DNA of 64,000 bases from Thermaerobacter sp. FW80 (GTDB taxonomy: Bacteria; Bacillota; Sulfobacillia; Thermaerobacterales; Thermaerobacteraceae): the NCBI RefSeq assembly GCF_004634385.1, contig NZ_CP037895.1, forward strand, positions 781,245-845,244. The letters are read 5' to 3'. How positions within the stretch are numbered: position 1 is the first letter of the stretch; every line of letters starts with the position of its first letter. This document shows positions 1 to 64,000 of the stretch, piece by piece. A program made the position numbers and the translations under genes. The notes under the pieces are model-generated. The model saw nothing but the letters and a program-made list of their open reading frames with translations, had not been told where the DNA came from and searched no databases.

Positions 1-851
<851 letters not shown>

Positions 852-913
852 AGGGCCGACACCCTCCCGATCAGCACGGTGGTTCCAGGCATTCCGCCCA
901 AACAAGCGGTTCT

Positions 914-942
914 ATTGTACTGATCTGGCTGGGGCGGGACAA
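914..942 (-). promoter_or_regulatory. Sigma-A promoter for tuf
   Basis: Reads TTGTCC, 17 bases, TACAAT on the minus strand (-35 at 937-942, -10 at 914-919). Transcription would start near 907 and give a leader of about 55 bases before the tuf ATG. Confidence 0.75.
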
Positions 943-1158
943 GCGGCGCCCGCACGCGCCCGCTCCAGCCCAGGCGGCGCCGCAGGCCGAATCGTCCCGC
1001 GCCCCGCGCGGCGCGGACCGCCACCCTCGTCCCGCAGGCGGGGCCGACGGGGTGCCGCTGGATGGGCAGCGCGGCGGGGCGCCGCGGGGCGCCCCGCGGC
1101 CCGGCGCCACGGCCGCCCTGGCGGCCGCCCACGAAGGCGCGGGTGCCGAAGAAGCCAC

Positions 1159-1202
1159 GGGGGCGCAGTCGCCCCGCAGCACGGCGGGGCGACTGCGCCC
1201 CC
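1159..1202. terminator. Strong 19-bp hairpin between tRNA cluster and tuf
   Basis: Arms at 1159-1177 and 1184-1202 are perfectly complementary with a 6-base loop. It lies after the last tRNA of the minus-strand cluster and upstream of the tuf promoter, so it probably ends or attenuates the tRNA transcript. There is no run of T after it, so factor-independent termination is not certain. Confidence 0.6.
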
Positions 1203-1213
1203 CCACAATGGAA

Positions 1214-1237
1214 CGGGGCGCCCTCTTCGGCGCCCCG
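1214..1237. terminator. 9-bp hairpin just after tRNA-Thr(GGT)
   Basis: CGGGGCGCC pairs with GGCGCCCCG across a 6-base loop, ten bases past the 3' end of the tRNA. Either a processing or termination structure; it forms a tandem pair with the hairpin at 1159-1202. Confidence 0.45.
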
Positions 1238-1246
1238 ACTGGGCTG

Positions 1247-1319
1247 AGCTGCCGGGCGGAATCGAACCGCCGACACCAGCCTTACCATGGCTGTGCTCTA
1301 CCGACTGAGCTACGGCAGC
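1247..1319 (-). tRNA. tRNA-Thr (GGT)
   Basis: Cloverleaf with acceptor GCTGCCG/CGGCAGC, D arm TAGCTCAGTCGGTAGAGCA, anticodon loop ATGGTAA (anticodon GGT) and T loop GGTTCGATTCC. CCA is not encoded. Last tRNA of the cluster, nearest tuf. Confidence 0.96.
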
Positions 1320-1359
1320 CCGGGGCCGTCACAGGCCCGCGATACAGAGACCATCGCAA

Positions 1360-1436
<77 letters not shown>

Positions 1437-1441
1437 TCGTG

Positions 1442-1524
1442 TGGAGAGGGCTGGATTCGAACCAGCGAAGGCATACGCCAGCAGATTTACAGTCTGCCCC
1501 GTTTGGCCGCTTCGGTACCTCTCC
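1442..1524 (-). tRNA. tRNA-Tyr (GTA)
   Basis: Acceptor GGAGAGG/CCTCTCC, anticodon loop CTGTAAA, a long variable arm as expected for a bacterial class II tRNA-Tyr, and T loop GGTTCGAATCC. CCA is not encoded. Confidence 0.96.
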
Positions 1525-1588
1525 ATGCCTCGGCACGCCGCCGTGACGGCCGCCACCGCGCGGACCGTCGGGCGCGATGCCGCTTCCT

Positions 1589-1597
1589 ATTATAGCA
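1589..1597 (-). promoter_or_regulatory. Extended -10 promoter inside the tRNA cluster
   Basis: Minus strand reads TGCTATAAT, an extended -10 element, in the 113-base gap between tRNA-Thr(TGT) and tRNA-Tyr. A TTGACA lies only 7 bases upstream, too close to act as its -35. Probably an internal promoter for the Tyr-fMet-Thr part. Confidence 0.5.
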
Positions 1598-1637
1598 GGC
1601 CTGTCAAGCGACCCCGGGGCCGGCGATCGGAGATCGG

Positions 1638-1709
1638 AGCTGGCGGACGGATTCGAACCGACAACCTGCCGCTTACAAGGCGGCTGCTCTACCGTTGAGC
1701 TACGCCAGC
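1638..1709 (-). tRNA. tRNA-Thr (TGT)
   Basis: Acceptor GCTGGCG/CGCCAGC, D arm TAGCTCAACGGTAGAGCA, anticodon loop CTTGTAA (TGT), T loop GGTTCGAATCC. CCA not encoded. First tRNA of the cluster in transcription order. Confidence 0.96.
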
Positions 1710-1730
1710 ACGCTCCCGACCGCACCCCCG

Positions 1731-1759
1731 ATGATACCACGGGACGGCGGCGCCCGCAA
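1731..1759 (-). promoter_or_regulatory. Promoter of the tRNA cluster
   Basis: TTGCGG, 17 bases, TATCAT on the minus strand, about 20 bases upstream of tRNA-Thr(TGT). Fair match to sigma-A boxes and in the right place. Confidence 0.5.
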
Positions 1760-1927
1760 CGCCCGGCCGCCGGCCCTGGGCCACCCCGGCTCCCCGCCGC
1801 CGCCATCGTCCTCCTCCCGGCGTCCGCGCGCCGCCGCCTGGCCCACCGCCGGGGGCCCGGCCGGTGCTTCCCCAACCGGACGAACGGCGCCACCGGGGAC
1901 GGTGGCGCCGACGCGCCGGCCCGGGCG

Positions 1928-2611
1928 TCACGCCCGGGCCGGTTGGTCCAGCTGCTGGTTGCGCGACTCGATGTACCGCTCCAGCTTGCGCTTGACGCGC
2001 TGCAGCGCGTTGTCGATGGACTTGACGTGCCGGTTCAGCTCGTCGGCGATCTCCTGGTACGACTTCCCGTCCAGGTACGCGATCAGGACGCGCCACTCCA
2101 GCTCGCTCAGGATCTCGCCCATCTTCTGCTCGATGTCGCCGAACTCCTCGCGACTGATGAACAGCTCCTCCGGGTCGGTCACCCGCGAACCCGAGATGAT
2201 GTCCAGCAGCGTGCGGTCCGAGTCCTCGTCATAGATGGGCTTGTTGAGCGATACGTATGAGTTCAACGGGATGTGCTTCTGCCGCGTGGCCGTCTTGATG
2301 GCGGTGATGATCTGGCGCGTGATGCAAAGCTCCGCAAAGGCACGGAAGGACGAGAGCTTGTCGCTGCGGAAGTCGCGGATCGCCTTGTAGAGACCGATCA
2401 TCCCCTCCTGGATGATGTCCTCGCGATCGGCACCCACGAGGAAGTAGGAGCGCGCCTTGGCGCGGACGAAGTTCTTGTACTTTCCGATCAGGTATTCCAG
2501 CGCCTCCGCATCTCCCTGTCGGGCGATTTCGACGATCTCCTCGTCGTCCATGCGATCCCAATCCCGCTGGAATCGCGCTGGGGCTTGCGGCTGCGAGTTC
2601 ACCGTCTCCAT
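1928..2611 (-). CDS. sigH: RNA polymerase sigma-H factor
   Basis: Sigma-70 family factor, 227 residues, close to the usual ~218 of SigH. Region 2 is clear (IGKYKNFVRAKARSYFLVGA, then REDIIQEGMIGLYKAIRDFR), and region 4 carries the HTH SYQEIADELNRHVKSIDNAL. SigH controls entry into sporulation, competence and post-exponential genes in Bacillus. The ATG at 2611 sits only two bases after GGAGG, so the GTG at codon 4 (2602), 11 bases from it, may be the real start. It follows rlmB as in Bacillus, but yacP is missing between them. Its own sigma-A promoter overlaps the end of rlmB. Confidence 0.95.
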   Translation of the reverse strand: METVNSQPQAPARFQRDWDRMDDEEIVEIARQGDAEALEYLIGKYKNFVRAKARSYFLVGADREDIIQEGMIGLYKAIRDFRSDKLSSFRAFAELCITRQIITAIKTATRQKHIPLNSYVSLNKPIYDEDSDRTLLDIISGSRVTDPEELFISREEFGDIEQKMGEILSELEWRVLIAYLDGKSYQEIADELNRHVKSIDNALQRVKRKLERYIESRNQQLDQPARA

Positions 2612-2800
2612 CGCCTCCGTTGGACAGGGTCACGGCGGCTAGCGGGGTCCGCGCGCGACGCGACGTGGTGGAACGCTAGGGGATGGATTCGGGTTTCGTA
2701 CCCATGCTATGCACGCACTGGCGGAAATACGACAAGGGATGGCCCCATCGGACGGAAACGCTCTCGATCCTTCGCATCCATGGAGACAAATCGCAAGGCC

Positions 2801-2829
2801 ATTATACCGGCGGCCTTGGCAAGGGTCAA
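2801..2829 (-). promoter_or_regulatory. Sigma-A promoter of sigH
   Basis: TTGACC, 17 bases, perfect TATAAT (-35 at 2824-2829, -10 at 2801-2806). The -35 box contains the TGA stop codon of rlmB (2826-2828). The start near 2794 leaves a leader of about 180 bases before sigH. Confidence 0.85.
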
Positions 2830-3617
2830 GCCAAGCTCGCCCGCCGCTGCCGCAACGCCTCGAACAGCAGGACGCCGGCGGCGACCGACACGTTGAGGGA
2901 TCCCACCCGCCCGGCCAGGGGGATGGCCACGCGCCGGTCGGCACGGCGCAGGAGCAGCGGCGGCACGCCGCGCCCCTCGCTGCCCAGCACCAGCGCCACG
3001 GGCTGGGTCCAGTCCCACCGGTCGTAGGGCTCGGCGGCGGCGGGATCGGCCGCCACCACCCACACCCCTCGTTCCTGGAGGCGCGCGACGGCCTGGGACA
3101 GGTTGGTCACCTGGGCCACCGGCAGGTGGATCAGGGCGCCCGCCGAGCTCTTGAAGACCGCCGGCCCCAGCGGCGCGCTGCGGTGGACGGGGACCACCGC
3201 CCCGTGGGCCCCGGCTGCCTCGGCGGTGCGCAGGACGGCGCCGAGGTTATGCGGGTCCTGGATCTCGGCACAGATCACCAGCAGCGGCGGCTCGCCCCGC
3301 GCCGCCGCGCGGTCGAGCAGATCCAGCAGGTCGTAGCGCGGGAGGGGCGCGGCCAGCGCCAGCACCCCCTGGTGGCCCTCGGTCTGCGCCCACCGCCGGA
3401 CGTCCGCGGGGTCGACCTCCTCCACCGGGATCCCGCGGGCGCGCGCTCGCTCCAGCAGCTCGGCCACGGCCGCCCCGTGCCGGCCCCGAGCCACCACGAC
3501 CCTTTCCACGGGGTGGTCGCTGCGCAACAGTTCCAGGACGGGCTGTCGCCCCTCGACCTGGAGGAACCCGGCCGCCGGCCCGCCGCGACGCGCCGCCCGG
3601 GAGCGCCGGGTCGTCAC
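2826..3617 (-). CDS. rlmB: 23S rRNA (guanosine-2'-O-)-methyltransferase RlmB
   Basis: SpoU/TrmH-family enzyme that methylates the ribose of a guanosine (G2251 in E. coli numbering) in 23S rRNA. 263 residues. The N-terminal L30e-like substrate-binding part runs to about residue 95. SPOUT motif 1 is EIQDPHNLGAVLRTAEAAGA, motif 2 is LVLGSEGRGV and motif 3 is IPLAGRVGSLNVSVAAGVLL, giving the knotted SAM site. The GTG start (3615-3617) overlaps the cysS stop as GTGA, so the two are translationally coupled. The mrnC gene found between cysS and rlmB in Bacillus is absent. Confidence 0.93.
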   Translation of the reverse strand: MTTRRSRAARRGGPAAGFLQVEGRQPVLELLRSDHPVERVVVARGRHGAAVAELLERARARGIPVEEVDPADVRRWAQTEGHQGVLALAAPLPRYDLLDLLDRAAARGEPPLLVICAEIQDPHNLGAVLRTAEAAGAHGAVVPVHRSAPLGPAVFKSSAGALIHLPVAQVTNLSQAVARLQERGVWVVAADPAAAEPYDRWDWTQPVALVLGSEGRGVPPLLLRRADRRVAIPLAGRVGSLNVSVAAGVLLFEALRQRRASLA

Positions 3618-5197
3618 GTCCCCCGCCCCCGCGCAGCCGCCGCCGGGCGGCGGCGCACCCGCGTGCCGGCCGGCGTGTCCTCCAACACGTACCCCAGCTC
3701 GGCCAGCCGATCGCGGATGCGGTCGGCCAGCTGGTAATCGCGGATGGAGCGGGCGTACTGGCGGACCTCCAGGACCAGGTCCAGCAGCGCCTGGGCATCC
3801 CCCGCCGGTGCATCCGCCTCGCGGGCGCGGAACAGGCGCAGCGGGGCACCCAGCTGGCGGACGGTCGCCAGCGTGGCCTCGATCCACTCCCGCGGGCTGT
3901 CCGGCCCGAGCACCTTGTGGCCGTCCCGCGCCAGCGTGAACAGCGCGGCCAGGGCGTCGGCGGTGTTGAAGTCGTCGTCCATGGCCGCCTCGAACTCCGC
4001 CCGGGCCCGGGCCAACCGGGCCGGCCAGTCCACCGCGACGCCGTGGGCCCCCGGCTCCGTCCCGACGACGTCGCGGCGGTCCGCGGAGGCGGAGGCGCGG
4101 GAGGACGGCACGCCGCCGCCCCGCTCCCCTTCACCGGCGGCACCGGGGACCGGCGCCCCCGCCTGGTCGTCGGCACCGGCACCGCCCTGGCGCGGCCGGG
4201 TCACCTGCACCAGGTGCTCCAGGTGGGCGATGAAGTTGGCCAGGCGCTGCCGGGCCCGCTCCGCCTGTTCCAGGGCCTCGAGGCTGAACTCCAGCGGGTT
4301 GCGGTAGTGGGCCGAGAGGATGAACAGGCGGATCGCCTCGGGATGGAAGCGGGCGCGCAGGTCGCGCACGCGCCAGAAGTTGCCCATGGACTTGCCCATG
4401 CGCTGCCCGCCCACCTGAACCAGGGCCACGTGCATCCAGTAGCGAGCGAAGGGCTTGCCCGTCGCCGCCTCGCTCTGGGCGATCTCGTTCTCGTGGTGGG
4501 GGAAGATCAGGTCGCTCCCCCCGGAGTGGATGTCGATGGTCTCGCCGAGTTCGTCCATGGCCATGGCCGAGCACTCGATGTGCCAGCCCGGCCGGCCCGG
4601 CCCCCAGGGGCTGTCCCAGGCGGGCTCGCCGGGCTTCTGCGCCTTCCACAGCGCGAAGTCCAGGGGGTTGCGCTTGTTCTCGGCGGCCTCGACGCGCGCC
4701 CCGGCCAGGAGCTGTTCGGTCCTCTGGCCGGAGAGCTTGCCGTAGTCGCGAAAGCGCCCCACGTCGAAGAACACGTCGCCCCCGGCGACGTAGGCGAAGC
4801 CCCGGTCGATCAGCCGCTGGATCAGGGCGATGATCCGGTCGATCTTCTCGGACACCCGCGGATGGGCGTCCGCCCGGACGATGCCCAGGGCGTCGGCGTC
4901 CTCGAAGTAGGCGCGGATCTGCTCGTCGGCCAGCGCCTTGACCGTGATGCCCCGCTCCGCGGCGCGGCGGATCAGCTTGTCGTCGATGTCGGTGAAGTTC
5001 TGGACGTAGCGGACCGCGTAGCCGCGGTACTCGAGCCATCCCCGCACCACGTCGAAGAAGAGGAACGTGCGCAGGTTGCCCACGTGGAAGTAGTCGTAGA
5101 CCGTCGGGCCGCAGTTGTACATGCGCACGCGGCCCGGCTCCAGGGGTTCGAAGGGTTCCTTCTCGCCCGTCAGGGTGTTGTAGATCTGGATGCCCAC
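3614..5197 (-). CDS. cysS: Cysteinyl-tRNA synthetase
   Basis: Class I synthetase that charges tRNA-Cys, 527 residues against the usual ~465. The HIGH motif is HVGN (38-41). Zinc ligands C29, C209, H234 and E238 match the E. coli positions. The KMSKS loop reads RMGKS at 266-270: the first lysine is arginine and the first serine glycine, while the second lysine is kept. Extra length comes from a Gly/Ala/Pro/Arg-rich insert of about 55 residues (roughly 330-385) between the catalytic and anticodon-binding parts. It lies after cysE and shares its T-box transcript. Confidence 0.95.
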   Translation of the reverse strand: MGIQIYNTLTGEKEPFEPLEPGRVRMYNCGPTVYDYFHVGNLRTFLFFDVVRGWLEYRGYAVRYVQNFTDIDDKLIRRAAERGITVKALADEQIRAYFEDADALGIVRADAHPRVSEKIDRIIALIQRLIDRGFAYVAGGDVFFDVGRFRDYGKLSGQRTEQLLAGARVEAAENKRNPLDFALWKAQKPGEPAWDSPWGPGRPGWHIECSAMAMDELGETIDIHSGGSDLIFPHHENEIAQSEAATGKPFARYWMHVALVQVGGQRMGKSMGNFWRVRDLRARFHPEAIRLFILSAHYRNPLEFSLEALEQAERARQRLANFIAHLEHLVQVTRPRQGGAGADDQAGAPVPGAAGEGERGGGVPSSRASASADRRDVVGTEPGAHGVAVDWPARLARARAEFEAAMDDDFNTADALAALFTLARDGHKVLGPDSPREWIEATLATVRQLGAPLRLFRAREADAPAGDAQALLDLVLEVRQYARSIRDYQLADRIRDRLAELGYVLEDTPAGTRVRRRPAAAARGRGT

Positions 5198-5322
5198 GCC
5201 TCGTCCCCTCCCCTCGCCCCATGCCGCGGGCTGGGACCCGGATCGCCCGCGTCAGGCGCCGCCAGGCGTCGACGGCCTTCCCTCGCCCCATGCCCGGGCC
5301 GCAGCTCCGAGCCGCCGGCTGC

Positions 5323-6057
5323 TCAGGCTCCGCCACAGGTGACCCGGGCGGCCGTCCGCCCGGGGCCGGGTTCGTCCGCCGAGGCCCGCTGGCGTCGCAC
5401 GGCCTCCAGTTCCTGCTCCAGCGTCATGACCCGCTGTTCGAGTTCCTCCACGTAGTCCTGCAACCGCTGGATCGCGTCCGACACCGGATCGGGCAGCTCC
5501 CCATGGTTCAGATCGATGCCGACCCGGCGGCCGTCGCGGATCACCACCTTGCCGGGGATGCCCACCACGGTGCAGTTGGGCGGCACCGACTTCACCACCA
5601 CCGCGCCGGCCCCGATGCGGCTGTTGTCGCCGATGGTGATGGCGCCCAGCACCTTGGCCCCGACCCCCACCAGGACGCCGTTGCCCAGGGTGGGGTGCCG
5701 CTTGCCGCGGTCCTTGCCCGTCCCGCCCAGGGTAACCCCCTGGTAGATGGTGACGTCGTCCCCGATCTCCGTGGTCTCGCCGATGACCACGCCCAGGCCG
5801 TGGTCGATGAAGCAGCGCCGGCCGATGCGGGCACCGGGGTGGATCTCGATGCCCGTCAGCCAGCGGGAGAAGTGGGAGATGCCCCGGGCGATGAAGTACA
5901 GCCTCCGCCGGTAGAACCAGTGGGCGATGCGATGCAACCAGAGCGCGTGCAGCCCAGGGTAGAAGAAGATGACCTCCAGCACCGAGCGGGCCGCGGGGTC
6001 CCGCTCGAAGACCACGCGCACGTCTTCCCGCAGGCGTTCCAGCAGGCGGCGCAGCAT
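5323..6057 (-). CDS. cysE: Serine O-acetyltransferase
   Basis: Makes O-acetylserine from serine and acetyl-CoA, the first step of cysteine synthesis. 244 residues. The left-handed beta-helix hexapeptide repeats run from about residue 65 to 175 ([20 protein letters not shown] onward), with the catalytic HGLG and the [16 protein letters not shown] loop. The C-terminal ~45 residues form a coiled coil ([20 protein letters not shown]) and then a disordered tail holding a variant of the recurrent 12-mer. Preceded by a cysteine-specific T-box leader, so expression should rise when tRNA-Cys is uncharged. Confidence 0.95.
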
Positions 6058-6077
6058 GGCTCCACCCCCGAAAGGAA

Positions 6078-6111
6078 GGGCCCTCCCGCCGCTTCAGAGG
6101 CGGGAGGGCCC
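6078..6111 (-). terminator. T-box terminator hairpin
   Basis: Stem of 13 bp (6078-6090 with 6099-6111) with an 8-base loop, followed on the minus strand by TTCCTTT. The 5' arm overlaps the T-box core, as expected of the alternative antiterminator. Confidence 0.88.
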
Positions 6112-6453
6112 GCGGTTCCACCCTGATTGGGCGCCGAGCCTGGGGCGGGAAGGCCGGCCACCCCACTCCTGCCGGTCCCGGTGGCCACCCGGTGCCGGAC
6201 GAACGCGGCAAGGGCGCCGATCCGCCCCGGGGTTCCGGCAGCGCCCGCTAACGGTGGGCATCCGGCGGCACCTACTGGGCCGAACGCGGCCGTTCGGCGC
6301 GCGGCTCCCGGGTGCACTTCGGCCGCACCCCGGCCGGGGACCGCTCGCAGCCGGCGACGATCCCTCTCTGGCGGCGGGGTCCGCCTACTCTCCCGTTCCT
6401 CGCCGGTTCCCGGCGGGCCGCCGGCGCGGCCCGCCCCGTGATCCGGTGAACTC
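6078..6453 (-). promoter_or_regulatory. T-box leader, cysteine specifier
   Basis: The minus strand between the promoter and cysE holds T-box hallmarks in order. A stem I AGTA element lies at 6386-6389 within GAGAGTAGGC. A candidate specifier TGC followed by A lies in AAGTGCAC (6314-6316). The T-box core GGTGGAACCGCG is at 6111-6122 and a terminator hairpin at 6078-6111, which the core would disrupt when paired with uncharged tRNA. The TGC specifier agrees with the downstream cysE-cysS. The specifier loop was placed by eye, so its position is the least certain part. Confidence 0.88.
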
Positions 6454-6459
6454 GCCGCC

Positions 6460-6489
6460 ATTATATCGGCGCCCGCGGCGGAGGGTCAA
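6460..6489 (-). promoter_or_regulatory. Sigma-A promoter of cysE-cysS T-box transcript
   Basis: TTGACC, 18 bases, TATAAT (-35 at 6484-6489, -10 at 6460-6465). Start near 6453 gives a leader of about 395 bases. Confidence 0.82.
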
Positions 6490-6595
6490 CGCGGCGCCCG
6501 TGGCCGTCCTCCCGGGCACGCGGGGCCGCCGGCACCGTCCCGGGACCCCCCGGGGAGGCCGCGGGACCCCCGAGGCGGCCCCGGGGGCCGCGCCG

Positions 6596-7813
6596 TCAGT
6601 CGCCCCACCGCACCACCCGGTACACCACCGGGGCCACCCCGACGGCGATCATGCCCAGCGCCTCGGCGGCCGCCTCGGAGAGGTCGAGGTCGCGGCCCTC
6701 CACATAGGGGCCGCGGTCGTTGATCCGCACCTGGACGCTGCGCCCGGTCTCCGGGTACCGGACCAGCAGCACGGTGCCGAAGGGCAGGGTCCGGTGCGCC
6801 GCCGTCAGCTCGCGCCCGGTGAAGATCTCCCCGCTGGCGGTCGGCCGCCCGTAGAACCCGGGCCCGTACCACGAGGCCACCGCGGCGGTCCACCCGTCCT
6901 GGGCGCGGTCCCCGGCCGCGGCCGCCGCGGGACGCGGCGACCCGCGTTCCCCGGCGCCGCCCTCGGTGCCGCTGCCCCCGGCCTCGCCGTCACCACGGGT
7001 CGCGGGGGGACGGGGCTCCGCCGCCGCCGCGGCCGGCGCGCTGCGGTCCTCGTCGGCCGGGCGGGTTTCCCCTGGGGGGTTGCCGGCTGGGGCCGTCCCG
7101 GCGGTCGCGGGCGTGCGCGGATCCGCCGGGTCCGCTTCCGCCGCGGGGGAAGCCGCACCCTGCTGGGACGCCAGCTCCGCGGCCCGTTGCGCCGGATCCG
7201 GGATGAGGTGGACGGGGTCGGAGGCGACCACCGCCCCGGCGGCCGTTCCGGGCGGGGCCGCCAGGGACTCCGGCGGTTCTACGCTCCGGACCTCCCCAGC
7301 CGCGACCCTGGCCGCCGACGGGGCGCCGCTCCCCGGCGGCATGGGATCCGATCCCTCCCGCTCGGCGGGCCCAGGTGCCGCGCCCCCCGGCCCAGGGGCC
7401 GGCGGCCGCGGCGGCCACCAGCCCGCCAGCCGCTCCTGCAGCTGGCGCCAGATCGGTGCGGCGACGTCCGAGGAGGCCGCCACGGCGCGCCGGGCCGTGA
7501 CCACGGCCCCCTCGAGGCGCGGAAGGGCCTGCTGGCCCCAGCGGGCCAGGTCGCCGGCGGCCTCCCGCCACCGCTGGCCGGCGTCCGCCACCAGGAAGAC
7601 CGCGAAGTCGTCCAGCCGCTGCACCGATCCGGCCCATGCCTCGGCCCACGGATCGATCCATGCGCTCACGGCGCCACCGGCTCCCAGCGACCCCGGGCCG
7701 GACGATCCGCTGGGCCCGCCGGTCGCCGGCCAGGCACCTCCGGCAGCGGCTCCCAGGGCGAGCAGCAGCAGGACCCTCCCCGCGGTCCGCCCGAGAGCCC
7801 TTGCCGCATCCAT
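6596..7813 (-). CDS. RlpA-like double-psi beta-barrel secreted protein
   Basis: 405 residues. An N-terminal hydrophobic segment (VLLLLALGAAAGG) is a likely signal peptide. About 270 residues of Pro/Ala/Gly-rich, low-complexity sequence follow. The last ~95 residues form an RlpA-type double-psi beta-barrel: ASWYGPGFYGRPTASGEIFT, then LPFGTVLLVRYPETGRSVQV, then RINDRGPYVEGRDLDLSEAA. RlpA proteins act on or bind peptidoglycan; a cell-wall role is inferred. ATG at 7811-7813 is chosen because GGAGGG lies 8 bases upstream. It occupies the place where gltX stands in Bacillus. Confidence 0.8.
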   Translation of the reverse strand: MDAARALGRTAGRVLLLLALGAAAGGAWPATGGPSGSSGPGSLGAGGAVSAWIDPWAEAWAGSVQRLDDFAVFLVADAGQRWREAAGDLARWGQQALPRLEGAVVTARRAVAASSDVAAPIWRQLQERLAGWWPPRPPAPGPGGAAPGPAEREGSDPMPPGSGAPSAARVAAGEVRSVEPPESLAAPPGTAAGAVVASDPVHLIPDPAQRAAELASQQGAASPAAEADPADPRTPATAGTAPAGNPPGETRPADEDRSAPAAAAAEPRPPATRGDGEAGGSGTEGGAGERGSPRPAAAAAGDRAQDGWTAAVASWYGPGFYGRPTASGEIFTGRELTAAHRTLPFGTVLLVRYPETGRSVQVRINDRGPYVEGRDLDLSEAAAEALGMIAVGVAPVVYRVVRWGD

Positions 7814-7941
7814 GGGTTTCACCCTCCCGTCGTCGCGGCCGGGCCATGGCGATGGGGGAGCCGTGCGGGGCGGGCCCGCGTCGCTCCCGGGCGCCGGACC
7901 GGGGCGCCGCGGGTCGAGGGGTTCCGCCATGGCGCGGCCTG

Positions 7942-7970
7942 CCGATGCTGGCACGAAACGCCAGCATCGG
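7942..7970. repeat. 11-bp inverted repeat upstream of the RlpA-like gene
   Basis: CCGATGCTGGC and GCCAGCATCGG flank a 7-base AT-richer loop. It lies about 130 bases before the gene start and could be an operator or an RNA stem. The rest of 7814-8212 shows no gene or clear promoter. Confidence 0.5.
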
Positions 7971-8212
7971 ACAGTTTGGACAGGGAGGGTCGCCTCTATG
8001 CGGAACCCGCGGGGTGGGGCGGCCGGGGCCGGCCACGGGGGAGTAAAGCAGAGCCGCTGGGGCCACGGGGATGGCCGGGGCTCGTCCGGGGGAAGGGCGG
8101 CGACGTCATGCCCGGCCCGGCGCGGGGGCCGCCGAACCGCGAGCACGCCGCTCCGGGGCAGGCGGCGCCCCTCACCCGGGGCGGGCGAGGGGCCGCGGAC
8201 CGGGCCGCCGCG

Positions 8213-8269
8213 GGCCTCCGTCAGGGCCGCAGGCCTCCGTCAGGGCCGCGGGCATCCGTCAGGGGCGCG
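8213..8269. repeat. Three 19-bp tandem repeats over the ispDF stop codon
   Basis: Units at 8213-8231, 8232-8250 and 8251-8269 share the core CCGTCAGGG. The third unit holds the ispDF stop (8259-8261), and the other two repeat the same TCA triplet, that is, extra TGA codons beyond the gene end. Confidence 0.85.
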
Positions 8270-9713
8270 GCGTGATGAGCGCCACCGCCAGCGCGGCGAT
8301 GCCCTCGCGGCGGCCGGGGAAGCCCAGTCCCTCGTTGGTGGTGGCCTTGATCCCCACCTGGGTGGGCGGCAGGCCCAGGGCGCCGGCCACGGAGCGACGC
8401 ATGGCCTCGACGAAGGGCGCCAGGCGGGGCTCCTCGGCGACGACGGTGACGTCCACCTGCGCCGGCTGCCAGCCGTGCCGGTGGAGCAGCGCCACCACCT
8501 CGGCGGCCAGCGCGGTGCTGGCGGCCCCGGCCCAGCGCGGATCGCCCGGGGGGAACCAGTGGCCGATGTCGGGCAATCCCGCCGCGCCGAGCAGCGCGTC
8601 CATGGCCGCGTGCAGGATCACGTCGGCGTCGGAGTGGCCGGCCAGCCCGCGCTCCGCCGGGATGGGCACACCGCCCAGCACCAGCGGGCGTCCTGCGGCG
8701 AACCGGTGGACATCGTAGCCCAGGCCGATCCGGAAGGACGGGACCGGTCCGGTGTCCCGCGGATCGCCGGCCCCCTCCGCCGCGGCGGCCGGCGACGCCG
8801 ACGCGGCGGCGTCCAGCCAGTGCTCGGCGACGGCGAAGTCCGTGGGCCAGGTCAGCTTGAGGTTGGCCGGGTCGCCGGGGACCAGCGCCACCGGCACCCC
8901 GAGGCGCTCCAGCAGGGAGGCGTCGTCGGTGAAGCCTCGCCAGCCGTGGCGGCGGGCCTGCTGGTGAGCCGCCCAGAGCCGCTGGAAGTCGAACCCCTGG
9001 GGGGTCTGCACCGCCCGCAGGCGGTGGCGGGGCAGCGTGGCGGCCACCCACTCCACGGGCCCCTCGCCCGGCGGGACGGCGTCGGGCTCCGCCCCGGACC
9101 CGCCGGTGGGGACACCGGGCTGTGGGCTCTCGGGCGCGGCGGGGGCTGCGGGTGCGCCGGGACGACGGCCTTCGTCCGCGGCGCCCGCGGCGGCGGACGT
9201 GGAGCCCGCCGGCTCCACGTCCGCCGCCGCCACCGCCTTGATGGTGTCGCCGACGGGGACGGCGGGGACCGCCGCGCCGTACCGCCGGGCGGCCGCCAGC
9301 ACCCGCGCGACCAGCGCCGGCCTCGCCAGCGGCCGCGCGGCGTCATGGACCAGCACCCATCGCGGCGGACGGGACCCGGCGGCGAGATGGGCCAGGGCCG
9401 CGTACACCGAGTCCTGGCGCTCCTCCCCGCCCTCCACCAGATCGACCGCCATGCGGGCGGGCAGCCACGGCGCCACCCGCTCCTGCCAGAGGGGACGATC
9501 GGCGCCGCGCAGGGCCACCACCGCCCGCGGCACCCCGGCGGCCGCCAGGGCGGCCAGGGCGTGGGCCAGGACGGGTCGCCCCCCCAGCTCGCGGAAGACC
9601 TTGTTCACGCCGCCGCCGACGCGGACCGAGCGCCCGGCGGCGGGCACGACGGCGGCCACGTCGGCCAGGGCCTCCCCGGCGCCGACCGCGGCCGGTTCGT
9701 CCCGACCGGTCAC
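8259..9713 (-). CDS. ispDF: Bifunctional IspD/IspF (MEP isoprenoid pathway)
   Basis: 484 residues. The N-terminal cytidylyltransferase IspD (about 20-310) has VVPAAGRSVRVGGGVNKVFR, HDAARPL and QTPQGF. The C-terminal cyclase IspF (about 325-484) has GYDVHRF, GGVPIPAERGLAGHSDADV and IKATTNEGLGF, with the zinc-binding D-x-H. The fusion joins steps 2 and 4 of the MEP pathway; Bacillus has separate ispD and ispF. A disordered insert of ~60 residues interrupts IspD before VEWVAATLPRH and is encoded by DNA containing an 18-bp perfect hairpin (9189-9228). GTG start at 9711-9713 overlaps the stop of the upstream PIN gene as GTGA. Confidence 0.94.
   Translation of the reverse strand: MTGRDEPAAVGAGEALADVAAVVPAAGRSVRVGGGVNKVFRELGGRPVLAHALAALAAAGVPRAVVALRGADRPLWQERVAPWLPARMAVDLVEGGEERQDSVYAALAHLAAGSRPPRWVLVHDAARPLARPALVARVLAAARRYGAAVPAVPVGDTIKAVAAADVEPAGSTSAAAGAADEGRRPGAPAAPAAPESPQPGVPTGGSGAEPDAVPPGEGPVEWVAATLPRHRLRAVQTPQGFDFQRLWAAHQQARRHGWRGFTDDASLLERLGVPVALVPGDPANLKLTWPTDFAVAEHWLDAAASASPAAAAEGAGDPRDTGPVPSFRIGLGYDVHRFAAGRPLVLGGVPIPAERGLAGHSDADVILHAAMDALLGAAGLPDIGHWFPPGDPRWAGAASTALAAEVVALLHRHGWQPAQVDVTVVAEEPRLAPFVEAMRRSVAGALGLPPTQVGIKATTNEGLGFPGRREGIAALAVALITPRP
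9189..9228. repeat. 18-bp perfect hairpin inside ispDF
   Basis: Arms 9189-9206 and 9211-9228 pair without mismatch around a CGCC loop. It encodes the AAADVEPAGSTSAAA part of the low-complexity insert in the IspD domain. Confidence 0.9.
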
Positions 9714-10822
9714 GGCGCGGCCCGGCCCATCACCTTGGGCCGCGCGAAGATCATCCGCCCGGCTGCGGTCTGGAGCACGGTGGAGACCTCCACGTCGATG
9801 CGCTGGCCGATGTAGCGCTTGCCGCCCTCGACCACGATCATCGTGCCGTCGTCCAGGAAGCCGACGCCCTGGCCGGCCTCCTTGCCCTCGCGGATGATCT
9901 GGACCTGCATCGCCTCGCCCGGGAGCACCACCGGCTTGACGGCGTTGGCCAGCTCGTTGACGTTGAGCACGGGCACGCCCTGCAGCCCGGCGATCTGGTT
10001 GAGGTTGTAGTCGTTGGTGACCACCTTGCCGTTCAGCCGCCGGGCCAGGCGCAGGAGCTTGCTGTCCACGTCGTCGCCTTCCACGTCGCCCTCGTAGATC
10101 TCCACCGGCACCGGCGACTCCTGCTGCATGCGACGCAGGATCTCCAGCCCCCGCCGGCCCCGGCTGCGCTTGAGGGCGTCGGCCGAGTCGGCGATGCGCC
10201 GCAGCTCCTCCAGGACGAACCCCGGCACCACCAGCGTCCCCTCGAGGAAGCCGGTCTCGACCACGTCGGCGATGCGCCCGTCGATGATGGCGCTGGTGTC
10301 CAGCACCTTGTACGCGCCCGGCGGGGCCGCGCGGTCGCGATCGCGGTTCCGCTCCCGCTCCCGGCCCGGCCGGGACAGCGCCGCCACCAGGTGGACCAGG
10401 TCGTCCCGTCGCTTGACCGCCACCACGGCCCCGAGGTACGCCAGCAGCACCGCGAAGATCGGTGGCAAGAACGGCCCCACCACGGGGACCAGACCCAGCG
10501 GGCCGCTGAGCAGGTTGGCGATCACCAGGCCCGCCACGAGCCCCAGGACGCCCGCCAGGGTGTCCTGGATGGGCGTGCGCACCAACCGCGCCTCGACCCA
10601 CTGGGTGAACTGCACCACCTGCTGCCAGAGGCGCTGGGCCGCCGCGTACCCGCCGAGGCCGCCGAGCAACAAAAAAAGAACCATGAGTCCGTACGTCCAA
10701 TGCCGCGGCAGCTCGGCGAGGATGCGCAGCGACTCCTGCTGCAGCAGCCCGTAGTAGGCCAGCCCGAAGCCGCCCAGGGCGCCCAGGGCGGCGAAGGCCA
10801 GCCGGATGGATCGCAAGCGCAC
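9710..10822 (-). CDS. PIN/TRAM membrane protein (YacL family)
   Basis: 370 residues. Four hydrophobic segments fill the first ~135 residues (for example WTYGLMVLFLLLGGLGGYAA). A basic linker follows, then a PIN domain starting VLDTSAIIDGRIADV, with acidic residues D, E and D (GDVEGDDVDSKLL, TNDYNLN) for metal binding. A C-terminal TRAM-like segment ends the protein (GFLDDGTMIVVEGGKRYIGQ). The family sits between disA and ispD in Bacillus (yacL); a nuclease role is likely from the fold. GTG at 10820-10822 is chosen because GAGAGGAG lies 9 bases upstream. Confidence 0.9.
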   Translation of the reverse strand: MRLRSIRLAFAALGALGGFGLAYYGLLQQESLRILAELPRHWTYGLMVLFLLLGGLGGYAAAQRLWQQVVQFTQWVEARLVRTPIQDTLAGVLGLVAGLVIANLLSGPLGLVPVVGPFLPPIFAVLLAYLGAVVAVKRRDDLVHLVAALSRPGRERERNRDRDRAAPPGAYKVLDTSAIIDGRIADVVETGFLEGTLVVPGFVLEELRRIADSADALKRSRGRRGLEILRRMQQESPVPVEIYEGDVEGDDVDSKLLRLARRLNGKVVTNDYNLNQIAGLQGVPVLNVNELANAVKPVVLPGEAMQVQIIREGKEAGQGVGFLDDGTMIVVEGGKRYIGQRIDVEVSTVLQTAAGRMIFARPKVMGRAAP

Positions 10823-11085
10823 GCATCCCGTCTCCTCTCTCCGCACCCGGTCCCGTCGCCCCACCCGTCCCGGATCCAGGGCGTGCCGCCGCCGGCAGCC
10901 GCCCCGCGCGGTCCGCGGCGCCATCGCCTGGGGGTGCGATCGCCCTGCCTGTGGGCGGACCCGCATCGCCCCCTCCACAGGGGGTTCGCCGACCGCCCCG
11001 CCCTTTCGGCGGGTGGTGCCCCACCTTCCGGTGGCGCCCACGGGCGGCGCCACCCGCGGTGGACGGCGCCGGCCACCCCGACCCG

Positions 11086-11091
11086 ATTATA
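11086..11091 (-). promoter_or_regulatory. Possible -10 box for the PIN-ispDF transcript
   Basis: Perfect TATAAT on the minus strand, next to two ACCGGT copies. No good -35 lies at 17 bases; GTGACC is at 14. Nothing else is recognisable in 10823-11121. Confidence 0.4.
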
Positions 11092-11121
11092 AACCGGTAT
11101 GAACCGGTCACCCGCCGCCTC

Positions 11122-11688
11122 TCAGGGTCGGACCCCGTCGCCCCCGTCGGACGAACCGGCCCGGGCGTCGGCCCCGCCGGCCCGATCGGCCGGGGGCGTC
11201 GCCGATGGCTCCCCCTGCAACCGCCGCTCGACCAGCGCGTCCATCGCCTCGCGGTCGACGCCGCTGGCCAGGGCCAGCTCGCTGACCAGGATCTGGCGCG
11301 CCTGATCCAGCAATCGGCGCTCCCCGCCCGACAACCCGCGCTCGCGCAGGCGCGCGCTGAGGTTGCGGACCACGGCGGCCACCTCGAGGACGTCCCCCGT
11401 CCGCAGCTTGTCGGCGTGCTCCCGGTAGCGGTGGTTCCAGTTGGGGTCCATGGGCGGGACGGGATCGCCGAGGCGGTCGAGGACCGCAGGGACGCGCTCC
11501 GCCGGGATCACGGGGCGGAGTCCGCACTGGCGGGCGGCGGCGATGGGGATCATGACCCGCATGTCCCCCACGGGCAAGCGAAGGATGTAGTAACGGTGTC
11601 GCTCACCCAGGACCTCCCGCTCCTCGATGGCTTCGATCACCCCTGCGCCGTGCAACGGGTAGACGACGCGGTCCCCGACCTCGAACAA
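11122..11688 (-). CDS. CarD/CdnL-type transcription regulator
   Basis: 188 residues from the TTG at 11686-11688. This start gives the family N-terminus (M)FEVGDRVVYPLHGAGVIEAI and has GGAGGTGA directly upstream. The first ~60 residues are the RNA polymerase-interacting domain (Tudor-like fold), and the remainder is the helical DNA-contacting part (VAAVVRNLSARLRERGLSGG, then RRLLDQARQILVSELA). CarD proteins stabilise promoter open complexes. The C-terminus is a disordered tail with a copy of the 12-mer GGACGAACCGGC, here read as AGSS on the coding strand. Confidence 0.88.
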   Translation of the reverse strand: MFEVGDRVVYPLHGAGVIEAIEEREVLGERHRYYILRLPVGDMRVMIPIAAARQCGLRPVIPAERVPAVLDRLGDPVPPMDPNWNHRYREHADKLRTGDVLEVAAVVRNLSARLRERGLSGGERRLLDQARQILVSELALASGVDREAMDALVERRLQGEPSATPPADRAGGADARAGSSDGGDGVRP

Positions 11689-11738
11689 CGGCTCACCTCC
11701 CACCGCGGTCCGCCCCTGGCGGCGGCGCCGCTGCCTCG

Positions 11739-11768
11739 AGTGTACACCAGCAGCCATCCTATGAGCAA
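11739..11768 (-). promoter_or_regulatory. Promoter of carD
   Basis: TTGCTC, 18 bases, TACACT on the minus strand, about 50 bases before the TTG start, in the only AT-rich patch of the region. Confidence 0.5.
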
Positions 11769-11853
11769 ATTTTCAAATTTATCACCGGCTCCTTGGACCG
11801 TCAACGGACCGGCGCAGCCCGCCGCCCGGCTGCCAGACCCTTCCGGGATCGCG

Positions 11854-11883
11854 TTGACGGGCTCTCCGCGGCCCGCCTATAAT
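11854..11883 (+). promoter_or_regulatory. Sigma-A promoter for the 11927 gene
   Basis: TTGACG, 18 bases, TATAAT on the plus strand, with transcription starting near 11890. It is divergent from carD. Confidence 0.82.
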
Positions 11884-11926
11884 AGCCGCAGGCCGTGGGG
11901 ATGCCCGTGCAAGAGGGGTGACGCGG

Positions 11927-12322
11927 TTGAAGGACCTGTTGGTGGATGAGTTCCAACACGCCGTGGCGGACTGCTTGATCCGGCACCGCAGCGTGTTGGA
12001 CGTCCTCTCCAAGTTCCAGGAGGCCAACGCCCGCGTACACCGTGCCGTAGCCAAGGCCGTCACCGGTTGCGGCTGCATCAGCATCCACGCCCGGCGTCCA
12101 CAGATCCCCGCCCACAGCACCCTGCGCGACCTCAAGACCCTCATGGACGACCACATCGACGGCGAGCTCTGCGAGAGCTGCCGCGAAGCGCTGGAAGAGG
12201 AGCTGGGCAAGCAGCTTTTTTATTTGGTCGCCCTGTGCAACCTGTTCGACATCAACACCTTCGATCTGATCATCAAGGAGAACCGGAAGCTGTCCACGCT
12301 GGGGATGTACCACATCTCGTGA
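11927..12322 (+). CDS. Conserved Firmicutes protein, unknown function
   Basis: 131 residues starting (M)KDLLVDEFQHAVADCLIRHR. Cysteine pairs CGC (about residues 48-50) and CESC (about 82-85) suggest a metal site. The C-terminal half is all helix and ends TLGMYHIS. I recall near-identical small proteins in clostridia beside carD, annotated as DUF1573 or MazG-like, but cannot confirm the family here. TTG at 11927 is preferred over GTG at 11918 because AAGAGGGG lies 8 bases before it. Confidence 0.75.
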   Translation: MKDLLVDEFQHAVADCLIRHRSVLDVLSKFQEANARVHRAVAKAVTGCGCISIHARRPQIPAHSTLRDLKTLMDDHIDGELCESCREALEEELGKQLFYLVALCNLFDINTFDLIIKENRKLSTLGMYHIS

Positions 12323-12728
12323 CCGTGGCCGGCCGGGGGGCCTCGGTGGGCACGCCGGCGGCAGGCAGGCCGTGGCGTGGGCGCCGGCCGCGACGCGCCC
12401 GGTGTGGGCGGCGCCGAGAGGCGCGCCGCGGCGCAGGGCGCCCGCGGACGCATGGCCGGGTGGAGACGGCGGCGAGAGGCGCGCCGGGGGTGGGACGTCT
12501 CCGGCGCAGGCATGCCCCTGCGCAGCGGGCACGCCCCCGTGGCCCGGCGGCGATCGGCGAGCCGTGGGGTGGGGCCCCGCGGGCGCACATCTGCGTGGCC
12601 CCGCGGCGAGAGGCGACCCGTGGGGCGGGGCGCCCGCGGATGCGCGCCCGCGCGGTCGCGGCGGCACGGGGGCGGTGGCGGGGGCCATGGCGGGAGGGTC
12701 GGCGCACGCTGTGCCCACGGGGAATACA

Positions 12729-12765
12729 CCCGCGGGGCGGCACCGGCCGGGTGCCGCCCCGCGGG
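12729..12765. repeat. 16-bp perfect hairpin
   Basis: Arms 12729-12744 and 12750-12765 pair perfectly around GGCCG. It may act as a terminator between the converging 11927 gene and cysH; no T tract follows. Confidence 0.8.
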
Positions 12766-12777
12766 TTCGCCCCCCGG

Positions 12778-12815
12778 CCGGCATGGCGGAGGGCGCGGGC
12801 CCTCCGCCATGCCGG
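12778..12815. repeat. 17-bp perfect hairpin
   Basis: Arms 12778-12794 and 12799-12815 pair perfectly around GCGG, 13 bases after the preceding hairpin. The arm segment GGGCCCTCCGCCATGG recurs nearly intact near 12840. Confidence 0.8.
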
Positions 12816-13041
12816 CGAGGACGTGCCGGCGAGGGATCGGGCCCTCCGCCATGGCTCCAAGGCGCCACGGGGAGGCCCCCCGCCACCGCTCGCGGGACCG
12901 AACCCCCGCTCCGTCCAGAGGGCGTGCCGGCCGAGCTCAGGCGTGGAAGCCCGGCTCCGTCACCCCCCTGCCGATGCCCGCCGTCGCCTCACCACGTGGA
13001 CGCTTGTCGCCCTCTTCCTGCGCGGAGGCCCGCCGCCTTCT

Positions 13042-13764
13042 TCACGCGTGGAGGCCGCACTCCGTCTTGGTGAAGCCCGCCCAGCGCCCGGCCCGCGGGT
13101 CCTCGTCCGGCCCCACGGGACGGGTGCAGGGGGCACACCCGATGCTGGGATAGCCGCGGTCGTGGAGGGGGTTGTAGGGGACCCCGCGCCGCAGGACGTA
13201 GTCCCAGAGCTGGTTGCGCGTCCAGCGAGCCAGGGGGTTGACCTTCACGAGGCCGAACCGGCGGTCGGCCTCGATCACCGCCGTGCGGGCCCGCTGCGGC
13301 GTCTGCTCGCGGCGGATGCCGGTGATCCAGGCGTCGAAGCCGCGCAGGAAGCGGCGGAGGGGTTCCACCTTGCGCAGCCGGCAGCACAGGTCGGGGTCAC
13401 GGGCCCAGAGGTCCGGCCCGTAGCGGGCGGCCTGTTCGTCCACCGTCAGCGCCGGCTTGACCGCCACCGGCTCGATGCCGTAGTACTCGGCCACGCGCCG
13501 GCAGGTGGCGTAGGTCTCGGGGAAGTGGAGGCTGGTGTCCAGGTAGAACACCGTCACCGCCGTCAGCCTGCCCGCGGCGGCCGCCATGTCGATCAGGGCC
13601 ACGTCTTCCGCCTGGAAGCTGCACGCCAGGGCTACGCGGCCGGCGAAGCGGTCCAGGGCCCAGGCCAGGATCGCCTGGGGCGCGGCCTCCTCCAGCGACC
13701 GGGCCAAGGTCGCGATCTCCTGCTCGGAGAGCGCCAGGGGGCGTTCCGTCCGCGCGTCGTCCAT
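13042..13764 (-). CDS. cysH: Phosphoadenylyl/adenylyl-sulfate reductase
   Basis: Reduces activated sulfate to sulfite. 240 residues from the ATG at 13762-13764, which has GGGAGG 8 bases upstream. The pairs C127-C128 and C210-x2-C213 are the [4Fe-4S] ligands of APS-type reductases, and the catalytic cysteine is C236 in ECGLH near the C-terminus. The CC...CxxC signature favours APS over PAPS as substrate. The gene is alone here, without sat or cysC, between a repeat-rich spacer and disA. Together with cysE it points to assimilatory cysteine synthesis. Confidence 0.93.
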   Translation of the reverse strand: MDDARTERPLALSEQEIATLARSLEEAAPQAILAWALDRFAGRVALACSFQAEDVALIDMAAAAGRLTAVTVFYLDTSLHFPETYATCRRVAEYYGIEPVAVKPALTVDEQAARYGPDLWARDPDLCCRLRKVEPLRRFLRGFDAWITGIRREQTPQRARTAVIEADRRFGLVKVNPLARWTRNQLWDYVLRRGVPYNPLHDRGYPSIGCAPCTRPVGPDEDPRAGRWAGFTKTECGLHA

Positions 13765-13773
13765 CGTCGCCAC

Positions 13774-14327
13774 CTCCCAAGGTCCCGGGCCCGGATCGGG
13801 GCGCCGGTGCTCCCGGCCGCCCCGTTCGATCCCCGTCCATGGGGAGGGACGGGGCCGGGGGCGACGGCGGCCGGCGACCGGGGCCGGAAGGGCCGGGTGA
13901 GGGCAGCCCGCGCGAGGCCGGGACGGCTGCGCAGCAGGCTGGGCAACCGGCCCGCACCCACCCGCATTAGCCTAGTGCCGCACCGGGGCAAGGGTGCAGG
14001 GGGTCCACGGGGTTCCCGCTCGCCGGCGTGCGTTCCCGGGGGTGCGGACGGGCTGTCGACCGACGTGGAGCGTGCAGGACGGACGTCAACGTGGCGGGCG
14101 GACGTGGAGTGCGGACGGCGCGCCGCGGACGGAGCGCCCGGGAGCGTGGGGGCGCAGACGGAGCGCCCGCGAGGATTCGGCGTCCCTGGCGGCTGCGGTG
14201 GTCCGCCCCCCGGCCGGGGGCGGACCACCGCAGGGCGGAAGGAACCCCCGGTCGCCCGCGTCCCGCCCGGGCCGGGACCCGACACGGCGGGGCCCCCGGA
14301 CGCAGGGTCCCGGGCGCCCCGTGCGGA
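13774..14327. other. Gene-free spacer between cysH and disA
   Basis: About 550 bases with no supportable gene. Degenerate tandem repeats lie at 14063-14173 (including GACGGAGCGCCCGGGAG and GACGGAGCGCCCGCGAG at a 29-base step) and a large hairpin at 14193-14233. No convincing promoter for cysH was seen. Confidence 0.6.
14193..14233. terminator. 18-bp hairpin downstream of disA
   Basis: Arms 14193-14210 and 14216-14233 pair perfectly around a 5-base loop, about 95 bases after the disA stop. It probably ends the ctsR-to-disA transcript, although no T tract follows. Confidence 0.55.
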
Positions 14328-15395
14328 TCAAGGGCGTCGCTCCAGGAAGGCCTGGTCTTGCAGACGGCGCAGGCCGTCCTTGATGGTGCGGGCGCGGACG
14401 CTGCCGATGCCCTCCACCGCGTCCAGCTGGTCGACGGTGGCCGCCAGGATGCGCGGCAGGTTGCCGAAGCGGCGCACCAGGTTCTCGATCACCGCCGCCG
14501 GCAACCGCGGCACCTTGTGGAGGATGCGGTAGCCCCGCGGCGTCAGCGGCGTCTCGTCGTCCGGCGGGGCGGCGTAGCCCAGGCAGCGGACCACCGCGCG
14601 GCGGTCGGTGAGCTCCTCGGGCGACAGCCGCCGCAGGGCGAGCATCGCCTCGCCCTCGCCGTCGGGGTCGGCCACGTAGTCCCGGATCACCAGCCGGTAC
14701 TCCTCGTCCACGCCGCTGCGCAGCTCGTCCAGCTGCAGGCGCACCAGGCGGCCCTCGGTGCCCAGCTCCACCGCGTCGCCCTCGATCTCCCGGCCGATGC
14801 GCCGCACCTGCTCGGCCCTCCCCAGGACGGAGGCGACATCCCCCGCCGTCACCAGGTCCTCGAACTCCAGGACCGTCAGGTGGCCCAGGGCCTGGAGGAA
14901 CACGGCCCGGTAGCGCTCCAGCGTGCCCAGGGCCTGGTTGGCCTTGGCCAGCATGAGCGCGGGATCGCGCAGCACGTAGCGCAGCTCCCCGCGGTAGACG
15001 GTGATCACGTTGCGGCGCTGCGAGATGGCGATGACCAGGGCGCCGGTCTGCCGGGCCATCCGCTCGGCGGTGCGGTGGCGGATGCCCGTCTCGAAGGAGA
15101 GGACCCGCGGGTCGGGGATCAGGTGCACGTTGGCGCGGACGATGCGGCGGGCGTCGCTGGAGAGGATGATGGCGCCGTCCATCTTGGCCAGCTCGTAGAG
15201 ATGGGCCGGCGTGAGCTCCACGTCCAGCTCGAACCCGCCCGAGCAGAGCTCCATCACCTCGGGTCCGTCCCCGACGACGATCAGGGCGCCGGTACGGGCG
15301 CGCAGGATCTGGTCCAGCCCCTCCCGCAGGCGGGTCCCCGGGGCCAGGCGCCGCAGGGCCGCCAGCAGGGCGTCCGGGCGTTCCTCGGCGGTCAT
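14328..15395 (-). CDS. disA: Diadenylate cyclase DisA
   Basis: DNA-integrity scanning protein that makes c-di-AMP. 355 residues. The N-terminal DAC domain has DGA (73-75) and RHR (106-108, in GIRHRTAERMARQTG). A helical linker follows, and the C-terminal helix-hairpin-helix domain (VIENLVRRFGNLPRILAATV, then VEGIGSVRARTIKDGL) binds branched DNA. ATG at 15393-15395 with GAAGGAGG upstream. It follows radA as in Bacillus, at the end of the ctsR operon. Confidence 0.97.
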   Translation of the reverse strand: MTAEERPDALLAALRRLAPGTRLREGLDQILRARTGALIVVGDGPEVMELCSGGFELDVELTPAHLYELAKMDGAIILSSDARRIVRANVHLIPDPRVLSFETGIRHRTAERMARQTGALVIAISQRRNVITVYRGELRYVLRDPALMLAKANQALGTLERYRAVFLQALGHLTVLEFEDLVTAGDVASVLGRAEQVRRIGREIEGDAVELGTEGRLVRLQLDELRSGVDEEYRLVIRDYVADPDGEGEAMLALRRLSPEELTDRRAVVRCLGYAAPPDDETPLTPRGYRILHKVPRLPAAVIENLVRRFGNLPRILAATVDQLDAVEGIGSVRARTIKDGLRRLQDQAFLERRP

Positions 15396-15429
15396 GGCAG
15401 CCTCCTTCGACGGCCGTCCCGCCGCGCGC

Positions 15430-15500
15430 CCCAGCACTGGCGTGCCGCAGGGCTGGCGCGCCCCACGGGTGGCCCGCCGCCGGGCTGGCACGCCGACCCG
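15430..15500. repeat. Degenerate tandem repeats between radA and disA
   Basis: Four imperfect units built on GGGCTGGCRCGCC, spaced about 17 bases, in the 194-base gap. No function is evident. Confidence 0.5.
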
Positions 15501-15589
15501 CCCTGGCTCCTGGGGCGCGGCGGGGGCGATGATCTGGCGGCCGGCGCCGGGACCGCACGGGGGCGGGGCGCGGGCCGTCTCCTCGGCGG

Positions 15590-16987
15590 TCAGCCCACGG
15601 CGGCCGCGATCGCCTCCTCGACGCGCCCGACGGGCACCAGCTCGAGGCCGCCCGCCGCGGCCGCCAGCGCCGGGGTCACGTTGCCCCGCGGCAGGATCAC
15701 CCGCTGGAACCCCAGGCGCTGCGCCTCCCGGACCCGCTCGTCGACCCGCTGGACCGAGCGGACCTCGCCCGCCAGGCCGAGCTCGCCGAAGATCACCGCC
15801 TCGGAGTCCGCCGGTCGATCGCGATGGCTGGAGGCCAGGGCCACGGCCAGCCCCAGGTCGAGGGCCGGTTCGTCCACCCGCACCCCGCCGGCCACCTTGA
15901 GGTACACGTCGCAGCCGCCCAGGTGCAGGCCCGCGCGCTTGTCCAGCACGGCCATCACCAGGGCCGCCCGCCCCAGGTCCAGCCCGGTGGCCACCCGGCG
16001 CGGCTGCCCGTAGGGCGCCGGCGCCACCAGCGCCTGGATCTCCACCAGCAGGGGGCGCGTGCCCTCCACCGCCGCCACCACCGCCGAGCCCGCCGCCCCC
16101 CGCGGACGCTCCGAGAGGAGCCGCGCCGAGGGATTGGCCACCTCCGCCAGGCCGCGGTCCTGCATCTCGAAGAGGGCGATCTCGTGGGTGGCGCCGAAGC
16201 GGTTCTTGATCGCCCGCAGCAGGCGGTAGGCATGGTGGGCCGGCGACTCGAAGTAGAGGACGGCGTCCACCATGTGCTCGACCACCCGCGGCCCGGCGAT
16301 GGTCCCCGCCCGGGTCACGTGCCCCACCAGGACCAGGACCACCGGCAGCCGCTTGGCCACCGCCAGCAGGAGGGCGGCGCTCTCCCGCACCTGGCTGACG
16401 CTGCCCGGGGCCGACCCCACCTCGGGGTGGGCCAGGGTCTGGATCGAGTCGATGACCGCCAGCGCCGGCTGGTACCGGCCGATGGCCTCCGCCGCCGCCA
16501 GGGCGTCGGTGGTGGGCAGCACCAGGAGGGACGGCGCCAGCGCCCCCAGCCGCTGGGCGCGCAGCCGCACCTGGGCGGCCGACTCCTCGCCGGTGACGTA
16601 GAGGACGGGGAGCCCCTGGGACGCCAGGTTCTGGGAGACCTGCAGGAGCAGGGTCGACTTGCCCACCCCGGGGTCGCCGCCCACCAGGACCACCGATCCC
16701 GGGACGAACCCGCCCCCCAGCACCCGATCGAGCTCGGCCATGCCGGTCCCCAGCCGCGGCGGTTCGCCGGCGCCCACGTCCCGGAGGGCGATGGGCTCGG
16801 CGGGCTCGCGGGCGCCGGCCAGGGCGCCCGCGAGCCCGCCCCGGCCGCGGCGCCCGCCGGGGGCGGCGGGCGCCGCGGCGCGTTCCTCGACGAAGGTGTT
16901 CCACGCCCCGCACTCGGGGCAGCGGCCCATCCACTTGGGGCTCAGGTGGCCGCACGCCTGGCACGCGAAGACGGTGCGCGGGGGCAA
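15590..16987 (-). CDS. radA: DNA repair protein RadA (Sms)
   Basis: 465 residues. N-terminal zinc finger C9-x2-C12...C23-x2-C26. RecA-like ATPase with Walker A GDPGVGKST, Walker B LAVIDSIQT and the diagnostic KNRFG motif (RAIKNRFGATHEIALFEMQD). C-terminal Lon-like domain (VDEPALDLGLAVALASSHRD, then VIFGELGLAGEVR). Promotes branch migration and processing of recombination intermediates. A copy of the 12-mer in VDEPA is explained by protein conservation in this family. Confidence 0.96.
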   Translation of the reverse strand: MPPRTVFACQACGHLSPKWMGRCPECGAWNTFVEERAAAPAAPGGRRGRGGLAGALAGAREPAEPIALRDVGAGEPPRLGTGMAELDRVLGGGFVPGSVVLVGGDPGVGKSTLLLQVSQNLASQGLPVLYVTGEESAAQVRLRAQRLGALAPSLLVLPTTDALAAAEAIGRYQPALAVIDSIQTLAHPEVGSAPGSVSQVRESAALLLAVAKRLPVVLVLVGHVTRAGTIAGPRVVEHMVDAVLYFESPAHHAYRLLRAIKNRFGATHEIALFEMQDRGLAEVANPSARLLSERPRGAAGSAVVAAVEGTRPLLVEIQALVAPAPYGQPRRVATGLDLGRAALVMAVLDKRAGLHLGGCDVYLKVAGGVRVDEPALDLGLAVALASSHRDRPADSEAVIFGELGLAGEVRSVQRVDERVREAQRLGFQRVILPRGNVTPALAAAAGGLELVPVGRVEEAIAAAVG

Positions 16988-17231
16988 GGGCCTGCCTCCT
17001 TCCCCGGGGACCCGCCGCGGCCGGCCTCCCGCCCCTTGCTGGGGCCAGCGGCGGGCCGGTCAGCCATCGCGCCGGGCGGGCCGGCGGCCGTGCCGGCCGG
17101 GGCGGCCAGCGCACCGGGCAGGCCGGACATCGCGCCGGACGGGCCGACCACCGTAGAGGTCGCGCCGCCCGCCGCAGCGGTCGGGGCGGCCATGCCGCGG
17201 GGCGCGGCCCGGCGGGACCGCCCCCGCGACG

Positions 17232-17273
17232 GCCGCCGGGCCATGGCCCGGTACCGGGCCATGGCCCGGCGGC
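17232..17273. repeat. Perfect 42-base palindrome between clpC and radA
   Basis: Each 21-base half is the exact reverse complement of the other, centred on GGTACC, with GGGCCATGGCCC inside each arm. It lies in the 338-base clpC-radA spacer, where 16988-17231 shows no gene. Confidence 0.9.
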
Positions 17274-17298
17274 GCGGCGCCCCGCCCGGCGGCCAGGG

Positions 17299-17325
17299 GG
17301 CCCGGTAAGCGGGCCGGCGGCCCGC

Positions 17326-17335
<10 letters not shown>
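17299..17335 (-). terminator. 17-bp hairpin over the clpC stop codon
   Basis: Arms 17299-17315 and 17319-17335 pair perfectly with a 3-base loop and include the TAA stop at 17326-17328. No T tract follows, so it may attenuate rather than end transcription into radA. Confidence 0.6.
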
Positions 17336-19836
<2,501 letters not shown>

Positions 19837-19858
19837 CAGGCGGACCCCCCTCCTCCGG

Positions 19859-20932
19859 TCACTGGCTAGTCTTCCGTAGCGACGCGGCGATCCGCTCCCG
19901 GATCAGCCGGGCGCGGAGCAGGTCCCGCTCCCGCGCGTTGAGCTCCTGCCCCGCCAGCTTCTGCAGACAGGCCGGCCGGGTCAGGACGATCAGCTCGTTG
20001 AACACCTCCGGCCGCACGTGGGAGAGGACGTTGAGGTCGATGCCCAGGCGCAGGTCCGAGAGTAGCCGGATCGCCTCCTCGGACGAGATGGTCCAGGCGT
20101 TGGTCAAAAGGCCATAGGCCCGCATGACCCGGTCCTTGAGCCCGTCCTCGTCCTCGCGGTAGAGCCGCTCCCGGGCGCTGCGCTCCTGGTCCAGCAGCTG
20201 GCGGGTGAAGCCCATCAGGTTCTCGATCAGCTCCTCCTCCGAGGGCCCGAGGGTGATCTGGTTGGACACCTGGAAGACGTTGCCCAGGGCCTCGGTGCCC
20301 TCGCCGTAGAGCCCCCGCACCACCATGCCGACCTTGCCCAGCTGGCTCAGCAGCCGCCCCGCCTGCTGGGCCAGCACCAGCCCGGGCAGGTGGACCATGA
20401 CCGACGCCCGGATCCCGGTGCCCAGGTTGGTCGGGCAGGTGGTCAGGTAGCCGCGCTCCTCGTCGAAGGCGTAGCGCACGTGGGCCTCGATGACGTCGTC
20501 GACCCGCGTGGCGATGGCCCACGCCTCGTGGAGCTGCAGCCCCCCCAGCAGGCACTGGATGCGCAGGTGATCCTCCTCGTTGACCATGATGCTGATCGAG
20601 CGGTCCTCGTTGAGGATCACCGCGCCCGTGGCGGCGTTGCGGGCGTGCTGCGGGCTGATCAGGTGCTGCTCCACCAGCACGCGCCGGTCCAGGGGCGTCA
20701 GGTCCGCCATGCGCAGCAGGGTGAACCGCCCCAGTCCCGCCGCCGACAGGTGCTCGGTCACCCGCTCCATCTGCTCGATGATCTCCCGCCCCTGCTCGGG
20801 GCTGAGCAGGGTGGGGAAGGGATAGTCCTCCAGGTTGCGGGCCAGGCGGACCCGGCTGGAGAGGACCAGATCCGCGGCGGGCCCGCCGCCCTCCATCCAC
20901 CGTACCCGCTGGGCGCCAGGGTTCACCGCCAT
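19859..20932 (-). CDS. mcsB: Protein-arginine kinase McsB
   Basis: Phosphagen-kinase-fold enzyme that phosphorylates arginine on CtsR and damaged proteins, marking them for ClpCP. 357 residues starting [17 protein letters not shown]. Family motifs include [18 protein letters not shown], the NEEDHLRIQ catalytic loop, [18 protein letters not shown] and the phosphate-binding region near [15 protein letters not shown] at 20930-20932, 13 bases after mcsA ends. Confidence 0.96.
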
Positions 20933-20945
20933 GGCCGGTCCCTCC

Positions 20946-21497
20946 CTAGCGTCCGGGAGCGGTGCCGGACGGGCCGCCCGCCGCCGCCCCGCCCTCCCCG
21001 CTCCGCAGGCGCTGCTCCAGGGCGCGGATCTGGTCGCGCAGCCGCGCCGCCTCCTCGTAGTGCTCCCGGGCCACCGCCTCCCGCAGCCGCGCCCGCAGCT
21101 GGTCCAGCTGCCGTCCCAGCTGGGCGTGGGCGCCGGCGCGGGAGGGCACCTTCCCGGTGTGGCGAACCTGCCCCTGGATCCGGCGCAGCACGGGCTCCAG
21201 CTGCTGCCGGAACTCGCGGTAGCAGTGGCTGCAGCCCAAGAGGCCCGTCCGGGCGAACTCCCGGTACCGCAGCCCACACCGGGAACAGCGCAGGTCCTGC
21301 ACCGTCCCCGCGGGCGGCTGCCACCCCTCCAAAAGCCCCGCCAGGAGGTTGTGGATGGAGAACTGCGGCTCGAAGAAGAACTCGTGCTCGTGCCGCTGCG
21401 CGCACTGGGCGCACAGGTGCCGCTCGGTCTTCTTCCCGTTAACGATCTGGGTCAGGTGCACCGTGGCCGTGCGCTGGCCGCACTCCTCGCAGAGCAT
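20946..21497 (-). CDS. mcsA: McsB activator McsA
   Basis: 183 residues. Zinc-binding CxxC pairs at the N-terminus (CEECG, CAQCAQ) and centre (CSRCG, CSHC), then a UVR motif near the C-terminus (AVAREHYEEAARLRDQIRAL). It binds and activates McsB. ATG at 21495-21497 is 8 bases after GGAGG; an in-frame GTG six bases upstream is too close to it. The start lies inside the 3' end of ctsR (59-base overlap). Confidence 0.92.
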   Translation of the reverse strand: MLCEECGQRTATVHLTQIVNGKKTERHLCAQCAQRHEHEFFFEPQFSIHNLLAGLLEGWQPPAGTVQDLRCSRCGLRYREFARTGLLGCSHCYREFRQQLEPVLRRIQGQVRHTGKVPSRAGAHAQLGRQLDQLRARLREAVAREHYEEAARLRDQIRALEQRLRSGEGGAAAGGPSGTAPGR

Positions 21498-21987
21498 CGC
21501 CACCGCCTCCGTCCTCCCGCTTAGGCTCCCCGCCCTTGAGCAGCTCCAGCACCATGGCCTTCAGCAGCCGGGCCCGGACCACGTCCCGCCAGGGCAGGTC
21601 GACGGCCAGGGTGTTCCGGTCCACGGCCGCCCGCATCAACGCGGCTTCGCGGCGGCCGGCGATGCCCTCCTCCTCCAGCCGCGCGATCAGGGCCTCCGCG
21701 CCGTCCTGGTCGATGGCGTCGCCCACCCAGCGGTCCAGCAGGGCCAGCAGCTGGCCCCGCTGGCGCAGGGGCAGACGCACGATGCGGATGAACCCCCGAC
21801 CACCCCGGCGGCTCTCGATGACGTAGCCGGCCGCCGGGGTGAAGCGCGTCTCCAGCACGTAGTTGATCTGGGACGGGGCGCAGGCGAAGCGCGCTGCCAG
21901 CTCGCTGCGCTGCAGCTCCAGCACCCCGCCCGCCCGTTCCAGCTCCCGCTTGAGATACCGTTCGATCAGGGAAGACAGCGACGCCAT
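21439..21987 (-). CDS. ctsR: Heat-shock repressor CtsR
   Basis: 182 residues. N-terminal winged HTH (LSSLIERYLKRELERAGGVL, then LQRSELAARFACAPSQINYV) with the glycine-rich wing ESRRGGRGFIRIVRL; the C-terminal part is the McsB/ClpC-responsive domain. Represses its own operon through the operator at 22036-22052. ATG at 21985-21987 has GGGAGG six bases upstream. The last ~20 residues, in the overlap with mcsA, are low complexity and extend past the usual ~155-residue family end. Confidence 0.94.
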   Translation of the reverse strand: MASLSSLIERYLKRELERAGGVLELQRSELAARFACAPSQINYVLETRFTPAAGYVIESRRGGRGFIRIVRLPLRQRGQLLALLDRWVGDAIDQDGAEALIARLEEEGIAGRREAALMRAAVDRNTLAVDLPWRDVVRARLLKAMVLELLKGGEPKREDGGGGDALRGVRPAHGHGAPDPDR

Positions 21988-22035
21988 GGCCATCCTCCCG
22001 GCCCGGGTCGCGGCCGCCGGCGGGCGCCCGGACCT

Positions 22036-22052
22036 TTTGACCATCTTTGACT
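22036..22052 (-). promoter_or_regulatory. CtsR operator
   Basis: Minus strand reads AGTCAAA GAT GGTCAAA, an exact fit to the direct heptad (A/G)GTCAAA-NAN-(A/G)GTCAAA apart from the last spacer base. It lies right after the transcription start of the ctsR operon. Confidence 0.93.
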
Positions 22053-22062
22053 TTTCGCCCCT

Positions 22063-22091
22063 ATTATAGGAGCCCCCTGGCCGGCCGACAA
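22063..22091 (-). promoter_or_regulatory. Sigma-A promoter of the ctsR operon
   Basis: TTGTCG, 17 bases, TATAAT (-35 at 22086-22091, -10 at 22063-22068). Start near 22056, so the CtsR site covers about +4 to +20. Confidence 0.85.
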
Positions 22092-22262
22092 GGGGGCAAG
22101 CCCGGCGCACCGGCCGGGACCGGCCCGGTGCGCGGGCCGGTCCCGGCCCGTCGCCCGGCGCGGCACCATGGCGGGCGGTCCGGCAGGGACCCGCGGCCCC
22201 CGCCCCGAAACCCCACAGCGGACGGCTTCGATGCCCGACCGGCGGTGGAAGGGAGGATCCGC

Positions 22263-24062
22263 GTGGTCCCGCCGTCACCCCCCACCCGACGCCCGGCCCC
22301 GACGGGATCGCGCCACCTCCCGGCGCGTCGCCTCACCAGGCTGACGCTGATCCTCCTCTTGGGCGTCCTCCTGGGAGGAACGGCCTACTGGACGTGGGCC
22401 GCGTCGCACCGGACGCCGGCCGCCGCCCGGACGGCCGAGGGGCCGAGGCCCTCTCCGGCCGAGGGGCAGGCCGGTTCGTCCGGGACGGAGGACGCCGGCG
22501 ACCCGGTCGCCCGCCGGCCCGCCGCCGGGGGCCCGCACCCTGCGACGGAGGCCCACCACCAGCCGCCGGCCTCCCTCTCGGCCGGCGCCTTCCCGCCGGA
22601 CGAACCGGCCCCCGGCCGCGCCGCCCCCGCCTTCGACCTCCTCATCCGGGGCGGGGTGGTGGTCGACGGGACGGGCCGGCCGGCCTACCGGGCCGACGTG
22701 GCGGTGCGGGGCGACCGCATCGTCGCCGTGGGCCGCCTGCCGGCCGGCCGGGCGCGCCGCGTCCTGGACGCCACGGGCCTAGTGGTCGCGCCCGGCTTCA
22801 TCAACGCCCACTCCCACACCTACGAGTACCTGGACGTCGCGCCCGGCGGCGACGCGGACCTGCTCCAGGGCATGACCACCGTCGTCGGCGGCGTCGACGG
22901 GCGCGCCCCCACGCCCCTCGGTCCCTTCCTGGACCGCCTCGAACGACGCCGGCTCGGCACCAACCACGCCCTCTTCGCCGGTCACGGCAGCATCCGGGCG
23001 GCGGTGATGGGCACCGCCGCCCGCGCCCCGACGGCCGCCGAGCTGCGGGCGATGGCCCGCATCCTCGAGCGGGCCATGCAACACGGGGCCCTCGGCCTCT
23101 CCACGGGTCTGGAGTACGTCCCCGGCCGCTACGCCCGCACCGAGGAGCTGGTCGCCCTGGCCCGCGTCGTCGCCCCCTTCGGGGGGATCTACTCCACCCA
23201 CCTGCGCAGCGAGGGGGACGCCGTCGCCGCCGCCGTGGACGAGGCCCTGGCCGTGGGACGGGAGGCGGGGGTGGCGGTGAACGTCTCCCACTTCAAGGTG
23301 GTGGGCCGGTCCAACTGGGCGCTCCAGGGGCCGCTGATCGCCCGGATTCGGCGCGCCCGGGAGCAGGGCATCCAGGTGGTGGCCGACGTCTACCCCTACC
23401 CGTCGCCCGACTACGCCAGCGCCCTGCCCCTGGCGACGGCCTGGGACCGCTACCCGCCGTCGGACCTGCTGATCCGGCGCACCCGGGTGCGCGGCGTCGA
23501 GGGCCTCTCGTTGGCGCAGCTGGCGCAAGCCCGGGGCATGGAGGGGAGGGCGGCCGCCCGGTGGCTGCTCCGGCAGGATCCCGCGACCCGGGTCACGGCC
23601 CTGGTGGTCAGCGAGGACAACCTGCGGCAGCTCCTGCGCCAGCCCTTCACCATCATCGCCAGCGACGGGGGGGCGCGCCCCCTGACGACGGCGACGGGCG
23701 ACGCGCTGCTGCACCCCCGCGTCTTCGGCGCCTATCCCCGCGTGCTGGCCCGCTACGTGCGGGAGCAGGGGGTGCTGACCCTGGAGGAGGCCATCCACAA
23801 GATGACCGGTCAGCCGGCGGCGTTCTTCGGGCTGCGCGACCGCGGGCTGGTGCGGGCGGGGATGTACGCCGACCTGGTGGTCTTCGACCCCGCGACCGTG
23901 GCGGACCGGGCGACGTGGTCGGATCCGGCGCTCCCGCCCGAGGGCATCCGCTGGGTCGTCGTCAACGGACAGGTGGCCGTCGAGGACGGGCGGCGGGTCG
24001 ACGGCGTCCTGGCGGGCCGGGTGCTGCGGGGTGGCCGCGACGCCCTGGTGGGCCGCCGCTGA
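22263..24062 (+). CDS. Membrane-anchored D-aminoacylase-like amidohydrolase
   Basis: 599 residues from the GTG at 22263, with GGAGG six bases upstream. A hydrophobic segment (LTLILLLGVLLGGTAYWTWA) at about 27-46 anchors or exports it. About 80 disordered residues follow, holding two copies of the 12-mer in opposite orientations. The amidohydrolase fold starts at FDLLIRGGVVVDGTG. Metal motifs are NAHSH, YSTHLRSEGD, VNVSHFKVVG and IIASDGG. This layout is that of N-acyl-D-amino-acid deacylases and dihydroorotase-like enzymes; the substrate is unknown, and an extracytoplasmic place is inferred. Confidence 0.85.
   Translation: MVPPSPPTRRPAPTGSRHLPARRLTRLTLILLLGVLLGGTAYWTWAASHRTPAAARTAEGPRPSPAEGQAGSSGTEDAGDPVARRPAAGGPHPATEAHHQPPASLSAGAFPPDEPAPGRAAPAFDLLIRGGVVVDGTGRPAYRADVAVRGDRIVAVGRLPAGRARRVLDATGLVVAPGFINAHSHTYEYLDVAPGGDADLLQGMTTVVGGVDGRAPTPLGPFLDRLERRRLGTNHALFAGHGSIRAAVMGTAARAPTAAELRAMARILERAMQHGALGLSTGLEYVPGRYARTEELVALARVVAPFGGIYSTHLRSEGDAVAAAVDEALAVGREAGVAVNVSHFKVVGRSNWALQGPLIARIRRAREQGIQVVADVYPYPSPDYASALPLATAWDRYPPSDLLIRRTRVRGVEGLSLAQLAQARGMEGRAAARWLLRQDPATRVTALVVSEDNLRQLLRQPFTIIASDGGARPLTTATGDALLHPRVFGAYPRVLARYVREQGVLTLEEAIHKMTGQPAAFFGLRDRGLVRAGMYADLVVFDPATVADRATWSDPALPPEGIRWVVVNGQVAVEDGRRVDGVLAGRVLRGGRDALVGRR
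22470..22609. repeat. Recurrent 12-mer GGACGAACCGGC (two of twelve copies)
   Basis: Exact copies in the window, plus orientation: 11149-11160, 22598-22609, 25826-25837, 40007-40018, 47717-47728. Minus orientation: 9691-9702, 15864-15875, 17336-17347, 22470-22481, 24736-24747, 32834-32845, 57530-57541. Near copies lie at 5365, 10216, 27158, 40506, 56803 and 62402. The entry marks the stretch in the amidohydrolase gene where both orientations occur within 140 bases. Confidence 0.85.
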
Positions 24063-24302
24063 CGGGCCCGCCCACCGGGGACCGCCCAGGGCGGGCCGCG
24101 CGCCCGGCCCCGCGACCGGCCCGCGCACCGGGGAGCCGCGGCGGAGGCCTGCACGCCGCCCTGCGTCGGGACGGCTGGCGCACCGGGATCCCGCCACGAC
24201 AGCCGGTATGCCGCCCTCCGCCGCTGCGGGCCAGGCACCAGGTGGCATGCCGACGCCCCGCGGAGGCCAGCCATGGCGAAGGGGCCCCCGGTGCCGGCAC
24301 CC

Positions 24303-24806
24303 TCAGCCGCTTGCCCCGGGCCTTTCGCCGGCCGTCTCCTCCGCGAGCCAGCGCAGGTAGTCCGGGTTGCCGTCGCGCACCTCGAGGACCAGGATCGCCG
24401 GCACCGAGTAGCTGTGCCAGCTGCGCACCGCGGCGATGAGCTCCGGCACCCGGGCCCGCCGGGTCTTCAGGATCACCACCGCCTCGTGGTCCTCCACCAG
24501 CTCGCCCTGCCACCAGTAGAAGGAGTCGATGTGCGGGTACACGTTGGCGCAGGCGGCCAGCCGCTGCTCCACCGCCTGGCGGCCGATGCGCCGGGCCTCC
24601 CCGGCGTTGGCGGCGGTGACGTAAACCAGCACGGCCTCCCCGCCACCGGTCGCCCCCCCTTGGCCCGCCTCGCTCGCAGCCGCCGCAGCCGCCGCGGGTG
24701 CCCCGGCGGGTGCCGCGGCGGCCCGGCTCGCCCGCGCCGGTTCGTCCGCCGAGGACCCGGCGACCGGGGACGGCAGCCCGCTGTTCGTGGCCTTGGTGCT
24801 TCCCAT
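24303..24806 (-). CDS. cutA: CutA1 divalent-cation tolerance protein
   Basis: 167 residues. The last ~105 form the trimeric CutA1 fold: VLVYVTAANAGEARRIGRQA, LAACANVYPHIDSFYWWQGE, then EAVVILKTRRARVPELIAAV and LRWLAEETAG. The first ~55 are an Ala/Gly/Pro-rich extension with the 12-mer read as DEPA; most CutA1 proteins lack this. ATG at 24804-24806 is 8 bases after GGAGGTGA. Exact physiological role unclear in general; metal binding is suggested for some members. Confidence 0.9.
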   Translation of the reverse strand: MGSTKATNSGLPSPVAGSSADEPARASRAAAAPAGAPAAAAAAASEAGQGGATGGGEAVLVYVTAANAGEARRIGRQAVEQRLAACANVYPHIDSFYWWQGELVEDHEAVVILKTRRARVPELIAAVRSWHSYSVPAILVLEVRDGNPDYLRWLAEETAGERPGASG

Positions 24807-25002
24807 GTCCCTCGTCACCTCCGCACCTCGCCCCCCGGGCCGTACGGCCCCCTGCCGCGGCCCGGGCTGACGGAACCGCGCCTCCTCGCCCCCGTGGGCC
24901 GCCGCCCGTGCAGCACCCCGCCGCCCGTCCCGGTGGCCAGCGCCCGGCGCCGCGGCGGCGGTCCGCACCGGACGCATCCCCCTCCGGCGCCCGCCTCCGG
25001 GC

Positions 25003-25506
25003 TCAGCGGGGCGCGGCGCTGCGGCGCCGGCGACGACGGCCCTCCTCCTGGCGCTGGGGCAGCCCGATGGCGAAGTCTTGCTTGTAGATGTCCAGCACCA
25101 GGGAGGTCTGGGTGTTGGTGATGCCGTCGATCTTGGACAGGTCCTCCAGCAGGAAGGACGCCATCTCCTTGTTGTCCGAGAAGAAGGCGTAGACGATGAT
25201 GTCGTAGATCCCCGTGGTCATGGCCACGTAGTGGACCCGGGGCAGGCGGGTCAGCTGCTCCACGATCTCGCGGATGCGGCTCTGGTCCACGTTCAGGCCG
25301 ATGATGGCGGGCGCGTTGAACCCCACCTCGAAGGGGTCCGTGACCGCGGCGATCTTGATCACGCCCTCTTCCAGCAGCCGGTAGAACTTGCGCCGGATGG
25401 TCCCCTCCGTGACCCCGATCTGCTCCGCCATGTCCACGAAGGACATGCGCCCGTCCTTCTGCAGGAGCTTGATGATCTCCCTCTCCGTCTTGTCCAGCAC
25501 CACCAT
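25003..25506 (-). CDS. Lrp/AsnC-family transcription regulator
   Basis: 167 residues. N-terminal HTH (LDKTEREIIKLLQKDGRMSF, then MAEQIGVTEGTIRRKFYRLL) and C-terminal RAM domain (IIGLNVDQSRIREIVEQLTR, then VAMTTGIYDIIVYAFFSDNK), which binds amino-acid effectors. Ends with an unusual basic tail rich in arginine. It lies 68 bases after the aminotransferase gene and probably regulates it in response to an amino acid. Confidence 0.92.
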   Translation of the reverse strand: MVVLDKTEREIIKLLQKDGRMSFVDMAEQIGVTEGTIRRKFYRLLEEGVIKIAAVTDPFEVGFNAPAIIGLNVDQSRIREIVEQLTRLPRVHYVAMTTGIYDIIVYAFFSDNKEMASFLLEDLSKIDGITNTQTSLVLDIYKQDFAIGLPQRQEEGRRRRRRSAAPR

Positions 25507-25574
25507 GGTCTGCCCCTCCGTCTGCCCCCGCCGCGTCCCCCGGCCACCCGCGCATCACCGGCCGGGGATGCGCG

Positions 25575-26912
25575 TCAGCGGAACACGGCCGCCAGAGCCT
25601 CTTCCAGCACGTCGCACGCTTCGTCGATCTGCTCGGGGGTGATCACCAGCGGGGCGAGCACCCGGATCACGTTGCCGTACAGGCCCGCGCGGGCGGTGAT
25701 CACACCGCGTTGGAGCGCCTCCTGGATCACCTGGCCGACCTCCTCGGTGGCCGGCTCCTTGGTGGCGCGGTCCTTGACCAGCTCCATGGCCACCATGGCG
25801 CCGAGGCCGCGCACCTCGCCGACCTGGACGAACCGGCGCTGCATCGCCTCGAACCGCCGGCGGAAGCGGCGCCCCACCTCGTCGGCCCGCGCCAGCAGGT
25901 TCTGCTCGCGGAACACGTCCAGCACCGCCAGGGCCGCGGCGCAGGCCACGGGGTTGCCCACGTAGGTGCCGCCGATGGCGGTGTCGCGGGCGGCATCCAT
26001 GATCTCCGCACGCCCGATGACGCCGGAGAGGACCATGCCGGCGGCGATGGACTTGGCCACCGTCATCAGGTCGGGTTCCACGCCGAAGTGCTCGCAGGCG
26101 AACATCCGCGCGGTCCGGCCGAAGCCCGTCTGCACCTCGTCCAAGATCAGCACGATGCCGTGCCGCGTGCACAGCTCCCGCACCCTGGGCAGGAAGTTGG
26201 CCGGCGGCACCACGAAGCCGCCCTCGCCCTGGACCGGTTCGATCACGATGGCCGCCACGTCTTCGGGCGCCACCGTCACCTCCAGCAGGCGCTCCAGCTG
26301 CCGGTAAGCCCACAGCCCGACCTCCTCGGGCGTCATGCCCTCGGGGCCGCGATACGGATAGGGGTAGGGTGCCCGGTAGACCTCGGGGACGAAGGGGCCC
26401 AGCCCCACCTTGTAGGGCTTGGCCTTGTGGGTCAGCGTCAGGGCCATCCACGTGCGGCCGTGGAAGGCGCCCTCGAAGGCGATCACCGCCCGTCGACCGG
26501 TGTAGTGCTTGGCGATCTTGACCGCGTTCTCCACCGCCTCCGCCCCGGAGTTGAAGAACGCCGCCTTCACCGGCCCGCTGATGGGCGCGATCTCCGCCAG
26601 GCGCTCCGCCAGCCGCACGTAGGGCTCGTAGGGCACCACGGTGAAGTCGGTGTGGGTGTAGAGGCGGACCTGGCGGCAGATGGCCTCTACCACCGCCGGC
26701 TGGGAGTAGCCCACGTTCATCACGCCGAAGCCGCCCGCCAGGTCGATGTAGGTGTTGCCGTCGACGTCGGTGATCAAGGCGCCCTCGGCCCGCTCGATGA
26801 AGACGGGCGCCAGCACCGACTTGGCGTTGGCGACGTACTGCTGCTTCAGCGCCATCAGCTGGCGTGAGCGCGGCCCGGGAATCTCCGTCCGGCGTACGAT
26901 GGAGCCTGCCAC
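25575..26912 (-). CDS. Class III aminotransferase, 4-aminobutyrate type
   Basis: 445 residues from the GTG at 26910-26912, chosen because GGAGG lies 8 bases upstream. PLP fold type I: FFNSGAEAVENAVKIAKHYT binds the phosphate, FEGAFHGRTWMALTLT follows, ILDEVQTGFGRTARMFACEH carries the PLP-nitrogen aspartate, and VAKSIAAGMVLSGVIGR carries the Schiff-base lysine. Similar to GabT (4-aminobutyrate transaminase) and related omega-amino acid aminotransferases; putrescine or ornithine derivatives are other possible substrates. Confidence 0.9.
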   Translation of the reverse strand: MAGSIVRRTEIPGPRSRQLMALKQQYVANAKSVLAPVFIERAEGALITDVDGNTYIDLAGGFGVMNVGYSQPAVVEAICRQVRLYTHTDFTVVPYEPYVRLAERLAEIAPISGPVKAAFFNSGAEAVENAVKIAKHYTGRRAVIAFEGAFHGRTWMALTLTHKAKPYKVGLGPFVPEVYRAPYPYPYRGPEGMTPEEVGLWAYRQLERLLEVTVAPEDVAAIVIEPVQGEGGFVVPPANFLPRVRELCTRHGIVLILDEVQTGFGRTARMFACEHFGVEPDLMTVAKSIAAGMVLSGVIGRAEIMDAARDTAIGGTYVGNPVACAAALAVLDVFREQNLLARADEVGRRFRRRFEAMQRRFVQVGEVRGLGAMVAMELVKDRATKEPATEEVGQVIQEALQRGVITARAGLYGNVIRVLAPLVITPEQIDEACDVLEEALAAVFR

Positions 26913-26956
26913 CCCGATCCCCTCCTCGGCCACCTCGGTCTGGTCGGGCCAGCCAT

Positions 26957-26993
26957 GAAGAAAGCGCCACCGCAACGAAGAAAGCGCCACCGC
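26957..26993. repeat. Two 17-bp direct repeats in the aminotransferase leader
   Basis: GAAGAAAGCGCCACCGC occurs at 26957-26973 and 26977-26993, a 20-base step (two helical turns), 45-80 bases before the GTG start. A candidate binding site for the neighbouring Lrp regulator. A weak TATAGA at 27011-27016 could be the -10. Confidence 0.6.
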
Positions 26994-27463
26994 GATGGCG
27001 CAAGCAAACCTCTATATTATTCATCCCGCCGCCCCAAGTCCCTGCCACGGTTGGACGCCGCACCCTCCGCAGGCGGTGCCCCCCGTCGCGCGGGCCACGG
27101 CACCCCGGGGATCCGGGGCGGGGTGCTCGACGGACCGTCGCGGAGGCCCCCGGGGCTGGACGAACCGTCTAAGGGGCCCTCCGGGCTCCCGCGACGCCCC
27201 GCCGCCCTTTGCCGGCATGTCCCTGGATCCGCGCCGGTGGAAGCGGCCGGCGCCGGCCGCCGCAGCCCGTCGGGAGCGCGGACCCGACCCGGCCCGGCTG
27301 GGCGGTGCGCCACCTCTGCCGTGCCGGCCCTGGCCACGGCGGGCCCCCGCGGCCGCGGATTCGACGCGGTTCGACCCGCGCCGCGGCCCGGCGGCAGGGA
27401 TGGCAACTTCATCCATGGTAATCCTCCGATGGGCTCCCTTCGGGCGGTGCCGAGGCCGGGGGG
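26994..27463. other. Divergent spacer between aminotransferase and Crp/Fnr gene
   Basis: About 470 bases with no supportable gene. An AT-rich patch at 27009-27023 is the likely promoter area for the aminotransferase. A one-base variant of the 12-mer (GGACGAACCGTC) lies at 27158-27169. Confidence 0.5.
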
Positions 27464-28405
27464 ATGCATCGAGAGGGGGGTGACCGGCAGGTGGGACAGG
27501 TGGGAGAGGATCGGCCCTGGACGCGGAGCGGCGGTGGCGCCGCCACCGCCCACGAGACGAAGCGCGGACGACTCCCGGCGCCGACCGGCTCCCGCTCCGC
27601 CCGCGTCGCCGGGTTGCCTCCGGCGCTGTTCGCGCCGGCAGCGCCGAGCGGAGCCCCGGGCCCCCAGGGCTACCCGCGTCGGGTCGCGCCCCCCGCCCGG
27701 TGCGACCTGCCGCCCGGCTGGCCGGCGGAAGCGGCCGCCCACGCGGCGTGGGCGCTGCGGCAGGCGGAGGTGCGCCGCTGGCCGGCGGGTGCCACCCTCT
27801 TCGCCGGTCCCCGGCGCGGTGGCGGTCTCTTCTGGTTGCGCCGCGGTGTCGTCCGCCTCGCGGCACCCGGCGCCGGCGGGGAGCCGGTGCTGGTGGCGGT
27901 GGTGGCCGCTCCTGCCCTCACGGGGGATCCCGGCCCCCTGTTCGGCCGCGCCAGCGTCCCCCTGACCGCCACCTGCATCACCGCCTGTGACGCGGCGTAC
28001 TGGCCGTATCCGCGGTTCCGGGCGATGATGACCCAGCGCCCCGAACTGGCCGTGCTCCTCGCCTATCAGGGGATGGAGGCCTTCCATCAGGCGACCCAGC
28101 GGATCGCGGGCCTCCTCTCGCCCCACGCGCGCCTCCGGGTTCTCCACGTCCTGGTCCTGCTGGCGCGGGCCTTTCCCCTTCCCGACGGTTCGGGGAGCCG
28201 GCTCCCGGCCGCCCTGACGCAGCAGGCCATCGGGCTCGCGGCCAACGCCGGCCGCGTGACGGTCAACCGCGTCCTGGCCGACCTCCGACGGCGCGGGATC
28301 GTGGGTCGCACGCGGCCGCTGTTCATCCGGTCGCCGGAGCGGCTGCAGGCGCTGCTGCGCGAGGAGGAGGCGGCGGTGGCCCCGGAGGGAGCGGATCTGG
28401 GCTGA
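27464..28405 (+). CDS. Crp/Fnr-family transcription regulator
   Basis: 313 residues if the ATG at 27464 is used; GTG at 27491 fits a GAGAGGGGGG better. The first ~95 residues are Pro/Arg/Ala-rich. A cNMP-binding-like beta-barrel follows (VRRWPAGATLFAGPRRGGGL, then WLRRGVVRLAAPGAGGEPV), then a dimer helix and a winged HTH (LTQQAIGLAANAGRVTVNRV, LADLRRRGIVGR). No cysteine cluster for an Fe-S centre is seen, so it is not a typical Fnr. Target unknown. Confidence 0.8.
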   Translation: MHREGGDRQVGQVGEDRPWTRSGGGAATAHETKRGRLPAPTGSRSARVAGLPPALFAPAAPSGAPGPQGYPRRVAPPARCDLPPGWPAEAAAHAAWALRQAEVRRWPAGATLFAGPRRGGGLFWLRRGVVRLAAPGAGGEPVLVAVVAAPALTGDPGPLFGRASVPLTATCITACDAAYWPYPRFRAMMTQRPELAVLLAYQGMEAFHQATQRIAGLLSPHARLRVLHVLVLLARAFPLPDGSGSRLPAALTQQAIGLAANAGRVTVNRVLADLRRRGIVGRTRPLFIRSPERLQALLREEEAAVAPEGADLG

Positions 28406-28501
28406 AGCAGGGCGCGCCCCGCCGTCCCTGGGACCGGGCCCCACCGGCGGAGACCACCAGGGGAGACCCAGGGCGAGCCGGCCCGCGACGGGGCCCGGCC
28501 G

Positions 28502-28585
28502 GGCGTGGGGCCAGGCCCAGGGTGGAGACCGGCCCGCGGCGGGTCTCAGCCCGGCGTGGGGCCAGGCCCAGGGTGGGGACCGGCC
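28502..28585. repeat. Two 33-bp direct repeats
   Basis: Copies at 28502-28534 and 28553-28585 differ at one base (A/G), with a 51-base step. Each begins GGCGTGGGGCCAGGCCCAGG. A further decayed unit precedes them near 28465. Confidence 0.85.
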
Positions 28586-28591
28586 AAGGCA

Positions 28592-28633
28592 GGGGGCCGT
28601 GGGGCCGGCAGCGCTGCCGGCCCCACGGCCCCC
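28592..28633. repeat. Perfect 42-base palindrome between convergent genes
   Basis: Two 21-base halves, exact reverse complements, centred on AGCGCT. It lies between the Crp/Fnr gene (+) and the hypothetical gene (-), where a two-way terminator would be expected. No T tract on either side. Confidence 0.9.
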
Positions 28634-28820
28634 TCCGCGTCCCCGGCGGGGGGCGATGGCTCGTCCTCGCCGACGTGCCGGCGGGACTCCGGCGCCACCC
28701 GCCGGCAGGTCCCCTCCCCTAGCCCGGCCGGCCCCTGGCCCCGCGCCGGCCTTCGCCCCGCGGCCATGGGCACCGCCCCGGTCGCCGGCCCCAAGCCGGC
28801 GGCGGCGCTGGATCCGGCGC

Positions 28821-29459
28821 CTAACCCGGCGTCCGGCCGGGAGCCCCCGGGAGCCGCTGCCCCTCGGGCTCCTTCCCGGCCCGCCCGGTCGCGCGGGCCG
28901 GCGGCCACCCGCCGGGAAGGGAAGCGCGCCGCCGGGCGGACGCACCGTCCGCCGGTCGCGGCCGTCGCGGCGAGGATCGGGGCGCCCGCCGCCCCTCGCC
29001 GGCACCGGCCCCGGCGGGCGCCTCCACCTTCGGGGTCCGCGGCCAGCGGGCGGGCCGTTCGGCCGCCAACACGGCCAGGTCGCGCAGGATGTCGGTCAGG
29101 TGGATCGGTGAGATCGGTGCCCGGCTCGCCGTCACCCGTCGGAAGGTGGCGCGGGCCGCATCCTCGTCGTCCCGGACCGCGAGCCGCTGCACCGCGAAGT
29201 CTTCACCGGCGAGCTGCCCTTCCCGCCACGTCTCGACACGACTCTTCATGTAGAAGAACACGGCGCCATGGGGCGTGCGCTCCCGGCACAGGATGTACAC
29301 GTAGCGCCGCTCCAGGTCCCCGGCCGCCAGCCGCCGGGTGCAGTGGGCGAGTTCGGCGTACGCGGGCACCCTCCCCCAGCCGCGGCGGGTCGACGTGCCC
29401 CGGCCTGCCGGGATCTGCCGCAGGGCGTCCCCCCGCGACGCTGTCGGCTGTCCACCCAT
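28821..29459 (-). CDS. Hypothetical protein
   Basis: No family recognised. 212 residues from the ATG at 29457-29459, but the frame is open upstream to 29846, so the start is uncertain. The convincing part is central: RVPAYAELAHCTRRLAAGDL, ERRYVYILCRERTPHGAVFF, YMKSRVETWREGQLAGEDFA, then SPIHLTDILRDLAVLAAERP, which mixes strands and helices like a small folded domain. Both ends are Pro/Arg/Ala-rich. It converges on the Crp/Fnr gene. Confidence 0.5.
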   Translation of the reverse strand: MGGQPTASRGDALRQIPAGRGTSTRRGWGRVPAYAELAHCTRRLAAGDLERRYVYILCRERTPHGAVFFYMKSRVETWREGQLAGEDFAVQRLAVRDDEDAARATFRRVTASRAPISPIHLTDILRDLAVLAAERPARWPRTPKVEAPAGAGAGEGRRAPRSSPRRPRPADGASARRRASLPGGWPPARATGRAGKEPEGQRLPGAPGRTPG

Positions 29460-30160
29460 CCCAGAGAACCCCCCCCGTGGTGTCTGCGTCGGGTCCTCCC
29501 CCGTGGTTCCAGCATCGAGGCCAACGTCGTCGACGCGAACCTCAGTCAACGCGATCCGTCGCGCCTCGCCGCCGATGGGCCGCGCGGGGACACCCTGCCG
29601 CCCCCCGTGGGCCCCAGCCGCGACAACGCGGGCACCCGGCCCGGGACCGTGGGCGCACCGCAGCCGTCCGCGTCCGGTCCGGGGCGGCGCTCGCGCCACC
29701 GGGCCGGCGAGCCGTCGACGGTCCTCATGGCAGCCCCTGCTCGCACCGGTGCGTTGCCTGGGAATCCCATTATAAGCCGGGACCCGGCTCGGCCGGTGTT
29801 CACCAGGAAACAAGTTCCGCGATTTCCATAGCCTCTTGGTCCCCACTCTCCCCGTCCGTAGCCGATGCGGCCATCCCCGCCCCTCCGGCTGCCCGACCGC
29901 AGGTGGCCGCCCGCCCTGGTCACGGCGGCCGTCCCGGTCCCTGGTACGCCGATCGGCTTGGCGGGCGGCGCACTGCGGGGACCCGGGGGTCGCCTCGTCG
30001 CGCCGCGCCCGCCCCTCTCGCCGGGGCGGGCGCGGCGCGGGCGGGAGGGCGGCGGGGCGCGCCGGTTCGGGGATCCGCTATGCTCACGGTGGGAGGGGTC
30101 GGCGCAGGTCGTCCCGGAGGCGCAGGTCGTCCCGGACGTCCCGGAAAGGATGAGGCGGTC
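29460..30160. other. Divergent spacer before the SWIM gene
   Basis: About 700 bases without a supportable gene. TATAAT on the minus strand at 29769-29774 may serve the hypothetical gene but has no -35. No clear promoter was found for the SWIM gene. Confidence 0.45.
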
Positions 30161-31810
30161 ATGGATTCGTTGCGTCCCGGCGTCCGGCCGACGGCGTCCG
30201 CCCTGATGGCGGCCGTCGACGAGGCCATGCTGCAGCGCCTGGTTCCAGAACCCGTGCGCATCCGTGCCCTGGACCTGTTCCTCCTGGGCCGAGTGGAATC
30301 CCGCCTGGTCTCGGGGACGCGGCTCCTCGGCGAGGTCCGCGGCAGCCGGGGCGTGTACCGCACCGTGGTCCACGTCCTCCGCGGCCCCGAAGGGCCGGAT
30401 GCCGCGGCCCAGTGCGAGTGCCCTCGCCGCGCCCGCGCCGGCCTCTGCAAGCACGCCGTCGCCCTGCTGTACGCCTGGATCCACGAACCGGCCACCTTTG
30501 CCTCCCTGGACGATCGGCTGCGGCGCCTCGAAGAGCGCCCCCGGGGGCAGTTGCTGGAGCTGATCCACCGTCTGGTGGAGGAGGAACCGGCGCTGCTGGC
30601 CACCCTGGACGCCGCCGGCGCCGGCCCGCACGCCGACACCCCTGACGCAGCCGGTGGCCCCGGGGAAGGGGAGCGAGAAGGGGAGGCGGAAAGGGACGAG
30701 GGCTCCACGGACGCGCCGTCCCCGGCCCGGTGGGTGCTGCAGCTGGAGCGGCAGCCCGATCCCGAACCCGAGGAGGTCCGACGCTGGCTGGCGACCCTGG
30801 CACCGCCCCGTGCGGAGGCCCGGTCTCCGGGGCGAGGGGGCGGCGATGGTGCGCCGACGGGTGCCGCGGGCCCACCGGCGGAGGGGCCGGCCGGAGCGGA
30901 CCCGAACCCCGTTGGCGCCTCCCCCGGTGCCGGGGATGACGGGGAAGCCGCCGGGCTTCGGTCGGCCCTCAGCCTCCTGCTCCAGGGAGCCCTCTGGCGG
31001 CAGGCCGGCTTGGCGGTGGCGGCCAGGGCCCGCGGCGAGGCGGCCGCCGCCCGGTGGCTGGAGCAGCGCTGGCAGGACCTGGCTCGGACCGCGGTCCTGC
31101 TTGGTCGCGCCCCCCGTGGGCCGGCTTCCGCCGCCGGGGCCGAGTGCGGCCTGACCTCGGTCGTCCTGACGGCCCAGGCCCTGGGCGTCCCGGCCCTGCT
31201 GGCGGCGAGCCGGTTCCTCCTGGAGGGGGGCCACGAGGGCATGGCCCTGGGGCTGGCCCGGTGCGCCCTGGAACGCGCCCGGACCCCCGCCGAGGTGGCC
31301 GACGCCCGAGCCCGTCTGGCCCAGGTCTGGCTGGCCCGCGGGCAGCCCGAGCGGGCGCTGCCCTATCTGGCGGCCAACTTCACGGCGCAGCCCGACGCGG
31401 AGCGGCTCGCGGCCGTCGAAGCGGCCGCCCGCGCCGCCGGGCAGTGGGACCAGCTGGCCCCCGAGGTCGCCCAGCACCTGGAGGCCCTGGGCGATGCCCC
31501 GTTGCTGGCCGAGTTCCTCCGGCGACAGGGCGCGTGGGACGAGCTGGCCGCGCGCTTGGACGACCCGGCCTGGCGGGGCGCCCTGCCGACCCGCTTGCTG
31601 TTGGCCATCGCGGACGGTTTACGTCGCCGTGATCCGGCGCGCGCAGCCGCCCTCTATCGGGAGGCGATGGCGCGCCCCGACGCGGGGGACCCGCGGGCCA
31701 TCGCGGCCCGCTGGGAGGCCTTGGCCCATCGCCTCGGTCGGGACGACGGTCTGCCACCCGGCGGCCCCGACGGCCGGGGCCCCGAGGGGCACCGGGATGG
31801 AGGGGCATAG
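30161..31810 (+). CDS. SWIM zinc-finger protein
   Basis: 549 residues. A SWIM finger sits near the N-terminus: C85-x-C87...C96-x-H98 (QCECPRRARAGLCKHAVALL). The middle is a disordered Gly/Pro/Asp-rich linker (~185-270), and the C-terminal ~280 residues are helical, TPR-like repeats (for example ALGLARCALERARTPAEVAD). SWIM fingers bind DNA or protein; bacterial SWIM proteins are often paired with SWI2/SNF2 helicases, but none is adjacent. Role unknown. Confidence 0.82.
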   Translation: MDSLRPGVRPTASALMAAVDEAMLQRLVPEPVRIRALDLFLLGRVESRLVSGTRLLGEVRGSRGVYRTVVHVLRGPEGPDAAAQCECPRRARAGLCKHAVALLYAWIHEPATFASLDDRLRRLEERPRGQLLELIHRLVEEEPALLATLDAAGAGPHADTPDAAGGPGEGEREGEAERDEGSTDAPSPARWVLQLERQPDPEPEEVRRWLATLAPPRAEARSPGRGGGDGAPTGAAGPPAEGPAGADPNPVGASPGAGDDGEAAGLRSALSLLLQGALWRQAGLAVAARARGEAAAARWLEQRWQDLARTAVLLGRAPRGPASAAGAECGLTSVVLTAQALGVPALLAASRFLLEGGHEGMALGLARCALERARTPAEVADARARLAQVWLARGQPERALPYLAANFTAQPDAERLAAVEAAARAAGQWDQLAPEVAQHLEALGDAPLLAEFLRRQGAWDELAARLDDPAWRGALPTRLLLAIADGLRRRDPARAAALYREAMARPDAGDPRAIAARWEALAHRLGRDDGLPPGGPDGRGPEGHRDGGA

Positions 31811-31827
31811 GGCGGCCCGCTCCGGGC

Positions 31828-32916
31828 TCAGCCGCCCACCGCGAAGGCCAGCCCCGCCACGGCAAGGGCCAGCACCGCCGCCAGGGCCGTCACGGCCAGC
31901 CAGGGCGCGAAGAGGACGATCAGCGCATCGGTCCGGCTGAGGCGCTTCGTCGCCCGCAGGGCGTGGTAGAGCAGCACCCCGGACCAGACGACCATGGCCA
32001 CCGCGCCCAGGTCCCGCAGGGCGCCGCCCGCGCCGTCCAGCCGGGACGTCAAGGCCTCGAGGGGGATGCCGATCAGGTTCGGGGGCAACAGCGCCAGCGC
32101 CAGGGCGGCCAGCAGGTTGGCCCCGCTCCCGCGGCCGCCGACCAGGTCGGCCACCAGGTGCAGCAGCCCCGCGCCGAGGAAGAGGGTGGCGACGCCGAGC
32201 ACGGCCAGGCCGACGCCCATCGCCAGGGCCAGCCGGGGACCTTGCACCCCGTCGGCGGGGAGGATGGGGTCCTGCCCTGGCACCCCCGGCACGGCCAGGT
32301 CGCGAGCGACCGCCGCCCCCTGCACCAGCCCGCTGGCCACGATGACGACGAGGGCCACCCCCACCAACAGGCCCAGGGGCGGTCGCTCCATGGTCGCCAG
32401 CCGGGCGAAGGTCGCCCGCGGGGCGAAGATCACGCCGTACACCCAGTCGACCAGGCCGAGCCGCGGCGCATCGACCGGCTCCAGGCGACGGCCGGGGTCG
32501 GCGTCCGGCCCCGGCTCGGCGGCCGGGCCGTTGCCATCGGCACCGTCGTCGTCCCCGGGATGGGCCCGTTCCTCGTGCCCCTCGTCCACCCATCGGCTCG
32601 GCGCGGTCGGTGGCGCGCCGCCGTCGACGGCCGGCTGCCCGTCCCCCTGCGGCTGCCGGTCTCCCGTCGTGGCGCCTTCCCCTTCCGGCTCGGTGGCACG
32701 TCCCGGTCCCTGGACGGGGGTCGCGGGGGCCGCGGGCATCCCGGGCGCCTCGGGCCGCGGCGATGCCTCGTCGCCCGGCGCCGCGGGGGACGCCTCCGCC
32801 GGCCGCCCCGGCGTCGGCCCCCCGGCGCGTGTCGCCGGTTCGTCCCGCGCCGCGGCCCCGTCGCCAGGCGGCGCGCCGGCAGCCTCGTCCGGCCTGCCGT
32901 GCGGGCGCTCGGTCAC
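31828..32916 (-). CDS. Yip1-domain membrane protein
   Basis: 362 residues from the GTG at 32914-32916 (GGAGG 7 bases upstream). The N-terminal ~150 residues are disordered and acidic, with the 12-mer read as DEPA. The C-terminal ~210 residues begin at GLVDWVYGVIFAPRATFARL and hold five hydrophobic segments, typical of bacterial Yip1 domains. Follows sppA by 23 bases, so probably the last gene of the operon. Function unknown. Confidence 0.75.
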   Translation of the reverse strand: MTERPHGRPDEAAGAPPGDGAAARDEPATRAGGPTPGRPAEASPAAPGDEASPRPEAPGMPAAPATPVQGPGRATEPEGEGATTGDRQPQGDGQPAVDGGAPPTAPSRWVDEGHEERAHPGDDDGADGNGPAAEPGPDADPGRRLEPVDAPRLGLVDWVYGVIFAPRATFARLATMERPPLGLLVGVALVVIVASGLVQGAAVARDLAVPGVPGQDPILPADGVQGPRLALAMGVGLAVLGVATLFLGAGLLHLVADLVGGRGSGANLLAALALALLPPNLIGIPLEALTSRLDGAGGALRDLGAVAMVVWSGVLLYHALRATKRLSRTDALIVLFAPWLAVTALAAVLALAVAGLAFAVGG

Positions 32917-32939
32917 GCTGTCTCCTCCCCTCGGCGACC

Positions 32940-33875
32940 CTAGCGGGGCACCGCCCGGTAGAGCTCCCATCGCACCAGCTCCGGCACCAGGCCGACCCCT
33001 CGGGCCAGGCCCCAGCGCCCCTCGCCGCCCAGCCGCAGCAGCAGGTCGATCAAGGAGCGGCGCGGCCCGAACTCCACGAGGTCGTAGTGCTCCAGTCCCG
33101 CCAGCTCCGCCGCCAGCTCGACGGCATCTTCGAAGGTGCCCAGCTCGTCCACCAGGCCGGCGGCCTTGGCCTGACGGCCGGTGAAGATGCGGCCGTCGGC
33201 CAGCTCCAGGACGCGCTCCCGGCTGAGGCCGCGCCCCTTCGCCACCACGTCGACGAACTGCTGATAGATGTCGCCGACCAGGCCTTGCAGCAACCGGCGT
33301 TCCTCGTCGGTGGGCGGTCGCGTGGGCGAGCCGATGTCCTTGTACGGCCCGCTCTTGATGGTCTCCACGTCGATGCCCAGCTTCTCGTAGAGGTCCTCGT
33401 AGTGGGTGACCTCCATGATCACCCCGATGCTGCCCGTCAGCGAGGCCGGATTGGCCACGATCCGGTCCGCCGTGGCGGCGATCCAGTAGCCGCCCGAGGC
33501 GCCCAGGTCGGCGATGGAGACCACCACCGGCTTCCCCGCCTGGCGCACCCGCTGCACGGCCTCCCCGATCTCCTGGGCCGCCGCGGCGCTCCCGCCCGGC
33601 GTGTTCATCCGGATGACCACGGCTCGCACCGCGGGGTCTTCGCGGGCCTGGCGCAGCTGGCCGGTGACCTGCTCCGCGCCCACCACCGTGCCCAGCAGGG
33701 CGCTGGAGCCGTTCCCGGCCGCGATGGGCCCGTCGATGGCGACCACGGCGATCTGCCCGCCGCTCCGTCCCCCGCGGGGCGGCGCCCCCGCGGGCCACAG
33801 CAGCGAGACCACCGAGGCCACCACGAGGAGGGCGAGCAGGATGACGACCGCCCACTGCAAACGCTGGTTGGCCAT
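32940..33875 (-). CDS. sppA: Signal peptide peptidase SppA
   Basis: 311 residues, short SppA of the Bacillus type. One N-terminal transmembrane helix (VVILLALLVVASVVSLL). ClpP-like serine protease domain with catalytic S127 (ADLGASGGYW) and general base K179 (SGPYKDIGSP); the oxyanion region is MNTPGGSA. Degrades signal peptides left in the membrane. ATG at 33875, 83 bases after pyrG. Confidence 0.93.
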   Translation of the reverse strand: MANQRLQWAVVILLALLVVASVVSLLWPAGAPPRGGRSGGQIAVVAIDGPIAAGNGSSALLGTVVGAEQVTGQLRQAREDPAVRAVVIRMNTPGGSAAAAQEIGEAVQRVRQAGKPVVVSIADLGASGGYWIAATADRIVANPASLTGSIGVIMEVTHYEDLYEKLGIDVETIKSGPYKDIGSPTRPPTDEERRLLQGLVGDIYQQFVDVVAKGRGLSRERVLELADGRIFTGRQAKAAGLVDELGTFEDAVELAAELAGLEHYDLVEFGPRRSLIDLLLRLGGEGRWGLARGVGLVPELVRWELYRAVPR

Positions 33876-33958
33876 CCTCGGCGCTCCTCGGCTCGGACTT
33901 CACGCACCGGCGCCCCCGCCCCGCCGCCGCCCGCGGGCGAGGGCATGGCGACGCTCCC

Positions 33959-35632
<1,674 letters not shown>

Positions 35633-37333
35633 TCACATGCGCTCGGGTGCCGACACCCCCAACAGGCCCAGCGTCCGCGCCAGGACCCGGCGGGTGGCGT
35701 CCACCAGGACCAGCCGCGCCCGGGCCACGGGCTCCTCCTCGCCCAGCACCCGGCAGCGGGTGTAGAACTGGTGGAAGAGGGTGGCCACGTCCTTCAGGTA
35801 GTACGTCAGCCGGTGGGGCTCGCGCGCGGTCGCCGCCTGCGCCACCTCGCCGGGCAGGTCCAGCAGCCGCCGCGCCAGGTCGCGCTCCGACGGGTCGCCC
35901 AGGGGGCTCAGGTCGGTGGCCGGGTCGGGCCGCAGGCCCGCCTCGGCCGCGGCCTGGCGCAGGATGCCGCAGGCCCGGGCATGGGCGTACTGGACGTAGT
36001 ACACCGGGTTCTCGTTGGAGCGGAGGTTGGCCAGGTCCAGGTCGAAGTCCAGGTGCGTGTCGGGCGAGCGCATCAGGAAGAAGTACCGGGCCGCGTCGAC
36101 GTCCACCTCGTCCAGGAACTCCGCCATGGTCACCAGCTCGCCGCGGCGCTTGGACATGCGCACCGCCTGGCCCCCGCGCACCAGGTGGACCATCTGGGTC
36201 AGCAGCACCTCGAACCAGCCGTCGGGCAGGCCCAGGGCGCGCAGGGCCGCCTGCATCGGCACCACATGGCCGTGGTGGTCCTGCCCCCAGATGTCGATGG
36301 CGCGCTCGAACCCCCGCTCCCACTTGGTCAGGTGATAGGCGATGTCCACCAGGGTGTAGGTGTACTCGCCGTCCCGGCGGACCAGCACCCGGTCCTTGTC
36401 GTCGCCCACGGCGGTCGAACGCAGCCAGACGGCGCCGTCCCGCTCGTAGACCATGTCCCGCTGCCGCAACCGCTCCAGGACCCGCTCGGGGTAGCCCTCG
36501 GCCCGCACCCGCGTCTCGGGATACCAGACGTCGAACTCCACGCCGAAGCGCGCCAGCTGCACCCGCATCTGGGCCACGATCGCCTCCACGGCGAAGCGGG
36601 CCATGCGCGCCCAGCGCTCCTCCTCCGGGCGATCCAGCAGCCCGGGTCCCTCGGCGGCCAGCAGGTCGCGGGCGATGTCGATCACGTACTCGCCGGGATA
36701 GCCGCCCTCCGGGATTGCCGCGTCCTGGCCCAGCTCCTGGCGCATGCGCGCCTCCACCGACTGGGCCAGCTTGCGGATCTGGTTGCCGGCGTCGTTGAGG
36801 TAGAACTCCCTCTCGACCCGGTACCCCGCCGCCTCCAGCACCCGCGCCAGGGCGTCGCCCAGCGCCGCCGCCCGCGCGTTGACCACGCCCAGCGGTCCCG
36901 TCGGGTTGGCGCTGACGAACTCCACCTGGACCCGCTGGCCACCGCCGACGCCGGTGGTGCCGAAGGCGTCGCCGGCCTGGAGGATCGCCCGCAGCCCCTC
37001 CCGCCACCAGTCCTCGGCCAGCCGGAAGTTCAAGAAGCCCGGGCCGGCCACCGCGACCTCGCGCAACCAGGCGCCGCCCGGGAGATGGCGCCGCACGACC
37101 TCCGCCACCTCCCGGGGCGGGCGCCCGGCACGGCTTGCCAGGACCAGCGCGGCGTTGCTGGCGAAGTCGCCATGGCGCGGATCCCGCGGCACCTCCACCT
37201 GGACGCCGCGCCAGCTCGGGCTCCCCGGGGCCACCTCCTGGGGCAGCTCCCCCGCGGCCACCGCCGCGGCAGCCGCCGCCTCCAGCGCCTGGCGCACCTG
37301 CTGCCGTGCCGAGGCTACGGGATCGACCGCCAT
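35633..37333 (-). CDS. argS: Arginyl-tRNA synthetase
   Basis: 566 residues. N-terminal Add1-like domain, class I catalytic domain and DALR anticodon-binding domain ending VRVLARTLGLLGV-like. The usual HIGH signature after SANPTGPL is replaced by G149-V-V-N152 (PLGVVNARAAALGD); the KMSKS region is VRMSKRRGE. The surrounding family sequence is intact (VQVEFVSANPTGPL, FYLNDAGNQIRKL), so it is probably functional. ATG at 37331-37333 shares a base with the speB stop, implying coupled translation. Confidence 0.95.
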   Translation of the reverse strand: MAVDPVASARQQVRQALEAAAAAAVAAGELPQEVAPGSPSWRGVQVEVPRDPRHGDFASNAALVLASRAGRPPREVAEVVRRHLPGGAWLREVAVAGPGFLNFRLAEDWWREGLRAILQAGDAFGTTGVGGGQRVQVEFVSANPTGPLGVVNARAAALGDALARVLEAAGYRVEREFYLNDAGNQIRKLAQSVEARMRQELGQDAAIPEGGYPGEYVIDIARDLLAAEGPGLLDRPEEERWARMARFAVEAIVAQMRVQLARFGVEFDVWYPETRVRAEGYPERVLERLRQRDMVYERDGAVWLRSTAVGDDKDRVLVRRDGEYTYTLVDIAYHLTKWERGFERAIDIWGQDHHGHVVPMQAALRALGLPDGWFEVLLTQMVHLVRGGQAVRMSKRRGELVTMAEFLDEVDVDAARYFFLMRSPDTHLDFDLDLANLRSNENPVYYVQYAHARACGILRQAAAEAGLRPDPATDLSPLGDPSERDLARRLLDLPGEVAQAATAREPHRLTYYLKDVATLFHQFYTRCRVLGEEEPVARARLVLVDATRRVLARTLGLLGVSAPERM

Positions 37334-38235
37334 CACCGCGCCACCTCCCGCGAGAACGCCAACAGGATCTCCCGGGCCAGCTTCGCCGCGACGACCTCCG
37401 TGCGCCCGCTGGGATCCAGGGGCGGCGCCGCTTCGACCAGATCGGCTGCCACCACCCGCGCCCCGGCGCGCGCCAGCCGGTAGAGGGCCCGCTGCAGCAC
37501 GCCGAAGTCCGGCCCCCCAGGCTCCGGCGTGCCCGTGCCGGGCGCCACCGCCGGGTCCAGCACGTCGATGTCCACCGTCAGGTAGACCGGCACCCCCCGC
37601 AGCGGGCCGGCCAGCTCCCGCGCCAGCGCCTCCGCCCCCTCGCCGACGTCGTGGAAGAGCCGCCCCTCCTGCCGCGCCAGCTGGAACTCCTCGCGCAGGC
37701 CCGACCGCGGCCCCAGCTGCCAAAGGCGGCCCGTCCCCACCAGGTCCAGGACCCGCCGCATCACGGTCGCGTGGGAGTAGGGCTCGCCCAGGTACCGGTC
37801 ACGCAGGTCGGCGTGGGCGTCGAACTGGACCACCACCAGGTCCGGGTAGCGATCCAGGACCGCGTTCACCGCCGCCAGGGTCACCAGGTGCTCGCCGCCC
37901 AGCAGGAGCACCCTCTTCCCGTCGGCGACGGGTCGGCGCAGCGCCGCCTCGATGCGGGCCAGGCTCTGCCCCAGGTTGCCCAGCGGCAGGACCACGTCGC
38001 CCGCGTCGTGGACGGCCAGGTCCTCCAGGTCGCGGTCCAGCTCCGGGCTGTAGGTCTCCAGGCTGTGCGACGCCTCGCGGATGCGGGTCGGTCCCCACCG
38101 GGTCCCGGGCCGGTAGCTGACGGTCAGCTCCAGGGGAGCCCCGGCGACCACCCAGACGGCGGCGTCGTAGTCGGCCTCCGCGGCCACGAAGCGTCCTGGC
38201 CGCTCCCAGGGGCCGGTGGCCGGCTCATCGTCCAT
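37333..38235 (-). CDS. speB: Agmatinase-family ureohydrolase
   Basis: 300 residues. Binuclear manganese ligands are H116 (LLGGEHLV), D139, H141 and D143 (FDAHADLRD), and D222 and D224 (VDIDVLDP). Splits agmatine into putrescine and urea, or N1-aminopropylagmatine into spermidine and urea if the pathway is of Thermus type; the sequence cannot decide. The N-terminal YRPGTRWGPTRIREASHSLE is typical. ATG at 38233-38235 after GAGGTGAGG. Confidence 0.93.
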   Translation of the reverse strand: MDDEPATGPWERPGRFVAAEADYDAAVWVVAGAPLELTVSYRPGTRWGPTRIREASHSLETYSPELDRDLEDLAVHDAGDVVLPLGNLGQSLARIEAALRRPVADGKRVLLLGGEHLVTLAAVNAVLDRYPDLVVVQFDAHADLRDRYLGEPYSHATVMRRVLDLVGTGRLWQLGPRSGLREEFQLARQEGRLFHDVGEGAEALARELAGPLRGVPVYLTVDIDVLDPAVAPGTGTPEPGGPDFGVLQRALYRLARAGARVVAADLVEAAPPLDPSGRTEVVAAKLAREILLAFSREVAR

Positions 38236-38321
38236 GCTCCTCACCTCGGCAGCGGGATGCCCCCGCGCGGCGATGGGCGCCTCCACCGCGACGGAGGCGG
38301 AGGCTGGCCGACCTGCACCCC

Positions 38322-39290
38322 TCAACGCCCCTCGGCTGCGGGGCGCCCGGGCGGAGCGACCGGAGATCCCTCGGCACCCGTCGCGCCCGCCTGGCCCACC
38401 CGCCCCGGCCGGTCGGGGAGGCGGTCCGCCGCCTCCTCCGTCGGCGCGCCGGACTGCAGCAGGTCGGCCACGAAGGGAGGCAGCACGAAGGCGGCGCGAT
38501 GGACCTCCGGCGTGTAGTACCGCGTCGCCAGTCGCAGGGCCTCCCAGGCGCCATCCCGAGGCGCCCGCGGGTCGGGACCGCGGGTGGCCACGCTGTAGGT
38601 CCACAGACCCCCGGGATACGTGGGGACCACGCCCCAGTAGAGGGCCGTGACGGGGAACACCGTCCGGAGCGATGCCTGGACGCGGCGGATCAGGTCGCGG
38701 TTGAAGAAGGGCGACTCCGACTGCTGGACGAAGATGCCGCCCGGCCGCAGGGCGCGGAACACCGCCCGATGGAAGTCGGTGCCGAAGAGGGCCACCGCGG
38801 GCCCCACGGGATCGGTGGAGTCCACGATGATCACGTCGTAGGTGTCGGGGCGCTCCTCCACGTGGCGGATGCCGTCGGCGAAGAAGACGCGCGCCCGGGG
38901 ATCGTCGAAGGCGTTGAGCTCGGGCAGGTACCGCCGGGCCACCTCCACCACCCGCCGGTCGATCTCGGCCAGGTGGGCCTCCTCCACCGTCGGGTGGCGC
39001 AGGACCTCCCGCAGGACGCCCCCGTCGCCTCCGCCGATCACCAGCACCCGGCGCGGGTCGGGGTGGGCGAAGAGCGGCACGTGGGCCATCATCTCGTGGT
39101 AGGCGAACTCGTCCCGCTGCGAGGTCTGGATCACGTCGTCCAGGACCAGCATGCGGCCGAACTCCACCGTGTCCAGGACCATGACCTCCTGGAACGGGCT
39201 GCGCTCGCAGTGCAGGACCTGCCGCACGCGCACCGAGATGCGCAGATTCGCCGTTTGATCCTCCGTGAACCAGACCTGCACACCGGCCAC
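38322..39290 (-). CDS. speE: Polyamine aminopropyltransferase (spermidine synthase)
   Basis: 322 residues. Starts (M)AGVQVWFTEDQTANLRISVR. Family motifs include EFGRMLVLDDVIQTSQRDEF, the dcSAM-binding VLVIGGGDGGVLREVLRH, VDSTDPVGPA with the catalytic aspartate, and FVQQSESPFF. Transfers an aminopropyl group to putrescine or agmatine. The C-terminal ~35 residues are a disordered extension. An internal GTG nine bases later is an alternative start. No speD is present in the window. Confidence 0.94.
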   Translation of the reverse strand: MAGVQVWFTEDQTANLRISVRVRQVLHCERSPFQEVMVLDTVEFGRMLVLDDVIQTSQRDEFAYHEMMAHVPLFAHPDPRRVLVIGGGDGGVLREVLRHPTVEEAHLAEIDRRVVEVARRYLPELNAFDDPRARVFFADGIRHVEERPDTYDVIIVDSTDPVGPAVALFGTDFHRAVFRALRPGGIFVQQSESPFFNRDLIRRVQASLRTVFPVTALYWGVVPTYPGGLWTYSVATRGPDPRAPRDGAWEALRLATRYYTPEVHRAAFVLPPFVADLLQSGAPTEEAADRLPDRPGRVGQAGATGAEGSPVAPPGRPAAEGR

Positions 39291-39353
39291 CCCGCTCCGC
39301 CGCGCCGTCGTCGGGTTCCTCCGCGCCCTCGTCGGCCCGCCGGTGGACCGCGC

Positions 39354-39815
39354 TCAGTACCACAGGACGGCGGCGGCCACCACCGCGCCCGGACGGTCGC
39401 CGACCACCATCTCCGTCGCCGCCACCCGGACGTCCCGCAGGGCCATGCCCCGCCGCCGGAAGGCCTCTTCCACCATGGCGCGAACCGCACGTTCCGCCTC
39501 TTCGCGCGAGCAGTGCCCGGAATACTCCATGATCGTCCCGTAGTCGCGATCGGAGAAGCCCACCGCCACCGCCGCGGCGATGCGGTCGCCCTTGACGTCG
39601 CTGACCAGGCTGCCGTAGGCCGTGGGGGTCAGGGACCCCGGCGGGATGTCCAGCCGCTCGACCAGCTCGCACTCCGGTGGCAGGATGCTGGAGACCTTGA
39701 TCAGGTTGAGGTTGCCGATGCCGGCGGCCAACAAGGCGTTGTCGAACGCGGTCAGCTTGTGGTCGCCCTCGCCGCTGCCCGCCACGACCGTGACCTTCTT
39801 CGGTGTGGGAAGCAA
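39354..39815 (-). CDS. Pyruvoyl-dependent arginine decarboxylase
   Basis: 153 residues from the TTG at 39813-39815 (AAGGAGG 8 bases upstream). The self-cleavage pair S42-S43 in NLIKVSSILPPE would form the pyruvoyl group on the beta-alpha side. Other family motifs are GDHKLTAFDNALLAAGIGNL and YSGHCSREEAE. Makes agmatine from arginine and feeds speE and speB directly downstream. This enzyme type is common in archaea and some deep-branching bacteria. Confidence 0.93.
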   Translation of the reverse strand: MLPTPKKVTVVAGSGEGDHKLTAFDNALLAAGIGNLNLIKVSSILPPECELVERLDIPPGSLTPTAYGSLVSDVKGDRIAAAVAVGFSDRDYGTIMEYSGHCSREEAERAVRAMVEEAFRRRGMALRDVRVAATEMVVGDRPGAVVAAAVLWY

Positions 39816-39906
39816 CCCCGTCGCCTCCTTGACCGGCGGCCGCCGCGCCGCGGACGCCTTGGCACGCCACCCACCCGCGCCTCCACCCGGCCGAAAACCA
39901 TGGTGT

Positions 39907-39935
39907 AATGTATCGAAACCCTCCCGGCCATGCAA
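39907..39935 (-). promoter_or_regulatory. Promoter of the polyamine-argS-pyrG operon
   Basis: TTGCAT, 17 bases, TACATT on the minus strand, about 90 bases before the decarboxylase start. Moderate match, but the only AT-rich patch in the divergent spacer. Confidence 0.5.
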
Positions 39936-39975
39936 GGACGACCTGGGCGGCCATACTACCGGCGGGGGGTTGCCC

Positions 39976-42636
39976 ATGGTCCGCCGGGGCGGCAGCCAGA
40001 ACGACGGGACGAACCGGCCCGACGGCGCCCACGCGGCCCCGGGCGGCGCTCCGGCGGGGCGCCCCGGGGACGACGGGCCGTGGGCACCGCCCCGCGGCGC
40101 CGAGGCGTCCGGCGCCCCCCAGGGGGATTGGCGTCCCCGTCGCCGGCGCGGCGGCTTGCGGGGGATGGGCCGGCCTTCCCTCGCCCGCCGCGTGGCTCGC
40201 TGGGCGGCCCTGGCGGTCATCGCCCTCGCCCTGATGGGCGCGGGCGTCGTCGCCTTCGCTGCCGTGACGCCCCTGCCGAAGCCGGAGGTCCCGCAGGCCA
40301 CGCTCATCTACGACGTGGACGGCCGCGTCGTGGCCAGCCTGTACCGGCAAAACCGCCAGCTGGCCCGCCCCGACGAGATCCCCGCCTCCCTGCGCCAGGC
40401 GGTGGTGGCGGCGGAGGACGCTCGCTTCTACCGCCACCACGGCTTCGACCTGGTGGCCATCGGCCGGGCCGCCCTCCGCAACCTCCAGGCCGGCCGCATC
40501 GTGGAGGGCGGTTCGTCCATCACCCAGCAGCTGGCCCGGACCCTCTACGACCTGTCCCTCGAGCGCACCTTCGACCGCAAGTTTCGCGAGGCGCTGCTGA
40601 CCGTCAAGCTGGAGACGCGGTACAGCAAGGACGAGATCCTGACGATGTACCTCAACCAGGTCTACTTCGGGCGAGGGGCCTACGGGGCCAAGGTGGCGGC
40701 CCAGGAGTACTTCGGCAAGCCGCTGCCGCACCTCACCCTGGCGGAGTCGGCGACGCTGGCCGCGTTCATCCGGGGGCCGGAGCTCTACTGGCGCCAGCCG
40801 GACCGGGCCAAGGCGCGGCGCGACTGGGTCCTTTCCCGCATGGCGGAGCTGGGCATGATATCGCCCGCCGAGGCGCGCCGGGCGCAGGCGGAGCCGCTGG
40901 TGCTGCGACCGCCCGACGAGGGCGAGGTCCGCGCGCCCTACTTCGTGGACTACGTGCGGGACCGCCTCGCGGCCACGGCACCCGAGGTGGCCGCGCGGCT
41001 GTACACGGGCGGCTTTCGCATCTACACCACCTTGGACCTGGACATGCAGACGGCGGCCGAGGCGGCCGTGGCCCGGCTGGACCAGGTGGTGGCGCCGCTG
41101 GGAGAGCACCAGGGGGTTCCCCAGCCGCAGGTCGCCCTGGTGGCCTTGGACCCCGCCTCGGGCGGGATCCGGGCCATGGTCGGGGGACGCGACTTCGCGA
41201 CCACGCCCCTGAACCGGGCGGTGCACGCCCGACGGCAGCCGGGCTCCGCCTTCAAGCCGTTCCTCTACACGGCCGTCCTGGCGTCGGGGGAGCCGATCAC
41301 GACGCCGGTGGCCTGCCGGGTGCGCCAGTACCCGGGCGGCGCGGGCGGCGAGCCCTACACCCCCCGCGACTACGGGGACCCGGGGTACCACGACGCCTTT
41401 CTCGACATCCGCAGGGCGGTGGCCGTCTCCGACAACGTGGTGGCGGTGGAGTGGATGGACCGGGTGAAGCCGCGCCGCGTGGCGGCCCTGGCCCGGCGGA
41501 TGGGGATCACCTCCCCGCTGACCACCCAGCACCTGACCCTGGCCCTGGGCGAGTCCGCGGTCACGCCCCTGGAACTGGCGCGGGCCTACGCGACCCTGGC
41601 CAACCTGGGCCTGCGGGTGGAGCCCTTCGCCATCCTCCGGATCGAGGACCGCGACGGGCACGTGCTCTTCCGCCGGGAGCCGCGGGCGGAGCGGGTGATC
41701 GCCCCCGAGGTCGCCTGGCTCGTGACCGACGTGCTCAAGAGCGTCTTCGATCCCGCCTACGACGGCACCGCGCGGGCCCTGGGCATCGGGCGCCCGGCGG
41801 CGGGCAAGACGGGCACCACCGACGACTCCCGCGACGTCTGGTTCGTCGGCTACACCCCGGACCTGGTGGCCGCCGTCTGGATCGGCAGCGACGACTTCGC
41901 GCAGCGCGTCCTGCTGCCCGGCGGGGCGGGCGCCACCGGGTCCAGCACCGCCGGCCGCATCTGGCAGGCGTTCATGCGGGCGGCGCTGGACGGGCTGCCC
42001 GCCCGCGACTGGCCCCGCCCCGAAGGCGTGGTGCGGGCCAGCGCCTGCACCTTGACGGGATCCCTGGACGCCCCTCGCTTCCAGTGGCGGGAGGAGTGGT
42101 TCCTGGCGGGTCACGTCCCGGCCCCCAACTGCCTCGCCCTCCTCCAGGACCCCCACGTGCGCGAGGATCTGGCGGCCGCTCGCGAGGCGCCCCGCGGCCT
42201 GATCCCCCTGCCGCTGCCGTCCCTGCCCGACGACCCCGGCCGGCCGCCGGACGGCGCCAGGCCGGACGGCGGCCCCGCACCGCCTGGCCCCGCCACCGAC
42301 GGAGACCGGCAAGGGGGAGCGGCCGCTCCGGAAGGACCATCACGGCCGGCGCCCGGGGCCGGCCCTCCCGACACCGGCGGCGACGAGGGCGGCCTCCCGG
42401 CGCCGGACGGAGAGCCCGACCCCAGCCCGCACCGACCGGCCGAGGGCGGCCCGGCTGCGACCCCACCGCCGGAGTCCGGCGGGCCGCCGGAGAGCGGCGG
42501 TGCCCCAGGGGCCCACCCCGATGACCGGGCCTCGGATGGATCGGGCGCCGGCGGCCATCGGGATGCCGGGACGCCCCCGCAGGAGGGGCCGTCCGTCCCA
42601 CCGACGGCACCGGATCGTGGCACCTACGTCCCATAG
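39976..42636 (+). CDS. Class A penicillin-binding protein (PBP1a type)
   Basis: 886 residues. A disordered cytoplasmic N-terminus holds the 12-mer read as GTNRP; one transmembrane helix follows (ALAVIALALMGAGVVAFAAV, ~78-97). The GT51 transglycosylase has EDARFYRHHGFD, GGSSITQQLARTLYD and KLETRYSKDEILTMYLNQVY. The transpeptidase has SxxK in RQPGSAFKPFLYT, SDN and GKTGTT. A Pro/Gly/Asp-rich tail fills the last ~150 residues. Polymerises and cross-links peptidoglycan. ATG at 39976 has a GGGGGG six bases upstream. Confidence 0.96.
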   Translation: MVRRGGSQNDGTNRPDGAHAAPGGAPAGRPGDDGPWAPPRGAEASGAPQGDWRPRRRRGGLRGMGRPSLARRVARWAALAVIALALMGAGVVAFAAVTPLPKPEVPQATLIYDVDGRVVASLYRQNRQLARPDEIPASLRQAVVAAEDARFYRHHGFDLVAIGRAALRNLQAGRIVEGGSSITQQLARTLYDLSLERTFDRKFREALLTVKLETRYSKDEILTMYLNQVYFGRGAYGAKVAAQEYFGKPLPHLTLAESATLAAFIRGPELYWRQPDRAKARRDWVLSRMAELGMISPAEARRAQAEPLVLRPPDEGEVRAPYFVDYVRDRLAATAPEVAARLYTGGFRIYTTLDLDMQTAAEAAVARLDQVVAPLGEHQGVPQPQVALVALDPASGGIRAMVGGRDFATTPLNRAVHARRQPGSAFKPFLYTAVLASGEPITTPVACRVRQYPGGAGGEPYTPRDYGDPGYHDAFLDIRRAVAVSDNVVAVEWMDRVKPRRVAALARRMGITSPLTTQHLTLALGESAVTPLELARAYATLANLGLRVEPFAILRIEDRDGHVLFRREPRAERVIAPEVAWLVTDVLKSVFDPAYDGTARALGIGRPAAGKTGTTDDSRDVWFVGYTPDLVAAVWIGSDDFAQRVLLPGGAGATGSSTAGRIWQAFMRAALDGLPARDWPRPEGVVRASACTLTGSLDAPRFQWREEWFLAGHVPAPNCLALLQDPHVREDLAAAREAPRGLIPLPLPSLPDDPGRPPDGARPDGGPAPPGPATDGDRQGGAAAPEGPSRPAPGAGPPDTGGDEGGLPAPDGEPDPSPHRPAEGGPAATPPPESGGPPESGGAPGAHPDDRASDGSGAGGHRDAGTPPQEGPSVPPTAPDRGTYVP

Positions 42637-42671
42637 GGCTCGATGGGTGTCCACCAGGTGTCCAGAGGGTT

Positions 42672-42705
42672 GTCAGGCGGGCGTTCCGTCGTCAGGCAGG
42701 CGTTC
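42672..42705. repeat. Two 15-bp repeats (19-base step) at the rlmH stop
   Basis: GTCAGGCGGGCGTTC at 42672-42686 and GTCAGGCAGGCGTTC at 42691-42705, the second running into the rlmH stop codon. Same step length as the repeats at the end of ispDF. Confidence 0.85.
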
Positions 42706-43189
42706 AGTAGTGGTACGGCTCCCCTCGCAGGATGCGGAAGGCGCGGTACAGCTGTTCGAGGAGGATCACCGGCACCATCTGGTGGGGAAAGGTGAGGTGG
42801 GAGAGGGACCAGCGCTCGCGCGCGCGCTCCAGCACCGTCGGCGCCAGCCCCAGGGGACCGCCGATCACGAAGACCAGCCGGCTGTCGCCACCCACCATGC
42901 GCCGGTCGAGCCACTCCGCCACGTCCTCCGAGGTCAAGGTCCGGCCCCGCCGGTCGAGGGCGACCACGTAGGCACCGGGCGCCAGGGCGTCCAGCAACCG
43001 CCGCGCCTCGACCTCCAGCACGCGGCTGACCTCGGCCGGGGTGAGGCGGGCCGGCACGGGTTCGCCGGGAACCCGCCGCTGGCTGACCCGCGCATAGCGC
43101 CCAAGGCGGCGGGCATACTCCTCCGCCGCCCGCCGCAGGGCGGGCTGGTCCAGCTCGCCCACCGCCAGCAGTTCGATGGAGACGGGCAA
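42704..43189 (-). CDS. rlmH: 23S rRNA pseudouridine-1915 N3-methyltransferase RlmH
   Basis: 161 residues, family length. SPOUT knot motifs: VVALDRRGRTLTSEDVAEWL, VFVIGGPLGLAP, then the C-terminal LSHLTFPHQMVPVILLEQLY and RGEPYHY. Acts on 70S ribosomes, on helix 69. TTG start at 43187-43189 with a weak Shine-Dalgarno. Usual neighbour of htrA-type genes in Firmicutes, as here. Confidence 0.96.
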   Translation of the reverse strand: MPVSIELLAVGELDQPALRRAAEEYARRLGRYARVSQRRVPGEPVPARLTPAEVSRVLEVEARRLLDALAPGAYVVALDRRGRTLTSEDVAEWLDRRMVGGDSRLVFVIGGPLGLAPTVLERARERWSLSHLTFPHQMVPVILLEQLYRAFRILRGEPYHY

Positions 43190-43287
43190 CGGCGCTCACC
43201 CCCGCCCCCACGGTAACCCGTCGTCCGGACCGGGTGAACCCCCCACGGTTCACCGCTCGCGGGCGCCTGCAGCAACGACCCCACGCG

Positions 43288-43532
43288 TCACGCGGCAGGA
43301 AGGCCGCGGGCAAGGACCGCCCGGGGCGGATCCGGCGCCGCCACCAGGACGTCGCAGCCCACCGCGGGCCGTGGAGTGGCCGCGCACCGCCGGGGGCCGC
43401 GGGGCGTGCCCGCTCCGCTGCGATGATCTGCTGACGCGGCGCCACGCACTGGTCGCAGAGGGCTGCGCTCTCCCCCGCGACCATGTGCCGCACCTGATCC
43501 GCGCTCCTGCCGCAGAAGGAGCAAACCTGCAT
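43288..43532 (-). pseudogene. ClpX-type zinc-finger ORF, probably frameshifted
   Basis: From the ATG at 43530-43532 the protein starts MQVCSFCGRSADQVRHMVAG and continues to CDQCV: C4-x2-C7...C26-x2-C29, with the 18-residue spacing of the ClpX N-terminal zinc finger. A GGGGGAGG lies upstream. Small proteins of this kind precede rlmH in several clostridia. In this frame no stop appears until 42624, straight through rlmH, which is implausible. A one-base shift would end the protein at 43288. So either the gene is frameshifted or decayed, or there is a sequence error. Confidence 0.5.
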
Positions 43533-43688
43533 CCATCCTCCCCCTGCGCCGGATGCCCGCAGCGATAGGGTGCCACCCCGTGACACCGCCGACGGGCCCA
43601 GGGACTGCGCCCGTTGCTGCGCCACCGGCGGTGGGCTCCGGGATGGCCGTGATCCGGCTTGCTCGGGCTGTCGGCCGCGGCCTGCCGG

Positions 43689-44996
43689 TCAGCGGGTCAG
43701 TTCCGCCAGTTGCACGGTGACCCGACGGGCGCCGCCGTCCCCCGCCACCTCGAGGACCACGCGCTGGCCCCCCTGCTTGCCGTCGACGATCCGCAACAGG
43801 TCGACGGTGTCCTGCACCGGCTCGCCGTCGCAGGCGATCACCACCTGCCCGCGACGCAGGCCCGCGCGGGCGGCCGGGGAGCCGGGTTCCACCCGCCAGA
43901 TCACGGCACCGCGCCCCTCCGCCAGGGCCGTGGCGAACTCGCTGGCCCGATCCGGGTCGGACCGGGCCAGCGCCGGCACCTGGACCACGTCGACCACGTG
44001 CACGCCCAGGGCCGCCCGACGCACGCGGCCGTGGCGGATCAGGTCGCTGGCGATGCGGCGGACGTCGTTGGCCGGGATGGCGAAGCCGAGGCCCTCGAAA
44101 CGGTCCTGGCGCCCTCCGGCCCCGGCGATCTTGACCGTGTTGAGGCCGACCACCCGGCCGTGGGCATCCACCAGCGCACCGCCGCTGTTGCCGGGGTTGA
44201 TGGCGGCATCGGTCTGGATCAGGCGGAAGATGCGCTCCCCGACCACGGGCACCGCCGTGGGGGGCGGCACCGGCTGGAACAGCTCTTCCCGCACCCCGCT
44301 GACGATCCCGAGGCTGACGGAGCGGAAGAGCCCGGCCGGACTACCGATGGCGGCCACCCACTGGCCCACGCGCACCTGGTCGGAGTCGGCGAAGGTCGCG
44401 GGCTTCAGCGGGCCGGTCGTGCCGGGGTCCACCCAGAGCACCGCCAGGTCCGAGAACGGGTAGTCTTCCGCCACCAGTCGGGCCGGGACGCGGCGGCCGT
44501 CGGGCAACAGCACCTCGATGCGGTCGGGGTGCCGGTGGTCCGCGCGCCGTCCCCCTTCGTCCCCCGACGGGCCGGTCCCGCGGGGGGGCGTCGGGTGCCC
44601 TCGCTGGCGGCCGGCGCCGGCGACGCCCGGCTCCGCGACGCGGGGCATGGCGACCACGTGGTGGTTGGTCACGATGAAGCCGCGGGCGTCGAACACCACC
44701 CCCGATCCCGTGGCGCGGGCCGCGACCACCGGCTTGCCCGTGATCGGGTCCGGCCGCAGGTAGGTGCTGATCACGCCCACCACGGAGGGGCCGGCGATGC
44801 GGTGGACGATCTCCGCGGGTGACGGGGTCGGCGACGCGGCCAGCCGCCAGGACCAAGGCCCGGGGAGGTCGGGCTTCAACCCGAGCACCAGCGCTGCACC
44901 GGCCAACCCGCCCACCGCGCCGGCCGCCACGGCCAGTACCCATCCGCGGGCCAGCCGGCGCGCGGCGCCGCGCAGGGCGTCCTGGAAGCCGTTCAC
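43689..44996 (-). CDS. HtrA/DegP-like serine protease
   Basis: 435 residues from the GTG at 44994-44996 (GAGGAGG 7 bases upstream). N-terminal transmembrane helix (~20-40). Trypsin-like domain with His113 (VTNHHVV), Asp in DYPFSDLAVLWV and Ser in AAINPGNSGGALVD; C-terminal PDZ domain (VIWRVEPGSPAARAGLRRGQ). A low-complexity insert of ~35 residues separates His and Asp. Membrane-anchored quality-control protease; Bacillus has htrC at this site beside rlmH. Confidence 0.94.
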   Translation of the reverse strand: MNGFQDALRGAARRLARGWVLAVAAGAVGGLAGAALVLGLKPDLPGPWSWRLAASPTPSPAEIVHRIAGPSVVGVISTYLRPDPITGKPVVAARATGSGVVFDARGFIVTNHHVVAMPRVAEPGVAGAGRQRGHPTPPRGTGPSGDEGGRRADHRHPDRIEVLLPDGRRVPARLVAEDYPFSDLAVLWVDPGTTGPLKPATFADSDQVRVGQWVAAIGSPAGLFRSVSLGIVSGVREELFQPVPPPTAVPVVGERIFRLIQTDAAINPGNSGGALVDAHGRVVGLNTVKIAGAGGRQDRFEGLGFAIPANDVRRIASDLIRHGRVRRAALGVHVVDVVQVPALARSDPDRASEFATALAEGRGAVIWRVEPGSPAARAGLRRGQVVIACDGEPVQDTVDLLRIVDGKQGGQRVVLEVAGDGGARRVTVQLAELTR

Positions 44997-45012
44997 GGAC
45001 CTGCCTCCTCGC

Positions 45013-45891
45013 TCAGCGCCCGGATCCCCCGGGCAGCAGGCGGGCCGGATCGACCCCGTAGATGCGGGCGGCGGCCACGGCGAAGGGCTCCCCCGCGGCC
45101 AGCGCCTCGGCCAGGCGCGGCAGCGCACCGCCGCCGCCCCGCTCCGTCAGGCGATCGTAGAGGCAGAGGGCGGCCCCGTAGGCCTGGTCGGTCGGCAAGG
45201 AGGCGAAGGCCCCGTTCAGGTCGGACCACGCCACCCGCGGGCAGGTCCCGGCCCACCCAAAGGTGAAGCCGGTCACCGCGCGGTCGACCGCCTGGGCCAA
45301 CCCTTCCGTGAACCAAGCGGGGTAGTTGCCCAACGTGTTCCAATCCAACAGCCAGTGCGCCAACTCATGGGGCACCGGGCCCAAGCGTGCGAAGGTGTCC
45401 CGGTTGGACGCCCACGTCCGGGGGTCGGCCACGTGGATCACGCCCGCCGCGTACAACCCGAGGGGCGGGTCCCGGGGGTCCCATCCGAAGGTACGCGCCA
45501 GTTCTTCCGGCGATGCGTGGACGACGAACACGACGGGCTGGGCCGGGATGGGCAAGCCCGTCATGCGGGCCACCCGTGGCAGGGACTCCAGCGCGTAGTC
45601 GCGCACCCACTCCGCACCCTGGCGGTGCCCGGTCCGGTAGACGACGCGGACGCGCCCGGCGTCGAGGCGCTCCCAACCCGGCCGCGGCCACTGGGCGACC
45701 ACCCGGGCCGCGGTGAGCCGCCCGACCCAGGCCAGCTGCCCAGCCCGCACCACGGGCGAGGCCCCACCAGGCGCCACCCCGAGCGCAGTCAGCAGGAGCG
45801 CCAGGCACCCGAGCGCCGCCAGGCGGCGCCAGGAAGGCCACCGTGGCACCGTCGGCAACACGGGCCCCGACGTGGCATGGCGAGGGATCAT
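45013..45891 (-). CDS. Secreted MA-clan metallopeptidase-like protein
   Basis: 292 residues. Signal peptide (RLAALGCLALLLTALGVAPG, cleavage near residue 45). Zinc motif H175-E-L-A-H179 in GPVPHELAHWLLDW, third ligand probably E196 in WFTEGLAQAVD, as in gluzincins. Related to the peptidase MA family of Firmicutes, whose substrates are unknown. Sixteen bases separate it from htrA, so it is probably co-transcribed. Confidence 0.85.
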   Translation of the reverse strand: MIPRHATSGPVLPTVPRWPSWRRLAALGCLALLLTALGVAPGGASPVVRAGQLAWVGRLTAARVVAQWPRPGWERLDAGRVRVVYRTGHRQGAEWVRDYALESLPRVARMTGLPIPAQPVVFVVHASPEELARTFGWDPRDPPLGLYAAGVIHVADPRTWASNRDTFARLGPVPHELAHWLLDWNTLGNYPAWFTEGLAQAVDRAVTGFTFGWAGTCPRVAWSDLNGAFASLPTDQAYGAALCLYDRLTERGGGGALPRLAEALAAGEPFAVAAARIYGVDPARLLPGGSGR

Positions 45892-46219
45892 CGTGGCTCC
45901 TCCTCCGGTTGCTCCCGGCTTCCTTTGTACAGCGGGACCGAAGCGGGCACCACGAAGGAAATGCCAAGCTCTCGTCAGAGCTTGCAGGGCGCGACGTCCC
46001 CTCGGCAGTGGCGTTTCTTCGGGGGTGGGACGAAGCCCGGTGGGGGAGGAGGAGCGGCCGGACGCCGCGCCGTGCCCCTGGGGCGATCCGCTTGGCCTGG
46101 TTCAACGGCATGCAGAACGGCCCGGCAGCACCGGGCCGTTCGTCCCATCGAGGATGCGCAGGGGATGCTCGGTGGCAGAGGCCGCCATCGTGGCGCCCGC
46201 GCCAGCGCGGATGGCCGCC
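45892..46219. other. Spacer after the M23 peptidase gene
   Basis: No gene seen. It holds the hairpin at 46115-46141 and a small inverted repeat AAGCTCT/AGAGCTT near 45964, but no convincing promoter for the downstream peptidase. Confidence 0.5.
46115..46141 (-). terminator. 11-bp hairpin after the M23 peptidase gene
   Basis: GAACGGCCCGG pairs with CCGGGCCGTTC around CAGCA, about 80 bases past the stop. Terminator-like, without a T tract. Confidence 0.5.
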
Positions 46220-47629
46220 TCAGGGGAGGAAGCCCAGGGGCGGGACGGCGCAGCCGGGACTGGTGCAGCGCCGGACCTCGAAGTGCAGGTGGGAACCGGT
46301 GCTTTGGCCGGTGCTCCCCACGTAGCCGATCACCTGCCCCTGGGCGACGGCGTCCCCCACGTCCACCGCGATGCGGCTCATGTGGGCGTAGAAGGTGTAC
46401 AGACCGCTGTCGTGCCGGATCTGGACGGCGTAGCCGTACCCGCCGTCCCAGCCCGCACTGACCACCGTCCCGCCGTCGGCGGCGCGGACCGCCTGGCCTG
46501 TGGCGCCGTCGATGTCGATGCCGGTGTGCATCGCCCCCCACCGGGGACCGTAACCGGAGGTGATGCGCCCTCGCAGCGGCCAGATCAGCCGGCCGGTGCT
46601 GACACCCGCCACCGGCTTCGTCCCGATGACCAGGATGCGGTCCACCGGCTGGCGCGTCACCTGTTCCTCGACCTTGCGCTGCTCGACGATCCGGCTGTCC
46701 CGGCGTCGCAGGGCGTAGGTGATCTGCTTCTCGCCGTACTCGCCCTCCTGCTTGACCCGTTGCTTCCCCGCATCGAGGTTCGCGTCGTACTCGCGCCTTG
46801 TCGCGAAGGGAATCCGCTCCGTGACCGTGAGCACCTCTTCCGACTCGAAGCTGATCCAGGGCTCGGGCACGTTCAACCGCAGCTCCTGCCCCGGTTGGAG
46901 CCGCTGGGGATCCACGCCGGGGTTGGCGCCGAGGAGCTCCGCGACCGTCATCCCGTGGGCGGACGCGATGGTCCAGGGCGACTCGCCGGCGCGGACCACG
47001 TGGACCCGCTGCGCCTGCTTGCCGCCCATCAACTGGGCGAGGACGTCCACCGCGTCGCGCACCCGGTCGGCGGGCACGTCGTCCCGCTCCTCCAGGCGGA
47101 TCGACTGCTGGATGGTGACGCGGCGGACATCAAGCCTCCCGCCCTCGACGCTGGCCTCCAGCCTCCGTGCGTACCGCGCCTTCAGCTCGTCGAGGACCGA
47201 TTGGGCGGCCTCCTTGGACGGCAGCACCGCCACTTCCTGGCCGTCGACCACCAGCACGGTGGCGCGCGTCAGGAAGTCGCCCGCTGCCTGCAGCCGCTCC
47301 GCGAGCGCCTGGAGCGACAAGGTCTCGTATCGTTCATGGGTGATGATCTGTTCGAGCGCGGGTGGGTTGGCGAGGCGTACCGGGAAGCCGTACTCGCGGC
47401 TGGCGTTCCGCTCGGCGAGCGCGACGGCGTCGCCGACCGTCTCCTGGCCGGCCACGTAGCCCAGCGGCCTGCCGTCCATGACCACCCGATAGTAGGTGGA
47501 TTGGGACTGGACGTAGACGGTGGTCCCAAATAGGTAGACAACGATGGCGGCAGGGACGAGCGCAGCCCACCATCGCCGGCTCCCCGGAGGCGCATGGGAG
47601 CCGATCCACGCGAGGACTCGCTTGTACAC
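46220..47629 (-). CDS. Cell-wall M23 endopeptidase with LysM and G5 domains
   Basis: 469 residues. N-terminal transmembrane helix (WWAALVPAAIVVYLFGTTVY). A LysM domain lies at about 210-255 (VVRAGESPWTIASAHGMTVA, ELLGANPG), a G5 domain at about 260-340 (ESEEVLTVTERIPFATRREY), and a C-terminal M23 peptidase has HTGIDIDG and HLHFEVR. Cuts peptide bridges in peptidoglycan, outside the membrane. Start GTG at 47627-47629, with GGGAGG about 12 bases upstream. Confidence 0.93.
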   Translation of the reverse strand: MYKRVLAWIGSHAPPGSRRWWAALVPAAIVVYLFGTTVYVQSQSTYYRVVMDGRPLGYVAGQETVGDAVALAERNASREYGFPVRLANPPALEQIITHERYETLSLQALAERLQAAGDFLTRATVLVVDGQEVAVLPSKEAAQSVLDELKARYARRLEASVEGGRLDVRRVTIQQSIRLEERDDVPADRVRDAVDVLAQLMGGKQAQRVHVVRAGESPWTIASAHGMTVAELLGANPGVDPQRLQPGQELRLNVPEPWISFESEEVLTVTERIPFATRREYDANLDAGKQRVKQEGEYGEKQITYALRRRDSRIVEQRKVEEQVTRQPVDRILVIGTKPVAGVSTGRLIWPLRGRITSGYGPRWGAMHTGIDIDGATGQAVRAADGGTVVSAGWDGGYGYAVQIRHDSGLYTFYAHMSRIAVDVGDAVAQGQVIGYVGSTGQSTGSHLHFEVRRCTSPGCAVPPLGFLP

Positions 47630-48042
47630 CGACGGATGCTCCCTCCCCGGAGAATGCGGAACCCGTCAGAGGGAATTCGCACCGGCGGGGCGTTTTCCTG
47701 CCGCCATCGCTCGCCGGGACGAACCGGCCTCGGGCCTCCCGGCGACGGCTCGAGGCGACAGGGCGGCCGGACATGCGCTTCGACGATCGGCGACCCGCCG
47801 CCGCCACGCTGCCGGTGGCTGCCGGCACGGACCGCGCGTCGCCGCAGCGGTGCGGGGCCATGCCGCCGGCGGGTTCGTGAACTCCTACAGCCCGGGCAGG
47901 CGCGGGCGACGAGGCCGATGGTCATCTCCCGCGCCCCACCGGGGCGGACGCGCCTCTACGACCACGTGCTGGCGAGGCCGCCCGACGAGGCATTGGATCG
48001 GATGGGACGTTGGGGCGCCGGCGGGTTGCGCCGGAAGAGCAA
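47630..48042. other. Spacer with a 12-mer copy
   Basis: About 410 bases with no supportable gene. It contains the one exact intergenic copy of GGACGAACCGGC (47717-47728). Confidence 0.55.
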
Positions 48043-48078
48043 GCCGCCCTCCGCAGGGCGGGCGGAGCGGAGGGCGGC
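48043..48078 (-). terminator. Terminator of tRNA-Thr(CGT)
   Basis: 12-bp stem (48043-48054 with 48067-48078), 12-base loop, followed on the minus strand by TTGCTCTTCC, about 60 bases after the tRNA. Confidence 0.7.
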
Positions 48079-48136
48079 GACTTCGTGGGAATGCGTCAGA
48101 GGATAACGGATGGCGGACCAAAGGCGAGAGACCTTG

Positions 48137-48209
48137 AGCTGGTGGGGGGATTCGAACCCCCGGCCTGCGCATTACGAGTGCGCTGCTCTGCCTGCTGAGC
48201 TACACCAGC
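48137..48209 (-). tRNA. tRNA-Thr (CGT)
   Basis: Acceptor GCTGGTG/CACCAGC, D arm TAGCTCAGCAGGCAGAGCA, anticodon loop CTCGTAA (CGT), T loop GGTTCGAATCC. CCA not encoded. With the TGT and GGT genes near 1.3-1.7 kb, the window holds three threonine isoacceptors. Confidence 0.96.
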
Positions 48210-48327
48210 CCGCTGCTGCGACGGACCCGGCCTGCGCCGCCGAGCGCCGCGCCAACGGCCCCGTGGCCCCACGGTGGGCAGGCCGCGCCGCGGCGATGCG
48301 GCCTGCGCTGGCGCGCAGACCAAGCCC

Positions 48328-48357
48328 ATTCTAGGCCCCGCCCGAAGGCGCCGTCAA
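48328..48357 (-). promoter_or_regulatory. Promoter of tRNA-Thr(CGT)
   Basis: TTGACG, 18 bases, TAGAAT. The TAG of the -10 box is the stop codon of the upstream membrane-protein gene (48331-48333). Confidence 0.8.
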
Positions 48358-49704
48358 GCCACCGGCGTCGGTGTCCGCAGCCACGGCGGGACGGGAGCCC
48401 TGCCCCAACTCGTCGGCGCTGGTGGCGGTCCCCGGTCCGCGCGGGGGGCCCGCCGCCCGACGGTATCGCCAGCGCAACGCGAGGAAGCCCACCAGGTCAC
48501 CCAGCAGGCGACCGGCCACGTAGAGGGCGAGAGCGCCCCAGAGGGCGTACTGCAACAGGGATAGGGGATAGCCCCACAGCGGCACGCGCAAGCTGCGCCA
48601 GGACACCCATCCCGCCACCACGGGAAGGGCCAGCAGCGGGAGCAGCGCGGCCCATGCCCACGCATCCCGTCGCCGCCCCAGGCGCCAGAGCCCCGCGCGC
48701 AGGCCCACGAAGACGAGCCACGTGGTGGCCAGCAGCCACAGCACGTCGCGGCGGCGGGTCACCCAGCGGCCCCACATCCCGGCGGTGTCGACGGCGGCGA
48801 CGTGGATCTGGGCCGGCGCCCGCGCCCAACGGCGTTCACCGGCCGGGCCGAGGGCAGCGCGCTCGGACTCGGCTCCGTCGTCGCCCAGCGGCGGGGAGGG
48901 TTCGGCGGCCGGGGGTGCGCCCGCCAGATCGGCCACATACCCCCTCGGGACCGCCACGTGGACGTCCACCGGACCGAAGCCGGCCCACGCCTCCGGGTGG
49001 AGGGGCACGATCAGCTGGTGCACCGGCGCGATGTAGCGGCTGCCGTCCCAGCCCAACGGCACCCGCGGGTAGTGGAGCTGCAGGTGGTGATCCCGCTCGG
49101 GTCGCAATACCACGTCGATGGCGAGGGCCTGGGGTGCGCCCGACGACGCCATCGCCTGGGGAACCGGATAGAAGCGCCCGGTCAGGGGATCCAGCCAGCG
49201 CACCATGTCCTGGCTCTCGGCGCTGGGCTCGTCCAGCACGTCCCCGGCGGACGCGGCGCCCGCGGCTGGGCCGGGACGGTGGGCGGGTTCGCCGCCCGCC
49301 CCGTCCGGGGTGGCCACGGCGTCCCCTGGGCGGTCGGGTGCCGCGTAGAGGTCGACGGGCCGCCCGTCCCACCGCACCGCGACGTCCGGGGTGGCGAGGA
49401 CCCGCAGCGTCAGGTGCTGCGGCCGCGCCTGCCCCTCGGGGAGGCGCAGCGTGTACCGCGCGTCCAGCACCGCCGTCACGCGCGCCGGCATGAGGGCGAG
49501 GCGGGGGCGCTCGGCGTGCACCTCGACCGCCACCACCAGCCGCTGCACGGACACTGGGGCGTGGCCCGAGCCGGCGGTGGGCGCGGGGATCACGCCGCCG
49601 ACCGGGATGGCCGCCATCGCCCGTGGAAGTCCCTGGGCGGCCCCCGGTGTCGGCCAGAGGACGCCGGCAGCGACCAGGCAGAGCACCACCACGACCCTCG
49701 CCAC
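48331..49704 (-). CDS. Membrane protein with exported N-terminal domain, unknown function
   Basis: No family recognised. 457 residues from the GTG at 49702-49704. Signal peptide VVVVLCLVAAGVLWPTPGAA. A beta-rich region of ~290 residues follows (VEVHAERPRLALMPARVTAV, then HHLQLHYPRVPLGWDGSRYI). Four hydrophobic helices lie near the C-terminus (VLWLLATTWLVFVGL; AALLPLLALPVVAGWV; YPLSLLQYALWGALALYVAG; LLGDLVGFLALRW). A cell-surface sensor or assembly role is possible but unproven. Its stop codon is part of the tRNA-Thr(CGT) promoter. Confidence 0.6.
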   Translation of the reverse strand: MARVVVVLCLVAAGVLWPTPGAAQGLPRAMAAIPVGGVIPAPTAGSGHAPVSVQRLVVAVEVHAERPRLALMPARVTAVLDARYTLRLPEGQARPQHLTLRVLATPDVAVRWDGRPVDLYAAPDRPGDAVATPDGAGGEPAHRPGPAAGAASAGDVLDEPSAESQDMVRWLDPLTGRFYPVPQAMASSGAPQALAIDVVLRPERDHHLQLHYPRVPLGWDGSRYIAPVHQLIVPLHPEAWAGFGPVDVHVAVPRGYVADLAGAPPAAEPSPPLGDDGAESERAALGPAGERRWARAPAQIHVAAVDTAGMWGRWVTRRRDVLWLLATTWLVFVGLRAGLWRLGRRRDAWAWAALLPLLALPVVAGWVSWRSLRVPLWGYPLSLLQYALWGALALYVAGRLLGDLVGFLALRWRYRRAAGPPRGPGTATSADELGQGSRPAVAADTDAGGLTAPSGGA

Positions 49705-50184
49705 GGACCGTCCCTCTCCCGTCCGCCCTCCGGCGGCGGACCACCGGGTCGTCGTCGCCCAGCGTGGCGGCCCCAGGCTCCAGCGATCCGGCCGGTGCGA
49801 CCCGATACGCCAGCGGACACCGCCGCCCTGGTGGTCCACGGCCCGCCCCCGCCCTGGCCGCTCCCGCGCCGGCGCGGAACCGGCCGCGCGCGGCTTCGGG
49901 CGATTCCCATGCGCTGCCGCGTTGCGGGTTACGCCGGCCTGCCGTCGGTCGCCCGGCCCGGCCTGGCGCGATCCCGGGCTGTGGGGCCCGCCGTCGCCCT
50001 CGCTTCGCCGGTTCCGGCCACAGGCCCCGTGGCCCCGCCGCGTTGGCGGGCCTTCGCCGCCGGCGGTCGCGGTTCCTGCCCCCCGCCGCCGACGGTCCCC
50101 TGCCCCGGGGGCTGGGGGCGCTCGATTTGGGCGCTCCCGGTTGATCCCGCCGGGGCCGCCACGGCGCGCCGCCCGGAAAAGCAG
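49705..50184. other. Gene-free spacer
   Basis: About 480 bases between the tRNA-Asp terminator and the membrane-protein gene. No gene, promoter or strong repeat was recognised; GC-rich shadow frames only. Confidence 0.5.
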
Positions 50185-50213
50185 CGAGCCCGGGTTCCCG
50201 CCACCCGGGCTCG
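50185..50213 (-). terminator. Intrinsic terminator of tRNA-Asp
   Basis: CGAGCCCGGGT pairs with ACCCGGGCTCG (11 bp, 7-base loop), followed on the minus strand by CTGCTTTTCC. Confidence 0.82.
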
Positions 50214-50266
50214 AAGGCGGTCGCATCGTGACCGAAACCAGCGCACCACGGCCAATTCAGCTGTCG

Positions 50267-50342
50267 TGGCGGAGGCGACGGGGATCGAACCCGCGATCTC
50301 CGGCGTGACAGGCCGGTGTGTTAACCACTACACCACGCCTCC
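50267..50342 (-). tRNA. tRNA-Asp (GTC)
   Basis: Acceptor GGAGGCG/CGCCTCC, anticodon loop CTGTCAC (GTC), T loop GGTTCGATCCC. Discriminator G and an encoded CCA (50267-50269). Confidence 0.97.
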
Positions 50343-50378
50343 AACCGTCGCGTTCCGGCGGGGCCGGACGCGCTGGTC

Positions 50379-53108
<2,730 letters not shown>

Positions 53109-53112
53109 GGCT

Positions 53113-53562
53113 TCACGCCTCCGGGCGCACCGTCACCGTGATGCGGCACGTCACCTCGGGGTGCAGGCGCAGCGCCACCCCATAGGAGCCCACCTGGCGC
53201 AAGGGCTCGGGCAGCTCGACCCGTTTCCGGTCGACCTTGACCCCGAAGGCGCGCTGCAGCGCCTCGGCCACGTCCTGGCTGGTGACGGAGCCGAACAGGC
53301 GGCCGTTCTCGCCGGCCCGCGCCCGCACCTCGACGGTCTGGCCCTCGAGGCGCTGCGCCACGGCGCGGGCCTGCGCCAGCTCCTGCTGAGCGCGGCGCTG
53401 GCGGGCCGCCTCCTGTTGCTGGAGCTGGCGGAGCACCGCGGCCGTGGCCTCCCGGGCCAGGCCGCGGGGAAGCAGGAAGTTGCGGGCGTATCCGTCGGCG
53501 ACCTCCTTGACCTCCCCCTTGCGGCCCAGGCCCTTGACGTCCTGCAAGAGCACGACCTTCAC
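53113..53562 (-). CDS. rplI: 50S ribosomal protein L9
   Basis: 149 residues, family length. N-terminal rRNA-binding domain [20 protein letters not shown], then [16 protein letters not shown], a long central helix rich in Gln/Ala/Arg, and a C-terminal domain ([14 protein letters not shown]). The gdpP (yybT) and yybS genes, often upstream in Firmicutes, are absent; a MazG-like gene precedes instead. Confidence 0.97.
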
Positions 53563-53590
53563 GGCCCATCTCCTCCTCCCGCCGCGGCGC

Positions 53591-53923
53591 CTATGCCCCC
53601 GCCGCCGGTCGGGTGCGCCGCTCCAGGTGCTGGCGGATGGCGCTCAGATCGCCGAAGCGCTCTTCCAGGTAGTGGCCGGAGAGCGCCTCGGCCGCCAGAC
53701 GACGCACCACCTCGGCCTCCAGGCGCTCCACGGGGATGCCGGAACGCCGGGCCAGGGCGTAGACGGTGATCTGGAGCGCGGCCAGCGCCTCCAGCAGCCG
53801 GGCCGGATCCCGCTGGAGTCCCGCCCGCAAGACCGCGCCGGCTCCGCTGACCAGCTCGGCCTTGAGCCAGTCCAGGACCTGAAGGCTCTCCGTGATGTCC
53901 AGGCCCGGTACGGGATCGTCCAC
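53591..53923 (-). CDS. MazG-like family protein
   Basis: 110 residues from the GTG at 53921-53923 (AAGGAG 8 bases upstream). All-helical: [40 protein letters not shown] and [20 protein letters not shown]. Small proteins like this lie between rpsR and rplI in clostridia and are annotated MazG-like, but the EExxE metal motif of active MazG pyrophosphatases is not obvious. Function unknown. Confidence 0.78.
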
Positions 53924-54079
53924 GGCGCCGGCTCCTTCCTTGCGCGCCGCCCCTCCAGCGGCCGGTGCGGACCCGCCCGCGAGGGGGGCACGGCGCGGCC
54001 CCACGGCCAGACGTTCTCCAGGACGGGCGGCCTTCCCTCCGGCACGGCCCACCTCGCCAGGGCCGCGCCGGGGACGCGC

Positions 54080-54104
54080 AAGGCCCGCCGCAGCGGCGGG
54101 CCTT
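54080..54104 (-). terminator. 11-bp hairpin after rpsR
   Basis: AAGGCCCGCCG pairs with CGGCGGGCCTT around CAG, 91 bases after the rpsR stop. Little T afterwards; partial terminator between the rpsF-ssb-rpsR and MazG-rplI-dnaB groups. Confidence 0.6.
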
Positions 54105-54194
54105 CAGCAGCCACCGGAAGCGCGGTCGTCCTCGCGCCGCCCCGGCGGATGCGTCGCGCCGTCCACGAACGGGGTAGGCTTCCCCGTCCCGGTC

Positions 54195-54422
54195 TCAGTC
54201 GATGGTGAACGGCAGCAGGGCCATGATCCGCGCCCGCTTGATGGCACGGGTCAGCTGGCGCTGGTGACGCGCGCAGTTGCCGGTGATGCGGCGCGGGAGG
54301 ATCTTGCCCCGCTCCGTCAGGAACTTGCGCAGGCGGCCGCTGTCCTTGTAGTCCACCACCGCGATGCGGTTGACGCAGAACTCGCAGACCTTGCGGCGCT
54401 TGCGCCGATCACGGCGCCCCAT
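54195..54422 (-). CDS. rpsR: 30S ribosomal protein S18
   Basis: 75 residues from the ATG at 54420-54422 (an in-frame TTG 12 bases upstream abuts GGAGG). Zinc-type form with CEFC and NCARHQR, then [20 protein letters not shown] and RIMALLPF. Binds S6 on the platform. Third gene of rpsF-ssb-rpsR. Confidence 0.96.
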
Positions 54423-54444
54423 GTCGCGTCGCAACCTCCTCGGC

Positions 54445-54864
54445 TCAGAAGGGGATGTCGTCGTCGGGCAAGCCGGTCACGTCCCCGAAGTCGGCCAGCT
54501 CTTCCCCCGCCTGGGTGTCGGCTGTCGTCCCGCGGTCGGCCCCGGGCGCCCGGTCCAGGAACCGGACGTCGTCGGCCACCACCTCCGCGACGCGGCGGCG
54601 CTGCCCGTCTTGGGTCTCATAGGAGCGCACCTGGAGGCGGCCCCGCACCGCCACCAGCCGCCCCTTGCTGAGGTGGTTGGCGCACGTCTCCGCCAGCTTC
54701 CGCCAGACGACGACGTCGATGAAGTCGGCCTCCCGCTCACCCTGCTGGTTGGTGAAGGGGCGATCCACGGCCAGGGTGAAGCCGCCGACGGCCACGCCGC
54801 TGGGCGTGTAGCGCAGCTCCGGATCGCGCACCAGCCGGCCGATCAACACGACCACGTTCAACAC
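54445..54864 (-). CDS. ssb: Single-stranded DNA-binding protein
   Basis: 139 residues. OB fold: [48 protein letters not shown], then [16 protein letters not shown]. Disordered tail and the acidic tip DDDIPF that recruits partner proteins. GTG at 54862-54864 has GGGAGGGGG 8 bases upstream; the next codon is TTG. Confidence 0.97.
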
Positions 54865-54968
54865 CGGTGGGACCCCCTCCCGGGTCGCAGCCCGCGGGTG
54901 GACCGCCCGGCGGGTCGGCCGCGCCCCGCCCCACGGCTGCAAGCCGGACCAGCCTGCTCGGGCGCCCG

Positions 54969-55262
54969 TCAGGCCACCTTCTCCCGCAGGATGATCATGT
55001 GGCGGATGATGCCGTCGGTCAGGCGGATCACCCGCTCCAGCTCCTGGGTGACGCCGGGCGGGGCCTGGAAGCGCACCACGGTGTAGTGCCCCTCCTGGTA
55101 GCCGGCGATCTCGTAGGCCAGGCGGCGGCGCCCCCACACGTCGACCTGCTCCACGGCCCCGCCGCCGTCGGCGACGACCTTCTGCAGTCGGTCGAGGATC
55201 GCCTTCTGGGCGTCGTCGTCCAGATCCGGGCGGGTGATGTACATCATCTCGTAGGCGCGCAC
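54969..55262 (-). CDS. rpsF: 30S ribosomal protein S6
   Basis: 97 residues. [51 protein letters not shown] and [17 protein letters not shown] are S6 signatures. First gene of the rpsF-ssb-rpsR unit, with its promoter at 55380-55408. Confidence 0.97.
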
Positions 55263-55379
55263 GGCGGCACCTCCTTCCTCTGGGCGTGCGGCCCCCGCCA
55301 GGGCGCCCGGGCGGGCGCCGGCGGGAGCAGGAAGGCAACGAGACGGGACGACCCGGCCGTTCGCCGGGCCACACGCCCT

Positions 55380-55408
55380 ACCTTAACGCCGGGGGTGGCG
55401 GGTGTCAA
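55380..55408 (-). promoter_or_regulatory. Promoter of rpsF-ssb-rpsR
   Basis: Perfect TTGACA, 17 bases, TAAGGT; the -10 is weak. Leader of about 110 bases, long enough for S6:S18 autoregulation, though that motif was not identified. Confidence 0.6.
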
Positions 55409-55494
55409 CGCAAGGGCCGACGACGCCCCCCTATTTCCCGGGCAATGGACCGGTGTTGACCCGGCGATGGCCGGGCTGGTTCGGATGTCGGCCG

Positions 55495-55743
55495 TCACGG
55501 CTGGGATGGCGCGTCGGACCCCGTGCCGTCGGTACCGGCCGGCGGACGGTTCGGGCCGCCCAACACCTGGCGCACCGCACGCTCGAACTTGCGTCGCGGC
55601 ATGAGGACCAGGTGGCCGCATCCCAGGCAGCGGATGCGAAAGTCCATGCCCACCCGCAGGACCTCCCAGCGGTCGGATCCACACGGGTGGGTCTTGCGCA
55701 TGCGGACGATGTCGCCCAGGTAGAACTTCTTGGGACCGCTCAC
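55495..55743 (-). CDS. DUF951 family protein
   Basis: 82 residues. YLGDIVRMRKTHPCGSDRWE, VLRVGMDFRIRCLGCGHLVL and PRRKFERAVRQV match the small DUF951 proteins found beside rpsF in Firmicutes. Cysteines in HPCGS and CLGCG suggest a metal site. GTG start at 55741-55743, five bases after the CvpA gene. Confidence 0.9.
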   Translation of the reverse strand: MSGPKKFYLGDIVRMRKTHPCGSDRWEVLRVGMDFRIRCLGCGHLVLMPRRKFERAVRQVLGGPNRPPAGTDGTGSDAPSQP

Positions 55744-55747
55744 GGCG

Positions 55748-56527
55748 TCACCCCGCCCCCTCCCATGACGAGCCGGCGGCCGCGGTCAGGCGTGACCACA
55801 GCGCTTGCCAGCCCGCGACCAACCAGGTTGCGAGCCGCGCCTGCTCCAGCGCGTCCCACCCGGAGGCGCCGAACGGGGTCGGTACGTGCCCTCGCAGCTG
55901 GTGCACCAGCACCAGCACCCCGCCCGCCACGATGGCGCCCTCGCAGCCGCCGAGCAGGAGGCCCAGCCATCGCTCCCACGGCGTCCGCCGGAGGGCGGGG
56001 AGCGAAGCTACAATGCGTCGCGCCACGGCGCCCAGGACGAGGCCGAGGGCCAGCGGGACGGCGTAGAGGCAGAGGTCGGCGATCACCGCGCCCGCCAGCG
56101 CCGTCGCCAGGAGCTCTCCCACCGTGGCCCCCGGGGGGATGGTGCGCGCCGCCTCCCGGACCAGCCGCCCCCATCCGTCCTCGACCGACGGGGCTCCGGC
56201 GCCGCGGGCGAGGAGGTCCAGCGCCCTTAGCAGGGTGGCCGGCTGCACCGGCGCCCGCAGCAGGTCGGCCGGTAGCCACGCGGCGAGCCACGGCTCGACG
56301 AGCCGGGCGAGTCCCGTCACCAGGCCGCGGGCCGCTGCCCAGGCGATGACGTCGTCCGCGCGACCGGCCAGCCACGCGGCGGAGGCGACCATGGCCGCCA
56401 AGCCGGCCAGCGTCGCCAGGCCGCCGCGGCGCGCACCGCGCCATGCAGAGGCGAGCAGGACCGCGACCAGCGCGCCATCGACCACCCAGGATCCCGGCGG
56501 CGTGGCGACAGGGGATCGACCCTCCAT
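55748..56527 (-). CDS. CvpA-like membrane protein
   Basis: 259 residues. At least four hydrophobic segments (VVDGALVAVLLASAWRGARR; AMVASAAWLAGRAD; AVPLALGLVLGAVARRIVA; LLLGGCEGAIVAGGVLVLVH), with the layout of CvpA/YyaD-like proteins and the gene position to match. Divergent sequence; the assignment rests on topology and context. ATG at 56525-56527. Confidence 0.72.
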   Translation of the reverse strand: MEGRSPVATPPGSWVVDGALVAVLLASAWRGARRGGLATLAGLAAMVASAAWLAGRADDVIAWAAARGLVTGLARLVEPWLAAWLPADLLRAPVQPATLLRALDLLARGAGAPSVEDGWGRLVREAARTIPPGATVGELLATALAGAVIADLCLYAVPLALGLVLGAVARRIVASLPALRRTPWERWLGLLLGGCEGAIVAGGVLVLVHQLRGHVPTPFGASGWDALEQARLATWLVAGWQALWSRLTAAAGSSWEGAG

Positions 56528-56577
56528 GCCGTCGCCCTTCCCTTCCGCCCCGCCACGGCGGACGCGTCCCCGCGGCA

Positions 56578-57287
<710 letters not shown>

Positions 57288-57288
<1 letters not shown>

Positions 57289-58118
57289 CAGACCGCCTCC
57301 TCGCCCAGGTATGCGGCGATGACGGCCGGGTTGCGGCGGACCTCGTCGGGCGTGCCCTCGGCGATGGTCCGCCCGTGGTCGAGGACGACGACCCGTTCGC
57401 AGACGGTCATCACCACGTCCATGTGGTGCTCGATGAGCAGGGTGGTCAGGCCGAACCGCCGGTGCACGTCCTCGATCAGGTCCCGGAGCTCGCGGGACTC
57501 GCTGGGGTTCATGCCGGCCGCCGGTTCGTCCAGCAGCAGGACGCGGGGCCCCGTGGCCAGGGCCCGGGCGATCTCCAGGCGGCGCTGCTCGCCGTACGGC
57601 AGATTGCGAGCCAGCTCCCCCGCCCGGTGGCTGAGCCGGAGGGTCTCCAGCAGCTCCAGGGCGCGGCGGGTCACCGCTTGCTCCTCCGCGTGGAACCCGC
57701 GGGTGCGCAGGATCGCGGACAGCACCCCCGTGCGGGTTCGCGCGTGGAAGGCGGTGCGCACGTTGTCCAGCACGGTCATGTTGGCAAATAGACGGATGTT
57801 CTGGAACGTGCGCGCGATCCCCAGCTGGGTGATGCGGTGGGGACGCATGCCGACGATGGAGCGGTGGAACAGGCGGACATCCCCCGCCGTGGGCCGATAG
57901 ATCCCGGTGATCAGGTTGAAGACCGTGGTCTTCCCCGCGCCATTCGGACCGATCAGCCCCACCAGCTCCCCCTGCCGGAGGGTGAGGTTGAAGTCCGCCA
58001 GCGCCACCAGGCCGCCGAAGCGGATGGTGAGCCCCGCACACTCCAGGACCACGGGCAGGGCCTCGGCGGCCGCGCTGGTCGAACCCTGGTTCGTGGCGCC
58101 GATGGCCGGCCTCTCCAT
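57288..58118 (-). CDS. livG: Branched-chain amino acid ABC transporter ATPase LivG
   Basis: 276 residues. Walker [17 protein letters not shown], LivG-type [20 protein letters not shown], signature region [20 protein letters not shown] (LPYG replaces LSGG, as is common in LivG), Walker [14 protein letters not shown] ~20-residue disordered extension precedes the domain. Overlaps livM and livF by one base each. Confidence 0.96.
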
Positions 58119-59206
58119 CAGGCCGCTCCCCCCCTCGGGACGCCGGGGCGGCGGGCGGCGCCATAGAGCGCCCGCCCCACGCGGCCGATCTGCTCCCACG
58201 TCAGCTCGACGCCGCCGAACAGTCCCCGGGGGCGCACCAGCATGGTGAGGATGAGGAGCAGCGAGAACAGCACCATGCGCACCGCCGGCGGGTCGATGGT
58301 GGCGGGCAGGTGCAGGGCCTGCATCCAGTTGGGCAGGGCCTGGTTGACGTAGGTGAAGAACAGGGCGGCGGCCACCGCCCCGGTGGTGCTCCCCATGCCC
58401 CCGATGACGACGATCACCAGGATGAACACCGAGTTCATGAAGCCCGCCAGGGCCGGGTTGAGGTACAGGTACTGGTGGGCGTGCAGGCCGCCGGCGATCC
58501 CCGCCAAGGCGGCGCCGATGGTGAAGGCCAAGACCTTGTAGCGGGTGGTCGGGATGCCCATCGCCTCGGCGGCCACCTCGTCGTCCCGGATGGCGATGCA
58601 GGCGCGGCCGTGGGTGGAGTGGACGAAGTGCCACACCACCTTGATCGCCAGCACGGCCAGCGCGTAGGTCCAGGCAAAGGTGGTGTGGCGCGGGATGCCG
58701 ATCAGGCCCTGGGCGCCGCCGACTTCGATCACGCGGGAGCCGACGGGCACCTCGTCGATCAGGGACAGCAGCACGCTGATGATCTCCCCGAAGCCGAGGG
58801 TGGCGATGGCCAGGTAGTCGCCCCGCAGGCGCAGGCTCGGGATGCCGACCAGCAAGCCGGCGATGCCCCCGGCCAAGCCGCCGGCCGCCAGCGCCACGGG
58901 GAAGGGGATGTCGAAGAACTTGGTCAGGATCGCCGCGGCGTAGCCCCCCACCGCCATGAACCCCGCGTGGCCGATGGACAGCTGGCCGGTGTAGCCGAGG
59001 ATGAGGTTGAGTCCCACGGCCATGATCACGTAGATGCCCGCCTGGATCAGGACCACCTGCAGGTAACGGTTCCCCGCCGCCCAGGTGAGCAACAGCTGGT
59101 ACAGGCCGACGATGACCACCAGCTGCAGCAGCCACCGGCCGACGACCACGGGCCAGGGCGTCGTCCGCAGGGTTGCCGCCGCGGTTGCCGGTGCCAACTC
59201 GCTCAC
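58118..59206 (-). CDS. livM: Branched-chain amino acid ABC transporter permease LivM
   Basis: 362 residues with about nine to ten membrane helices. Family motif region [20 protein letters not shown] and EAA-like loop [23 protein letters not shown] at 59204-59206 preceded by AAAGGAGGTC, the best Shine-Dalgarno in the operon, which fits its position after a 418-base spacer. Confidence 0.96.
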
Positions 59207-59624
59207 CGCTTGACCTCCTTTGGGTCCGTGTCCCTCGCGCCCGCCGCGACGCCGTACGGGATGGGCCGCTCCGCGCCGCCGTGGCGCGGGCCCGACGCTC
59301 CCCGGCGCCGCACCCCGGCTCGCAGGTCCCGCCCCCCGGGGCCGCGACCCGACGGTCCGCCGCGCGCGGTCCGCAGCGCCCCTCCCGGGTCGGACGTCCG
59401 CCGGCGGCGACGCGACGGGCCGACGGACCGCACCGTCGCGGGGTCGGACGGGCGCCCGGCCTTGACGCCAACGGGCCGTGCCGATCCGAGGTCCGGAAGC
59501 CACCGCCGCGATCCCGACGCCACCACGACATCGTCGGCGGCGCCGCGGTCCACCTCCGGACCGGCGGCCGGGGCCCATCCCGGAGCCCCCTTGCAGCGCC
59601 GCCCGCCACGGTGGGCACACGGCG
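59207..59624. other. Long spacer inside the liv operon
   Basis: 418 bases between livH and livM. No gene, promoter or hairpin was recognised; composition matches other repeat-poor spacers here. Confidence 0.5.
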
Positions 59625-60530
59625 TCAGACCTTGTCGTAGACCCGCTCCCCCAGGAGCCCCGTGGGCTTGAACAGCAGCACCGCGATCAGGATGAGGAAG
59701 GCCACGGCGTGCGTCAGCTCCGACCGGACCGAGGCGACGGCGACCTCGGCCAGGCCCATGATCAGGCCGCCCACCATGGCCCCGGGGATGTTGCCGATGC
59801 CGCCGAGCACCGCCGCCACGAAGGCCTTGAGGCCCGGCAAGATGCCCATGAAGGGATCGATGCGGGAGTAGGTGACGCCGACCAGCACGCCGGCGGCGGC
59901 GGCCAGGGCGGATCCGAGCATGAACGTGGCGGCGATGACGCGGTTCACATCGATCCCCATCAGCCGCGCGGCGTCCAGGTCGAAGGCCACCGCCCGCATC
60001 GCCTTGCCGATGCGGGTGCGCATCACCAGGTAGTGGAGGAAGGCCATCATCCCCAGGGCCACGGCCAGCGCCACCAGGAAGCGGACGTTCAGGAAGACGC
60101 CGCCCAGGTCGACCTGGTACGCGGGGATCAGGGCCGGGAAGGGGCGTGGGTTGGGCCCCGCGATGATCTGCATCAGGTTCTCCAGGAGCAGCGAGACGCC
60201 GATGGCGGTGGTCAGGGCCACCAGCCGTGGCTGGTTCCGCAGCGGCCGGTAGGCGACCCGCTCGATGAGCCCCCCCAACAAGGCGCACCCGACCATCGCG
60301 GCCAGGAGCCCGACGACGAAGAGGAGCAGCCCCTGACCCGTGCCGAGCCGCCCGCCGGCCACCGCGGCGGTGACCGCGAAGGCCAGGTAGGCGCCCACCA
60401 TGTAGACGTCGCCGTGGGCGAAGTTGATCATCTTCACCACGCCGTAGACCATCGTGTAGCCGACGGCGATGAGGGCGTAGACGGCCCCGAGCTGGATGCC
60501 GTTGATCAGCTGTTGGATCGCGATCTCCAC
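59625..60530 (-). CDS. livH: Branched-chain amino acid ABC transporter permease LivH
   Basis: 301 residues, about eight membrane helices. Starts (M)EIAIQQLINGIQLGAVYALI and continues AVGYTMVYGVVKMINFAHGD, the LivH signature; cytoplasmic loop RAVAFDLDAARLMGIDVNRV. GTG at 60528-60530 with GGGAGG upstream. Confidence 0.96.
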   Translation of the reverse strand: MEIAIQQLINGIQLGAVYALIAVGYTMVYGVVKMINFAHGDVYMVGAYLAFAVTAAVAGGRLGTGQGLLLFVVGLLAAMVGCALLGGLIERVAYRPLRNQPRLVALTTAIGVSLLLENLMQIIAGPNPRPFPALIPAYQVDLGGVFLNVRFLVALAVALGMMAFLHYLVMRTRIGKAMRAVAFDLDAARLMGIDVNRVIAATFMLGSALAAAAGVLVGVTYSRIDPFMGILPGLKAFVAAVLGGIGNIPGAMVGGLIMGLAEVAVASVRSELTHAVAFLILIAVLLFKPTGLLGERVYDKV

Positions 60531-60556
60531 CGTCGCCAACCCTCCCGACCCCCGGA

Positions 60557-60592
60557 AGGTGGGCGCCGCCCGAACCCGGGCGGCGCCCACCT
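60557..60592 (-). terminator. 16-bp hairpin between livK and livH
   Basis: Arms 60557-60572 and 60577-60592 pair perfectly. It probably reduces read-through or stabilises the livK mRNA so that the binding protein exceeds the permease, as in many ABC operons. Confidence 0.7.
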
Positions 60593-60663
60593 CCCTGGGC
60601 GGTCTCGCGTTGCCTCGGCCGACGCGGCCCGCGCTGGCGCGGGCCGGGTGAAGCCGCGCCCCC

Positions 60664-61872
60664 TCACTGGGGGGACACGGTGGTGACGTACTTGTGGCCG
60701 TCCTCCGTGGTCTGCAGCACCACCGCGTCCTTCACGGGGTTGTGGTTCTCGTCGAAGGTGATGGTCCCCGTGACCCCCTTGAAGCCCTGGGTCTGCTCGA
60801 GGGCGTCGCGGATCTGCTGCGGATCCGTGGGATCGCCGCCGCTGTCGATCACCCGCTGGATCGCGTCCAGCAGGAGATTCGCGGCGTCGTAGCCGAGGGC
60901 CGCCAGGGCGCTGGGATCGCTGCCGTACTCCTGGCGATAGGCCTCGACGAAGGCCTTCGACTCCGGGTTCTCCTGCTCGATGGAGTAGTGGTTCGAGAAG
61001 TAGCCGCCGAGGATCGCGTCGCCGCCCAGTTCGTACAGCTGGCTGTCATCCCAGCCGTCGGGGCCCAGCAGGGTCGCCTTCACCCCGACCTCCCGCGCCT
61101 GCTGGGCGATGAGGCCCACCGGGTTGTAGTAGTCGGGCAGGAAGAGCACGTCCGGATTGGCCGAGGCGATGCTGGTCAGCTGCGCCCGGAAGTCCTGGTC
61201 GCCGGTCTTGTAGCTCTCGACCTTGACCACGTTGCCGCCCAACTCCTTGAAGGCGGCCTCGAACGACTTGTACAGCCCCTCGCTGTACGGGTTCGCGAGG
61301 TCGTAGAGGATGGCGGCCGTGTCCGCCTGGAGCTGCTCGCGGGCGAACTTGGCCATGACCTCGCCCTGGAACGAGTCGTAGAAGCAGGCCCGGAAGATCC
61401 ATTGCTTGCCGGGCGTGAGCTGGTCCGCCGTGGAGGTGGGGGAGATCATGACCACGCCCTGCTCCTCCAGCACCTCGGACACCGGGATGGAGATGCGGGA
61501 GGAGACGGAACCGATCACGACCACCACCTGGTCCTCCGTCACCAGCTTCTGGACCCGGGCGACCGCCTCGGCCTCGTCGTTCTTGTCGTCCTCGGTGACC
61601 ACGTCGATGGTGTAGTTCCCCACCTGGTTGTTCTTCTGCTTGAAGGCGAGCATGGCGCCGTTGCGGGTCTGTTCGCCGAACTGGCTGATCTGCCCCGTAA
61701 GCGGCATCAGCAGCCCGACCTTGATGGTCCCGCCGCCACCGCCCCCGGCGCCCCCGCCGTCGCCGGAGCTGGGGGTTCCCCCGCCCCCGCCGCATGCCGC
61801 CAGAACCAGCGATGCCGCGGTCAGCGCGGCCAGCGCCGTCCGGCGGGCCCATGGCACGTGCCGTGCACCCAC
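60664..61872 (-). CDS. livK: Branched-chain amino acid ABC transporter substrate-binding lipoprotein
   Basis: 402 residues from the GTG at 61870-61872 (AGGGGGG 8 bases upstream). Lipoprotein signal (RRTALAALTAASLVLAACG, lipobox cysteine ~ residue 27). Gly/Ser linker, then a type I periplasmic-binding fold: IKVGLLMPLTGQISQFGEQT, VIGSVSSRISIPVSEVLEEQ, ILYDLANPYSEGLYKSFEAA. First gene of the liv operon. The exact amino acid or amide ligand is not determined. Confidence 0.95.
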   Translation of the reverse strand: MGARHVPWARRTALAALTAASLVLAACGGGGGTPSSGDGGGAGGGGGGTIKVGLLMPLTGQISQFGEQTRNGAMLAFKQKNNQVGNYTIDVVTEDDKNDEAEAVARVQKLVTEDQVVVVIGSVSSRISIPVSEVLEEQGVVMISPTSTADQLTPGKQWIFRACFYDSFQGEVMAKFAREQLQADTAAILYDLANPYSEGLYKSFEAAFKELGGNVVKVESYKTGDQDFRAQLTSIASANPDVLFLPDYYNPVGLIAQQAREVGVKATLLGPDGWDDSQLYELGGDAILGGYFSNHYSIEQENPESKAFVEAYRQEYGSDPSALAALGYDAANLLLDAIQRVIDSGGDPTDPQQIRDALEQTQGFKGVTGTITFDENHNPVKDAVVLQTTEDGHKYVTTVSPQ

Positions 61873-61999
61873 CCAACAATCCCCCCTGCGATGGAGTTTA
61901 AACGGGTGATTCAACGGAAAGGGGACGACTCCTCCCGATGCGCGGGGTTATTCGCAGGGGACCGGCTGGATGCTGCTGAATTCCGTCGACGGGCGTCGC

Positions 62000-62028
62000 T
62001 GAATACCTTTCGCGCCCGCAGCCATATA
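62000..62028 (+). promoter_or_regulatory. Forespore-type (sigma-F/G-like) promoter for yyaC
   Basis: TGAATA, 17 bases, CATATACT on the plus strand, about 95 bases before yyaC. TGAATA is the sigma-G/F -35 form and CATA a shared -10 start. YyaC is forespore-expressed in Bacillus, which supports the reading. The boxes also lie in an inverted repeat (CGCTGAATAC...TTCAGCG). Confidence 0.55.
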
Positions 62029-62128
62029 CTTCAGCGGCGTCCCTCACCGGGAAGGCGGACCCGCGGGATCGGCGTCGTCCCGGTCTTCCCCTCGGGGGAT
62101 GCCGGCGGCTGGCGGGAGGGAAGCCGGC

Positions 62129-63178
62129 GTGTCCCGACCTGATGCCCGGCCGGCTCGCCCGGGGCCGGCGCCGCCCCCGTTCCGGGCGGAGCTGCGGGTG
62201 CGAGCCGACGACCCGGACGGGTGGCGTCGCCTTGGCGACACCCTGGCCCGCTGGCTTGCCCAGCGGGGTGGTCGACGCGTAGCCGTGGTCTGTATCGGCA
62301 CCGACCGTTCCACCGGCGATGCCCTGGGACCCCTGGTGGGCACCCTCCTGGACAGGCATCGCCCACTGCCGCGGGAGGCGGTGGAGCTGCTCGGGACCCT
62401 GGACGAACCGGTCCACGCCGGCAACCTCGACCAGGCACTGGCCCGGTTGGCCGCCCTCGGTCCCGGAACGACGGTCTTGGCCATCGACGCCTGCCTCGGC
62501 CGGAGCGAGAACGTGGGGACCATCAGCGCGGGGCGCGGGGCATTGCAACCGGGCGCCGGGGTCAACAAGAGTCTGCCCGCGGTGGGCCACCTCTTCGTCA
62601 CGGGCACGGTCAACGTGGGCGGCTTCATGGAGTACTTCGTCCTGCAGAACACCCGCCTCGGCCTGGTCCTGCGCATGGCCGAGGCCATCGCCGCCGGCGT
62701 CGCCTGGGGGCTGCGGCTGTACCTCGGGCAGAGCCCCGAGAGCGACGGCGATCGCGGGACGGCCGGCCATCCCGGGGGTCTCCCGCCCGACGGAGCGCCG
62801 GCCGTGGGTGATGAGGGTGATCGGGGCCCCCTCAAGGAGTGGGCGGCGCGGGAGGGTCGTCGCCCCGCGGGTGCTCGGGGGATGGACGCTCTGCCGGCCG
62901 GGCCGCGGCCGCGTGCCCTGGCCGGCGCGGCGGCGGCCACCGTGGCTGCGGCCTCGCCCAGCAGGACCGAAGCCGGCCGCTGGCACCGGGGATCCGGCGA
63001 GGAGGACGATCCAGGCGGCATCGGGGCTCGCCGCACCGGGTCGGCGCCGACCGCGCCGGGGGCGCCGCCTGCCCTGGGCAGCCGCACGGGCTACGCCGTG
63101 GACGACGATCCGGCGGGACGGGGAGCGCCGTGGCTGCCGGAATCCTGCCGGTTGCGCCTGGGCCGGCTGTGGCGGTGA
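62129..63178 (+). CDS. yyaC: Sporulation protein YyaC (GPR-like peptidase fold)
   Basis: 349 residues from the GTG at 62129 (GGGAGGGA 7 bases upstream). Residues ~45-200 match YyaC/DUF1256: VVCIGTDRSTGDALGPLVGT, PVHAGNLDQAL, LAIDACLGR, GVNKSLPAVGHLFVTGTVNV and GGFMEYFVLQNTRLGLVLRM. The family is related to the spore protease GPR; its role in spores is poorly known. The last ~150 residues are low complexity and absent from the ~205-residue Bacillus protein. Confidence 0.9.
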   Translation: MSRPDARPARPGPAPPPFRAELRVRADDPDGWRRLGDTLARWLAQRGGRRVAVVCIGTDRSTGDALGPLVGTLLDRHRPLPREAVELLGTLDEPVHAGNLDQALARLAALGPGTTVLAIDACLGRSENVGTISAGRGALQPGAGVNKSLPAVGHLFVTGTVNVGGFMEYFVLQNTRLGLVLRMAEAIAAGVAWGLRLYLGQSPESDGDRGTAGHPGGLPPDGAPAVGDEGDRGPLKEWAAREGRRPAGARGMDALPAGPRPRALAGAAAATVAAASPSRTEAGRWHRGSGEEDDPGGIGARRTGSAPTAPGAPPALGSRTGYAVDDDPAGRGAPWLPESCRLRLGRLWR

Positions 63179-63184
63179 GGCGCC

Positions 63185-64000
63185 TCACCACCCTTCGCGG
63201 TCGCCCGGCGTCGGCGCCGGGGTGGCCTCGGGGGCGCCCGGCCGCATCGACGGTCCCGCGCCGACGCGGCCCTGGTCCGGGCCGTCGTCCGGCTCGACGG
63301 CCAGCCGGGCGGGGTGGGGCGCGGCCTCGGCCGACATAGCCGGCTGCGCCGGTTCCTCCGCCTCGCCTGGGCAGAGGGAGCGCTGCCGCCCGTCCCTCGC
63401 CGGTACCAGGACCACCATGCCGCCGGGGAAGTTGCAGTAGCGGACGGGGAGGTGGCCCACCGGTTCGCCGTCGGCGTGCACCGCCACGGGCTCCGGGCTG
63501 CGGATCGCCACGGTGCGGCCGCGCAGGCTCCTCACCCTGGGGTGGCGGACGTGGGTGCCGCGGAACACCCGTGGAAACACCAGGAGCGTCTCCAGCTTGC
63601 CCAGGTCGCCGATGAGGAGGACGTCGAAGCGCCCGTCGTCGGGGCAGGCGCCGGGCAGGATGTGCATCCCGCCGCCGTAATAGGGCGAGTTCCCCACGAC
63701 GGTCATCAGGGCGACGTGACGATGGGTGCGTCCGTCGATGTCGATCTCCATCGGCACGTTCCGGTATGCCCGCAGCGTTTGCAACATCGCCAGCACGTAG
63801 GGGACGGCGCCCCGCCCGGGGCCGCCGGACTGCGCCACGCGCCGCGCCACCTCCGCGTCGAAGCCGACCCCGCTGACGTTCACGAAGTAGCGGCCGCCCG
63901 CACCGGTCTCGAGGTAGCCGAGGTCCAGACGACGCCGCCGCCCCCGGGCGAGGAGGTCGGCCACCGCCCCCGGGCTGGCCACGATCTCGAGCCCGCGGGC
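63185..64000 (-). CDS. Diacylglycerol/lipid kinase family protein (5' end outside window)
   Basis: About 271 residues of the C-terminal part, open at position 64000. The lipid-kinase C-terminal beta-sandwich is clear: LDLGYLETGAGGRYFVNVSG, VGFDAEVARRVAQ, TVVGNSPYYGGGMHILPGAC, PDDGRFDVLLIGDL, then VHADGEPVGHLPVRYCNFPG. The N-terminal GGDGT motif is not in view. YegS/DgkB-type kinase. Ends in a ~60-residue disordered tail, six bases from convergent yyaC. Confidence 0.9.
   Translation of the reverse strand, partial: ARGLEIVASPGAVADLLARGRRRRLDLGYLETGAGGRYFVNVSGVGFDAEVARRVAQSGGPGRGAVPYVLAMLQTLRAYRNVPMEIDIDGRTHRHVALMTVVGNSPYYGGGMHILPGACPDDGRFDVLLIGDLGKLETLLVFPRVFRGTHVRHPRVRSLRGRTVAIRSPEPVAVHADGEPVGHLPVRYCNFPGGMVVLVPARDGRQRSLCPGEAEEPAQPAMSAEAAPHPARLAVEPDDGPDQGRVGAGPSMRPGAPEATPAPTPGDREGW

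Follow-up and report, generated by a model that had tools for sequence, protein, structure and literature searches.

The spacer downstream of cysH in Thermaerobacter sp. FW80 opens with what is probably a decayed 26-nt tandem array that starts inside the gene

The spacer that follows cysH in Thermaerobacter sp. FW80 contains an imperfect second version of the end of this gene, which raises the question of how a short piece of coding sequence came to lie beyond the stop codon. The window analyzed here, a stretch of 64,000 nt, carries cysH on the minus strand, and a preliminary description had reported a decayed copy of the gene's 3' end at 12937-12961 that matches 13042-13066 at 20 of 25 positions. 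The gene itself shows both hallmarks of cysH, a PAPS_reduct domain (PF01507, E = 1e-48) and a C-terminal ECG(I/L)H motif, the open reading frame ending in KTECGLHA; its product scores 265 bits with NF002537 (cut-off 154), and the orthologues of congeners are 84-88% identical. Comparing minus-strand 13066-13042 (GACGGAGTGCGGCCTCCACGCGTGA) with 12961-12937 (GACGGAGCCGGGCTTCCACGCCTGA), we reproduced the ungapped 20/25 match exactly. The two segments are separated by 80 nt and translate as TECGLHA-stop and TEPGFHA-stop, respectively. The ECGLH motif had therefore been described as echoed in the spacer, which holds as a likeness of sequence but not as a statement about function: the echo lies after the stop, the catalytic Cys is lost and the repeat unit of 26 nt breaks the frame.

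Against dinucleotide-shuffled DNA, the echo is better than expected from shuffled sequence. For the fixed cysH 25-mer, the probability of at least 20 matches was 0.0002 in the 141 bp downstream, and none of 5000 shuffles of the 705 bp downstream reached 20. Because P was 0.01 (141 bp) and 0.064 (705 bp) when any 25-mer from the last 100 nt of cysH was allowed, the single match alone is suggestive, that is, moderate evidence once it is corrected for the search. Values of this size, which hold if the 25-mer is not taken as fixed beforehand, are what a chance resemblance in spacer DNA of 80% GC, picked from many coincidences across 64 kb, could appeal to; it could also appeal to the fact that, if a simple 105-nt copy is assumed, its other 80 nt match at 22 of 80 positions, the background level. 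Real DNA speaks against it. In a null in which the 203 predicted gene ends of 404 kb of the same genome were paired with the wrong spacers (41,006 mismatched pairs), 0.025 cases of at least 20/25 are expected per 203, whereas two were observed, cysH included.

Further evidence comes from periodicity. The three best gapped placements of the cysH end finish 26, 53 and 105 nt past the stop, corresponding to one, two and four 26-nt steps if a single inserted base is allowed for. The summed scores of the top two and of the top three gapped matches were equalled in 0 of 400 shuffles, and the second and third matches alone gave P = 0.0025. Autocorrelation within 12931-13066 peaked at 105, 26, 52 and 79. 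Tandem Repeats Finder (TRF), unprompted, assigned 13008-13068 a period of 26 nt (2.3 copies, score 64); stop-crossing arrays with a period of at least 15 at the TRF score seen for cysH occurred in 0 of 2000 shuffles. Run on a 200-nt fragment by itself, TRF reported nothing, so that detection depends on flanking sequence. In a period test over four successive units, with the best period chosen freely from 18-32, the locus scored 63 at period 26, compared with 44.9 ± 2.2 for shuffles (maximum 57 of 5000). This is 8 sd beyond the shuffles with the look-elsewhere effect over period included, and cysH ranked first of 203 gene ends. Together with the mismatched spacers and the unprompted TRF report, this result leaves the chance reading largely refuted, and we regard it as very unlikely.

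Because the copies of the cysH 3' end are spaced by multiples of about 26 nt, we conclude that the spacer past cysH opens with a tandem array and not with a lone displaced copy. We put at about 0.86 the probability that this is a decayed array of roughly five units (13066-12936), the first of which is the live cysH end. The parts of the locus are as follows.

13042-13773, minus strand: cysH, phosphoadenylyl-sulfate / adenylyl-sulfate reductase; its final 25 nt serve as unit 1 of the array
13041-13066, minus strand: unit 1, the functional cysH 3' end with its stop
13015-13040, minus strand: unit 2, matching the cysH end at 17/25; pairs with unit 1 as the TRF 26-nt repeat
12988-13014, minus strand: unit 3, 27 nt, with TCCACG.GTGA kept; the gapped match ending 53 nt past the stop
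12962-12987, minus strand: presumed unit 4, decayed beyond recognition (alignment score -2) and placed from spacing only
12936-12961, minus strand: unit 5, matching the cysH end at 20/25; this is the reported echo
12891-12915, minus strand: possible further remnant (GACGGAGCGGGGGTTC...), a weak match of 16/25 to unit 5, 6 nt out of register (P about 0.035)

The 26-nt register is thus supported by units 1, 2, 3 and 5, unit 4 being unrecognisable. The weaker echoes that had been noted between the gene end and its best copy are indeed present, as the TRF repeat and the gapped matches ending 26 and 53 nt past the stop. One could instead propose a single displaced duplication, whether a tandem copy of 105 nt or an insertion of 25 nt, given that no other copy is nearly as good as the echo and that its offset is exactly 105 nt, in frame. 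Four units plus one base account for the in-frame offset, which carries no coding meaning. We rejected a simple 105-nt tandem copy because the 80 nt before the echo agree with the corresponding cysH codons at only the 22 of 80 positions given above and instead hold two further partial copies at 26-nt spacing; a single duplication is accordingly unlikely. The preliminary claim of a decayed copy is supported in the form of a multi-unit array, with slippage-type tandem amplification at a 26-nt period explaining the copy.

As a repeat, the array is head-to-tail at a constant period (26 nt, beyond all 5000 shuffles), as in a minisatellite, but high similarity among all units is wanting: they differ by 20-35%, being 65-80% similar to unit 1, and one presumed unit cannot be recognised. 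We therefore class it as a decayed array and not as an intact minisatellite. The TGA of cysH lies inside unit 1 and is repeated in unit 5, as in repeats that overlap stop codons, and the cysH array belongs, in decayed form, to a known kind, the stop-overlapping bacterial minisatellites. Of 88 VNTRs in Yersinia pestis, 10 overlap a stop codon; over half of the VNTRs are intergenic, and those within ORFs have units divisible by three (PMC3689786). These arrays share with that of cysH the similar-sized tandem units that include the stop at a gene's 3' end, the small effect expected on the protein, and a mainly intergenic placement with those inside ORFs in frame. They differ in that VNTR units are nearly identical whereas the cysH units have decayed to 65-80% likeness, and the comparison for cysH covered one genome per species. 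The TAACTGA direct repeats of Beggiatoaceae are likewise tandem and intergenic, and some of them extend over the upstream gene's stop codon (PMC4679880). There, however, one heptamer recurs at many loci, mostly towards start codons and possibly with a regulatory role, whereas in FW80 each locus has a unit of its own, derived from local sequence. A decayed pseudogene fragment would show the same coding-like similarity to a functional gene, but the similar segment here is only about 25 nt long and tandem, and neither another part of cysH nor a remnant of sat (sulfate adenylyltransferase) is detectable.

The TCCACG and TGA parts are better kept in units 3 and 5 than the rest, which might be expected if the repeat served as an RNA structure, a binding site or a back-up stop signal under selection. 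We consider this extremely unlikely. The repeat is absent in congeners, its units have diverged by the 20-35% given above with unit 4 no longer recognisable, and translation has already ended at the first stop. A known RNA element was rejected, with no Rfam match at 12100-14400. We also dropped an in-frame C-terminal extension of cysH by readthrough, for which 34 codons are open past the stop, because the 26-nt unit breaks the frame and nothing is conserved. The array is thus without any sign of function and presumably has none.

The spacer in which the array lies differs from that of related genomes.

12323-13041, no strand: convergent spacer of 719 nt, without the sat gene that three congeners have at this position
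12728-12766, minus strand: terminator-like hairpin, core GGGGCGGCACC...GGTGCCGCCCC, with 17-nt arms that are 100% complementary

In three congeners, sat separates this cysH from the same convergent gene, which lies at 11918-12322 in FW80. The convergent gene encodes a 134-aa protein that is conserved throughout the genus (91-93% identity) and has no Pfam or NCBIfam match. The sole sat match in the FW80 genome lies in a longer ORF next to a second cysH (G000:C1:2825994-2829350). Because cysH also adjoins sat in order- and class-level relatives (G006, G007), sat has apparently been lost from the cysH locus in the FW80 lineage, and we take this as the likely direction of change; it is not certain, because in a same-family draft (G004) cysH faces the convergent gene with no sat between. 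The hairpin core is also found past sat in the congeners (post-sat spacer matches, E about 1e-4). Retention of this post-sat hairpin suggests that the deletion removed roughly the interval between the cysH stop and the old terminator. A sat remnant was rejected: tblastn of sat against the spacer gave a best E of 0.31, and none was detectable. Apart from the cysH array, the same spacer contains degenerate repeats at 12409-12665 (four 24-nt copies and two 63-nt copies).

Neither the echo nor the 26-nt period is present in the three congeners. Four-fold-site divergence from congeners in cysH is 36-39%, compared with 20-35% among the units; the differences between units do not exceed this divergence, which makes it possible that the array was born after separation from the congeners. 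Native flank is predicted to follow the last copy. This prediction was not confirmed with the nearest congener: the flank after unit 5 had no significant match to its post-cysH sequence (best P = 0.12). A search for copies of 12880-13041 elsewhere in the genus returned weak matches only (best E = 0.0025).

Replication slippage is the usual explanation for such arrays. We propose that head-to-tail amplification of a segment of about 26 nt produced about five units. This segment would have consisted of the final eight codons of cysH with its stop, plus one or two bases beyond. The simplest routes would be replication slippage and unequal recombination, with slippage as the presumed molecular event. 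The amplification would probably have taken place in the lineage of the FW80 species, after its separation from the congeners compared. Duplication across the cysH end would be tolerated because the first stop still works; units past this stop would have been free to mutate under neutral decay, while selection on cysH would have kept unit 1 intact. Loss of sat would have left unconstrained DNA between cysH and the old terminator, where an array can persist; here the relative timing of sat loss and the birth of the array is inferred. The locus may thus serve as a small, clear example of bacterial spacer growth, in which frame-blind tandem duplication from inside a gene end is followed by decay.

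The preliminary description had further suggested that slippage or duplication of gene ends repeatedly feeds the spacers of this genome. We counted short imperfect tandem arrays (period at least 15, TRF score at least 50) in 404 kb made up of the window and stretches L119-L135. Array density was 0.45 per kb, about eight times that of shuffled sequence (0.057 per kb), and 0.14-0.37 per kb in congeners, among which it differs threefold. Genes were called by a simple home-made codon-usage method, so that the counts by gene context are approximate: 118 of 182 arrays (65%) lie mostly in DNA predicted to be noncoding, which makes up 25% of the sample, and the period is divisible by three in 49 of 64 coding arrays versus 44 of 118 noncoding ones, close to one third. 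This pattern is as expected for frame-blind birth filtered by selection.

A second array crosses a stop codon 4.8 kb from that of cysH.

8207-8270, minus strand: parallel array of 19 nt x 3.4 with 91% matches, containing the stop of an ispD/ispF-region gene (ispDF)

This array, also absent in congeners, is younger than the cysH array, and the window therefore shows a young and an old stage side by side. It bears out the part of the suggestion that concerns gene ends giving rise to arrays. The part that makes gene ends a special source fails: five stop codons lie inside arrays in the 404-kb sample, versus 5.7 under random placement, and gene ends were therefore rejected as favoured sites. Echoes of gene ends in the 203 downstream regions show a slight excess over shuffles apart from two outliers. 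It is very doubtful that tandem amplification seeded at gene ends acts as a systematic source of spacers once a gene is lost in this high-GC thermophile lineage, with the sat deletion having freed the cysH end to seed its spacer. The cysH array is unsurprising in itself, and the high array density in the genus could suit the measurement of array birth and decay.

Two further gene ends were noted. A two-copy array with a 20-nt unit at 17299-17340 spans the stop of a large ClpC-like gene; its repeat unit resembles a hairpin, and it may therefore be a terminator rather than a minisatellite. In stretch L126, a 24/25 copy of the last 25 nt of a predicted minus-strand gene (9793-10824) lies 64 nt downstream of that gene.
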